From assembly GCA_002189035.1 (NCBI GenBank), contig NEEC01000016.1, positions 806,001 through 870,000 on the forward strand: a stretch of 64,000 bases of DNA. The letters are read 5' to 3'. This document shows positions 1-64,000 of the stretch, in pieces (positions within the stretch are counted from its first letter, which is position 1; each line of letters begins with the position of its first letter). This DNA comes from Utricularia gibba. Taxonomy: Eukaryota > Streptophyta > Magnoliopsida > Lamiales > Lentibulariaceae. The notes under the pieces are model-generated. The model had not been told where the DNA came from, ran no database searches, and was given only the letters and a program-made list of their open reading frames with translations. A program made the position numbers and the translations under genes.

Positions 1-1054
1 CCTCTTCCCATCCTTGTTTATTTGTTTCCAAACGTGTCAGCGTTTGAAGCACATCTTTGAGTTCTATGGCAAGAGCCTTTTGATCTTCTTGTGATTGGAA
101 GTGCAATGTTCTCAGATTCTCAAGAGTGCATTCCATCTGAGCACGCCGCAAGTGTTCATCTTTTATGTATTTTTGAAGAGTTTCCAACTCCTCCTGCTTA
201 TCAAAGAGTTGTTGATCTTTCACAGCTATCTTCCGTGCCAGATAATCTGCCTCATTCTTCAGGGATTGCTTTGATATCTTCAACAGGTTATACTTATCTT
301 CAGCATTCTTTAACTTTAAATTTCCAATCAAAACATCATTATTAAGCCGCTTTACTTCCTCTTCAGCACCATATAATTCTTGCTCGAGCCGAATTGCAGA
401 GTCTTCATTCTTCTTGTTCACATCAGAACAAGAATTCTCTTTTCCGACTCCCATCTCAGCAGGAGCCTCTTGAAAGCTCTCAACTTCACTCCCAGCTTTT
501 CTGTCTAGTTCACTCTCAACAATAGTATTCTTCTTATTCTCATTATTTTCACTGGATAGGAGGGTCACATGATTAACAAAATTTCTTCCTTCAACAGATG
601 ATGAAGGATCCTGCCCCAAAACCAAGGGTATTGAAGATGATTCTTCAGCCATTGGAGGGAATGCCTTCGCAAGAGCATAATGTGCATGACGAATTTCTCC
701 TATGGCATGGTTATACCTTTCAGCTAAAGCCCGATAAGCCCTATAAAACTCCTCAACATGTTTCATTAGCTCAGGGCGTTTCTCGTAGTACATTTCAGCT
801 TTTTTTGCAAACGAATCTGCATCTTCTTCAATCAATTTAATCATGGATCCCACTTTAGCATCCATATCTAATGCAGAGGCAACACAGAACATTATTACTA
901 CATCCAAAACATGGAAAATAAAGCAGAAAGTTACTCCCAACACCTCCATCCCACCTGTTAGATTTTCTTGGAGCCATTTTGAGTTCTTTGGAGTATTGTG
1001 GCTATTCCACCACCAAGAATACATGCTCCTTGTTTCAGAAGACAATGTTTCCAT
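1..1054 (-). CDS. NETWORKED (NET/KIP1-like) actin-binding protein, 5' part only
   Basis: NET proteins bind F-actin through an N-terminal NAB domain and link it to membranes; long coiled coils follow. Coding exon 1 is 955-1054, starting at the ATG whose first base is 1054, and exon 2 is 867 down to the window edge. The join gives [20 protein letters not shown], then a [17 protein letters not shown] segment and [20 protein letters not shown], which is a complete NAB domain in about the first 100 residues. After an Asn/Ser-rich linker the rest is Glu/Lys/Leu-rich and coiled-coil-like (for example [18 protein letters not shown]). About 322 residues are visible and the frame is still open at base 1, so the 3' end lies outside. 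I cannot assign a NET subgroup. Family call is firm; the start is supported by the short residue run before the Trp cluster. Confidence 0.9.
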
Positions 1055-3086
1055 ATTCCCTCAGCAAATTGAAGTCGAAAACACGGCCTTACTCAGTCAA
1101 GGATATGATCATGAAACAGACCTTCCTCCGCAAAAAGGTGGTCCACCTGATGAATCAGGCAACAAAATGCTCAAGAACAACACCAAGTAGGAGCACTTTC
1201 CAATGCAACCCAATAACAGAAACCAATATACAGAAATCTCGCACAAAAATCTAACAGAAAACCAAGCCTCTTTCACTACATACACTTGACTGGTTTTCAC
1301 CTTCCACTACCAACAAAAACTAATACATCCATTCAGGAAAGTGAATAAACTCGTCTCCATAACAAAATGGATGAGCTCCATCAACGAAACTAGTAATGAC
1401 CTGAAATGATTCCAAAATTTCAATCAAATCCATTGAAGAGTGAAGCAAACGTTCATGCAAATGCACCTCTAACAAAGAAAAGCGTTGATGTAGCAGCGCT
1501 GCAACAATCCGACGGCGAGGGTCACATCGTTCTCTCCGGCCGGATCTCCATTCTCTTCAATGCGAGTATAGTGTATTCATTAGACGTCCCTCAAGCATCA
1601 TCTTTTCATACAGTATGGTGTTGCCGTGTTGAATTGATTTGGCAGTTGGGATGGGACTCATTTCTATTTTCTTTTATATCATTTACCAAAAATAATTTAA
1701 ATTTCATCGAAATTTCAAGAATTTTCAGTTTATAATATTTGTAAATTTTCATCGAAATATTATTTTTTGTTTCCAATTTAAAATTCAAAATTATTCCGAA
1801 TTTCCTAAGTACAGGGTATATTAAAAAAAAATTAGTCATGTATTTCGGAATAATATTTTTAAAACACCAATTATCAAGCATTTATTGCACGGAATAAAGA
1901 CAGAACAAACCATCAATAGTTGTGTCGGTTCCCACTTGCTATTTGAGGAAAGGGAAATTAATCAATACTCTATGGATAAATTGGGTATTTTTAGTAAAAT
2001 ACATTGTATTGATTTTCTCTCTTAGTCGAATTTCTATAAAAAAAAAGTGTATTTTTAATAGTCCCATGTGCACCCTATTTATTTATTATTTATGGTTTGA
2101 ATTAAATTCCGACAGCATTTAAATATTTTATTAAAGCAAGGGTGATGTAAATAGCCTGGTTTGGTCGTTGGCATGGGAATGGTCCATGTCTACTGTGAAT
2201 GCACTGCCTTGCCCATTTATGTAACATGTCTCCTCTCTCGTTGGGAAGACGGGGGTGTTGGTGGGACCCACAATGGCGGGCTTGGATTGGATGGGTTGGG
2301 CTGGGCTGGCCTCCGAGATGGATTGGGCCGGATCCGTTGGACTCCTTGGACGAGCGTATTAGATGGGGTGGCTTGGCCTCTTTAGACTGGTCCAGTTGGA
2401 CGGATTGGGCTAGCCCATGAAAACGGGTAGGTTAAACTATTCAACTTGATCCATCATGCGTATGATCTATTATAGGTAATCGTAAAAAATGGGTACAAGA
2501 TGTGTTCATAATATACGAGTAGGGACAGACTTAAGTTTAGGCGAATTGAATTTGAAATGTAATTCAATAAGAAAAAAATATATTTTTATCAAATGAGTTG
2601 AACAATCGAATCAATTGGGCTCAATAATTTTGAATTAATATCAATTCGTGTTAGTATATACAAATTATGTAATAATTGGATCATATTGACCCGGGAATGA
2701 GTCTAATATATCGATCTATTGATCAGTTAAATCACAATTTTTTAAAGTGACTCGATAGGTTTGATATGTTATTCATCGAATTCAATCCATGTCCAACTTT
2801 ACCTTGACGAGTAGAAAAGATCGACAAATTAGGTTATTTCGTACACGTGAAGTTAAGGTACATAAGAAATATGGATCATAATAAAAAAAATTAGATACAA
2901 TTAATTACTAGTGATTAATAATTTCTTATATACTTGATTATTTCATTTTCATTTTTCGATGTGAAATTATGTATTCTAACAATTTTCATTCATTTTTCAT
3001 CGTGTTTTTCGAACGGATGGAAACGATATATATATATAAGAGAAAAAGTGATGAAATTTGGGTGAAAAATTCAATCTTGGGATGTC
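1055..3086. other. Intergenic: NET upstream region, GC-rich patch, LTR-like relic
   Basis: No convincing gene. The first few hundred bases are probably the NET promoter and leader. 1650-2150 is AT-rich. 2161-2425 is a G/T-rich patch made of imperfect ttgggctgggctgg-type motifs; its small open frames have no recognisable protein. An LTR-like repeat relic ends near 2980 and is listed separately. Bases 3030-3041 are a short AT microsatellite. Confidence 0.5.
2842..2980 (-). repeat. LTR-like dispersed repeat, copy 1
   Basis: Read on the minus strand from 2980 it begins TGTTAGAATACATAATTTCA, then a CATCGAAAAATGAAA core, then a segment reading atataagaaattattaatca, and later TTAACTTCACGTGTAC. The same order of blocks occurs at 35101-35220 and 41566-41700. 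TGTTA starts followed by an acatcgaaaaatg core are common at plant LTR ends, so this is probably a solo-LTR or TRIM relic. I see no coding remnant and no second LTR. Outer limits are uncertain. Confidence 0.5.
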
Positions 3087-4445
3087 CTACGCCGGGTAAG
3101 GAAGTGTAGCTATGTAGTTGTTTGCAACTGTCCCGATCCACAGCTTCCCATCAGACTCTTTTACTTCACTCACCAGCTTCATCACTTCCCCTTCCTTGTC
3201 TTCCAGAGCATCCACGATCTTCCCCTCTTCATTGAACAGAACCACCATGGTGTGCATCCTCATTCCGGCCATTCTCGCCAAGTACCGCATCGGAATCGGA
3301 AGCCGGAAGTACAGGTTCCTGATCCATGGGTTGTTAACGAAGACCTCCTGTACAGCCGTCCGGCAGCAGTCTACTGCTACCCAAAACTCCCCTTTTTCAT
3401 TCATTCTGATGTTATCTGGGAATCCGGGTAGGTTCAGAACTAGCTCCAATTTGCCCACTTTCGGGCCTGCCAAGAAGTACCTCATCACCCTGCAGTTGGT
3501 CGTCTCTGTCAGGAGAATGGAAGAATGGTCCTTGGAGAGCTGAACTCCATTGGGAAACGACAGTCCTTCCAGCACAACATGTGTCGTTTTTGTGGGGATG
3601 TCGTATCTGAGTAGCCTCCCTGTTGCCTCTCCTTCCAACAATATGAAGAAATGGCTCCTGCATCAGGAAAGAAAAGCATGATGAAAATCTACGTTTTTTT
3701 CTGTTAGCTGAGAATCTGCCATGAACGTCCGTACACTCTGTTGTATCTGCTGCTTGTATCAGTGAAGAAGATTGACCCATTGCTATGGATATCCAGATCG
3801 TTCGCGAACAGGATCGGCTTCCCGCCGGCGTGGGTTGCCAGGGGAGTGGCGACCCCTCCACGGGGACCTACTACTAACAGCCCATGGTAAGCATCTGCGA
3901 CGTACAAGTTCCCTGTCCTCCTGTCGAACCGGAGGCCGAGCGGCCGGCCGCATCTGGCCTCCGACTTCCATTGCTTGTACGTCGTCGAGTCCACGCCTCT
4001 GGAGCATGCTTTCTCCGACCTGTCTTATAACAGCAACCAACTAATTCATGCAAGTTCGCCGGAAACTACCGTGAAATGGATGCTCTGCTTACCAGTTGGG
4101 CGTGACAACGGCGAAGGTCTCCCACCCCAGCTGCTGGCCCATCCACCGCGCGATGCGGCCGTCGGCGAAGCCAGCGTAAGGGCCACGGCCGCGGTCGTCG
4201 AACTCCAAGGACTCCGGGCCGAAGACTTGGTTCTCGAACTCCAAACTCCCGCGTCCCAGCCGGCTAGCCTTGTCCCACGGCCAACTACCCATGACTTCCG
4301 AGTAGGATGCGACGTCGTTCTTCACCGGCCGGAAGTCATGGCCTCCGACAGGGCTGAGTTCCAAAGGATCCATCACTATGAAACCCAGTATCAAGACGAT
4401 GACGGAGAGACATGGGGAGCTCAGTTGCAGAGTCCTCTTCTCCAT
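3087..4445 (-). CDS. Strictosidine synthase-like (SSL) protein
   Basis: Three exons: 4093-4445, 3735-4019, 3087-3657. Together they encode about 402 residues in one continuous frame. I chose the ATG at 4445 (MEKRTLQL) because the frame further upstream has no ATG. An N-terminal hydrophobic stretch (LSVIVLILGFIV) suggests a signal or membrane anchor. Family hallmarks in order are GPYAGFADGRI, CGRPLGLRFD, ADAYHGLLVV, FANDLDIHSNGSIFFTD, FFILLEGEATGRLLRYD, LSFPNGVQLSKD, LPGFPDNIRMNEKGEFWVA and KLWIGTV, forming a six-bladed beta-propeller. The protein resembles the wider plant SSL/APMAP-type group, not true alkaloid-forming strictosidine synthase; its substrate is unknown and a hydrolase role is only inferred. 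It has a long loop (CCRTAVQEVFVNNPW) typical of many plant SSLs. It is divergent to the MYB gene, 0.67 kb away. Confidence 0.9.
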
Positions 4446-5117
4446 CTTCGTCTGCGCAGGTTCTAGAAACTGGATCACTTCATCTCCTAGTTATAGTGAT
4501 CACAGCCTGGAGGCGCTGCGAAATCGATGGCCGATCATGCTTTTTGCAGGAGTCAGTTCGCTGCCTTCTTGGTGCTCCAACATGAACCTCAACGCACAAC
4601 TAAACCCAACCCAACTCGTGCATCTGGATTTAGGGATTTAATTTATTTAGGGTTTTCTATGATTTTTAATTAATAAATAAAAATTTGAAATTAAATACAG
4701 TCAGTAAGGGATTAGTTCAGGTTTAAATAAATCCATCTACATAAATGAAATGAAATAAAATAACTTTAATATGAATATTTAAATAATTTAAAAATGAGGA
4801 ATTTACTTCGTTTCTATACAGTTTTTGAATTGATTAAAATTTAAAAATAAATTAAAATTTTATCATAATTATTATTTTTTATTCAATAATATGTACTATA
4901 TTAATTTCAGTGGTAATTTTAATTTGGAATAAATAGGCGGTTTTTTTTTCTCTTGTTATTTCGTAAATTTGGAGTAAAATCAGGCCCTAAACACTGCGAC
5001 GTCGTTTTGGGTTCCAGGGGTATACTTTTAAAGATCGAAACTTTGGAGGTGAAACGTATCGATTCTCGTTGTGGCCGCTTCGGCCGTTCAAACGCTGATA
5101 CTTTCGGCGGCCGAGCC
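4446..5117. promoter_or_regulatory. Divergent intergenic region between SSL and MYB genes
   Basis: This 0.67 kb separates two genes transcribed away from each other, so it should hold both promoters. The middle (about 4640-4960) is very AT-rich. The part next to the MYB gene is GC-richer. I see no clear individual binding site. Confidence 0.4.
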
Positions 5118-8100
5118 ATGGAGTCCGATTCCGATGATGACTCTTTCGTAGAAGACATGGAAGCACTTAAAAGGGCTTGCTACCTGGTACGTACTGACGC
5201 TGCTGCGGACTCTATTCAGCCGCCTTCCGGCGACGGCGTTGTTTCTGCTGTGAATGCCGCCGAGAAGGTGGAAGAGGATGAATCCAACGGAGAAGAAGAT
5301 CACGACACCCAGTTGCTGCAGAGCATTCAGGATAGATTTTTCTTCTCAGTGGGTTTAATGGAACCTTTGAGGAGGAGGAGGATGGCTTCCTCCACTCTAG
5401 ACTCCGATTACTCCGATTCTGACGATGATTACGAGACCCTCAGGGCTATTCACCGCCGTTTCGCCGCTTATGATGACGGTATATGCTGCCCATGTTCCTC
5501 AAAATTTCCAGCGTTTACTGTTGCTTAGTATTATATGATATTCTGGAGCCGTATCGACTTTATCTAGTATTGCTTCTTTGTGTTAAATTAGTAGTTATGA
5601 TTTTTTCTGGTTTTGGAATTTACCTGATTGTAACATGTATCTTTTTTTCCCCACATAAATGGATCCAGGAGGCTTGAAAAACATCACATCTGATGTTTTG
5701 CAAGGACCCGAGCAGGTTGGTGCCCCTATTCTAGATTCCATAAAGGAAACTTCCAATAGCTCTGTCGAGAGATCTAATGCTCGAGAAGGGTTTGTAAATT
5801 GTGTAGATATCTGTAAACCCATCTCTCAGAAAGAGGCATATGATGGTGCCAATGGAAGTCAGTCATCTGATTTAGTTGAACGGGATCGGCATGCTGATGA
5901 TCTTGCACTGATACCATCTGAACATTCCCACTTTCCAGATTCAGCCCTGACATTTTTTGATGCCATCAAAAAAAATAGATCATACCAGAAACTAATAAGA
6001 GGTAAGATGATACAAATGGAATCCAGGATTGAGGAACTTAGGAAGCTGACTGAGAGGGTCAAAGTTCTGAAGGACTTTCAGCTTGCTTGCAAGAAGAGAA
6101 CAGGACGAGCATTGTCACAGAAAAAAGATGACCGAATTCAGTTGATATCCAAACGTAAAGCGATGGAAAATTTAAAGGTCTGCATTTTGCATAAGCTATA
6201 CACTCTACATTGAAATGTCCGCTGTTTTTTCGGTGGTCTTTCTAGTTGTATCTCTTCATTATTTTTTTCCTTTTCATCTGGGAGTGAGCATGGGCACTTA
6301 AAGCTTTATACTCTAGAATTTTGAAACTAGGACTTTTTATGTGTTTTTGTACCTTACTTGGTCTGCTATCTGGTGATCTCTACCATAAAGAAAACGTGTT
6401 TATCATGATCGAGTTAACATTCAAATAAATCTACGTTCATTCTTAATGAATTTCATGTCTGTTGGTTTATCTCCTGCAGGCCGATGATAAGAAATTATCT
6501 GTCATGTGTAAGGGACCTCCAGAGAACCCACATGTTGCTAATTATAGGCAGGCACTGATGGCATTTGGCATCCCTCTCTGTCGAAAGAGTTGGTCAGAAA
6601 AAGAGAGGGAGAATCTTGTGAAAGGTGTGAAACAACAGTTCCAGGAGTTGTTGCTTTGTCGGTCTGTTGATTTAATCAGGTATGCTTTCTCTTTAAGGAG
6701 ATTGTTGAATATTATATCTGGATGTAGAGAGCTTTTTTTTTTTAAAATTTTTCTCATATCCATTTGGCATATCCATTGTGTGCACATATATGGGTATTTG
6801 AAATAAGATGCCTAAAAGCATTGTGAGCATTTACGTTTTTTTCATCAATATCCAGTAATTTTTGTTCAGCACATTCTAGTATTCATTCGTACTTACTGAG
6901 CATTTTAATAGTACGTATTGAAATATTCATTTTGAAAGAATAAAAGGTTAATGCTACCCACATATTTTAACCCCTCAATCTTTCTCTCTATTTTTTCTCT
7001 ATATTTGCAGTGAAGAAGATGGGTCTGCTAATCCTACTGATCTTGACAGTGTACTATTGTCTATTAAACATGTGGAAATCACCCCCGAAAGAATAAGATC
7101 CTTTTTGCCCAAGGTTAAATGGGAGCAGCTGGCTGCTATGTATCTTCCTGGTCGTACAGGAGATGAATGCCAAACAAGGTAAGCATTCATATGCGTAATT
7201 TCATAGGCTGATGTTATCAAAGGAAAAATTACTGTGTAAGAGTGACATTCTGAGATAAATTCATAAAATGGTAAATATGCTTTTCCGGTAACATATGCTG
7301 GCGATGGCACTTGCATTATCCTTGATTTTTGAGTCGTTTTCCATTATGCATTCAGGTTCCTACTATAATCTTCTGAATTGAGAGGTGCAATTACAAGATC
7401 CGTTGGCACTGTTACGTGGATATTCTCAAAATTCAAATAAGTGATTTCTTGCATGACACTAATTGAAATGGCATTTTTTGAGGTTTTAAACTCTCGGAGG
7501 GTATACCATTTTCGTGGTGCAGTAGCACTTTTTTTGGATTTCTCTCAATGTGGATGGTCTGTGGAGTACAGTTTCAAATGTTTGTATACAAAAGCAGGAG
7601 TATAACATATTGCTACTTAGATTACTTCTAACCTATTTGATCTGTGATTGGTAAACCAGTGCACTTGATTTTCTCTTCTTTTTGTAGGTTCTTAAACTTT
7701 GAAGACCCCTTAATCAATCATGGCCCATGGAATTCAGAAGAGGATAAAAATCTTCTGCACATTATACAGCAGAGAGGGTTAAGTAACTGGATTGAAATCG
7801 CTGCTTCTCTAGGAACAAGTAGAACTCCTTTTCAATGCTTAGCACGCTATCAAAGGAGCCTTAATGCATCAATAATCAAGAGTGAATGGACCAAGGAGGA
7901 GGATAGACAACTTCGGGAAGCTGTAAAGAAATTTGGCACAAGTGACTGGCAACTTGTTGCCTCTGTGATAGAGGGGAGAACAGGCACCCAGTGCTCCACT
8001 AGGTCAGCCAATTAATCCATCTTTTATGGTCTGCATCTTTTGGGGGATGGGGTTAGATTGCTGATTTCATCAATCTAAGTATAGAGGATCTAGTAGCAGC

Positions 8101-10063
8101 TTTCATAAAAATTTACTCACGCGGTTATCAAACTATTCAAAAAGATTAAATTATTAAAACTAAAGTACAAGGTTTATATGATGAGCCATAGCAAGATTCA
8201 AAAAGGTGTGCCGTTTTTTTTATTTTTTATTTGGTGACGAATGCTAGTGATGAAAACCCAGATGGTTGAAAACTCTTCATCCAGCCAAGGAAAGGCAAGG
8301 AAGATGGTCTGAAGAGGAAAAGAAACGATTGGAAGTTGCAGTAATGTTATTTGGACCTCAAGCATGGAACAAAATCGCTAGCTGTGTGCCTGGTCGAACG
8401 GGTGTGCAATGCAGGGAAAGGTAATTTCTATTTTTCACTATTTTCTTGTGTTCTTAAAAATCTGACTTGATAAGAATACTATTGACTGGGCGGTGTCAGA
8501 TGGTCCAACTGCTCAAACCCCTCTCTCACTGTAGCTCCATGGAGTGATGAAGAAGATCGAAAATTGGAAGCAGCAATATCGAAACATGGATACTGCTGGG
8601 CAAAGGTTGCTCTGTGTATTCCTCCTCGCACGCGCAGTCAATGTTTGAGGTTAATAAAACCCAATGTGGAAACCTTTATCACTTTTGGTTGTTTTTCACT
8701 ACCCTTTCACTTAGATGTTATCATAAATCTGTTTCCAAAATTTTAGGAGATGGAAGGTCTTGTATCCTGATGATGCACGAAGGCGTCAAGAGGCGAGGAA
8801 GATGCAGAAAGTTGCACTTATATCAAATTTCGTTGACAGGGAGAAGGAAAAGCCTAATCTGAGACCTACTGACTTTATAATGCCAGTAACACTTGCTATA
8901 GGATCCAGTTGCAGTGAACCTTCACAGCAAAAAAAGAGAAAATCAAGGTAATTTGGGAGTTCTCAATGTCTTATGGATCATTCATTTCAATACATATGAC
9001 CATTGTGCTTGGGCTTGTGCAGGTCAAAGAAAGCCAATAATGATGCTGAGAAAGGACATCTATCTCGGTAAGCCAACTGCTGTGGAGGTATTGTTTAGTG
9101 CAACTGCGTGTAGCGGTTACTTATCCTTCTTGTTGCAACGGCAGTGAGAATGGCTGCAACGAAGTTCCAATGCTAACGGATAGAATTGAGATTGAAAACT
9201 CAGCATCTGCTACTGAACCCCCAGCTAGAAGTGGAAAACGCACTGCGTCAAAGAAGCAAAAGGTAGATCCTTCATGCACTCACCTGCAGCCTGGTCCAAA
9301 TATGTCAGTTCTAGAGATGCCAAATGCCGAAAGAATGAATTCTTTTGCTGGCGAATCTAATGGCACACCATCCCGGAATAGATCAGAATGTGCAGGCGAA
9401 TCTAGAGGTTTACCATCACGGAGGAGCTCAGAATCTGCAAACACCAACCCTTTATGTGATGCAAGAGAAAGAATTATTGAATCAAATACTTGTGCATCTG
9501 AGGCGATTGCACAACAGGAACCAGAGAGAGAAGATGATGGAGAAGTTAGGCCATCATCTTGTGCCAACACTTCCTTGCTCAACTATCAGATAGTGGAACA
9601 GTCAACTACTGGAGCTAAAGCTCAAGGAAAGTTCATTACCGTCGACCGAGAAACCTGCTCAGGTGGTGCTACAACTCCATCTGCGGATCTTGATTGTTCT
9701 ACTCCCACTTCAGCTCCTACAGATATCTCGATCAAGGATGGTGATGACAGGGGGAGATCCCTTTCTAGTAAGCTCAGTCTTGCTCCTTATCACCCCTCAG
9801 AAGAGTCCACATTGACGGTTTCCAACGACTCCGCCGCGTTCGCCGGTTGGCAATCCGACAGCGGAACACTCCCACAGCTGCAAAATGGTGAAACACATCC
9901 ACCTCGCAGAAAGGTTGGTTCAAAAACGAAGAAGAAAAGCGGCATCCGCCCGCATCCAGGCTCGAGCAGCTGTGATCACCATAAGAAGGCGCAGCAAACA
10001 GAAGATGAAGTCGGAGATGATACTCTTCTCTCCGAGTTCTACAGCAGGATCAAGAGGAAGTAA
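5118..10063 (+). CDS. SNAPC4-like 4R-MYB transcription factor (MYB4R1 type)
   Basis: Ten exons: 5118-5478, 5669-6177, 6480-6679, 7011-7178, 7688-8002, 8262-8420, 8500-8649, 8747-8947, 9023-9067, 9145-10063. All joins keep frame and give about 1008 residues. It has an acidic N-terminus (MESDSDDDSFVEDMEAL), then a MYB half-repeat (WEQLAAMYLPGRTGDECQTR, about 395-415) and four full MYB repeats at roughly 428-640, opening GPWNSEEDKNLL, SEWTKEEDRQLR, GRWSEEEKKRLE and APWSDEEDRKLE. Half repeat plus four repeats is the layout of animal SNAP190/SNAPC4, which binds the snRNA-gene proximal element and recruits Pol II or Pol III. In plants this is the 4R-MYB class. The last 300 residues are Ser/Thr/Pro-rich, low complexity, with basic patches near the end. 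The snRNA-promoter role here is inferred from family only. Class call is very secure. Confidence 0.93.
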
Positions 10064-11002
10064 AAGAGCGTCTTGTGTTCCTTTCTACTGGGCTGTGGTG
10101 CATACGCTTTCGGGTGTTAATTTGATTTTTGAGAAATTTTGATTTTACAATAAATGTGCTTTTTCTGGTTTAATGAGACCAGGTCAACACCAACTTCAAA
10201 ATCATATGATGTTATGAGTATAAATCATGACTATTTGAAATATATTAAACATAATGATCCTTTTTTATATGATATTATATATTTTATATATTCAATTTTT
10301 ATGATTTTATATATTTTTTTAGATAAAAAACTTATTTTTATATTTAAGTATGTTTTTATTTCATCTGTAATCAATATAGTATATTATCATAAAATTTTGA
10401 TTTTATATTTTATTTTTAGATACTTAAGATCTATTTATTTTAACTTCTGCTTTAAATTAAATGTTTTTGAAGTGATTTTTATTAAAAACATAAACAATTT
10501 TTGATTTTTTTGAAAAATAAATATTGAAGTGCTTTAATTTTTTTTTAAGCATATTCATATCCGCTTCTATAACTTTTGAATCAATTTTTTTAAAATGCTT
10601 TTAATGAAATGGAAATAAACAGAGCCTTAATATACCCGTTGAATATCTCATTATCACATTATTAACATGAGATCAGGTTTGATTATGATATTACATTATA
10701 AGAATGTGATAATTTTTTTAAAAATAAAATAAAAGATGTAATACAAAAATGAAATTTCATTTGATTTAATATTTTTTGAAATAAATATTTAAAAAAAACA
10801 TGGTGTGATCGGAAAGCATTGGTGAAAACGGTTTAGGGTTTTTTGGGTTTATTTGGTTTTGTGCGTGTTGTTTTCTAATGACAACTCAGAAACAGAACGG
10901 ATGCGGATATTTAATTTACATTCTTTTTCAAATGCGATACGCTACAGCTTCTTCCTCCATCACATGCCCTTTTTCTCCCTCGCTCCATCTCCTCCGCCAT
11001 TC
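10064..11002. other. Intergenic: MYB 3' end and receptor-kinase promoter
   Basis: The first hundred bases are probably the MYB 3' untranslated region. From about 10200 to 10810 it is very AT-rich with long T and A runs and no plausible gene; an open frame at 10154-10504 is a composition artefact. About 10810-11002 is likely promoter and leader of the receptor kinase, turning pyrimidine-rich close to the start codon. Confidence 0.4.
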
Positions 11003-13908
11003 ATGGCTGCTGCCCTCCGCCTCCGCCGCCGCCTCGCCGTGCTTCTTTGTTTACTTCTTGCCTGCGCCGCCGATGACTCTGCTGTCATGTTGAGGCTTCT
11101 CTCCTCCATTTCCCCGGCGCCGTCTGGGTGGTCTTCCTCCACTCCGTTCTGCACCTGGGCCAGTGTCCATTGCGATTCCACGTCTTCCTTTGTTACGGGT
11201 ATTGATCTCAACTCTGCAGGGGTTTCTGGATCTCTGCCGCCGGAGCTGACACAGCTTTCCCAGCTCAGGACGCTTACTCTTCAGAGAAACTCGCTTACGG
11301 GGGCATTGCCCTCTTTTCAGAATATGACTTCTCTCGAGTCAATTTATCTTGACAAAAATGGGTTTACGTCTGTGCCGAATGGGTTTCTCACGGGACTCAC
11401 CAATCTTCAGGTTTTCAGCATCAGCGAAAACACTGATTTGGCACCATGGGTGATCCCAGCGGAGTTGAGTTCAAGTACGAACCTTGTAACATTCTATGCC
11501 AGCAATGCGTCCATCACGGGGAGTATCCCCGACATCTTCGGGTCCTTCCCCAATTTGCAGAACTTGAGGTTATCCTACAACAATTTAACCGGATCTTTGC
11601 CGGGATCCTTTTCCGGGTCTGAGATTCAGAACCTTTGGCTCAATAATCAGAGACAAGGTTTATCTGGTGTCATTGATGTATTAGCTAATATGACACAGTT
11701 GAATCAGGTTTGGCTACAAGCTAATGCATTTTCTGGTGGGATTCCTGATCTATCCAGATGTGCGAATTTGTTTGATTTGCAGTTGAGGGATAACAGGTTT
11801 ACGGGTGTGCTGCCTCCTTCTTTAACCACGTTGCCAAATCTAGCTAATATCAGTCTGCAGAATAATGTATTGCAGGGACCAGTGCCTCAATTCCCTAATA
11901 GAGTTCGTGTCACTATTGGAACTACGAATAGCTTTTGCTTAAGTGCACCTGGACCCTGTGATCCACAAGTTAGTACACTTCTCGAAGTTGCTGCAGCTCT
12001 GGGTTATCCTATGTCGCTTGCTGAATCCTGGCAGGGTAATAATCCTTGCCAAAACTGGAGATTTATCACCTGTGATTCTCAAGGGAGGAACGTTGTTATA
12101 GTGAACATGGGGAAGCAGGGGTTTTCTGGAAGCATCTCGGCTGCATTTGCCAACCTGACTTCTTTGAGAAGTCTGGTGCTAAGTGATAATAATCTTACAG
12201 GGTCAATTCCTGCTGCCTTGAGCTCTTTGCCTCAGCTGCAGACTTTTGATGTGTCTAACAATAATCTCTCTGGACCAATTCCTGTTTTTTCCTCTGGAGT
12301 AAAGTTTTCATCTGCTGGTAATTTACTGCTCGGTCAGAATGGTGATAGTAGTGGTGGTGGAAGCAGTGGGGGATCTGGATCAAGTAATCTTTCTCCAAGC
12401 GGCACGTCCTCCAGACGCAATTCAGGTGCCATAATTGGTGGGGTGGTTGTGGGTGTGCTGGTGCTAGTAGGTGCTGTTCTCTGTGTTACTTTTAAGGTTT
12501 TTTCCAAGAGACGGCTTAAAGCGGTCAGTTCTGAGCAAGGGGTTGCGTTAGTGAAGTCCAATGGAACAAATGGCGTCACTGGTGACTTGGAAAGTCAATG
12601 CAGTGGTGATCATGGAGAACAGCTCTCTATTCTGGATGGAGGATCGGGAAAAGTTATCATCTCTATCCAAGTCCTTAGGCAAGTAACCAACAATTTCAGT
12701 GAAGAAAATATATTGGGAAGGGGAGGATTTGGTGTTGTTTACAAAGGAGAGTTGCAGGATGGGACAAAAATTGCAGTAAAGAGAATGGAATCCAGTGTAG
12801 TGAGTACAAAAGGGATCAATGAATTCCAAGCTGAAATTGCTGTTCTTTCCAAGGTTAGGCACAGACATTTGGTCGCCCTTCTGGGGTACTGCGTCAATGG
12901 GAATGAGAGACTTCTGGTTTACGAGTACATGCCTAGAGGAACGCTAGGACAGCATTTGTTCGAGTGGCCAGAACATGGATATCAACCTCTTACATGGAAA
13001 CAACGTGTCACAATAGCATTGGATGTTGCTAGAGGAGTTGAGTACCTTCATAGCTTAGCCCAACAGAGTTTCATTCACAGAGACTTGAAGCCCTCAAACA
13101 TACTCCTCACTGATGACATGCGAGCTAAGGTAGCAGACTTTGGATTGGTGAAGAATGCACCAGATGGAAAATATTCCGTTGAGACAAGGTTGGCTGGGAC
13201 CTTTGGATATCTTGCTCCGGAATATGCTGGTATTGCATTGAGCCCTCTTTATTTACTAGTTTAGCTTCTGGTTTCGTTATCCTTTTGAAAAATCTTGCTG
13301 TTGACAAGCTCAACTATGGCATGCCAGTTTTCCCTTTTTCAGTTCAGGAGCTCACTCTTTTTCTTTTGTTTGAAATGTAACCACTATCAGCAACTGGAAG
13401 GGTGACTACAAAGATTGATGTCTACGCATTTGGAGTAGTTCTAATGGAGCTGATCACCGGTAAAAAAGCACTGGACGAGAAGATGCCGGACGAGAGGTCT
13501 CACTTGGTGACATGGTTTCGCAGGGTGCTCATCAACAAAGACAGTCTCAAGAAATCGTTGGACCAAACTCTCGACCTGGATGATGATGAGACATACAAGA
13601 GCATCTGCACGGTGGCAGAATTGGCTGGACACTGCACAGCTCGAGAGCCATTCCAGAGACCTGATATGGGACATGCCGTCAACATACTGGGCCCTCTAGT
13701 TGAGCAGTGGAAGCCATCCAGGTCCGAAGAAGAAGAGCCTTCCAGCAGTAACCGCCATTTGAGTCTTCCTGAAGTTCTCCAACAATGGCAGGCGAATGAG
13801 GGTACTTCACGGATGTTCGATGACATTTCATACTCAACAACACAGTCTAGTATCCCGTCGAAGCCCGGTGGCTTTGCCGACACGTTCAATTCTCAGGACT
13901 GCCGATGA
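11003..13908 (+). CDS. TMK-type leucine-rich-repeat receptor kinase
   Basis: Two exons, 11003-13229 and 13391-13908, give about 914 residues; TMK proteins are usually near 940. The ATG at 11003 (MAAALRLRRRLAVLL) starts a good signal peptide; the frame is open further upstream but without support. The ectodomain has two LRR blocks split by a non-LRR island with GNNPCQNWRFITCD, as in TMKs. A Gly/Ser-rich linker leads to one membrane span near residue 475 (IIGGVVVGVLVLVGAVLC). The kinase domain has GRGGFGVVYKG (near 572), the lysine in IAVKRM, HRDLKPSN (near 692), ADFGLV and APEYA, so it looks catalytically competent. The only intron sits right after APEYA, inside the kinase domain. TMKs act at the plasma membrane in auxin-linked growth signalling. 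The C-terminus GFADTFNSQDCR resembles the usual family tail. Confidence 0.94.
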
Positions 13909-14941
13909 TGGTGCCATTGTCTTCCACACCGGCTCATTTCCTCCTTCCTCAAGCTTTCTTATATTGACTCAATGAGGGACCATCGCAGGGCAACTGAACT
14001 TCTTGTTCTGTTAACACAACCTGCTTGCCAGGATGCGTTACTCATTTTTTTTTTCCTTCAAGAAGCGATGGCTTTTTGAATAATTTATTGCTTATTGCTC
14101 AAATCATTGTAGATTCTTGTGATAATGAAATTATTGTGTAGGGTAGGGGGGGAAGAGTGTGCTGGATCTGTGTTGTTTGGATTTCTATTGTGTACAGATT
14201 TCCTGCTTCAGCTCCATCATTCCAATCTCCAGACAACTCTATCCATTCCAAAAGCCTACCTGTCATAACGTGTACGCAACTAAGCATACTTTCATTTCCC
14301 ATTCTTCCAGATGACAAAGAAGTTAACATCATTCAGAATATGGTCTCTCATGAAAAGAGCAAATTCACACATTATGTCAAAAAAGTTAATGGCATTCCAT
14401 TTCTGATGACAGTTTCTCCTCAGTAGCTACATTGGCTGTTGATGAGCTTGCTTTACTCTCTTACTTGCATCTACACCAGGAGGATTCAAAAAAGCTTTAT
14501 ATGGAGCAGCAAACTATCCCATGATTGTTAATCAAAAGGGGGCCTTAAGAACACCCTATGGGACATTAGTTTACATGTTTCATATTGGAGGGCATTAGGG
14601 AGTTGTGATGATGTGTATGGAGCAAAATGAGAATGATGAGCTATTTTCATTTTAACCGAGCAGTGGACGTACAGATCACCACAGGATAACTACAAAGTCA
14701 CCGAGAATTGGAGACAAATGAACATCATTTGAATTGCAACTGACAGAAATTGTCACATACAAATCTTGCCTTGACATTTGAAACAATTAAGTCCCCTACA
14801 AGTAGTCAAAACCAAACAATAAAACATGAAACCTATTCTCATTTCACAATAATTAATTATTACTCATAATCCAACGCTTTTAGTGTTACATAAAGGTACG
14901 GATACAACTCAGACAATGCTCACACACCAGGATATATTTTC
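13909..14941. other. Intergenic between convergent receptor kinase and SERF genes
   Basis: The two genes point at each other, so this kilobase should hold both 3' untranslated regions. Short open frames here (for example 14099-14426) overlap on both strands and match nothing I know. I see no repeat or RNA gene. Confidence 0.4.
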
Positions 14942-15699
14942 CTACTTTTTGTTGCTTTTGTTACTAACAGCATCACCAGCCCCAGCTGCTTTCCTTGCAG
15001 CCTTCTCTTGAAGTGCCTTGGCATCCCTAGTGAAATAGAAAAATCACAATTTGACAATGTATGCAGGAGATGAATACATGGAAAAACCAAAAGAGTCTCC
15101 ATGGTTGTTTGTTTTTTCTTACATCTATGACTTCAGGAATAAAAGACCATAACTTAAACCAAGCGATATATGGGCAACAGCATCAACAATAAAGTTAAGA
15201 GTCACTTGCACGCAACGAAGATCACCTAGAAAAGTTCAGGATAAAAAAATTCCTTTTCCATCAAAACATCCTCATCTTTGACAGCATCATGATACCCACA
15301 ATTTTAATCAACCATCATTCATTGTAGAAAGAACACACAAAACTCAACACAACTGCCAACAGATCATAAAAAAAATCACGAAATCGGAAGACAGAGCAGA
15401 ACTGAAATCCTAGATACTGAAGTCAAACAAACGGGATAAACAAGTAACCTTTCTCGGCGCTGCTCCGGAGTCAAGCCATCATCCTTGGTCTTCCCCTTTC
15501 CACCATTCCGAGCCTGAGCTCTTTCCCTGTCACGCTCCCTTTGATTTCCACGTTAAAAACAGTTAAGAAATCAACAAACAAAAAACTTCCATGGTCGCAG
15601 CAATCACAGTCACAGTCACACACACACATAAAAAAAAACTCGCTGCAAACGGAGAATCAGAAAAACCATATGAATCTGAAAAGAAAGGATATGAGTCAT
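14942..15699 (-). CDS. SERF/4F5 family small basic protein
   Basis: Three coding exons: 15693-15699, 15449-15551, 14942-15026. The spliced product is 64 residues: MTRGNQRERDRERAQARNGG, then a KGKTKDDGLTPEQRRER segment and DAKALQEKAARKAAGAGDAV. This is the highly conserved 4F5/SERF architecture (N-terminal MTRGNQR, middle LTPEQRRERDAKALQ, C-terminal Lys/Asn tail). Animal and yeast SERF/MOAG-4 proteins modulate amyloid aggregation and bind RNA; the plant role is not established. Exon 1 holds only ATGACTC. The frame joins to exon 2 only across an AT-AC intron, listed separately; no GT-AG alternative restores the conserved N-terminus. Intron 2 is an ordinary GT-AG intron. It is too short and too split for simple ORF calling, but the conservation makes it secure. 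Confidence 0.92.
15552..15692 (-). other. AT-AC U12-type intron in the SERF gene
   Basis: On the minus strand the intron begins ATATCCTTTC, a perfect U12 5' splice site of the AT-AC class. It ends TTTCTTAACTGTTTTTAAC. That contains a TTCTTAAC branch site close to the U12 consensus, with the branch A 11 to 12 bases from the terminal AC, which is the tight spacing typical of U12 introns. Length is 141 nt. Removing it joins ATGACTC to GTGGAAATC and restores MTRGNQR. No usable AG lies near the acceptor. Confidence 0.9.
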
Positions 15700-16454
15700 G
15701 GAGAAAACAATGCCCGCAAGCACCTTCGGAAGATTGAGCTGTTTATTCTGATTCCGATGGTCATAGAAGCTTCTGGATGGGGAGGGGGGGAATATTTGAC
15801 TTTTTTAAATAGAAATAAAAAAAAACAAAATAATTTAATATAGGGCCCCACACCTAATTTGCGGCTGTAATAAGGCTTTCCTCTGCAGCACAAATAAAAA
15901 ATTAAAATAATAAAATATAGGCCCAATTTTTATCACATTTAAAAAATACTAAATTCTTTATTGAATTTCCCATTCGTTTCCTTCTAGTCTTATAAAGAGC
16001 TTTTACTGAATTTTCAATTAAAAATTTAAGTTTAGCCAATATTTTAAAAAATAAAATCAGTTAACTCTTCAATTCAATTATCGTTAAGAACTAAATTACT
16101 TTTTTAATGGATTATATTGATTTACTAATTTTAAATATATATTTATTATCAAATATATAACATTAAAAATAATAATATTAACTAAATTTAAAATTTTTTT
16201 GAAAGAGTTAGGAGCCTTTTTGATAATATGCGCTGATGGATCGCCAGTATGAGTACGCCGGAGGATCTAGCGTACGCAGACGTCCTGCGCTAGAATGCGT
16301 ATGACGAGGCTTGTGAGAAATAATAAATGGTTCCTCACGTACGGCACCTAAGATCCATGCTCCTTTTATGGAAATAGAGATGCAAAAGAAAGGAGAATTG
16401 CTACATAATATGAAAAACCACGCACCCCGAGATTGTGCATCGATTTGGGGGAGC
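15700..16454. other. Intergenic: SERF promoter and RRM-gene 3' region
   Basis: Both flanking genes read leftward, so this contains the SERF leader and promoter on its left and the 3' end of the RRM gene on its right. From about 15800 to 16200 it is strongly AT-rich. No gene, RNA or repeat seen. Confidence 0.4.
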
Positions 16455-17327
16455 TCAAAACTGGCGGGTTGGTCCATTGAAGCTGCTGCGTGGAGCTCTT
16501 TCCTCGGCGAAGCTCACACGAATGTTCCTTCCATTGAGTTGCTGGGAGCAGACAATGAGACGGTTCAGCAAGCTCCAAAGAATGTAACAACACCAGGAAA
16601 CGAGGAGAGTTGAGGAGTTGTATTTAAGGTGTCACCTGTCCATCCATGGCGGAAACAGCTGAGGCTGCAGATTCATCACTTGAGAAATTCACAAATCCAA
16701 ATCCTCTTGATCTTCCAGAATCCCTGTCAGTAATTACCCTTGCTGCAAGAAATTTCACCACTGCTCATATCCCAAAACAAGCCAAGCAATAAGCAGCTCA
16801 ACTGTCTGCAGATTCAACTTCACACACCAAAATCAGCACCTTCATACTTCACCAACAAACATATGAATATTTAAACAGCTCGATCAACAATAGTTGACAT
16901 AGGGGGATTCCCCAATGTAGCAACCTCCACCCTCTTGGTCAACAACCCCCCAATGCAAATAAAAAGAAACAGCCCCAATGTCTCCAGATTCGGTTTCACC
17001 CAGTGTTTCATATCCACTCAACAAAGGAAAAGGAATTGTGCTGGTGACATTAAGAAATGGGTTGAATTACCATCAGCAACGTCACCGAAACAAGCAAAAG
17101 CATCTCTAAGAGACTGGTCATCAGTTCCATAAGATAGCCCTGCAGAATACAAGACCTCAACAATGGTGCTCGAAACACATTCATTATCCATGAGAATCAA
17201 ATTACGGAGACAAACCTCCAACAAACAGCTTTGTGGACATGCAGCGTAGGGTAAACATGGAAGATCCCTTCAGAGCGCAACCAATAGAAAGGCTCTGCTT
17301 CAACACATTCCCAAGTCCGTACACCAT
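16455..17327 (-). CDS. Small RRM RNA-binding protein, probably mitochondrial
   Basis: Four coding exons: 17216-17327, 17071-17139, 16636-16742, 16455-16541, giving 124 residues. An N-terminal basic, hydroxylated segment (MVYGLGNVLKQSLSIG, ending LRCMSTKLF) looks like an organelle presequence. A single RRM follows: RNP2 is KLFVGGLSYG and RNP1 is RSRGFGFVNF, with GRNIRVSFAEERAP at the C-terminus. This is the short organelle type of glycine-rich RNA-binding protein but without a glycine-rich tail. Relatives act in organelle RNA editing or processing; the exact role here is unknown. Upstream, a likely non-coding exon ends at 17614 and a 5' UTR intron spans 17329-17613, so the start codon lies one base into the second exon. 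RRM call is firm; targeting is inferred. Confidence 0.88.
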
Positions 17328-17902
17328 TCTGTAAGTATATGCAGGAAGAAAAAAGGTATTACAAGCCCAACCTCAAACTGACATATAGAAGTGGCATCAA
17401 CCAAACAAGAAACTCCAATAAATCACGAAAACAACACACAGGACGAAATGAAACATCAACAAAAACAGGAATCATCAGAGCAAACATAAAAAAAAATGCA
17501 ATACCCGTAACGTAATCTTTTTTCAAGATCAACACAAGTAAATCAGTCAGAAACAGGAACAGCGTTTCGAAACAAGGATCTCAAGATCTAGTAAAAGGAA
17601 TATCCCGAGGTACCTGCTCTTGCGAAAAAATGGAAAGCAGCTTTTCGCCGTAAGAGATCGCTAGGGTTTATGATTTTGAAACGTATGATCCCAACACTTG
17701 GAACATATATAGTGCACTAATATAATTTTCTATTTTAATTGTATTTATTATTTTTTAAAATAAAAGTATTTTGTCTAATACTTTTTATATAAATATTTAT
17801 TATATATAAAGAAAAAAGTATTTTAAAATATTTTAAATTTCATATTGCGTTGCTTCGTTCCCGTCTGAAAAAATGCACAACAAGCAGAAGGGCTCCAGAG
17901 AT
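17328..17902. promoter_or_regulatory. RRM-gene 5' UTR intron and promoter; synthetase 3' end
   Basis: On the minus strand a GCAG|GTACC donor at 17613 and an ACTTACAG acceptor ending at 17329 define a probable leader intron of 285 nt. Upstream of it (about 17640-17860) is an AT-rich promoter-like block. The acetyl-CoA synthetase stop codon follows at 17905-17903, so its 3' untranslated region probably overlaps this stretch. Confidence 0.5.
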
Positions 17903-20900
17903 CTAAGAGTCGGCTAATGCGATTAGCTGATCGACGACAGCGGGATCAGCAAGCGTGCTGACGTCCCCAATCTCATCCGTCTGTTTGGAAGCGATTTTCC
18001 GAAGAACTCGCCTCATTATCTTCCCGCTTCTTGTCTTCGGCAAACCAGGAGCCCAGTGGATTCGGTCTGGGGCAGCAAATGCTCCGATCTGCAATCAAAA
18101 GGAGTCAGAGTCTGTAGTCATTCACCATAAGTGCAAGCCTCAGCACTCCAAGCCCTAAGGGATCGATAAATCGGTACCCTGCTTCAAAAACTACCTAAGC
18201 TGCAGTTCATGGTCTGCCTTCATGTACTACTACATTCATAGAGTTGCTAGAAAGTATTACTGCTACTGAAGGTTTCTTGGGTACTATTTTTCAGGTTTCT
18301 TTTCGAACTTACTTAGGACTCTGGTAAGAAAGCAAGCTTGCCTACTTGCTTGAGGAGAAAGAGATAGGCTTCATGGTTTGATGCACATAGGAGTTTGCAA
18401 CTTAGATGAAGTTGGAGGATGGTTATGACAGACTCTCCTCGAAAGTCTCATGAAAAAAGCAGGTGGCCATTTTGAAAGGGCAGTTGAGGTCAGGGTAATG
18501 GATTCTGGTTCAAGTGTCAAGAAATGTAGCTGATCAAATAGATTCATTTCAACAAGAAGAGAAAGCAGACTGGTTGATGTGCCTACCTGTTTTCTCACTG
18601 TCATTATGAGATCTTTCCGCAGGTCATCGCTGTATCTAATGCCATCAACGAGAGTAATGAAGGCATAGATCCCCTGCCCCTTAACCTGATATCAAAGTTG
18701 AAGCATGAATGGAGGAGATACATCTTCCTGGCAATACCAACAACTGAGCCATCATTGCAGATAAGATGGACTGATAATCACCTCATGATCAACGCCAACA
18801 ACAGCAGCTTCAGCACACAGAGGATGTGAAACCAGTGCAGATTCTACTTCTGCAGTGCCAATGCGATGCCCACTGCATGATTCCATCAAATATATTCAAT
18901 ACAGAAGAAAGTGGATGCAGAAAAGAGGATCATGTCTTTTGTTCTTTCAGGTTACCTGACATTAATGACGTCATCAACTCTTCCAGTGAGCCAGTAGTAG
19001 CCATCTTGGTCTCTAATTTGTCAAAAGAAGCATAGATTAAAATACACAGATGGAAAGGGAGATGGAAGGGAGACAGACAATTGAGACTGAAGAAATCTTA
19101 ATCAATTGGATTCCAAAATACAAAACCTGCTGCAACCATCTCCACTGAAATAGTATCCAGGAAATGGATTGAAATATGTTGCTTCATATCTTTCATGATC
19201 CCCGTAGAGTGTTCGAAATGCCCCAGGCCATGAGCTTTTAATACACAAGTATCCATTGCAAGGACCTTCAATTTCATTACCATTCTGATCCACTATAACA
19301 GGCTGTGCCAAATGATGGAAACAACAGTAGATTAACTTGAGATGAGCAACTCTGTTACACGCACATGCATGTTAGGATTCTGCACACAACTTTGCAGGAT
19401 TGCAAATCAACTCAAGTATTCATAACTCATGCAACAATGTATGCATGCTGTTTTAGTACCTGGACACCGAAGAATGGGAAAGTAGCAGAGCCAGGTTTCT
19501 GTGGCCAGGCACCAGGTAAAGGAGTTATCTGCAAGGGAATAAAGATGAATCTTCTAGCAGCATCATTTTCTTTCAGGATCATAAATAAATCAAATCTAAT
19601 TAGCAGAACTACCATGAACCCCCAGTTTCTGTTTGCCACCATGTGTCAGAAATGGGGCATCTTGCATCTCCAACCAGATTGAAAAACCACCTGCATGTAT
19701 GCACATGAAGCTGCTCAAACTGTCATGTACAATAACAAAGAGAAGTAATACAAGTTTGCCAGGGAATTTTAAAAAACCTCCATGCACTTGGATTAATAGG
19801 CTCACCAACGCTACCAAGAACGCGCAAGGATTTCCTTGAGTAACGAGTCACATGCTGCAAAATTAACATGTGAAGAGTATAAGAACATCCACTTCTCATC
19901 AGGAGCAACAGGCATTGCCAAATATGTTATGATGAAGTAAAGATGACTCCTAATGAACGTTGATCGAATCATAAAAAATCATATGTTTAGAGGCATTTTT
20001 TCTCCTCATAAATACCTTGATTTCATGTCTTAATCAACTGAAGGTACAAGACCTGATGACTATATAAGAAAAAGGAGACTACTTATAATGCATCGACATT
20101 CCATTTTTACCTTGTCACACAACAGAGCTATCAACAAAGCACAAGGTAATACAATTGCAGTGATGTTTAATTAAAAGGATCACTTTCTTACCTCAGCTCC
20201 TTCACGCATCAAAGAGCGCACAAGCGTAGGGGCTGTGTAGAATATTGATACATTAAACTTGTCAACTATGTCCCAGCAACGGCCAGGGTTCGGATAGTTC
20301 GGAGCCTGAAATGTTTGCATTGGAAAATGATGAAAGATTGGAACTGCTAGTGCCTATAGATACCCAAAACTAAAAACGACGCAGTCCAAAACGATTGAAA
20401 CACAAGCATCTGTAAATAAAGGATTCTCCTTCAGCAGTAATTCTTATAGCTCTAGAAACCACATATGAAAGTACCCCTTCGAAAATCACAATAGTTGCTC
20501 CATTCAGTAGAGGCCCATAAGTGACATAACTGTGGCCTGTAATCCACCCACAATCAGCTGTACACCTGACGAGTTAAAATAATAAATATTAATGAGAATC
20601 TAGGCGTTTTTTTCACTATTCATGTGTAACAAATTTAGGAAAAAGTTATACCAGTATATATCAGATGGTTTATAATCAAAGGTATATTTGAAAGTTGTAG
20701 CCGTGTACACCATGTATCCTCCAGTTGTATGCAAGACACCCTACCAAATTTTTAAAGTAAGAGATGCACAAATAATTACAATAGTTCCCACATCGCACAT
20801 ACCTTGGGCTTTCCAGTGCTTCCACTGGTATAAAGCAAAAAAAGTGGGTCTTCTGCATCAACCCATTCAACTTCACAACTGGTAGGATACTTGGGAATTA

Positions 20901-22717
20901 TATCCTGGAAAAATAATGGGAGAAAAAAACGGGAATAACTTAGGGTTACTCAAAACTCATTGTATTATCAGAGTTGCAACAGAGAAATGAATAAGAGATG
21001 AGCGCCACCTCAGTTCAGACAGAAAACCCATGTTTCAAGAAAAATAAGTACATATCTTCAATAGAATTATACCACGCATATGATTTTGAAAAAAAAAAAC
21101 AAATATAGAAAAAATGGGGCAAGCCATATGCTGGTCAATGGATGCAATTGAAGGAAACACTGATTCATTGTATGAACAGAAACCTTTGAATCTTTACAAT
21201 TGCCACATGATTCAAAAACTCCTGCTCTCATTAAGGGAAGTCATTTTAGACAACATCTGGCTACTGGAGATTCTCATGAAGGCCAAGAGTTAAGATTGTA
21301 TTATATTATACAACAAAAAATGACTAGCCAAATCACACCCTATTATCTTTATACTAAGATCTTAAAAAGGAACAAAAAAGACTTTCTTTCCTCACAAGAT
21401 CAAACCTAACCTGCCACCAGATATCTCTTCCTTCTGTCCACCTAGTGCTTTCCCTCTTCAAGGCAATTGTATTTTCATAGGTTAAACATGTATCTGTTGA
21501 GCATTACAGAAGAACTTAGACTAAAACTGCAAAGTATCTAATGCAGTGACCCGTAAGTAAAAGAAAACCACGATTAGATTGACAAACATATGATAAATGC
21601 TGATTACCAACGACAAAACAATTCCGTGCGCACTCTTCTAATGCAGCATCAACTATGTCTTTAAGTACAATGGTTTTTGGTCCTCTTTGAACAGCATTGC
21701 AAGTTATGATGATCCTCGGTTTACAATCCAGTATTCTCTGGGTCAGAGATTCAGAAGAGAATCCAGCAAAAACAACCTGAACATGAAAGTACTAACCTTT
21801 CAGCTGAAAAATAATGAAAGGAAGGAAGTTAACAAAGAATTAGCTTCCTACATACCGAGTGAACAGCACCAATCCGAGCACACGCAAGCATTGCTATTGG
21901 TAATTCCATGAGCATTGGAAGGTATATCAATACAGATTCTCCTTTTCGGATTCCAATGTCTTTTAAGTAATTCGATAGCTGCCAGCATGATAGTGAAATA
22001 TAAGCAGTTTGCAAAAAGAGGGGAGTGGGTACGCAGAAAACAGAAAAAAAAAAAAAAAAAAGAAGACCTGGCAAACCCTCTCCAGGAGTTGGTTATATGT
22101 GAGAGAGGCATCAACACCGGGCTCGTTCCCTTCCCAATAAAGGGCAATCTTATTGCCATTTCCGGAAGCAATGACTGCATCCAAGCAGTTGTAGCATATA
22201 TTTGTGATCCCACCCTTGAACCACTGATCGGGAAACGTAATTAGCACCTTGACCAACTAAGAGAAGAAACACGAAGTGGAATTCAACGACAGAACTAGTG
22301 ATTACCTCAATGTTGATCCTTCCCTTCCGAATGTCCAGATTTTCAGAACAGACAGGCTGATCCCATTGCTTTTTCCAGTAAAACCCAGACGCGATATCGG
22401 ACCAAAAACCAGATGGGTCAACAATGGACCTTCTATACATCTCGAGATACTGTCACAAAGCAAGAACGCAAATTTCAGAAGAGTGAAGAACATAAACTTT
22501 GGCATTCACATGAATATGAAACCTTGTCCGTGGAAGGGATATGAGCGTTTGCACAAAGCTTTTTACTGGGAATGACGGCGACATCATCCTCTAACGCCGG
22601 ACCCTCCCCAAGAACTACTGTCTTCGTTTCCAAGACCCGCATAGTGCTCGGAAGCATGGCGGGTATCGACTCAATGCGATGCAATTGATCAGATCCCAAG
22701 TCCACGGAATCACCCAT
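17903..22717 (-). CDS. ACS: Acetyl-CoA synthetase (AMP-forming), with a one-base frame break
   Basis: It activates acetate to acetyl-CoA through acetyl-AMP; the plant enzyme is plastidial and/or peroxisomal. I find 18 exons: 22523-22717, 22306-22449, 22068-22223, 21856-21978, 21608-21776, 21411-21493, 20803-20904, 20652-20740, 20475-20565, 20192-20305, 19778-19854, 19613-19690, 19460-19528, 19127-19302, 18956-19012, 18782-18872, 18587-18685, 17903-18088. Motifs: [59 protein letters not shown] and the C-terminal [11 protein letters not shown] with the catalytic lysine. The exon sum is 2099 nt, one base short of 700 codons. The loss lies in exon 12 near 19617-19623, where TETGGFM would need one more G or T; read literally the frame stops a codon later. 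All other exons are intact, so I annotate a gene. The ATG at 22717 is used; an in-frame ATG exists at 23038. Confidence 0.9.
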
Positions 22718-23408
22718 TTTGCAGGATCGTCGAAGAAGATGATTCGTAGGAGAATATGAACGGAAACGGATATTGACCAAATAACCAGAGGCAACGTTGT
22801 TGAGCAGGAGAAGAGAGTTTGACTTTTCTACTGAATTTTTTATTCTGTGAATGCAAAACCAAATCTCATCGTCCCATCTATATCCATAGCTTATTAAACA
22901 AAGCATGTAGAACGGATGTCTGAATCCATGATCAGACAAAAAGCTCCAAGAAACCAACCTGGAAACTTGAATTATCGGGTTAACTGCTGGCGATGCCGTC
23001 GCAGCTGTCGCCGGAGCTCCTTGGCCAACAAGATTCATCCTTTACAGTAAACGATTACGAAGAGATCCCTTGATGGTGAGCATCAACTTTTTTTACCTTT
23101 GCATGATCTCCTATCACCTTATCAACTCCCCAGCCGTTGCAAAGTATCCTATTCCTTCCCAATGTAGATTCCTCGTTGAGATCGCCAGGTTCTCATCATC
23201 CCCAAGAACGCCTTTCATTCAGTGTGCTTAATATGTTTATGAGAAGGCAACAAGATTACGAGGAGGAAGATGAGACTTTGAGAACTCCACGTGTTCAGAA
23301 TGAGAATTTATAATATATATTAAAATCATAGAACCAAAAAACAGTAAAATTACATTTGCTGTCAAGTGAAAGCATGGGTGTTAACACAAGTGTGTTAAGG
23401 CGTCAAAT
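22718..23408. other. ACS upstream region with in-frame N-terminal extension
   Basis: On the minus strand the ACS frame stays open from an ATG at 23038 down to 22717 (107 codons: MNLVGQGAPATAATASPAVN at the start), with a TAA one codon before the last triplet upstream of that ATG. Plant ACS proteins usually have an N-terminal transit peptide, so part of this may be coding, possibly interrupted by an intron starting at a CCAG|GTTGG site. Above 23038 lies the short region shared with the 3' end of the neighbouring lyase gene. Confidence 0.5.
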
Positions 23409-26180
23409 CTACTCAAGGAAAACTTGAATTCTATCGCCCATGGAATCATTTAAATCCAACAACATCTTCCCTCCAACTTCATCCCTTTCACCATCAAGCA
23501 ATTCCTTAAGGTTTATCCCTCCCAATGCTGAACATGTGAAACAGCTTCTAAGCATAGCCAGAAAGAAACAAAGAAAAAAAATGCTGGTCAAATCTGCATA
23601 GGAGTAAACTACCTGGCACAATATTGGTTATTCCATCCAGGAAACCAGCCTGAAAGAATGGAAGAATCAAGGGAGAGAGTGAATGTACCAGAAAAGTGGG
23701 GAAAACATGCATAACTCGAGTTGATGGTAAATGACTGCTTACTGGTATCCTAACATCCAGTTTCTCAATGCCATCTCGTCCAGTTATTTTAACTCTCAGC
23801 CTTCGATTCCAAATCCCAGAAGGCCGGTAAGTGTTATCTCCATAGTATATCTCTGGAGTAACGACTTCCACAGCAGGGTCTTGCTCGCTTTGATTTCCTA
23901 TTTCTTGACTCTGTGCACTGTTTGAATATTTGCTGTCAGAGATGTAGCCTGAAATTGAGAGGAGAGTTTTACCAACAAAAGATACCATAGTATACCGAGG
24001 ACTTCAAAAAAAAAAAAAAAAAGTCAACTCTTGTAAATGATTAGTGTTTTCCAAATACAAAAAATTATTAGTTAAAGGGAAGAAGTCAGAAGAGACTTCA
24101 GAAAACAGCGTGCGTCGAATGTTTCCTAGAAGCTTCTTAATTAGTTACAAGTAGAATGGCTTGAGCTAAAACATAAATAAGTGTAGTGAGTCATAAACAG
24201 AATCTCATTCTACATTTGGATTATATCGAGAGCAAAAAATGACATTGTGCTCACACCAAGAAAAAAAGGAAATCAAGACAAAAAAACACAGGGAACCTTG
24301 GGCTGGTTGAAGCTGACTGGTCTTAGAAGCATAACGCTTCTCTTCTTCATAATAGGTATTAAAACCCAAGAGTTCTTTCATCTCTTCGAAGGAAAGCATG
24401 CTTCCAGGAGAGGGAAGGCGGCCTCCTTTAATTGCAACTAAAGCATCCTAGCAGACATGATTATGATATGATATTGCATGATAGCATATCTGCAAGATCT
24501 CATTGCTACTAATTTGTAACTGAATTGCAAAAACAACAGGAAACCTGCATTGCACGTATAGAGACACCCAATAAAGATAATGGATACGCCACTAGTTTAT
24601 ATCCAACTTCAGCGAGCTCCATGGGACTAAGTATAGGTGTTTTCCCTCCACCTTCAAGCATATTGGCCTGCTAAGACATGTCGTGTTATTCCAATGGCAG
24701 CAAAAACAAAAAGTTAGATTGTTATACAAACCACTTGTTCAAAGAGTGCGTCATCCAGCAAAATATTGATAGGCAATAAAAGCCAAACGAAGAGCCAAAA
24801 CAGCATGGCCATGGCATTCCATGGGCGAGTTTCGTTCTACATAATCAAGGTTTGGGACAATACTGAAATTAAAAGTAGCCATTACCATTTTGGGAACCAA
24901 GGGATACACTTCACAGAATTTTTTCATCTCTTCTTTTGAAGCGAGAGCATCAATGAATAGAACATCTGCCCCAGCATCAGCAAGAGAACGTGCTCTCCAA
25001 AGAGATTCTTCAAAGGAAATGGCCTGGCGTGAATCTGTTCGAGCTACTATGACAATATCAGAACCACTTTCCTTACGAGCATCAACAGCTGCTTTGATCT
25101 TCATTACCGCTTCTTCTCTAGACACAACTTTTCGCCCTTGAGTGTGACCGCACGCTTTAGGAGTGACCTTCAGAAGAGAACTGATAGGTGATTGAAAGGA
25201 ATTTCAGTATTCAAAATGATTTCAAAACCTTCAAACAAAAGAAACTTCTCTGACAAGGATTCTACGTGACAAAACAAAACATAAAGCATAAGCTAGATGA
25301 CATCAGCAAGTAGAGAAAATATCACCATATTCAGTATGTCCCACGAGGGGTGCTGATATTCTCAAGCATACAAGAAAAAGCATGAAATCCAAACATGCAG
25401 ACTCCAATTTCACATCGAAGTGACTAGAATCAAAGTGAGAGAAATGCATTGCTCCATGATACCTGATCCTCAAGAATTATTCCAGCAAATCCGGCATTAA
25501 TATATCCTCTAACAGTTCTCTTCACATTCATAGGATTGCCATATCCATTATCGCCGTCCCCAATTACAGGGATTGATACAGACCCAGTTACTTTTTGCCC
25601 TTGAGACACCGTCTCTCCATATGAAATAAGCCCAGTATCAGGCAACCCGAGCTGAGCAGCAGATATCCCAAATCCTACAAAAAAATGAAACTATGGATTC
25701 AGAAAACAACAAATGAATACTTCCTTATCCAACTTTTGATGAAAACGTAAATGATGAGCTTGATAGCTTGCATCATACAAAAATTGGCCCAAAATAGGAT
25801 ATCTAATCAGCAATGGTTTGTTAGCACTACATTGAAATGGGAATGCTCAAGTCATGGATGATACCAGTTGTGAAGCAGAAATCAAAACCAGCCTTTTCTA
25901 CGAGTTTGGCGCTTAAGGCGTCGAAACAAGCTGGACCCAGATGAATTCCAGGCGATTGAAGAAGTTTTCGAAGCGACGTTGCGGGAGAATCGACAGTACC
26001 ATCTCCACTGCTTGATCGAGCAGCGTACACTTTCCACAGGCTATCCAAGTGATGATGATCCGATTTTCTCAGCGCCCATTCAGGATACCCGTTCCCAAAC
26101 TTAATGTGTGCAGAACCAAATGAAGAAGGATACTGAGGATAAAAAGCGGTGCATGCAGACGGAACACAGAAATTCATCAT
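23409..26180 (-). CDS. ICL/PEP-mutase superfamily lyase-like protein
   Basis: Eight exons: 25865-26180, 25463-25674, 24886-25167, 24545-24667, 24297-24447, 23743-23948, 23613-23649, 23409-23527; all in frame, 481 residues. The first in-frame ATG is at 26180. After a Ser-rich N-terminus that may be an organelle presequence comes the TIM-barrel core: LGPACFDALSAKLVEKAGFD, PVIGDGDNGYGNPMNVKRT (metal site), GIILEDQ, TPKACGHTQGRKVV, IVARTDSRQ and ANMLEGGG. The KxCGH motif carries the cysteine used by isocitrate and methylisocitrate lyases. A C-terminal extension of about 110 residues ends GDRIQVFLE, as in one conserved plant subgroup. These proteins are often named carboxyvinyl-carboxyphosphonate phosphorylmutase-like, but the cysteine fits C-C lyase chemistry better. 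The substrate is not known. It is divergent to TOUGH, about 200 bp away. Confidence 0.9.
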
Positions 26181-26381
26181 TTCTGCGCGATCAAGTAAAA
26201 CGAAGCTCCATCTCAAATTTGATGCGGTAACGTTCCCGGTTCCACCAACGGGTCTTTTTGACCCGTCTTCAAGTGGGCTGACGAGCCCGACCCAAGATCT
26301 AGGCCCAGCCCACCTGCCTGGTCGAATTGCTCATCATTCCTTGAGCATGGCGAGGTGTGGTTTCTGAATGGTGGTGCCAAA
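26181..26381. promoter_or_regulatory. Compact bidirectional promoter region (lyase/TOUGH)
   Basis: Only 201 bases separate the two opposite start codons, so both leaders and core promoters must lie here or overlap coding sequence. It contains a cagcccacctgcc-type GC-rich block and an inverted-looking gggtcttt...acccgtctt stretch near 26249-26270. No TATA box is obvious. Confidence 0.5.
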
Positions 26382-29300
26382 ATGCCTAGCGATGATGAAG
26401 ATTTCGTTTTCTTCGGGACACCGATTGCGCGAGAAGAAGAACTAACAACTAGGCGAAAGAAGGCGACGGCGGAAGCCTCTGGCCAGCTTAGAACCGCTTT
26501 GCCGCCATGGAAACAAGAGGTGACTTTGCTATTTTTGGTTTGTATTCTTTTTTAATCTGAAATCATCTGATTTCTCTTTTTCCTCTGGGAATTTGGTGGT
26601 TATAATTGGTTTATAGTAAAATTATGGAATTTGATTCCGTTGGACCTTGCTTTAGGGATGCTGTGTAATTGTCGTTTAGTTCACCAGATGTCAGTGCTTC
26701 TCAAGGTTCTCATGTTTTTGGTGATTTTGTGTCTAGGTTCTGGATGAAGAAGGGAGGAGGAGGTTTCATGGAGCGTTTACCGGTGGCTTTTCGGCTGGTT
26801 ACTACAATACTGTTGGCTCTAAAGAAGGTGGGTGTTACTTTGTATTTTTCTTCATTATTTTCCATACATATGCTTCAGATGTATCTCGTATATTCCCTGA
26901 AATTATAGGGTGGACTCCGCAGACATTTACTTCATCGAGGAAGAATAGAGCTGATGTCAAAAAACAAAACATTTATAGCTTTCTGGATGACGATGAGAAA
27001 GCTGTAGGTTCTGTTTCCAAATTTTGCATTTGCTCCTGATCCATTTCTTTTTGTTCAGTTGTACAAAATAGTTTATCACTCTATTTGTTTTTTGGCGTGC
27101 TTGCTTTACATTTCTATTCTTGTGAAAAAGGCAATGGTGTTCTTATTTGTTTGTTCTTGTGAAAAAATGCAATGCGGAAAGTTCGTGATGTCCAAGTTAT
27201 GTGTTCTTGTTTAAGTCTGTGAAGGTTAGATTCTATGAATGTGTGTGTGCGTAAGTGTATCTTACTGTCATTTTGTAGGAACGCTTCTTCCATCTAGGTT
27301 TTTTCCCTCAGTTTTTGTCCTGACCTGTTTATTGCTTTCAGTCTATATATTATCCCTGATTTTTCGTTTTGAGAGGTAAAAGCTTTTCCATCACATCCAT
27401 TTTTTTCTCTTTTACCCTACTTTCTGGTTTGATTTTTTCCAGGAATTGGAGGCCCGGACGTTGGAGACATCCATGCAATATGATACCTTTGGATTTACAG
27501 CAGCTGAAGTTGCACGTAAACAAGCTCAGGCAGAACAACAGCAAAGGCATTACTCACTCTTTTGTTAACTCTCTCCTCCGTAAATGACTTCCTACAGACC
27601 AAATCTTGTGCTTTTTCGATTTTGACATGCGGTCTTTTTTTCTTAATGTTTCAGTTGATTTCACATATTTTTCCCGAGTAATGCTGGTATCTGACTCATA
27701 GAAATCTGTAGGAACAAGCAGAGATTTTTTTTTTCTACTTTTTTCTCAATCTCCTGTTCAGTGATCCTTTTAGCTTTCAATAGAGCAGTTTTCGCTCATG
27801 TGCAACTTATTTCATGTAACTTTTGCACGCAGGAATTTTTTACTTAATGAAAAATTGGTGAAGATAGTAATGAAATAATTAGCAAAAGGCTAAACAGCAG
27901 TTGCAGTTACTAAACTAAAATTTCACAGGATTTTTTTAATGGAATATTCGAAGAAATGTTGGTTAAATACGTGTAGTTTTATGGATGGTTCCTGGCGTGC
28001 GTTTTATGCAATAAACCTTTTGATTTTTATGTTCGTGAAACAGCACTTTTATTGAGTAGATACATAGGATTTCAGTGAATTTGGTTCATGATTGTTTTCC
28101 CGACTCTAAGATTTTATCTATAAGCTAGTAAAGATGCTCTTTGATTACCGAATTCGTTTTTCTTATTAATTACAGGCCAGCAGCTGTTCCTGGACTTGTT
28201 CCTGATGAATTAATTGTTCCTTCTGCACAGTCTATTGGTCTGTTCTGGAGATATGAACTTGATATTTGCTCATGTTTAATCTAATGTTTCTATTTATAGT
28301 TGCCAATGTTGTTTCTCTGCATGATTTTTGATTAGGAGTGAAGTTGTTGTTGAAGATGGGATGGAGGCAAGGGCGGTCCATTAAGGACTCGAACAGGAAT
28401 GCCCTTTATGGTATGCTTCCATATGGATGAATCCATGTTTTTTTTTTTTTACATTATTGGTCAGGCCGTGTTTGAATTATGGGCTCATATTTTAATAATT
28501 GGAACTTTACAAGGTTAGGAAACTAGGTCTTGTTGAACACGAATAAGATCTCAAGTTGACTAAAAAATTACCGGTGCCTTCAAAATTTATAAATTTGAGT
28601 TTCTATGAATCTGAAATTAATATCATAAATATATGGATTTAATATGAAGCATAAAACCATTTATTGGATGTTTCGAGATCTTCACATGGATACTGATGTT
28701 ATAATTCCATTCTGAAGATGCTCGCCGAGAAGCCAGAAAAGCTTTCATGGCATTTTCTGATAATAAAAGTGTAGAAGCTTCGACTCCAAGGATCAATGAA
28801 GAGGGTCTGACAAGAGACGAGGATCTGGAAACTGAAGATGATGGCAAGTTTTCTAAAAGTATACGGGTGAGGCTTATAATTTTCTCTCTAATTTAATTAT
28901 GGTCGTGCTTGGGAATGCTTATTCGACCTTCCTATTCTTTTCTGTTAATAAAGTTGTTAAAAAAAATAAGAATAAGAAGCGGAATAAGCATTCCAAAACT
29001 GGCTAATATCTCCCTTTTACAAAAACAACATAATTTGTGGTGATTGATACCGAATTTTATATGTGATATGCAACAGATTACATGTTTTCGACTTCTCTGT
29101 TGGCAAATCTATTAGAATTTCATGTCAATTTTAGGCATTTGTGATCAACCCAAAGCAAGATCTGCATGGGTTAGGCTATGATCCATTCAAGCAAGCTCCT
29201 GAATTCAGGGGTATGCCCTTTTTCCGCTGTTAGTTAGTCATTAGTCCTTTATTGTCCTCTTATTTCATTGTTGAGAATTTGTCTCTACTTCCACCATTCT

Positions 29301-32300
29301 ATTACCTCATTGAATTCATTTTAGAAAAGAAAAGGCTACGTATGTCTGGGGACTTGGATATGAAGCATTCCAGAGCTCTCTCTATTAGGGGTAAAACAAT
29401 ACTTTTTCGTATTAGAAGATTTTTTTTATTATTTTTCTCTTGCATTATGATTACATGCATTACTTAATTTTCAATGTGGGACTTTTTTTTATCACAGAAC
29501 AGGCCGAAACTTGGGAGATTATTTATTTGTAAAAGTTTTACCAAGATATTTTTCATATTTAAATGTCAAGAACGACATCAATGATCTTTAGTCTAAAACT
29601 ATTCTAGGATTTATTGCTCATTGAATATTTGTTACTGAGTCTTTCCTCTCAATCTAAAGTATAAAAAATTCTACTCTAGGGAAAATGGCTCCAGGTTTTG
29701 GTATTGGCGCTCTTGAAGATTTAGACGTGGAGGATGAAGATGTATATACCTCAGGTTCCTTGATGCTTTACTGCTTTAAACGTACATTTTTTAGCTTATG
29801 ATTTGTCACATGGTAATTTATCCTAAGCCTAAATATTTTACAGTAATACTATAATTTTAGAAGATGAACTGAATCCTCTTAATAATCTGATGAAAGATAA
29901 CTGAGCAGAATCTGCTTGTTAACAAAGTTTCTTGAAAGTTTTAGCAGAGGTATATAGCTTCTAGATTGTAGGTAGTTTAAATTCTGTTCTTTTCCTGTCC
30001 ACCTAGGACTCTGCTGCTGAATGGGCAGACCTGCATTTTTCTTTTATCGTTATCCTTTCACTTTCTATTGGGCAGGTTATAATTTTGAAGAGACATATGT
30101 GCAAGAAGTAGAAGAACCTTCCCATGACAATAATAGCGTTTTACGTTTAACGGACAAGAAGAGACATGACGCTCTGCCTGGTTTCAAGGCTTCCTCAATG
30201 CCTGAGAAGAAATTGGAGAGGTAATATTGATGTATACATAATTCTATGTATTACAGTGTATTCGTACTACTAAGTTCCATGCATGGAAAATTGACTTCCT
30301 ACTGAATGTGCACTTTCAGGTTTGATCCTCCAGCGATCCCTGAAGATTTTGTTCCTCAGCACAAGTTTTCAGCTTCCAGTGGTCACGGTGGTAGCATTGG
30401 TGACATGCCTCCTGATGTCCCTGCTCCAGAGGATAGCAATCTGAGGGTACTGATTGAAGGGTTAGCAAAACTAGTTGCTCGTTGTGGAAAATTGTTCGAA
30501 GATCTGTCAAGGGAAAAGAATCAATCAAACCCATCGTTTGGCTTTCTTTCTGGTGGAAATGGTTCTGATTTTTATGCGAGGAAACTCTGGGAAGAGCAGC
30601 AAAAGCATGAACAACAGAGCACATTGTGGAGAGGGAAAATATCTCAGAAACCTGAACCATTGACTGCTGAAAAACGTGGGAGAATTTTAGGGGAAAAACC
30701 TCTGGAGGGAACCTCAAAAGAACCCAGCTATCCAGTTTCTATTGATGTCCAATTCAAGCTGTCGGATACATTTACTACACCTGCATCAAGTGTGAGTAGC
30801 TGCACTTGGAAATGTGAGTTTTTCAGCATACATGGGTTCCTCAGATATCTGACACTGATTTCTTCTCCTAGACTCACCATACTAGCCGTTTTAGCAATGA
30901 TCCTGCCAAGCAAAAAAGATTTGAGCAGTTCTTGAAGGAGAAGTACGAGGGAGGCCTTCGAAGCAAAGATTCTGGGGGTGCCAGTGACATGTCCGAAGCA
31001 GCCCGTGCTCGTGAAAGACTGGAATTTGAAGCTGCAGCTGACACCATAATGAAGAAGCAAACTTCGTTTGAGCAAAGTCAGTCTCTTAAAACATTGGCTG
31101 CAGATTTCTTAGCTCCTTCCGGTTTACAATTTACTGCTGGGGCTGCTGAGGTATGCGAGAGCAAGTACCCACCTTCTTTAATCACTAGAGCACTTTTTCC
31201 TTGGGTCTAACTTTTTATATTTTCAGAATGATAAAACTCCAAAGGAAGAAGGAATTCCCAAAGCTCTGTTCCCAAAACGAGAAGAATTTGACTGGCGACC
31301 GGCTCCAATTTTGTGCAAGCGCTTTGATTTGACTGATCCTTACATGGGCAAGGTAGTTCCTGTAATATTGTGATATGGTTCTTGTTCCAAATATGGGCAT
31401 CCTGTTATGCACACTAACTAACAAAGTGCGTGTGTCGAAATGCAGCCGCCACCAGCTCCGCGGGCTAGGAGCAAGTTGGACACCCTGCTTTTCATGCCAA
31501 GTATTGATGTAAGCGTGCCCAGTAAAGCATCTTCTTCCATCCCACAAGGGAATGGAAACGGGGGAACGTCAGAACCAATAGACAAGGAGGTGGAGACTGA
31601 AGAAATTCAAGCTGAAAACATAGAGAGACCCCTTGATTTATATAAGGTAATCCAAGTCTTGTTTTCGCTTGTTTCTACCTGTTAGTTTCGTGGTTCATGT
31701 TGCCTGAGTTTCTGTTCGATTCATCCCTCGCAAGGCTATATTTTCCGATGATTCTGATGATGAAGCGGAAATCATTTCAAGTAGTCAGCCGGAGGATGCC
31801 CAAAAGAAGAGTGAAGCTGCAAATACAGCCCTCAATCGTTTAATAGCGGGTGACTTCCTGGAGTCATTGGGAAGGGAACTTGGTTTGGAGGTTCCTCCAG
31901 AGGCGAAACCGCCTAAAAATCGAGCAGATGCAGGATCTGCTGACAGTGAAAGGGTGAGGCCGGCTTTTCGAAATGTGGGTTGTACGGAGGATCCGAACAG
32001 CGGACTGAACGAAGGCCCAGATGATCAAGGCACGCAGAGGGGTCCAGAAGCTGTTGATCAATCGAACTCGGGAATCCCACCAAGTGACAAGAGTGTGATG
32101 CAAAATCAGAGGCATAGTAGGGACAGCAGCTCATCTGAAGAAAACGGCAGGGAGCGGTCGAAGAGCCGCCGGCACAGAAGAAGCAAAAGAAGCAGTTCAG
32201 AAGATGAGGGCAGCCATCGTGAGTCCCGCTCACGAAGGCATTCAAAACACAGTAAGCGCAGAAAGGATCGCGAACATCGCAGGAAGAAGGAAAGACATTG

Positions 32301-32301
32301 A
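26382..32301 (+). CDS. TGH: TOUGH / GPATCH1 homologue (G-patch, SURP)
   Basis: Sixteen exons: 26382-26519, 26737-26827, 26909-27003, 27443-27546, 28176-28237, 28336-28410, 28718-28866, 29135-29210, 29325-29390, 29680-29754, 30076-30220, 30320-30791, 30872-31150, 31227-31352, 31446-31646, 31735-32301. All in frame; 906 residues, close to the usual plant TGH length. The N-terminus ([28 protein letters not shown]) is the DUF1604 region. The G-patch begins near residue 164 ([18 protein letters not shown]). A SURP/SWAP motif lies at about 399-450 ([38 protein letters not shown]). The C-terminal 50 residues are an Arg/Ser/Lys-rich tail. TGH is a nuclear RNA-binding protein that helps the Dicing complex make miRNAs and siRNAs; the animal homologue is spliceosomal. 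Intron 4 has a GC donor, listed separately. Confidence 0.94.
27547..28175 (+). other. GC-AG intron (TOUGH intron 4)
   Basis: The exon ends CAGCAAAG and the intron starts GCATTACT, so the donor is GC, not GT. The acceptor is TTACAG. This join codes QQQ-R-PAAVPG, the conserved TGH reading; the nearest downstream GT would shift the frame. GC-AG introns are a known minor class of U2 introns, though GCATTA is a weak donor. Confidence 0.8.
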
Positions 32302-32561
32302 TGATTCAAAGATGAAGGTCTTTCTTCTTGCCTTTGGATTGTATACCGATTCCGTCTTCTTCGACATGCTTCTGTGTTCCACCGTCGTTGACTTCCATTT
32401 TGAAGGGGAGAAAAGGATCACGGCACCAACACATTCTCTGTATTCATGAACCCTAATTCCCCAAACCTCGGCAAGTGCCTGTTTCTGGCCAAACCTAAAG
32501 GCTCAAGTATTCAGCTTCTATACAAGCAACCAAATGAACGTGCAGTCCATGCACCAAACAC

Positions 32562-34436
32562 ATGAACGCTTCTCGTCTCTTCTTCGTCTTCACCCTCTTG
32601 CTATCTCCCATTGCAGAATGCAACCAAATCTTCGATGTACGCGACTACGGTGCAGAGAGCGGTGGGACCGCCGACTCAACGCCGGCGTTTCTCAGAGCAT
32701 GGTCCGCGGCATGCAACTCGACTACGCCGGCGACCATGCTCTTAAGGGGAACTTACTCGATCAATAGCGTAGTGCTCCTAGGGCCTTGCAACAGCTTCGT
32801 CACGGTTCAGATAAACGGAAATCTCGTCGCTCCGGCCGATTACAACGAAATAGCGAATTCGAGGTACTGGATAATGTTCAAGAGGATAAAAGGAATTTCC
32901 ATCAACGGAGGAACCCTAAACCCCAACGGCGCTGCGTACTGGTCTTGCAAGAAATCTTGTAGTGGCCAGTGCCCCTCCAGAGGCCCAACGGTATATTTAA
33001 CAACTTTTATTTATTTATTAAATCAGAATAATAAACATACACTAAAATCAATTTTCATCTATTCTTTTTTGGATGAATTATTAAATTCTTTTTTAACATT
33101 TCTACCTTATTTTATTAAGAAATTTCCAATTATGATTAAGAATTAAAAAACCCTAAAAATACGACAATACTTGAGATTGAAATCGGGGTTTAGGGTTTTT
33201 GGGCAAGTCTCTAATATCCCAATATATTTTTCAATTCAATTTGCAGCTACCCCAAAGTTTTTTATTTCATAATGTTGGGTTGATATAAAAAAATGGAAAA
33301 AGAATCAATTTTTAAAATGTACTTAAATTTTCACACCAGTAGAATTACATAGTACACTTCTCTTTCTCGGAAAGTCAACGCATGTAATAACCTATCCATC
33401 CATGCACGTTCAAAAGTCAACCCTGACGTAGATTCATGCATACGAAGGTTTCAGTTGAATATTGTTCTCTGGTAATGAATTGTTTATTACTGTGATGGCA
33501 GTCGCTAGTTCTGGAGTCTGTGTCCAATGCCAGAATCAAGGACCTAACGTCGATCAACAGCCTGCAAATGCACGTCTCGATCCACAAGTGCCGGAACACT
33601 ACCCTGAGTGGCCTGAAAATCTCCGCCCCCGGCGCCAGCCCCAACACCGACGGCATCCATGTCGAGGCTTCTTATCAGACCCGGATCTCGTCTTCCACCA
33701 TCGGGACCGGCGACGACTGCATCTCCATCGGCCCCGGCACCGGGAGCGTTGCGATCAGCAACATACGGTGTGGGCCTGGCCATGGCGTCAGGTAACGCCT
33801 CCCGGCGTGGGGCTGTCGACGTTTCCTTCGTTTCGAGCTTATATATCGTGTCTGTCATCTGGTGCAGCATTGGGAGCTTGGGGAGGAATGAGAATGAAGG
33901 TGGGGTGCAGAGAGTGAGAGTGGTGAACTCCAACTTCGTCGGAACCACCAACGGCGTGAGAATAAAGACGTGGGCTAATCGGAACGCCGGTTCCGTCGAC
34001 GGCGTCCTGTACCGAAACCTCAGGATGATAAACGTGGAGAACCCCATAATCATAGACCAGCACTACTGCCCACACGGCGTCTGCCCACGCCAGGTACAGT
34101 AAAAACTCCCTCACTGCGACCCATCATCCACGCTTACCTTGTCTCAGTTTGCTTGTTTCTGTCTGGGTCTGAAAGTAGACTTCCGGCGTGAAAATCAGCA
34201 ACGTGGGGTACGAGAACATAAAGGGGACATCAGCAACAAAAGTGGCGATGACGTTCAACTGCAGTTCAAGTAAGCCCTGCACCAACATAAGCCTCTCCGG
34301 CATCGACCTTAGCTACGCCGGCGCCGGCGCCGCCACCTCCGTCTGCAACAACGTAGTGAACGGCACTTCATCTGGGAATGTCGTCCCTGATAGTTACCTT
34401 TTCCAACCACCAGGACAAACGAAGCTACACATGTAA
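32562..34436 (+). CDS. Polygalacturonase (GH28), copy A
   Basis: Four exons: 32562-32990, 33502-33791, 33868-34093, 34179-34436; 400 residues in frame. A signal peptide is clear (MNASRLFFVFTLLLSPIAEC). The right-handed beta-helix carries all GH28 signatures: SPNTDGIH, GTGDDCISIGPG, CGPGHGV and GVRIKTW; these supply the catalytic Asp residues and the substrate-binding His, Arg and Lys. The enzyme is secreted and hydrolyses alpha-1,4 links in homogalacturonan of pectin, loosening walls; endo or exo action cannot be told from sequence alone. The C-terminus has the usual Cys pattern but a divergent tail (FQPPGQTKLHM) in place of the common Cys-containing end. It begins 260 bp after the TOUGH stop and is followed by copy B in the same direction. 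Confidence 0.92.
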
Positions 34437-35882
34437 CCTCAACCACAGTCTCAGCCAGTAATTCTAACCATTAGAACAAATAGTTAACATCAAATCAAAA
34501 TAGTAAAATATATAATAAATTATATATTTTTATCAATAAATTGAATTCAATATTTTCTAATTTTATCTATATTTCTTATATAATTAGATTTCATATATGC
34601 TAGTTCAACCTATTGAATTATTAATTTCAATATTAACTATGACCATGTTCACATCACTCTTCTAAAACTCGGGTCAACCCATTCCCACAATCCTTTTTAA
34701 TTAATTTTTTTTTTATAAAATCAGTGATTTTGGATTTTTTAATTAATTTATTGAATCGAACCCTCTGCCGTACAACTTATCCAATAGGCAAGATAAGATA
34801 TCTTAATAAGCTACAAAAAGAGATACGTAGACTTTTGTTATAATAAAAATATTATAAGACCCTCTACAAGTAGCTAAGTGCCTTCTCAACACAAGTAACA
34901 AATAACGTCCTCATTTTTTTGTAATGAAAAAAACTAATTGCGTGCCATCCGATGCTTCGAGACATTACCTTCCCAAGCAAAGAAATAATATGAGATTTGA
35001 TTTAATTGTATTTACAAACAGCATAGAATTTGATTTTTCGAAGCTCGTTTCGAGTCCCTCGTGTTGAAATTCAAGATCCGATGAATTGAGTGAACGCATA
35101 TGTGAAACTCAAGTACATAATAAACATGTATTTATCCAATCTAATTACTTGTGATATATAATTTTTTATATACTTTATTATTTCATTTTCATTTTTCAAT
35201 GTGTTATTGTGTATTTTAACACTTTGATCCATAAAAAAATGGTAGTCCGATAAAATCTTGGTGCTCAAAAGATGAAAATTATTTAAACCAAACGAAATTT
35301 TACTATTTTTCTAAAAAATATGAATGATAGATTATTTTCTATGATATGTTAAGATGAGATAAGATCACCAAATACTAATTAATAAAAAAAACAATGTATT
35401 CCAAATGACAATATGCATATCAAACAACATATTACATAGGTGATATTTGATTGATGAAATTGGTTGGGTTTAAAGGTACAATTATAGAATATTTATTTCA
35501 TAAATTTAGAAATACATGAATTTTTTTAATTCTAGTTTATTTAAAATTACATTTTCTTTTACTTTATTTAATACTAATCAATCCTAATTTTAATCTCACT
35601 AATTAAGCTCTTTCTAAAAACGAATCATTGTATATCAACTTTATTTAAATTCGAATAAATTAAATTATTTGTATCTCAATCAACCAAACACCGTCTATAT
35701 CTATTTAAAATCCCTATAATTATCCCCTGTTATAGTTTTTAAACATTCTATTCTCATAGCTTATAGTTTGAATTCGCAAACCCTACTTCCCCGGAATCTC
35801 CGTCAAGTGTCTCCTATTGTCAAAGATAAAAGCGCCGGCGTTAGTCAACCTACCGGCGCAAGAGGGAACCAAGTTATTCGCC
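34437..35882. other. AT-rich intergenic DNA between polygalacturonases A and B
   Basis: About 1.4 kb, very AT-rich, with no gene on either strand. It contains an LTR-like repeat copy at 35101-35220. The last 300 bases should include the copy B promoter. Confidence 0.45.
35101..35220 (-). repeat. LTR-like dispersed repeat, copy 2
   Basis: On the minus strand it starts at 35220 with GTTAAAATACACAATAACAC, then ATTGAAAAATGAAAATGAAA, and later runs into atgtttattatgtacttgag. Block order and spacing match the repeats at 2842-2980 and 41566-41700. No flanking coding remnant is visible. Confidence 0.5.
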
Positions 35883-37840
35883 ATGCACCGGAGCCTCAAC
35901 CCTCCCCTCTCTTCCTTTCTCTGCTATTATTCTCCATTGCGCGTGGCGGAACCGTCTTCGACGTCACCAACTACGGCGCTAGGGACGACGGAGCCACGGA
36001 TTCAACGGCGGCGTTCCTCAATGCATGGAATGCAGCATGCGCCTCCACCGCGCCTGCGGTGATGAACGTCTCCGGTGGATTCTACCTGATCAAAAATGTG
36101 TTGTTCGGAGGGCCTTGCCGGAGCTTCGTCACCGTCCGGATACTCGGAACTCTCGTCGCCCCGGCGGATTACGGCGAAATAGTGAAGTTGAACTACTGGA
36201 TCATGTTCAAGAGGATCGACGGACTTTCCATCGACGGCGGGACGCTGGACGCCCGGGGAAGAGCTATTGGGGTTGCAAGACATCCAACGGCCCCTGCCCC
36301 TCCTCCGGACCAACGGTAAATGCAGTAAAGAATTTCTTTATTTTTAATAATACAATAATTAAATATACTTAATTGTTATTAAAAAATCAAATATAATATT
36401 ACTAGTTTTTTATTCTAAATATATATATTTTTTAATTATTCTCTTTTACTACAGTTTTAACATTTTTCCACACCATTTGCATACTGAACAATGTAGAAAA
36501 AAATTGGTATTTTTTAATTTAAATTTAATATTTTTTAATGAGTGAAGTTTGACGAAAACACTCTAAATTACCGTCAGTATAAAAAATTTAATTTTAAAAT
36601 TTTAAAATTATATCATAAACTATTCAATTAATTTTTTTTATAAACAATTTACTTTCAAATTTATAAAATTGCATATTTAATCTTTCATATTATTAAAATT
36701 AATCGATTTTGATTTTAATATTGAATTCTATATTTTTAAAAATTAATTCAATTTTTAAAAATTTTGAAAACTGTTTAAATCATTAATATATGGTTTTGAA
36801 AACTTAACGTATTTTTTTAATAATTTTGAAATTTGAGAATTTTAATTTTTTTTTACAACTTTCTTATTTTTTAAATTAAATGACCTACTTTTTTTTTAAA
36901 TACTGTGCTCACATGCGTTGACTTCCCTGATGACAAAGTCATTAACCTTGGGATCGGTGAGGAACGGTAAGATCAGTGGGTTAACGTCGATGAACAGCCT
37001 GCAAATACATATTGCGATCCATGGCTGCACCAACACTTCCTTGACTGGGCTGAAGATTTCAGCACCAGGCGACAGTCCCAACACCGACGGGATTCACGTG
37101 GAGGCTTCGACTGGAACCTGGATCTCATCTTGCACCATCGGCACCGGCGACGACTGCATCTCCATCGGCCCCGGCGCCGTTGCCACTGACATTTCCGGCA
37201 TAGAATGCGGCCCCGGGCATGGCATCAGGTAGCCTTCCCATCCACCCCATTGCGATGGAAACTCGGAACCAGTACTCCTGATTACTCTGCGTTACTGTTG
37301 GATGCTGCAGCATTGGGAGCTTAGGAAGGAATGCAGACGAGGCCGGCGTGCAGGATGTGAGGGTTTCGAACACCAATTTCACTGGGACTACAAACGGGGT
37401 GAGGATCAAGTCATGGGCTAGGCCTAGCAATGGCTTCGTGAACACTGTCCTGTACGAGAAGCTCAGAATGAAGAACGTGCAAAACCCCATTGTCATCGAT
37501 CAAAAATACTGTCCACACAACATCAACTGCCCCACTCAGGTATCTTATGTTGCTTACCTTGTCTTCGCACCCAGATCTCGCAGATCGGCAGCTTTTCCGT
37601 TTGGTTCGTTTGCAACAGAGTTCCGGGATCAAAATCGACGACGTCAGGTACAAAAATATCGATGGGAGTTCGGCAACACGAGTGGCAATAACACACAGAT
37701 GCAGCTCAAGCAATCCTTGCACCAACCTGCTCCTCGCTGATGTAAATCTCAGCTATAGCGGCCCGGGGCCTGCGGCCTCCTACTGCGAGAATGTACAAGG
37801 CACCGCCTTTGGGACCGTTTCTCCGACGAGCTGCTTCTAG
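35883..37840 (+). pseudogene. Polygalacturonase (GH28), copy B, exon 1 frame-broken
   Basis: Exons 2-4 are intact and in frame: 36939-37228, 37311-37539, 37619-37840. They hold SPNTDGIH, GTGDDCISIGPG, CGPGHGI and GVRIKSW and end at a normal TAG. Exon 1 (35883-36315) is broken twice. The only good ATG, at 35883 (MHRSLNPPLSSF), is in a different frame from the signal-peptide and mature sequence (LFLSLLLFSIARGGTVFDV). Then at 36255-36258 the GGGG run is one base short, so ARG-KSYWGCKTSNGPCPSSGP falls out of frame. Both are losses of one base relative to the expected reading. Because the rest, including all splice sites and active-site residues, is undamaged, this may be a functional gene with consensus errors. 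As given, it cannot encode a full enzyme. Intron 1 is AT-rich and 623 nt. Confidence 0.85.
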
Positions 37841-38695
37841 ACCGGCGGATCGTGTGGATCGGAATACGAGATACCGAGATGGAAGTTCGTGTATAAGTAT
37901 AGGGCACGAGTATCCGTATCACGTATTCAGTTTACAAATAGCTTTAGTTTTACTGACTTACGAGTAATGTCATTCATAAAACCCCCAATAACCCTTCATT
38001 TATGTATACTAAACCACATATTCAAAAAATGAGTATAATATTAATATAATCATACAAGATTTGGTATATACATGTTAATTAAATTTCATTTGATAGTAAC
38101 GTATTAATATGTTTAAATATATTGTAATTTAATATATATATATATACTCAATTATATATAATATTTGATATACAATAATAAAATTTTCAATATGTAAATA
38201 ATATAAATATAATTAGTTGCTTATTTTGTATACCACCTATATACTCAAAAAATGAGTATCTGAATGATATAAACATATATATACTAGTTAATCAATTAAC
38301 GGTATATGTGTAAATTTGAATATAAACTTTTTATACCCAACTCTTAAAACACATTTTTAATAAAATAGTGATTTATGTGTAAACTTGAAGAATTGCGACC
38401 TTTAATAGGTTAGTTTCACTTCAATATTGACTTTAATTTAATTTCATAAAATTATTTCTTCATTTTATACAACAAATTAAATGTTCATCATTGAAATTAC
38501 TGCATAATATATAGTTTATGTAGGAAGCTGTAAGAAAATGTGAAGGAAAAACGATTGGACGGGTAGGCTGCTGGGCGACTCTTTTTGCAGCCTCACGTGT
38601 TGACGTTAAATATCTCCGGGTGAATTCTCCGAGGAGAAGCTGCTGAGGAGAACGGCAACATTTTCTTTTGCTCACCTTGTTGCTCTAGAAGAGAC
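37841..38695. other. AT-rich intergenic DNA upstream of BIO2
   Basis: Mostly AT-rich, with an AT dinucleotide run near 38135-38160 and several ataatataaatata-like stretches. The final 150 bases, GC-richer, are the probable BIO2 promoter and leader. No gene seen. Confidence 0.4.
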
Positions 38696-40715
38696 ATGAT
38701 TTGGGTGTCGAGATTGATGCGGCGACAATCGCCGCTAAATGTCGCCGGCATGTGCTACTCGTCGGCGGCCGCAGTGGAGGCGGAGAAGAGCATAAAAAGT
38801 GGCCCCAGAAATGACTGGACCCGGCAAGAAATCAAGTCCATCTACGAATCGCCTATTCTTGACCTTCTATTTCACGGTGTATGTTGCCCGCATTATTGTT
38901 CTTGTTTACTCAATTTCGTTTTTGCGGAGAAAACGAAGATATGCGTCTTGAGCATTGTGTTCGATTGTGATTTCGGAATTGGCTGGTCTGCATTGCTGTA
39001 GAGACCTGAGCTGTTGCAATTTTAGAAGTGCACATTGTTTTCATTTCCATCTTGGTCATTGGTTACTGTTTTTGCAGGCTCAAGTTCATAGGCATGCCCA
39101 CAACTTCAGGGAAGTTCAGCAGTGTACGCTTTTATCAATTAAGACGGGTGGATGCAGCGAGGATTGCTCATACTGCCCTCAGTCGTCTAGATATAGCACC
39201 GGAGTAAAAGCCCAAAGGCTTATGGATAAAGATGCTGTCTTGGAATCCGCAAAAAAGGTAAGCCGATGCACTTCACGATTAGTATTTGAAGAATATGCAG
39301 ATCAGCTATTTTTCCAATCTGGTCCTTGTTTTTCATGTGAATCTGTTAAGCCGATGCACTTCACGATTAACAGGCAAAAGAGGCTGGTAGCACTCGTTTC
39401 TGTATGGGTGCAGCATGGAGAAACACGACTGGCAGAAAAACCAATTTTAGCCAGATATTAGAATATGTGAAAGAGATCAGGTAGTTGACTTTGAGGGAAT
39501 CAAGCAGTTTGATATATCAAGCCTTATGATTCTTGATCATTTTTTATCCTCATCTTCTTCTGTTCTTAGTTCGGTTTAGGAGCTCCCTCCTTTTTTTTTT
39601 CATTTTTGGCACGCATGAGAATGACATTTACCAAAATTCTTGGATTGCTGCTCTTCTCAATGTAGCCTTATCCAGATGAACTCTCAGTGCCTTTTTTATG
39701 TTTTCAAAATTTACCCTTCAAAAGGGGCATGGGAATGGAGGTGTGCTGCACATTGGGAATGCTGGAAAAAGAGCAAGCACTGGAACTCAAGAAAGCAGGT
39801 CTTACAGCATACAATCACAATCTTGATACTTCTAGAGAATACTACCCTAAGATTATAACAACAAGAACATATGAGGACCGCCTGCAGACCCTCGAACATG
39901 TCCGTGAAGCAGGCATCAACGTTTGTTCAGGTATTCCAAGTGTAGAAACTGCTTAACAGTATGTTTTACTTACTGAGTTTTGGTCATGCTAAGATCTGAA
40001 GATGAAGGTTTTTTTTTTTTTTCCAGAGATTGCATATTTTCTGGGATATTCAGGGTCATGAGTAATCATGTGTTGTTTTTCTAAGCCAAATTCTATGTAA
40101 AATATGACTACTGTATGGTTGAATTAGGAGGAATAATTGGACTGGGAGAAGCCGAGGAGGATAGGGTCGGATTGTTACATGTATTATCTACGCTTCCTTC
40201 TCACCCGGAGAGCGTTCCAATCAATGCCCTGGTCGCAGTGAAAGGCACCCCTCTCGAAGATCAAAAGGTATGCACCACTACAATAGTGAGAATTTTCAGT
40301 ATCGCTATATACTTCAATGTAATGTGTGTGGCAGCCTTATGTTGCATTGTGTTCAAACATGCTCAGGGGCTTTGTACGCAAATATTTAACCATATGTTGC
40401 TCTGTCCAGCCAGTTGATATCTGGGAGATGATTAGGATGATTGCAACTGCACGCATTGTGATGCCAAAGGCCATGGTCCGACTTTCAGCTGGGAGAGTTC
40501 GTTTCTCCGTGCCAGAGCAGGCACTCTGCTTCCTTGCTGGAGCGAACTCCATCTTCACTGGGGAGAAACTACTAACAACCCCAAACAATGACTATGATGC
40601 TGATCAACTGATGTTCAAACTGCTTGGGCTCATTCCAAAACCTCCGGATTTCTCCAGAGACGAAAATGTTGAAGATGAGAAAGTTGGGATGACAGCAGCT
40701 GTGAGTTCAGGGTGA
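38696..40715 (+). CDS. BIO2: Biotin synthase
   Basis: Mitochondrial radical-SAM enzyme that inserts sulfur into dethiobiotin, the last step of biotin synthesis. Six exons: 38696-38878, 39078-39257, 39374-39480, 39725-39930, 40128-40267, 40410-40715; all in frame, 373 residues. The first 40 residues ([20 protein letters not shown]) look like a mitochondrial presequence. The radical-SAM cluster motif is [10 protein letters not shown], with cysteines at about 87, 91 and 94. Further conserved blocks are [93 protein letters not shown] and LSAGRVRF, which include the ligands of the sacrificial [2Fe-2S] cluster. No key residue is missing. Intron 2 carries an unusual direct repeat, listed separately. 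Confidence 0.95.
39259..39369 (+). repeat. 23-bp direct repeat at both ends of BIO2 intron 2
   Basis: The block taagccgatgcacttcacg plus atta is identical at 39259-39281 and 39347-39369. The first copy starts one base inside the intron's GT donor; the second ends just before the ACAG acceptor. The intron is 116 nt (39258-39373), so the repeats cover most of both borders. Confidence 0.9.
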
Positions 40716-42761
40716 GGCGGCCATGAAAGTGTTACCATTGTGGAGCTACGGTAATGCTAGTGAAATGCTGGGGAGAATGCCTCAAACTATCAAGGAATTT
40801 GCAGTTAAGTATTTGTAGTGTACATGACATTCCCCTGCGAATGAAACTAAGACAACCAGGACTCTTCTTTGAAGGTATTCTCCCACATAAAAAAAAATAT
40901 TCATCAATTTGTAGTTACGCTTATTTTGGATCATACCACTGCTGTAGTTTGTGAAGCATCACATCTGATATGATCTACGAGATGAGAAGCAGAACATGAC
41001 TCAAGTGCCATTCTCTTTCATTCGAGATGTTTATGGATGCAGAATCAGCATCAAAGATTGACAAATTGCGGTCACTGGGCACTGGGTCGTCTGTATGGCC
41101 TGTACCAATGGTCCTTTGAGGCGTTCTTTCTCTTCCTGTTGGCAATATATGCTTCAAGCTTCCCAAATTCCTGCAATGCTAACAGAAGCATTTCATTTGC
41201 CACGACGGTTTCACTTTCCTTACCTTTAGTTCACCATGCTCATCAATAAGCTTTTGCTTCCGCAGCTGGACTCACTTCTCATCGGTAATACAAAACTGAA
41301 CTGTTTGCACAGAATACATTAGAAGGTGCAGCCCCATTCGATGGCGAAAGAGTCTCTGGTGCGAGGAGGGAGCAGGTTGTTGAAATTCAGTATTTGATGG
41401 GTCACACAAATGTACATATGAAGCTCAATTACATAATAAACGTGTATCATATTAAACGATAAAAATTAAATCGATTTATGATCTGATCACTACCTATAAT
41501 CATACAAAAATAAAAACAAACATAAGTCGTAATCGGATCGAGGACTAGTTCGATTTGAGAGCGGGTGTTAAAATACATAATTCTACATCGAAAAATGAAA
41601 GTGAAATAATTTGAATATATAAGAAATTACATATCATTAATAATCGATTGAATTTAATATTTTTTAATGTAATTTATATTTATTATATATTTGGGCTTCA
41701 CGTGTATATTTGTCCGATCCATCACATCCTGAATTTCAACACGGGTTACTTCTGGCCTGATGTTCCATTTCATGGCCTGGTCCGCTGTTCCATGGCTTGG
41801 CCCAGCCTGGTCTTCCATTGCCTGGCCATCCTACGTGGCTCCGCCTTGTTTACGTGCCCAAGCCCAGTCCATGCTGTGGCCTAATTGGACTGGGTCAGAT
41901 CGATCTTTTGTGATCTAGCCCAGACTGCGTGTCCCAGCTCCGGCCGCCCGGCTCATCGCGATCTTCCGTGGCCTGATCTACCGTTGGGTTTGTGGCTTGT
42001 CCCTAACCTGGCTGGACCAGGCCGTGGTCCGATTCTCCGTTGGAGTACATGGGGCGGATGCCACCATCCCTGGCCAGATCTAATTTCTTAAACAAAAAAG
42101 ACTGCATAACCCCCATTTCTCAACATTAGGGTTTTAGAAACAAGAAATGGAATCTGGAGGCGAATAAAGCTGGGAAATAAATCTCGCCAAACCTTAGTTG
42201 TGCTGGATTTGGCGCGCTACCGTCGGAAAGGTGGGAACCTGACAATTTTAGAGAGCCATAGTTTGATTTTACTGTAATTTGACTGCTTCTGTTCCCACAA
42301 CGTAATTCCTTTTTGTACTTGAGTCACTGAGGAGCTTTTTGCTTTTCCAGTTGCATTAGAATGTAGGTACCTTGTAGCATGCCTATCGTGGATAAATTCT
42401 ATAATGGGGTCAGTTTGCTTGTTCGCTCATTTGGCAAAATAAGTAGCAGAATCACCTGTTACGATTTTCAGTTTATAGAAGACAGTGCGAAATATTGAGC
42501 TTCGTTAAGTTTTTGTCCGGTTACAATTTGAGGTTTATAGAAGAAAGTGGCCCCTTCATGCTGTGGCATAGCTGTTATATCTGATGCGATCATGTGTATG
42601 TACAGCTATCTTTGTTCCTTCTAGAGATAATCCTCCTTAACGCAGCCGTATTTGATGAGTTTGTTTTGGCTCAGCATACATGTACAGAATTGTAATTTTT
42701 TTTTTTTTGCAGTTTCGTGAAGCAAAATTGCACATAGAGCAGGAAAAAGAAATTACGAATT
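40716..42761. other. Intergenic: BIO2 3' end, LTR-like repeat, ARP4 leader
   Basis: About the first 600 bases are BIO2 3' region. A repeat relic lies around 41410-41715, followed by a C/G-rich block (41740-42085) of repeated ggcctgg/cccag-type words. The right part holds the probable ARP4 leader: a non-coding exon near 42130-42229 ends AAAG|GTGGGA, and a long T-run with GCAG ends an intron at 42712, fifty bases before the ARP4 ATG. Confidence 0.45.
41566..41715 (+). repeat. LTR-like dispersed repeat, copy 3, with inverted partner
   Basis: It begins TGTTAAAATACATAATTCTA at 41566, then CATCGAAAAATGAAAGTGAA, and runs on to gggcttcacgtgtatatttg. These are the same blocks as copies 1 and 2. Just upstream, 41413-41450 (catatgaagctcaattacat and following) resembles the reverse complement of the right-hand block, so the locus looks like two partial copies in opposite orientation. 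No coding remnant seen. Confidence 0.5.
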
Positions 42762-45700
42762 ATGTACGGAGGAGGTGAGATCAGACTTTTCTGTCTCATT
42801 TCCTGCAATAATAAATACATCCATACACATACATATGACATGATTATTCAAACACTATTGTTTTTTGTTTCAGATGAGGTATCAGCAATAGTGGTGGACT
42901 TAGGTTCCCACACCTGCAAAGCTGGTTATGCTGGTGAAGATGCTCCTAAGGCCGTCTTTCCATCTGTATGTCTAGCTAATCAGTCTTGCTCATTTTTAAA
43001 AAAATACTCCCTCTCATGATCTCTTTCTACTGTAGTACAATGGTTTCCTGGTTGCTGTTTTATTTGTTCAAAATGAGTAACTTTGAACTTCAATTTTTTG
43101 CTTACCTTTTTATTGCTATTAGCAAACATGAAGACTGCCCAGGTTACAGCATCCTTTTTTGTTTTTTCTGGAAAATTTGTGAGAATTATATTTGAGGTAG
43201 CATAAACTCATTCCATATGTTTCTAAACAGACGAAGGTATAATGGAAGGTGTAGAACATGATATTCAACTTCATTTTTTTTTTATTTTGATTATGCTCGT
43301 CTAATGTTTGCAGCCAGCGTAAATTCTTTTTGCTATAAATAGAATTCAAATGATCCGTACAATTGGCTTATGCGTTATTGAGGAAATTCAAAACATGGTT
43401 TTGGATGCCTCAGTTATGTGCAACTGATTTCATAGCATAAACTTGTTAAACTTTTCCGGTTTCTCTCGTCATGACTGTTTTTAATGCTTGAATTAGGTTG
43501 TTGGGTCAATTGATGAAATGGAGGTTGATGTGGCTGATAACCCAGAGAAGAACTCTGGGTTTGGCACAGATTCTAAATCCAGGGGCAAGCGTAAATTGTA
43601 TGTAGGATCACAGGACTTGGGGTTTCGCAGGGATTTCATGGAGGTCCGTGGCTTTCGTTTTATTCCTAAGCTCTTTGGCGAGTGATGCATAATTTAATAT
43701 TTAAACCTCGAAATGACTTTTCAGGTAATTTCACCGCTTAGAGATGGAGTTGTCGTTGACTGGGACATAGTTGAGAACATATGGGACCATGCTTTGAGGT
43801 TGCTGATATTTGTTTCAAAAATCTTTATTATTTGACCTTTCTATCGATAACATACGTTGTTTTCTTTAATCTATTATGCATCCCTCACAGGAAGTGCCTA
43901 TTAATTGATCCGAAGGAGCATCCGATGCTCCTTGCTGAACCATGCACAAATGCTCAGCAGCCAAGAGAAAAGTAAGATGGATGTTCTGGATATTTCAAGT
44001 ACTTAGTTTATGATTGACGCTCTTTGATTTAATAATATTGTGTTGCCCATTGTATTCTGTTGATGGTGTTAATATCTTACTCTGCATGGATGGTGCCATA
44101 ATCTGGTCACTTACTAGTCTATATGCATCGCAGGACTGCTGAGATCATGTTTGAGAAATTCCAAGTTCCAGCATTATTTTTGGCCAAGAACGCTGTTAGT
44201 TCTCTGCCATCCTACCTAGCTTTGCATCTCTGCTAGCTGCCTTCTTTTTAAAAGTCGTTCTTGAAATTCCAGGTCCTCACATCTTTTGCAACTGGACGTG
44301 CAACAGCTTTTGTGGTTGATTGGTACATATTTTGTTTCTGATTTTTCATATTAGTATCACCGAACTTATTTGTCTTGAAATGAATAATAATTGGATGATG
44401 TTGCTTCGTATTTGATACGTGATCGATTATTTTCATTTGTAAAAGTATTAAATGCTTTCTTTAGTGTTTTTTTATTTGTTTTATCCAACGCTACTATTTC
44501 TCGTCCATAATATTGTTGTAGTCTTGAGTTCCTATTCATTTGACGGTGATGTTATATTTAAATCACCAAGAAAGATTTTTTAAATTGTCATATTTTTTCT
44601 AAGTTTTTTTGAAGACTTTTGTCACTCTCTTTTCTTGCCCTTTCTTATTTTTCTTTTTTATCTATATTTGTTCCCGAAGAAGGATTTTGTTGTATTTATA
44701 TTCTTTTGATTGTAGAGATGTGAACCGGATTTCTTTATCCATGGTTTTCCTTAAAATATTTTGTTGAACCATGATCGCTTTTCATGGAAACACCTGGTGC
44801 TGCAAAGTGTATTTTTTTAAGATTATGATGTCTATATTGAGCTCTCTGTCTCTGTATTCTTATGTTCCTTTTGGTTTGAATGTGCATTTTATTAATTGAT
44901 GCTATGTTTCTGGACTCAGTGGTGGAGGATCAACTACCGTAGCCCCTGTACATGATGGGTATGTTATTCAGAAGGTAATGCCAAGCATTCTGGGAAATGC
45001 TCTTTGAATGAACCCATTAATTTCACATTTCCCCTTCAATATTTTGTTCATGTGTGTTGTAGGCTGTCGGCATATCTCCTGTTGGTGGGGAATTTCTTAC
45101 TGATTGCTTGTTAAAGAGCCTCGAATATAGAGGCGTCTCTGTGAGTAGTCTTTATCAACCTACAAGCGAAAAGATTTGATCCTCAGGCCGATGATATTTT
45201 ATTTAATCCGTTTTTTTTTACATGGAAATGTCTAATTTGTAGATAAAGCCTCGGTATGCCTTTAAGAGGAAAGAAGTTCGGTCTGGTGAATTCCAGGTGC
45301 TGACATTGTTTATCACCTTTTCTTTTTTTAGGTCATAATGATAAGAAAAATCAGTAGAGATTTAGAACATTTGATTTAAAGATCAAAACAGGTTTAATAA
45401 CCAACAGTCTTGAGTAATAGAAGAAAGGTGCTTATTTTTAATTTCATTTCTTCGTCTTCCTGTTTGCTGTTTGCAAGTTTGGCACTCCATGTCTGCATCT
45501 TTCAGTTTTCTCATGTAAACAATTTTTAACCTTTGAGATGCCCCAATATGCATCTTGCAGACAGTAGATGTCGACTTTCCATATACAACTGAAAGTTACA
45601 AACTCTACTCCCAGGTAATTGACTAGCATGATTTCATTAACTGTTCAGCATTCCTTTGTCATTGAGTTTCATTCTGTTGACAGAGGGTGATTGTTGGTGA

Positions 45701-47833
45701 TATTAAAGAATCCGTTTGTCGTGTTCCAGATACCCTCTATGATGGTTAGTGCCATCCTTTTCTAGGTTGATGTACGTGCTATGTGATTTTTTACTTAACT
45801 AGTTCTGATATCAATGGAGTACTCTTGTTGTTGTTGAAGATTTTGAATTTCTTATTACTCAGAGCAATTGCTCGCTTTGTGTTATGTTACTGTAGAATGG
45901 AAATGCTCTGCGCTAACATCATTCATTTTCATCAGAAACCTCGTATTCAAACATTCCAATGACATCCTATGAACTTCCAGATGGACAGTAAGTTTTATTT
46001 TACTTTCATTCATGCACTTATTATTGCCCTTATTTTCATGTGCTTATGGATTGATGCCAGTCATTCTGTAGTTTTCGATGCATTTTATGCTAGTTAACCT
46101 TAAAAAAAATGGCATATCAAAATGTAAACTCACACTTGATTACTAAATATTATGTATTCAAAGTATTGCCCAATGATCACTTGATTCAATTTTTTGTCCC
46201 ACTGCTTCTAATGTTTTATTAAATTAATAAAATGATTAGGACGATTGAAGTAGGAGCTGAGAGATTCAAAATCCCCGACATCCTATTTAATCCATCCTCG
46301 GTTCAGGTTTGTTTTCCATAACCTCTTGTAACCTTTAAGAAATGTTTACTTTGCGCCATGTGTAATTGTTTTTGTTGCAAACTGTCTTAAAGTTTGCTTC
46401 ATTAAGTGAATTTTTTTATGGACTTTCAACCTTGTTGTGCTTGTTCTTTCATTTTCAAGAAATGTTGCAACTGTATTGTTGAAGCTATTACATTCTTTCT
46501 TATTCTGTATTTCGTTTTCTTTATTTTTCCGCTCTTTCAGACTATTCCTGGAATGGAAGGTTTTGGAGAGACGGTTCCATATGCTCGTGGTCTCCCCCAA
46601 ATGGTGAATTATCTCACTCAAATAGTCCACAATAAGATCGCTTGTTATGTTTGGCCCCTGATTGAATCAACGGTCTGTAATGAATTTCCAGGTTATTGAG
46701 AGTATAAACAAATGTGATGTCGATATTCGAAGAGAGCTTTTCAGCAACATACTGGTAAGTTGTTTGCTTCAGCGTTATCTTTGATCACAATAGTTAATTG
46801 TCTTGCCAGCTAGGTTCTTCATGCTTTTTTTTGATAGGTCCACATTTTTGTATTTCTATTTGCCTGCTATAATTTTATCTACAATATTCCAAGCATCCGT
46901 AGTACACCATTGTGAACAGAGTACATGGTTGATTCAGTGCCATGACTGTTGGGGGATACATTTGGTTAACTTTTTTTTATTTTTGCCTTATGGAGCTTGC
47001 TGGAGGGTCAGCATCAATGCAACAGCTGAAGGAACGTGTTGAAAAGGATCTGCTGGAGGTTCTTTCTTATCTCCATAATTAGGAATATCGTGTTTTTTTT
47101 TTCGCCATTCTGGTCCTGATTCCAGCCTCGAAACGTTTGACCCATCTGATCCCAATTAACTCTTCTGCTGAACCCATCATTTTGATAATGGATGGTCTCT
47201 GAATAGAAAAAACAACCTGCTCTAGATAATGGTACTATGGTAGACTCGTAAAGATTAAAGTTGATAGTCTAGAATGAAAGTGTGATGACAGGTTGACTGA
47301 TTGTTTAGCTAATTGCTAGTAATTGGATCCCAATCCTTGTGTTCCCAGGAGTCTCCTCAAGCTGCAAGGGTTAAGGTGCTGGCCAGTGGAAATGCTACCG
47401 AAAGGAGATTCAGGTTGGTTATAACCTTATTTCGGTTTTCTGTTACTACATTGCTTTGGGCCAATCCAATTGGAACCTTCCCTTGTTGGTCCCATCCAAC
47501 CTCCATATAACGACTACCAGTTTTTTTTTCAAAAACAAATCAGCAAGAACTCAGCAGCTGCTATATAACTGCTGTTAGTTTACATTCTGGAATGATGTTT
47601 GTCGCCTATCTGTGCAGTGTCTGGATCGGAGGAAGTATATTGGCATCACTTGGCTCCTTCCAGCAAATGTGGTTCTCTAAGTCGGAGTATGTTTTAGTTT
47701 GTGTCCCAACCACCTGACTTTCAGTCAATTCTCTGCCATATCCATCAATTAATTTAAACCATGCTCCCCTCCCTCGCTGTATGACAGGTATGAAGAACAT
47801 GGAGCTTCATACATCCAACGAAAATGCCCCTAA
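42762..47833 (+). CDS. ARP4: Actin-related protein 4
   Basis: Nuclear actin-like subunit shared by the SWR1, INO80 and NuA4 chromatin complexes. Twenty exons: 42762-42774, 42874-42965, 43497-43643, 43725-43798, 43891-43971, 44134-44194, 44273-44322, 44920-44974, 45063-45140, 45243-45296, 45561-45614, 45684-45744, 45936-45987, 46240-46306, 46541-46603, 46692-46754, 46996-47058, 47349-47413, 47618-47686, 47788-47833. The sum is 1308 nt, 435 residues, near the plant family length. Exon 1 codes only MYGG plus one base. Actin-fold motifs are [57 protein letters not shown] and [20 protein letters not shown]; the end is ASYIQRKCP. The insert [20 protein letters not shown] is typical of ARP4. A 5' UTR intron is likely (about 42230-42712). 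Confidence 0.95.
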
Positions 47834-48207
47834 CATGCTCACAAAACTGGCATGTCTAACTTGGTTTCCTACTCAGAACTCGCGCAACCGACTAGCGTAG
47901 TATGCACATTGTGTTATGCAGCCGTAGTAGATTTCAATATGAACAGAGGACTTTTATACCACTTCTAGATCGAGAGTGTTTGGTAGGGCAGAGGTCAATT
48001 CGCAAACCAGCCAAGAAAGTCACTAGCAACACCACCTAGTTCATCAAAATGCGATGCAATGCTCGTACAATGGACAAATCCCATCAGACAGACTCAAGAA
48101 TGGCAAATAGTTGTGCCAGATGGGTGTATAAATAGGACTTTACCTTTAAAGAATGAGGTTCGAACTAATTCGCGATATCTGACAAGAACCAGACTTGCAA
48201 CGCTGTA
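47834..48207. other. Intergenic between convergent ARP4 and SAC9
   Basis: 374 bases holding the two opposing 3' ends. Nothing else recognisable. Confidence 0.4.
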
Positions 48208-51200
48208 TCAGACAGCCGAGAGACTGGCCCATTTCCCAAGCTCATAAGGATCACCCAAGTAATACAACTTGATCCTGTTTGCCAGTGACAAACCTGATGC
48301 CCAAGGGTAAGGTCGATGGCCAGAATCGTCTGGTTCCGATGGGTCATCAGAGAATGCATAAATATCCCCCAGCAACCGGAATGTTATGCGGCGTGTTTGT
48401 AGCTCTCTAGGAAAATCGAAGTACATGGGTGTCCCAGGCTTTACTTCTGGTAGACGGTACTCAGCCACAGTAACCATCCCATGGGGTTCCTGCAGGAAAG
48501 ATAGTTACCCTTGATCATGGATAAAATAGAAATTGGTAGAAAAGGGATGACAGAGGACGTTCATGAGCTTAAATTTTCAGCTTCTAGCTCAACATGTAGT
48601 AGGAGGAGGCTGACAAATTTAATACCAACAAATAACAGTGCATTCAAGATTAAGGGTAAGCAGCTTGTTTACGGCTGTCTCCTACTCATTAAAAGTTAAT
48701 TGTGCTACACTGAGGCATGTGTACTTAGGCAATGTATTATTCAGTGTTAAGCATTTGCATAACAAGCATTACCAATAAGAGTACACAAAGATGTATAGGG
48801 GAACCTGTAGAGTAGACACTTGAATATATAGCACGGCAGGAGTTGTGAGCCTCTCCTCTAAGAGACTGTTCACATTCCACACATCAAAACCCGGCAAGGG
48901 AAGATGATTCACCCTGTGCTTAATTGCAGTGAACCCATCTAGGCGAAAACCCGCAACCAAAGGTGAGGCTAACGGCAGAAACTGCTCGAGAACAAGGTCA
49001 TTTTCTATCAATCTTTCCACCTCAATGGGAACCTGAACATTTAGAAGATGTTTACAGTTGTCTATATGAGAAAAAAAAGTGTGGTTTAAGGAACCTCTAA
49101 ATGGATCCAAACATCTGAACACAAAATAGAAGCAACATTTCACCTTGAATCTGCTTCGAAGTGAAGGTCTCTCTAACCAGCGTCTGACATTTACTGAATC
49201 GGAACCTTGTGAAGATGCAGCTATTTCTTTTCTCTCTGCTCTTCCAACCACAATAATTCTTTTGGCATGAATACTTGGGTTCATTTCAAACTCTGCACCA
49301 AAAGAGGCACGTCTTTTGTGTTGCGCAAAGGGATTTTCATCCAACGACAAAAGACAGAGGTCTCTATCCAAGCTGACTGAACTTGATCCAAATCTAGGAA
49401 GGCTCAAATTAATCCAAATGATCCGGCATTGAACTGGGTTTCTGAAAGTAAATTTTACATGCCGAGGTGCTTCATCTTTCAATGACTTCTCTGGTCCAGA
49501 AAGAGCAGGTGAAGATTCTATAAAGGGTTTCATGTCCCATTTTCCTGCACATATCCTTTCTTCCTTGTTCACACTGTTACTCGCCCAAATCTGTACCTAG
49601 TAAAAATGAAGAAAGATGAAAATATAGCTGGTGGTTAACTGGCAAAGGATTTCAACTATCACATAAAAATAACCACTCTAAAAGATTGTACAACATCTAA
49701 TTTTCATATGGCCTGACACACAAAGAAGGCTGTAGAAAAAAGCATGTATAGTGTAGACAAAAAATAAAAAATAAAAGATAGTCAAATTGCATCAATTAAT
49801 ACTGTAGCGACCATGCCAATATAGAAATCTAGAGAAGAACGAGTATTAGGCATTATAGACTCTGGTGCATTTATATATAACCCACAAAGGGCAAACTTAC
49901 TGTAGGAGCATCAGAAGTGGAATAACCACATGAACTAACTACCAGCACAACACCAGAGACACGTGAAACATCAGTGAGGACAATAGCAAATTCCACTGAA
50001 GAGACGCTAGGAGGAGCTCTCCAAAAAGACTCTGACAATCCACAATCTAATGGTGTCAGAAGAGATGCCGAAGGTGCTGAACCTGCTGCAGCCTCAACCT
50101 ATACAACAATATAAATAGATATTCTGAAAGCAATACAGAAAAATATGGTAAACAAAGGTACAACACACTTATAGATATGGAATTGTATCCACACACTGGT
50201 GAAACTAATTCTGGCCATTTTCAAAGTACGTGCTGGATTATGTGAAGTGATTTTAGGAAGTGAATTGGCTTACATTTATTTTCTGAAGCAAATGATAGAA
50301 GAAGTTTAAAGTAAAAAAAAATTAAAAATGGCAGCTGAATTACGGGGTAGAGAAAGCTGGCATATGGGAACTCGGCGAGTGACTGTTCTCCCTCAGTTAG
50401 CTTCTCCAACATGCTAACACTTCCCCCACAGGATTTATGCTTTGCACCAGAAATAAAATTTGTTGAAGTTAATCCAAAAACATCATTCAAAGATTTCTTC
50501 ACAGCATCAGCAACACGGTTAGATCTTCGTTGGTTAATCAGAGCTCGAACATAATCCACATGTAATGCACTTTGGGCAACCTCACTGCAGCATGCTTTAC
50601 AGATTATTGAATCCATACTTATCAACCGATCTGAAGATGCATCACGTATTGATCCCCCTGACTGGCAACACCATTGTAGCTAGGCACATCTTTTGATCTA
50701 CTGATTTCAAGTAGCATAGCCCCCCTTCCTGCTGAGCAAACTTTGCAAACCCTGCTCCCACATATAGAACAGCTGAAAATGGATACAGGACCACAGGAAG
50801 AATCATCAGACGGTACACCATTAGCTACTCCATTTTCAGCACGTACTTGGCATTCACCACCAATACATCTCTCCCCAATGGCACTAACATTCCAAAAATC
50901 AATCAAACTTTCATCAGCTATATTAAGACCAATTGATGCATTGATTTTATCTTCTACTGCAGTATGCCCAAGTAATGCTAGTGTACTTGTCACATTGTAC
51001 AATCTTCTCATATTTGAATCTTCAATCAAGGAATTTGGGTTTAAGCTAGCAGGATCAATGCCAATTGACAAAAGGGCTCTGTCCCTTTCAGCAGCAGAAA
51101 GATTCAATTGAAGACGTTCAATTTCAAGTTTCAAAGCTTCCGTGAAATCAAATCTTCTATCCTGCTCATTTCACAACACATAAGAATAAGTTTATGCACC

Positions 51201-54200
51201 GTGCAAATGACAATTAAAAAAAGAAAACTTGAGGATGGTACAACTAAAACTGGTCCAGAGATTCACAGTTTTATAGACAGAAGCTTCGACACCAAATGTA
51301 ATGGATCAAAGAAAAACAAATTTTCTGTTGCCCTTTAGCAATTAGGTTCCATCAGCCAAATCTATGTCCTTCGGCTTTTGACCCCTAAGAATTCAATTAT
51401 TAAGAACAACTGCGTAGATCAACCAGATAAACGTCTGATGATTCAAAACTTTTATTATCGATACCAGCCAGAAATTTTTTAACATAACCAAAAATCTTGT
51501 TTAACAACAAAAAGAAACATTTTGCATGTTGCCATCTAAGTAGTCTACATAAAAAAAATGCATGATTGAAAAAAGAAAGAAAATGACTTCAAGGAAGCTT
51601 CACCATCTAAAGGAATTTTCATGTCACAGAGTAGATAATGCCAAAATAAAAGAAGAGCAATAATTTATTATAATAGATTAGCATTATGAGAAGTCAAATA
51701 AATAACACTAGCAACAAAAATAATGATATAGAATAAACAAGTAAAAAAAAATCGGTAACATGAAAATCAGCAATAAATGTACCCATTTAGGTCCTGCTAG
51801 AAACTTAAAGATTCTAGTATAGCGTTCAGAATGTTGATTTGATGGTCCCTTGGGCGAAGCAGATGTTGAGTGATCATCCCCATCAGAAATTGGCTGAGTC
51901 ACATCATCTGAAAAGTCGAGTAAGTCGCCCCCCTGGTGTAAACCATACTTGGGTACTGGTACCGAGATGGAGTCTGAATGCCCAAAGTCTCCAGTCAAAA
52001 GGTCGACCAATGAGGAAGATGTTTCGAATTGGCGTGAGACAGGCTCACTATTCACACTATTTCCTGAAGAACATAAATCTATATCTGCTTTAGAAAAAAC
52101 AGACTTGGTTCCTTTTGCATGGTTACTGAAAACATATCTTGCGAATATTTCTTCATTGGAGAAAAAAGACCTCCACGGAAGAGAAGCTCCCAAAATTTCC
52201 ACCTACAGAACAAAATGCAGGTGAGAAATGACACTGCTTTGTAGTTTTCAGCAAGATCATCTTACCTCGCCAATGGTCATTGGGCCTTGTCCAGGCGCTA
52301 ATGGATAGAAGGTTAAAGCTACAACACGAGTAAGGAAGTCAAGTTCTCCCTCCAACTCTTCAAAATCATATAAAATGCAAGGTGCAGAAGATTCCTGAGC
52401 ATGTAGCCGTGCACCAGCCCCAGTCACGGCCATATCCTCCGGAGGGATATGCCCTGTTAACGGAATTGTAATGTTTGTGCCATTTGCACATTGTGGTATG
52501 GAGGCTCCCTGGGGGATAGTTATAATTAACACAATGAGCATGACTTACCACAATGCATTCCACAAGTCCAAACTTGCTTAACTATTTTCAAGCTCATAAA
52601 GAAGAATTTGAAGCCACTAATCTGACTGCTAAGAAAATTACTGTGAATGAACCACACCTCAAGAATTGGTTTTAGGTTATCCAGGTGGCGCCCAACTCTC
52701 ACATCAACTTTTGATGGAAAAGTAGCATCATCGGCACCATGGGAAATGGTAAGAAGAAGTTGACATACGTGGCATGGTTCTCCAAGATAGATTAAGAGTT
52801 CAATCACATCTGCAGCTTGTGAGGAGACCTACACAAGAATAAAGGCAACTAATAGCAAGCAATGCAACATGGCCTCTCCATAATAAGTTCAAAATGCTCT
52901 TTTCAAGCACAATAAAAGAAGGTGCATCCCAAAGCAATCCAAATACCCATATGAGGTCTTTTCTTCTAAAACTGAGAAGGCTAGCTCCACTATCAGAAGA
53001 AGTAAACATGCTTGGAACTGGTTTTAGAAAACATCCATGTGGCCGAGAAGGTACCTGAATCAAGAAAAAACACATGTACAGAAAAAAGCATGGAAGAAAA
53101 AATCAACACAAGCCATTCAACAGAAAAGTATGCGATGTCAAAAGAATATATTACTTATATACAGATACTGTACATTAAGATGAATTTTACACGCCCAAAG
53201 GTTTAGATTAGGTATTCTGGGTAAACTTTACACACAGAACCTCAATCAGATGCAAGAATAAGATTCAACCAGTTTTTCAATCAAAACTCAACTTAGAACA
53301 CAAACATGATGATCACATTCTCATACTTGAAAGTTCATTCATCATTTAAAATTTAGAGGAAAAGCTATGGATATGCTCCAGTTGAGCTTACGTGCTCAGA
53401 CTCCAACTTTCGTAATCAATGCAACAGCACATAACATGAAAGGGAAAGATAATATGATGAAGTATCAATTAAATCGTCAAAGCAGAAAAAAAGCGATGAT
53501 TGGAACATAAAAGTCCTATCATATCAATAGAAGCATGAAATATTATAATATGATTTTCGGAAGATAAAGAATGAAGTTTCAGATATTATGTTCTAAGAGT
53601 TCAGTCATCCTGCATTCTCTGTCAAGATTTGGCACTGAACAAGTGGCATAGTGCATGCTTCACAGCGTGACACAGGAAATTTTATGCTAAGAAAGGTAAA
53701 TTAGGACAGCACTAATAAGAAAATTTAATTAATGATGCATACATTTAGTGGATTCATCAAAATTGAAGGAAAGTGCTTGAAGAGCCTTAACCCCAAAAAG
53801 ATCTCCAGTTGCTTCTGCCGAGAGCTATCTACTATGGCATTCTTATATCTTCTCTGCAGTGTAATTTTGACATTCTGGGCAGCAGAAAACTGTTTGAACT
53901 TCCCGGCATCCTCATTGAAAATACTAAGAATTTGACTGTGCATAGCCTTGGAACCTGTGTATAAGGTTGCATGAATATCACCAGCAACCAAGAAAAGATC
54001 AGCTAATTGAGTCACAGGTGATAAGATAGTTGATCTTTTAAATTCATCAAAGGTCATGTCAAATCTTTTCCAAGGTTTATCTGGGCAAGGATGATTCCAA
54101 GTTGTGGTGCGAGTATTGTGATCAATATAGTACGATTTTCCTGTGACAGCATCAGAGCGTTTCTCCCAGCCAGGAGGCAATGGAGCAACATATCCAGTAT

Positions 54201-57200
54201 AGTTTCCAGGCGAATTATAGCCATACACCAAATCAGTGTCAAAAGATATGCCCAACCTTCTACATTGCTCCATAAAAACCTGGAGCGCACCAAAAAAGCT
54301 AGCTGCATTGGTTCTATCAAGAGAGTCAGCACAGTTGAACCGCAGTACCCCATTTTGATGAGATCTTAAGCAGAAGGCACCATCATAGTCGGTGTATATT
54401 ACTTCCCCCCTGCAGTTTTTAATTCGTTGTTGCGAGGGCAAATGATCGCCCTCAGATATATCAATAGAAACTGTCGGCGCCTTTAGAAGATACCATAGTC
54501 CTTCAATTGTTTGTTGCTCTCCCTTCAGTTTTACACTAGCATGCCAATCATAGTTTATTAAGTGAATACGGGTATAAGGAAGCTTTCCACTTGACCTAAT
54601 ATAGTTTAGAGATTCTTCAAAATGCTCAACTAAAATGGATTCTGATTTTCCTTCTCCATTCCTCAGTAAGTTAACACAAACAATTGGAACTAGAGCACTT
54701 CTTTTTTGTTTCTCATTGTTAGCAACATCCAGATTCCTTGAGTCGTATCTTTGGGACAATCTTTGGTAGTACTGCACACTTCCTCTGTAAGGGTCTCCAT
54801 CAGATACATATATTTCAGCTTCTGCAGCGGTAAGTTTCAACTCAGCACCCCACCAGATAGGAATTGTACCTCTACGCCAAATGTAAGTGTTAAAAGGGAC
54901 ACTTTGACCCGGTCCCTTGGGAACCCAAACAAGCTGTTCACACTCAACCTCGTTTCCTGCAAATTCAATGGTATAACAGCTGTGCAGTGAATAATTCTTT
55001 AAAGCATCTTTAAAGACATCATGAATTTGTGCTGCTGAACCAGCAAGTGTCATGGTAAAGTTGGCATGGAAATAACAGATAAGAGGAGCTCATACAGATA
55101 AAATTTGATTAAGTTTTAGGAAAAAAATATGCAGGTAAACAGATACGTTACTAAAGATGAAATAAACATAGACGGCCAGCAGCAAGGTCACACAAAACGT
55201 TTTCTCATTTTTTAAAAATGTAATAATTAAAAGAGGAGATGAATTGGAAGAACTACCAGTGCTATAACATGAATTTAAGCCCCTTGCTAAGTATCGAGTC
55301 CCAGGATGCAACCGACTACGCCGAGCAGTAATTGCAACAAGCCCCTCCTGCTGTCCAAGACTGCCAAAAGTCTTGCACTCTGAAAAGCCCTGCATAATTT
55401 TTCATAAACAATAATTGATAGTAAAAAAAAAGCATTCAATGAATCTTAAGAAAGTACACAAATAATATTCAGGTGTCTTCTAAGCTAAGGAAAATTTGCT
55501 ACAAGATATCACCAAAGGGGGGAGGGGGTACACTAGTCAGATACATATGCTCTCTCACATGGCATCGTTTTCTCGAAAATTTCAACTTTATTTTCCATAA
55601 TATAGCAGTTTTTTATGTTATTTACTTAGAGAAAAGCACTGTACAACTAGTAAAATATAATTAGAAAATGAATAAGGCCTTTGTCAAAAGCTTCATGAAT
55701 CTCAACTCGTATTAGGTAAAATCCATGGACCATGAGCCATATCACGTAAGATACAAAAAAAACCTACAACATGGAATGTGCTGTGCATCAAGTCTGCAAG
55801 CAGATGAAGGCAGCTCATTTGATTCATTAAAATAAAAAGGAATTGCATATCTAGAGCAGGAAAAGTTCAATAAAAACACTGGTTTTTCATTTCCATGCAT
55901 ATAAAAAGGAGGATAAAGGCATAGCTGCCAAAGAAAGAGCGATACAGATACTAATTTTAAACACCGTGGATTGGAAAATGGTCATGCCAAAAGAAATTAT
56001 ACAGGAAAAAGAAGCTGACCATACTAGGTTATTGTTGATGACAAATCAAATTCCTTAAAAGTCACAAGCATCATGCAACTATCAATAACATATCTTTGTA
56101 TCTTTTATATAAAAATCTGCCAGAAATTAGAAGGGTATATCGAATTTGGCTGAAAGTATCTACTTCCTTTCATTCATACGACCCTAAGTTCAAAAATGAG
56201 CTTTTTCTGCAGGGTGGAATCAGCTATACGCATTAGATTATAATCTTATCAAAAGAAGCTAAAAAATCTGCTAATTAAACAAAAAAAGGACCTGTAGTAA
56301 AATGACGCAATGCTGTGGAAGTCCAATTTTCTGGAAAGGTAATGAGAACCATTTATTCCAAACGAACTCATCATCAGGATTCTTCACTGACATACGACTT
56401 GGAAAAGGCCGTGTTATATCCCTTGTTTCACAGAAGTAATGCTTCCCATCAATGTCAAGCTCTGTAAGTTCTTGAATGTTTTTACTTTCTGACTTACTAA
56501 GAGGCTGTGGATTTTGAAGTGAAACCTTAATCCACTGGCTCTCGGAAACCGTGTAAACACATCCTCCCCCTGGCAGATTAGGTATACTAGCAACCAGCTT
56601 TGTAGCCAGAAGCAATAAACCAAAGCTACCAAGATTTGTGTAGCCTAATATGGCCCGTGCAGGTATTATACTCCTGCATAACAACCTAGAGCCACCGGTG
56701 ATAAAGTCCACTGCTTCATTTTGAGATTTAAAAACATCATAGCCATCCCTTGCAGTGTAGCGAAGAGCTCCAGTTGTTGGATCAATATAGATAACTTGAG
56801 TATCGATCCTAGTTGACAGACTGACAACAATATAAACTTCACTTGAATCCAACGTAATGACAACAACAGATGTGTCTCTCAGAAATTCTGCTGCAATCGG
56901 AATAAAGAACAATTAATATCTAAAAGATTCTAATAAACAATGTCTAAACATGATCACCCCCAAGCAACCAACAGAAGAGGAAAAGATCAAAGAAAGAACA
57001 CACAATGCATTACACCAGGATACTGCACAAAACTTTGGGTATGCATGCACTGATATGAGTGTTCACTCGAGAATTTCAGTTTGCAGCAATAAATGAACAT
57101 CAGAAGATAAACTTCCCAGAGTGAGTGAGTACAAAGGGCTATCACTCAAGAAATGAAGGTCCAAATGGAATAGATATGATTCACAAAAAAAAGGTCTAAA

Positions 57201-57221
57201 TGGCTCACCAGAAGGTTCCAT
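48208..57221 (-). CDS. SAC9: SAC9-type phosphoinositide phosphatase with WW domain, one-base frame break
   Basis: Plant SAC9 turns over phosphoinositides, notably PI(4,5)P2, at endomembrane sites. Thirteen exons: 57209-57221, 56292-56890, 55257-55389, 53743-54956, 52947-53054, 52658-52828, 52266-52508, 51783-52202, 50344-51161, 49901-50098, 49144-49596, 48805-49032, 48208-48489. Exon 1 codes MEPS only; the frame then reads [20 protein letters not shown]. The catalytic P-loop [16 protein letters not shown] (CX5RT) is near residue 458 and the WW domain ([20 protein letters not shown]) near 512. A coiled-coil region ([20 protein letters not shown]), Cys-rich segments and a conserved C-terminus ([18 protein letters not shown]) follow. 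The exon sum is 4880 nt, one short of 1627 codons. The loss is in exon 9, in a run of five C at 50654-50658 (plus strand), between the two Cys-rich parts; read literally it stops five codons later. All other exons are intact. Confidence 0.92.
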
Positions 57222-58140
57222 ACTTCAGGAAATCACTTGCACTGAATCTATTGGAAGTGCAAAATTCACAACTTCATGCAGGGAACAGATATTTAGCTTC
57301 TGAAATAAACACATGAAGCATATTAGCAATCACCCCAAGACAAAGCGCATAAAGGAATTCGCACATCCTAATTCAAAACAGAAACACATGGATTCCAAAG
57401 GCCCTCATTTTGATTTTGGGCCCTACCAGGTCAGCACGTTCAAGCAAATTATGAATTACAGAAAGTCGCATTCAACAAGCCATAATCATGATTCCACAAG
57501 CCTTCCCATAGAGAACGAAGCATACCACATTAAAAAAAAAATAACACAAAATTTGAGAACGGATAAAAGGAAGATGTAAAAGAAGCTCCAAATCAGCGAT
57601 TGCATTACTGTAATCGCATCAAAGAAAAGAGCAAAGCTGAGTCGGATCGAAGATACACAGGGGATACCTCCGAACATGATCGCCGCATAGTCCACACGCA
57701 TCATCGTCGCTGATTCCTCCGACGAACGGAAGCATCAACGAGCAAATCCCCATTATTGTTCGCTTCTGGAATTGTTTAGACGAATTCCCAATTTTCACCT
57801 CCCAGTAGATCACCTGTCACTGTCAATTCATTCGGTGTCTTTGCCTAAATTAATCTGATTATGTAATTACTTTGAGTTAATTAATCAATAGATTAACTGA
57901 TTTTAGAAATAATTATGAATTTTTGTATATATAATTAATTTTGAATATTGCTTGCTGAAGTATGAACGCAATTCTAATAATAATTGAAAGGACGAAAATA
58001 CCCTTCGTGGTACGGACCACACAAACCTACGATGGAGATACTCACCCTTCCGTATCGACAAAGGGCTGATCTTCACCACTAAAAACCGTACAATATAACT
58101 TACTGAATCCAAGACGCACAAAGTTAAGCAGAAAGCGAAG
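57222..58140. promoter_or_regulatory. SAC9 leader intron and promoter; polygalacturonase C 3' end
   Basis: On the minus strand a non-coding exon ends CGGAG|GTATCC at 57668 and an acceptor TTATTTCAG ends at 57300, giving a likely 5' UTR intron (57300-57667). The leader exon has upstream ATGs at 57704 and 57701. About 57800-58140 is AT-rich then GC-richer and serves as SAC9 promoter and 3' region of the next gene. Confidence 0.5.
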
Positions 58141-59752
58141 CTAAAAGCAACCGCCGGGGACAACCACGCCATCCGTGGTACCGTCCGCGTTCGCGGAGAC
58201 GCAAGCGGCGTCGGAGTCTGCCGTGTGCGTGAGGTCAATGTCTCTGAGACTGATGCCGGTGCACCGTTGCGTCTGGCTGCAACTAAACGCTATCGCCGTC
58301 GCGGTCGCCGATGTTCCTGTTATATTGTAGTACGTGATGCCGCTGATTTGGATTCCAGAGCTCTGTTATCAGCAGCACCACGTCGTATCGGATTCCGAAG
58401 ACCTAGTTTGAGGAAATGCTGGGAAATTGGATGAAAACGAAGAAAATACCTACCTGATGGGGGCAGTTTGCGGAGGAATCTGGGCAATAATTTTGATTTA
58501 TCAGGATAGGGTTTTTGACGTTGTTCATGATAATGCCTTGAAACAAGATCCCCCTGGCGAAGCCGTTGCTGGGCCGGGCCCACGTCTTTATCCTGAGCCC
58601 ATTCTGGGTCCCAGTCAAGACCGCGTTCTTCACCGTCACATTCTCAACTCCATCTTCTTCCGTCTTCCACCCCAAGCTCCCTACGCTGCAGCATTCCAAC
58701 ACAAACCCGGTTAACCAATTATTCTCCGGCAGATGTTCCTCTCACGGCGGCGCAGTACCTGATGCCATGGCCGGGGCCGCAGTGTACGTTCTCAATCCAG
58801 AGGTTCCGCGTCCCGGGGCCGACGGAGATGCAGTCGTCTCCGGTTTGTATATTGGAACTCAGGATCAAGATTCCGGTCGAGGCCTGAAGATGAATCCCGT
58901 CGGTGTTGGGGCTCTGCGATGGCGCCACGATGTTCAAGCCCGTCATGGTTACGTTGTTGCATTTGTTGACAGAAATGTGCATCAGCCGGCTGTTTATCGA
59001 CGTCAGCCCGTCGATCACTGCGTCGGTCACCGAGTTCAGCGTTATCGACTGCCATTCACATCATCACCGGCTAAGGCCTTGTAGTTTATACTTATTTTAT
59101 AATTAAAAACTGAAAATGAACTTATTTTCATGTAAGAGTTTGACTTTCAGTACTACCCTCCAACATATTCCTCTCATTTCGAACAGTTGACTTGTGCGTG
59201 AACCAGACGTCTGTCTAAGTTTGTCTCTCCATGGCATTGTTTTATGTTCTATACACTTTATTTTAGTAGTTTTTTTAAAAAAAATTAGGATGAGTTTTTG
59301 CTGAAAATGTGAAATGACGCATTTACCCTTGCTCCGGGAGCACAAGTGTTGCCGGAACTCCTGCAATTCCAGTACGACTGCCCTTGGGCGTCAAAAGTTC
59401 CTCCCACGAGCGAAATTCCTTCCACATCCTTGAAGGAAATCCAGTTCCCCGAATTCCCCAACTCAGCCGGAGCTACGAGAGTTGCATCGATCTTAACTAT
59501 TACACGACTCCTGCATGGGCCTCTGAACTCTACATTTCCGATCAAAAATCTTCCTCCGCCAACCGACATCGTTGCCGCCGCTTTGCTACCGCAGGCCGCC
59601 GCCCACGTCCGCTGGAAAGACTGCGTCGCGTCCGTCTTCCCATCTGCCACCGCCCCGTAACTCCTGACGTCGAAGATCAGGGGCCCATGTGCATTGCCAT
59701 GGTAAGGAAAGAAGAAGAAGAGGAGGAGCAAATTCGACAGTGAGGATATCAT
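58141..59752 (-). CDS. Polygalacturonase (GH28), copy C
   Basis: Four exons: 59327-59752, 58759-59048, 58454-58685, 58141-58362; 389 residues in frame. The ATG at 59752 opens a signal peptide (MISSLSNLLLLFFFFPYHGN). Signatures are SPNTDGIHLQ, TGDDCISVGPG, CGPGHGI and GLRIKTWARPSNGFARG, so the active site is complete. Asn/Cys-rich C-terminal segments (SGIQISGITYYNITG, VVVPGGCF) follow the usual GH28 pattern. It acts in the cell wall on homogalacturonan. Exon count, phases and exon 2 length (290 nt) equal those of copies A and B, and exon 4 equals copy B (222 nt). It lies on the opposite strand about 20 kb from them. Sequence is clearly diverged from A and B, so it is not a recent copy. Confidence 0.93.
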
Positions 59753-62452
59753 GGCGCATTTGCCCACAAAGGGGGCAAGGAGCTGCCCCTGTTTATATCA
59801 GGAACTAGGAGGATAGCATCCTTTATCGTCAGCTGAGGAAATTAGGGTTTTATCTACGCTATCAATGAAGTTGACAATTTCAGCATCCTTGCGCCTACAG
59901 GCGTGGTTCCGTTTCCTGGAATCGAGATTAGTTTATAGCCGGCGTTCATTAGCGTGCTTTGTTTAATTCTAAATGTAATTAATCACGTCATTACGTGGGG
60001 GGTACTTCACTAATGACATATTAGACCTAGTTGAAATATGGTGACGTGACACACGCCATTTTAAAATCATATATTCATTTTGAGATCATATCTTAAACAC
60101 ACAACCAGATGAAAAAAATAAATCCAATATATTTAAATAATAATATGTATTTTTAAATATTTTAAATATAATTGAAAATGAGTTAAATTAATGAAATATG
60201 AATAAATCTTTTAATATATCATATGTTCCTCATCAAGATCCTGTTGATCACTATCACTGGGTATATAAGTAATTTAATCATCCTATTTTTAGTGTGATAA
60301 AATTGATCATTTTAATTAAAAAATTTTGATTAAATGTATGTGAGAGAATGTTACAGTGACTAATTCAGTAAAAAAATATTACAAATGTCAACAAGCTTTG
60401 AATCCATAGTTTGAGGTATAAACTGGAAGTTAATTAACATTGGGGTGTAGTAGAAGAAGCTTTTTGGAAGCTTTTAAGGCTAACAAGATAGAGTTAGTTA
60501 ATGTAATTGGATTAATGCGATACCATTCTTCTCAAGGTGTTGACGATTCCATGTCATCAACATTTACCCGCACCAATGGCTTGAAAAATGTTACCAAACC
60601 CACGTGGTTGAAAAAAGATGCCTCGATTTGAGGGAAAAAGTATTCTTACAATATTAAGATAATCTATCTATTTAATCACGTTTACTTCCCAATTCTATTA
60701 TTAATGTGAGATATCTTTCAGATTCATAAATTTTAACAGAGAAAAATGGTTTTTTCAATCATAATGTTTGGTCTTTTTTCATTTTACAGTCCAACAGTTT
60801 AATTTATGTAAAATTTAGTCAAAAAATTTATCAATAAATTCATTTTATGTAATTACGGTCAAAAACTCATCAAAACTAAATGTCACTTGTAATAATTTCC
60901 TACAATTTTTAATAATTGTGTTGAACCATGCATATGAATATTAGTTATGATTATTAATTTCCATCAAACCAAAATACCAGAAAATGAGTTCATTAGTAAG
61001 TTTTTTGACTAGATTTTGCATAAGTTAAACTATTAGATCGTAAAATGAAAATGTACCAAACATTATGATTAAAAAAAAAGATTTTTCCCATTTTAATATA
61101 AGAACGTGAACATAATTATTTCTAATAGAAATTGAAACTATGTGCTCATGCCGGGATCGAATGCCCATAAAAGACATCTAAAATTGGCTAACGTGTGTTT
61201 CGTTCACACACTTAGTATGCTTTATCTCGATATTTGAATGATATTTCAAACATGATATAAAAAACGTGATCTACGTATTATCATAATGTTTTAAAATCAG
61301 ATACAATTCATTTGTCAATTTACAATAGATTGACTCAGAGTTTCAACCTCCCAATCCGAACAAAATATATTCCAATTTTAGGGTTAACTGGATGCCATGC
61401 ATGAGTGGTAACAGGATGGCGTACGAGTGGAAGAAATGAACCGGGTTTGTGTTTTGTATTTATTTTCGAATTAAAACATTGTATCTGGATGAGGCGTTAA
61501 TTCAGTTTTAAATACAATATTTAATTATAATAATTGATGATGTCTTAATATATTTTTGTCAAGGCGTTGACATGATGATAACCTCCCTCACGCGCGAGGT
61601 CAAACCTTGACTTCATTCCCTCATCTCCCTGCTCTTTGTAATAACCCTAAGAATATAATGTAATTAAATATTTATATACTTAATTATAAGGTGTATGACA
61701 AGTTATGTGTTTGATATATAAGAATAAAGTTATGAGATGTAACAATTGAAAAGATTATTTGATATCGAATTATTAAGGATTTTTGGAGTTTTTGTTTTCC
61801 AAATCATTAAATATTTAATTTTAAGGGATAATATGATACAAAATTTCATATAACTTCTCATGTTTTTTTGTGATAAAATGTTTTTACTTTTTTGTATTTG
61901 ATAAAAATGTGTATTGAATAAAAAAAAAATCATGGAACAATATTTTAAAATCATGGACTTAATTTAAAATTTCATATGGTTCAGTTCATATTTATGATTA
62001 GATCGGAAAATGAGCTCAATTCGTATAAATAATATTTTTTATTTTAAAATTAAAAATTATTTAATTCATTTCATCTCATTATAAAAGAGATTTAATCCAA
62101 ATTAATAATTAAATAAAAAATGAATTAAATTCATTTTTTAAAACATTAATAATAAATAACAAATATTTAAAAGAAACTTTAGAAAAGGGATTTTTTTTTT
62201 TTTTTTTTGCGAGATTGGGAATTCAAACCCTAATTCCATCTTTAACGGACAGAACGATTGCATCGCTCCGAAGCGATGGTGAGATTGAGGTAGTGGGATG
62301 ATGTTAGTGTGAATAATTGTGGGCTGTATGTGCTTGAGAGGTGAAGGGGAAAGCTTTGTGTGTGGTCTTTCTTCTGCCTTTCATCACTGTATTCTAGTTT
62401 GCTTGTATATTTGAAGTTTAATTCTTTCTGGGGGAGGAGGGCTTAGGAAATC
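59753..62452. other. Long AT-rich intergenic region
   Basis: The first 150 bases are polygalacturonase C leader and promoter. The rest is AT-rich with no gene I can support. An open frame at 60440-60631 (ending KNVTKPTWLKKDASI) is less AT-biased than its surroundings but matches nothing I know; it could be a decayed fragment. A T-run (62191-62208) and GC-richer sequence from 62220 mark the VPS20 leader. Confidence 0.4.
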
Positions 62453-63979
62453 ATGGGGAACGTGTTCGTGAAGAAACCTAAGATCACGGAGGTCGACAAA
62501 GCCATTCTTTCTCTCAAAACCCAGCGGCGGAAGCTTGCGCAATACCAACAACAGGTATTTTTTGCTGCACTTTCCTTTTTCATCACTGGGTTTTGGGGTT
62601 TTGAGAATTTCATGTTAGGTTGATGTGGATGATAAATTCAATCTCATCACTGGGAGAGGATGGGGCAGTTTCTTTTTTCATCACTTGAGGGTGCTTATGG
62701 ATTTTTTTCTTTATTTTTGTAATGGCTCAATTTATTGTGCATTGAATTTTGATTTATTCATTCTGAGCATCCTAAGGTCACATAAATTGAAATCGTTCCA
62801 CTTTTACTCCCTCGGAGCCTCTCTAGAACTTGCAAGAAAATTTAAGGGATTCAAGCATATGTACCAGGGTTTGATTAGGCAGCTAATCTCAAACAGGATA
62901 TCAAGGTGTGCGTAGGATGGTGGATGCATTTAAATTATCAGTTGAATGCTGCATTGCTTCTATGGATGGAGTACTCTTTCCCTGCTGTTTCATTCTTCTT
63001 TCTTGTTGCTTCCAGTTGGAGGCTGTCATTGATGCTGAAAAGCAAGCTGCTATAGATTTGCTCCGTGAGAAGAAGAAAGATCGGGCATTATTAGCATTGA
63101 AGAAGAAGAAGCTTCAAGAGGACTTGTTGAAGCAAGTTGATGGCTGGCTCATTAACGTCGAACAGCAAGTACGTCATTCAACTCCAACTTCTCTCTCACC
63201 ATTATAATATTTTACGGCCTTGGTGTTGAGAATTGACACTGCTGCATCAGTTGGCAGACGTTGAATTGGCAAGCAAGCAAAAAGCAGTATTCGAGAGTTT
63301 GAAAGCTGGAAATAATGCAGTAAAGGCAATACAGAGTGAGATCAACCTGGATGATGTGCAAAAACTAGTTGATGACTCTGCTGAAGCAAAAGCGTATCAA
63401 GACGTGAGCACTTCATAGATCCCATTTCTCCATACCCTGCTTTTAGATATACACTATTTAGTTTCAAGCAACAGTTTTTACGTTTCTGTGATTATTTCTT
63501 ATCCCTTAGCCGGAAGAATGCCCTGTTCTCACTATATAATTGATGCATATACTCCTGTATAGGAGATTAATGCCATTTTGGGAGAGAAGTTATCTGCTGA
63601 AGATGAAGAAGAGGTTTTGGCCGAATTTGAGAATCTGGAGGCGCAGGTCCGTTGTCTTGCTGTTCATAGATATTAGGCTCTTAATGCCATTTCTACTTTA
63701 ATGGCTGCATTGACAACATTGAACATTGATTCGTGCAGATAACCCTTCAAGATCTGCCCAAGGTTCCATCCGCAGCACAGCCTTCTGAAGAATATGAAGA
63801 GAAGCTAGATCTTCCTGATGTGCCCACGAGTACACCTTCCATCACAGAGGAAATAACTGAAATTCCTGAGCGTAGAAAAGGTTTGTCCCACGCCTCATTT
63901 CTTGCTCTTTCATAGACACCGCCTCACAAAACTTAATTTTTGACAAACTGCAGTTATGGAAGAACCACTCCCCGCATAA
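62453..63979 (+). CDS. VPS20: ESCRT-III subunit VPS20 (CHMP6 homologue)
   Basis: SNF7-family protein that nucleates ESCRT-III filaments on endosomes for sorting into multivesicular bodies. Six exons: 62453-62554, 63016-63168, 63251-63403, 63563-63646, 63739-63880, 63954-63979; 660 nt, 219 residues, the normal plant length. [20 protein letters not shown] gives the Gly2 myristoylation signal. A basic alpha-1/alpha-2 hairpin follows ([34 protein letters not shown]), then [20 protein letters not shown]. The acidic C-terminus contains [19 protein letters not shown] and ends VMEEPLPA, the VPS20 tail with an MIT-interacting pattern. The first three internal exons are whole-codon lengths. All joins keep frame. 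Confidence 0.95.
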
Positions 63980-64000
63980 TCCTTCTTTAGTTTCTGGAAA

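Follow-up and report, generated by a model that had tools for sequence, protein, structure and literature searches.

The interval 15552–15692 of the window, a 64,000-nucleotide stretch of the Utricularia gibba genome, is almost certainly the first intron of a minus-strand plant SERF (small EDRK-rich factor) gene, of the AT-AC U12 type and removed by the minor spliceosome. This reading draws on the splice signals, the reading frame, the family membership of the encoded protein, conservation in a paralogous gene and the presence of genomic loci for U11, U12 and U6atac. A sequence-only reading had already proposed an AT-AC U12 intron after a 7-nt coding exon; its coordinates proved exact, with donor, branch, terminal AC and paralog all in agreement, and the strand, which it did not give, is minus.

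Gene model and protein identity

The SERF gene comprises three coding exons on the minus strand, with a coding sequence of 195 nt that is in frame and specifies 64 residues. Coding exon 1 (15693–15699), with the 5′UTR upstream, is ATGACTC and encodes M, T and the first base of R. It is separated by intron 1 (15552–15692, 141 nt, phase 1) from coding exon 2 (15449–15551, 103 nt), which begins GTGGAAATC at 15551. An ordinary GT-AG intron 2 (15027–15448, 422 nt, GTTACTTG...CACTAG) and coding exon 3 with its TAG stop (14942–15026, 85 nt) complete the gene. Splicing of ATGACTC to GTGGAAATC would create codon 3 (Arg, with C from exon 1 and GT from exon 2) and with it the conserved start MTRGNQR. With both the AT-AC and the GT-AG intron joined, the predicted product is MTRGNQRERDRERAQARNGGKGKTKDDGLTPEQRRERDAKALQEKAARKAAGAGDAVSNKSNKK followed by the stop. 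The SERF gene is adjoined by a gene for an RRM-like protein (VITDRDSGRSRGFGFVNFSSDESAASAVSAMDGQ), which the open reading frame list places at 16624–17400 on the same minus strand.

The spliced protein matched the SERF-like_N family (PF04419) at 46.9 bits over residues 1–35, with the domain starting at residue 1 and a family cut-off of 22.3 bits. The exon 2 open reading frame without a start scored 39.7 bits and an alternative AT-AC reading 39.5 bits. Within a set of PDB sequences, human SERF1 (MARGNQRE) and SERF2 (MTRGNQRE) matched the protein in alignments that start at its residue 1, so both the assignment to SERF and the restoration of MTRGNQR by in-frame splicing, as the sequence-only reading had them, are upheld. 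The Utricularia and human proteins share the start M(T/A)RGNQRE, a small and charged composition and the N-terminal PF04419 domain, whereas the C-terminal part of the Utricularia protein has diverged. A search of a prokaryote contig collection for SERF relatives found none, as expected. In animals, SERF is a modifier of protein aggregation. AT3G24100 of Arabidopsis, a SERF gene that likewise encodes a small charged protein with an N-terminal PF04419 domain, has been investigated as the Bia peptide precursor in a text that does not deal with introns (PMC6460963).

Splice signals, machinery and chance expectation

Intron 1 has the 5′ end ATATCCTTTC and the 3′ end TTTCTTAACTGTTTTTAAC. Its U12-type donor (15683–15692, minus strand) carries C at +5 and matches the donor consensus ATATCCTT exactly at 15685–15692, while the terminal AC lies at 15552–15553 and an exhaustive enumeration of junctions found no usable AG acceptor. 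The U12-type branch motif TTTCTTAAC (15562–15570), identified by sequence match to the consensus, contains TTCTTAAC, one change from TCCTTAAC; here T replaces the first C of the consensus CCTTAAC, which counts against the assignment. There are two candidates for the branch A, at 11 and 12 nt from the 3′ end, just where they had been read from the sequence, and within the 10–15 nt before the acceptor that are usual for this class. An exact consensus donor, a near-consensus branch and standard spacing, judged against the published U12 consensus for donor and branch (PMC2426677), thus support a U12-type intron. The branch is predicted to pair with U12, although in this U-rich intron the pairing ranked only 10th of 133 windows by duplex energy; by such ranking, snRNA pairs form but the sites are not singled out.

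The genome encodes the corresponding minor-spliceosome RNAs. Rfam searches located U6atac (86.9 bits), U11 (74.2 bits) and U12 (86.2 bits), each at one locus and above the cut-off. Upstream of each of these three genes is the element RTCCCACATCG, the upstream element of plant snRNA genes, and the U12 gene contains GAGTAAGGA, the branch-recognition segment. The Rfam model of U4atac had no match in this genome and none in control genomes either, so its absence is not implied.

In the window, donor ATATCCTT, branch TYCTTRAC and a correctly spaced AC are found together a single time. Dinucleotide shuffles of the window gave a mean of 0.043 matches, with at least one match in 13 of 300 shuffles, and a 9-nt donor lowered this to a mean of 0.023 (6 of 300). 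A search of 100 Mb of the genome, with a donor-to-branch spacing of 60–121, returned 15 matches compared with 10 for the reversed control, hence the pattern by itself has little specificity on this scale and is weak evidence. The intron call gains its weight over chance from the two SERF genes of the genome, which both belong to these 15 matches and each have the junction at exactly the base that the conserved protein requires.

Other candidate introns were also seen. An AT-AC U12 candidate at G000:C451:2209227-2209344 on the plus strand (ATATCCTTCC...TCCTTGACTCGCCTTAC) has an open frame across the junction, and the gene in which it lies matches zf-Di19 at 6.6e-5, below the family cut-off. Another, of 93 nt, at G000:C412:2438114-2438206 on the minus strand (ATATCCTTTT...TTCCTTAACTTGAGTTTAC), also leaves the frame open across the junction (LRNFVLQGTTYAYAIVGDVFVLSLAQ joined to DANIRSGQIGLNVMQRRQAKVSP), with no Pfam match. 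Within the window, a weak U12-like candidate with GT-AC ends at 23745–23918 on the plus strand (GTATCCTAAC...TTTCTTGACTCTGTGCAC) is probably due to chance.

Paralog comparison and alternative readings

When the whole genome was searched with PF04419, a second SERF-type gene was detected, on contig C505. Here ATGACTC is followed by an intron of 90 nt (ATATCCTTTCC...TTTCTTGACTGATTTCAAC) inserted at the same base, and then by GAGGAAATC. The donor is again ATATCCTTTC, and the branch, TTCTTGAC, has the same spacing to the acceptor as in the 15552–15692 intron. The encoded protein, MTRGNQRERDRERAQARSGKGKTKDDGLTPEQRRERDAKALQEKAAKKAAGASDAVGNKNTKK, is intact with few amino-acid changes. Between the two copies, 19 of 20 signal bases, picked from the published consensus, are identical, compared with 43 of 70 in the rest of the intron, where 51 further bases are gapped. 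The difference is significant whether gaps are ignored (Fisher p = 0.005) or counted as mismatches (p = 4e-7), in a comparison that comprises one gene pair with few changes. Signals kept while the intron body diverged are the pattern expected if a working U12-type intron is under selection.

Could a canonical GT-AG intron and a start codon elsewhere account for the gene instead? When every ATG located between 15999 and exon 2 was tried with every join through a single intron, one GT-AG solution emerged, with ATG at 15764, an intron at 15539–15723 and a product beginning MTIGIRINSSIFRRERDRERAQ, which a gene finder restricted to GT-AG might pick. This join loses the conserved GNQ and, as the only canonical GT-AG reading, scores 30.0 rather than 46.9 bits against PF04419, and the aligned paralog has GC at its donor site and no ATG at its start site. 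More generally, GNQR is kept by no GT-AG or GC-AG intron, because an in-frame TAA (15553–15555) stands directly before exon 2 with no AG between. The other start or GT-AG junction that could have displaced the AT-AC reading was looked for and amounts to this one join, which we regard as very improbable. It is equally hard to credit that the locus is a pseudogene or non-coding remnant with incidental splice signals. Against such a reading, no break interrupts the frame in any of the three exons, the paralog is likewise intact and differs by few amino acids, and both copies hold the splice signals while the intron body diverges.

A different question is which spliceosome acts on the intron, since AT-AC introns of the U2 type do exist in sodium channel genes. 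Those introns are known with G at +5 (PMC2831892), whereas SERF intron 1 has C, and its donor is the full U12 consensus with a U12-type branch motif at the right distance. Removal by the major spliceosome is accordingly extremely unlikely, and excision of the U12-type AT-AC intron by the minor spliceosome in vivo is very likely.

SERF intron 1 is a new instance of an established class and an ordinary member of it in every respect. With other plant AT-AC U12-type introns it shares the donor ATATCCTT directly at the exon boundary, a TCCTTAAC-like branch 11–12 nt from the AC, phase 1 and a position near the 5′ end of the gene. There is no essential difference from them, beyond the single C-to-T change in the branch and an upstream coding exon of only 7 nt. 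U12 introns in general are concentrated towards the 5′ side of genes (PMC2426677), phase 0 is under-represented among them (PMC7367187), and in land plants they are stable (PMC10639083). The sequence-only reading described AT-AC introns as a small minority of U12 introns: they are indeed uncommon, but their rarity was slightly overstated, as their share among U12 introns is 26% in Arabidopsis, 23% in soybean, 22% in rice and 13% in maize (PMC7367187). Among the article texts searched, none was found to describe a U12 intron in SERF.

Consequences for SERF expression and annotation

At the very end of intron 1, the TAA at 15553–15555 (minus strand) lies in the frame of exon 2 and closes it if the intron is retained. 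Unspliced, the frame opened by the ATG at 15699 reaches a stop after 27 codons, so productive SERF expression should need U12-type splicing, and SERF output may be limited by the minor spliceosome. The peptides expected on retention, of 27 codons at this locus and 17 at the paralogous one, were compared by eye, with no sign that such a peptide is kept.

A broader idea, speculative and rather unlikely, is that the U12-type intron at SERF codon 3 is very old and common to plant, perhaps also animal, SERF genes, and that it also serves as a switch tying the SERF level to minor-spliceosome activity.

That non-canonical introns are missed by ab initio gene prediction, as the sequence-only reading warned, is already known (PMC5716242). 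In this genome, annotation limited to GT-AG introns would truncate or miss both SERF genes, and the gene model is corrected here for this locus and its paralog. The value of SERF intron 1 therefore lies mainly in correct gene annotation. It also offers a clean test case, in which the whole productive reading frame of one gene would hang on one minor intron.
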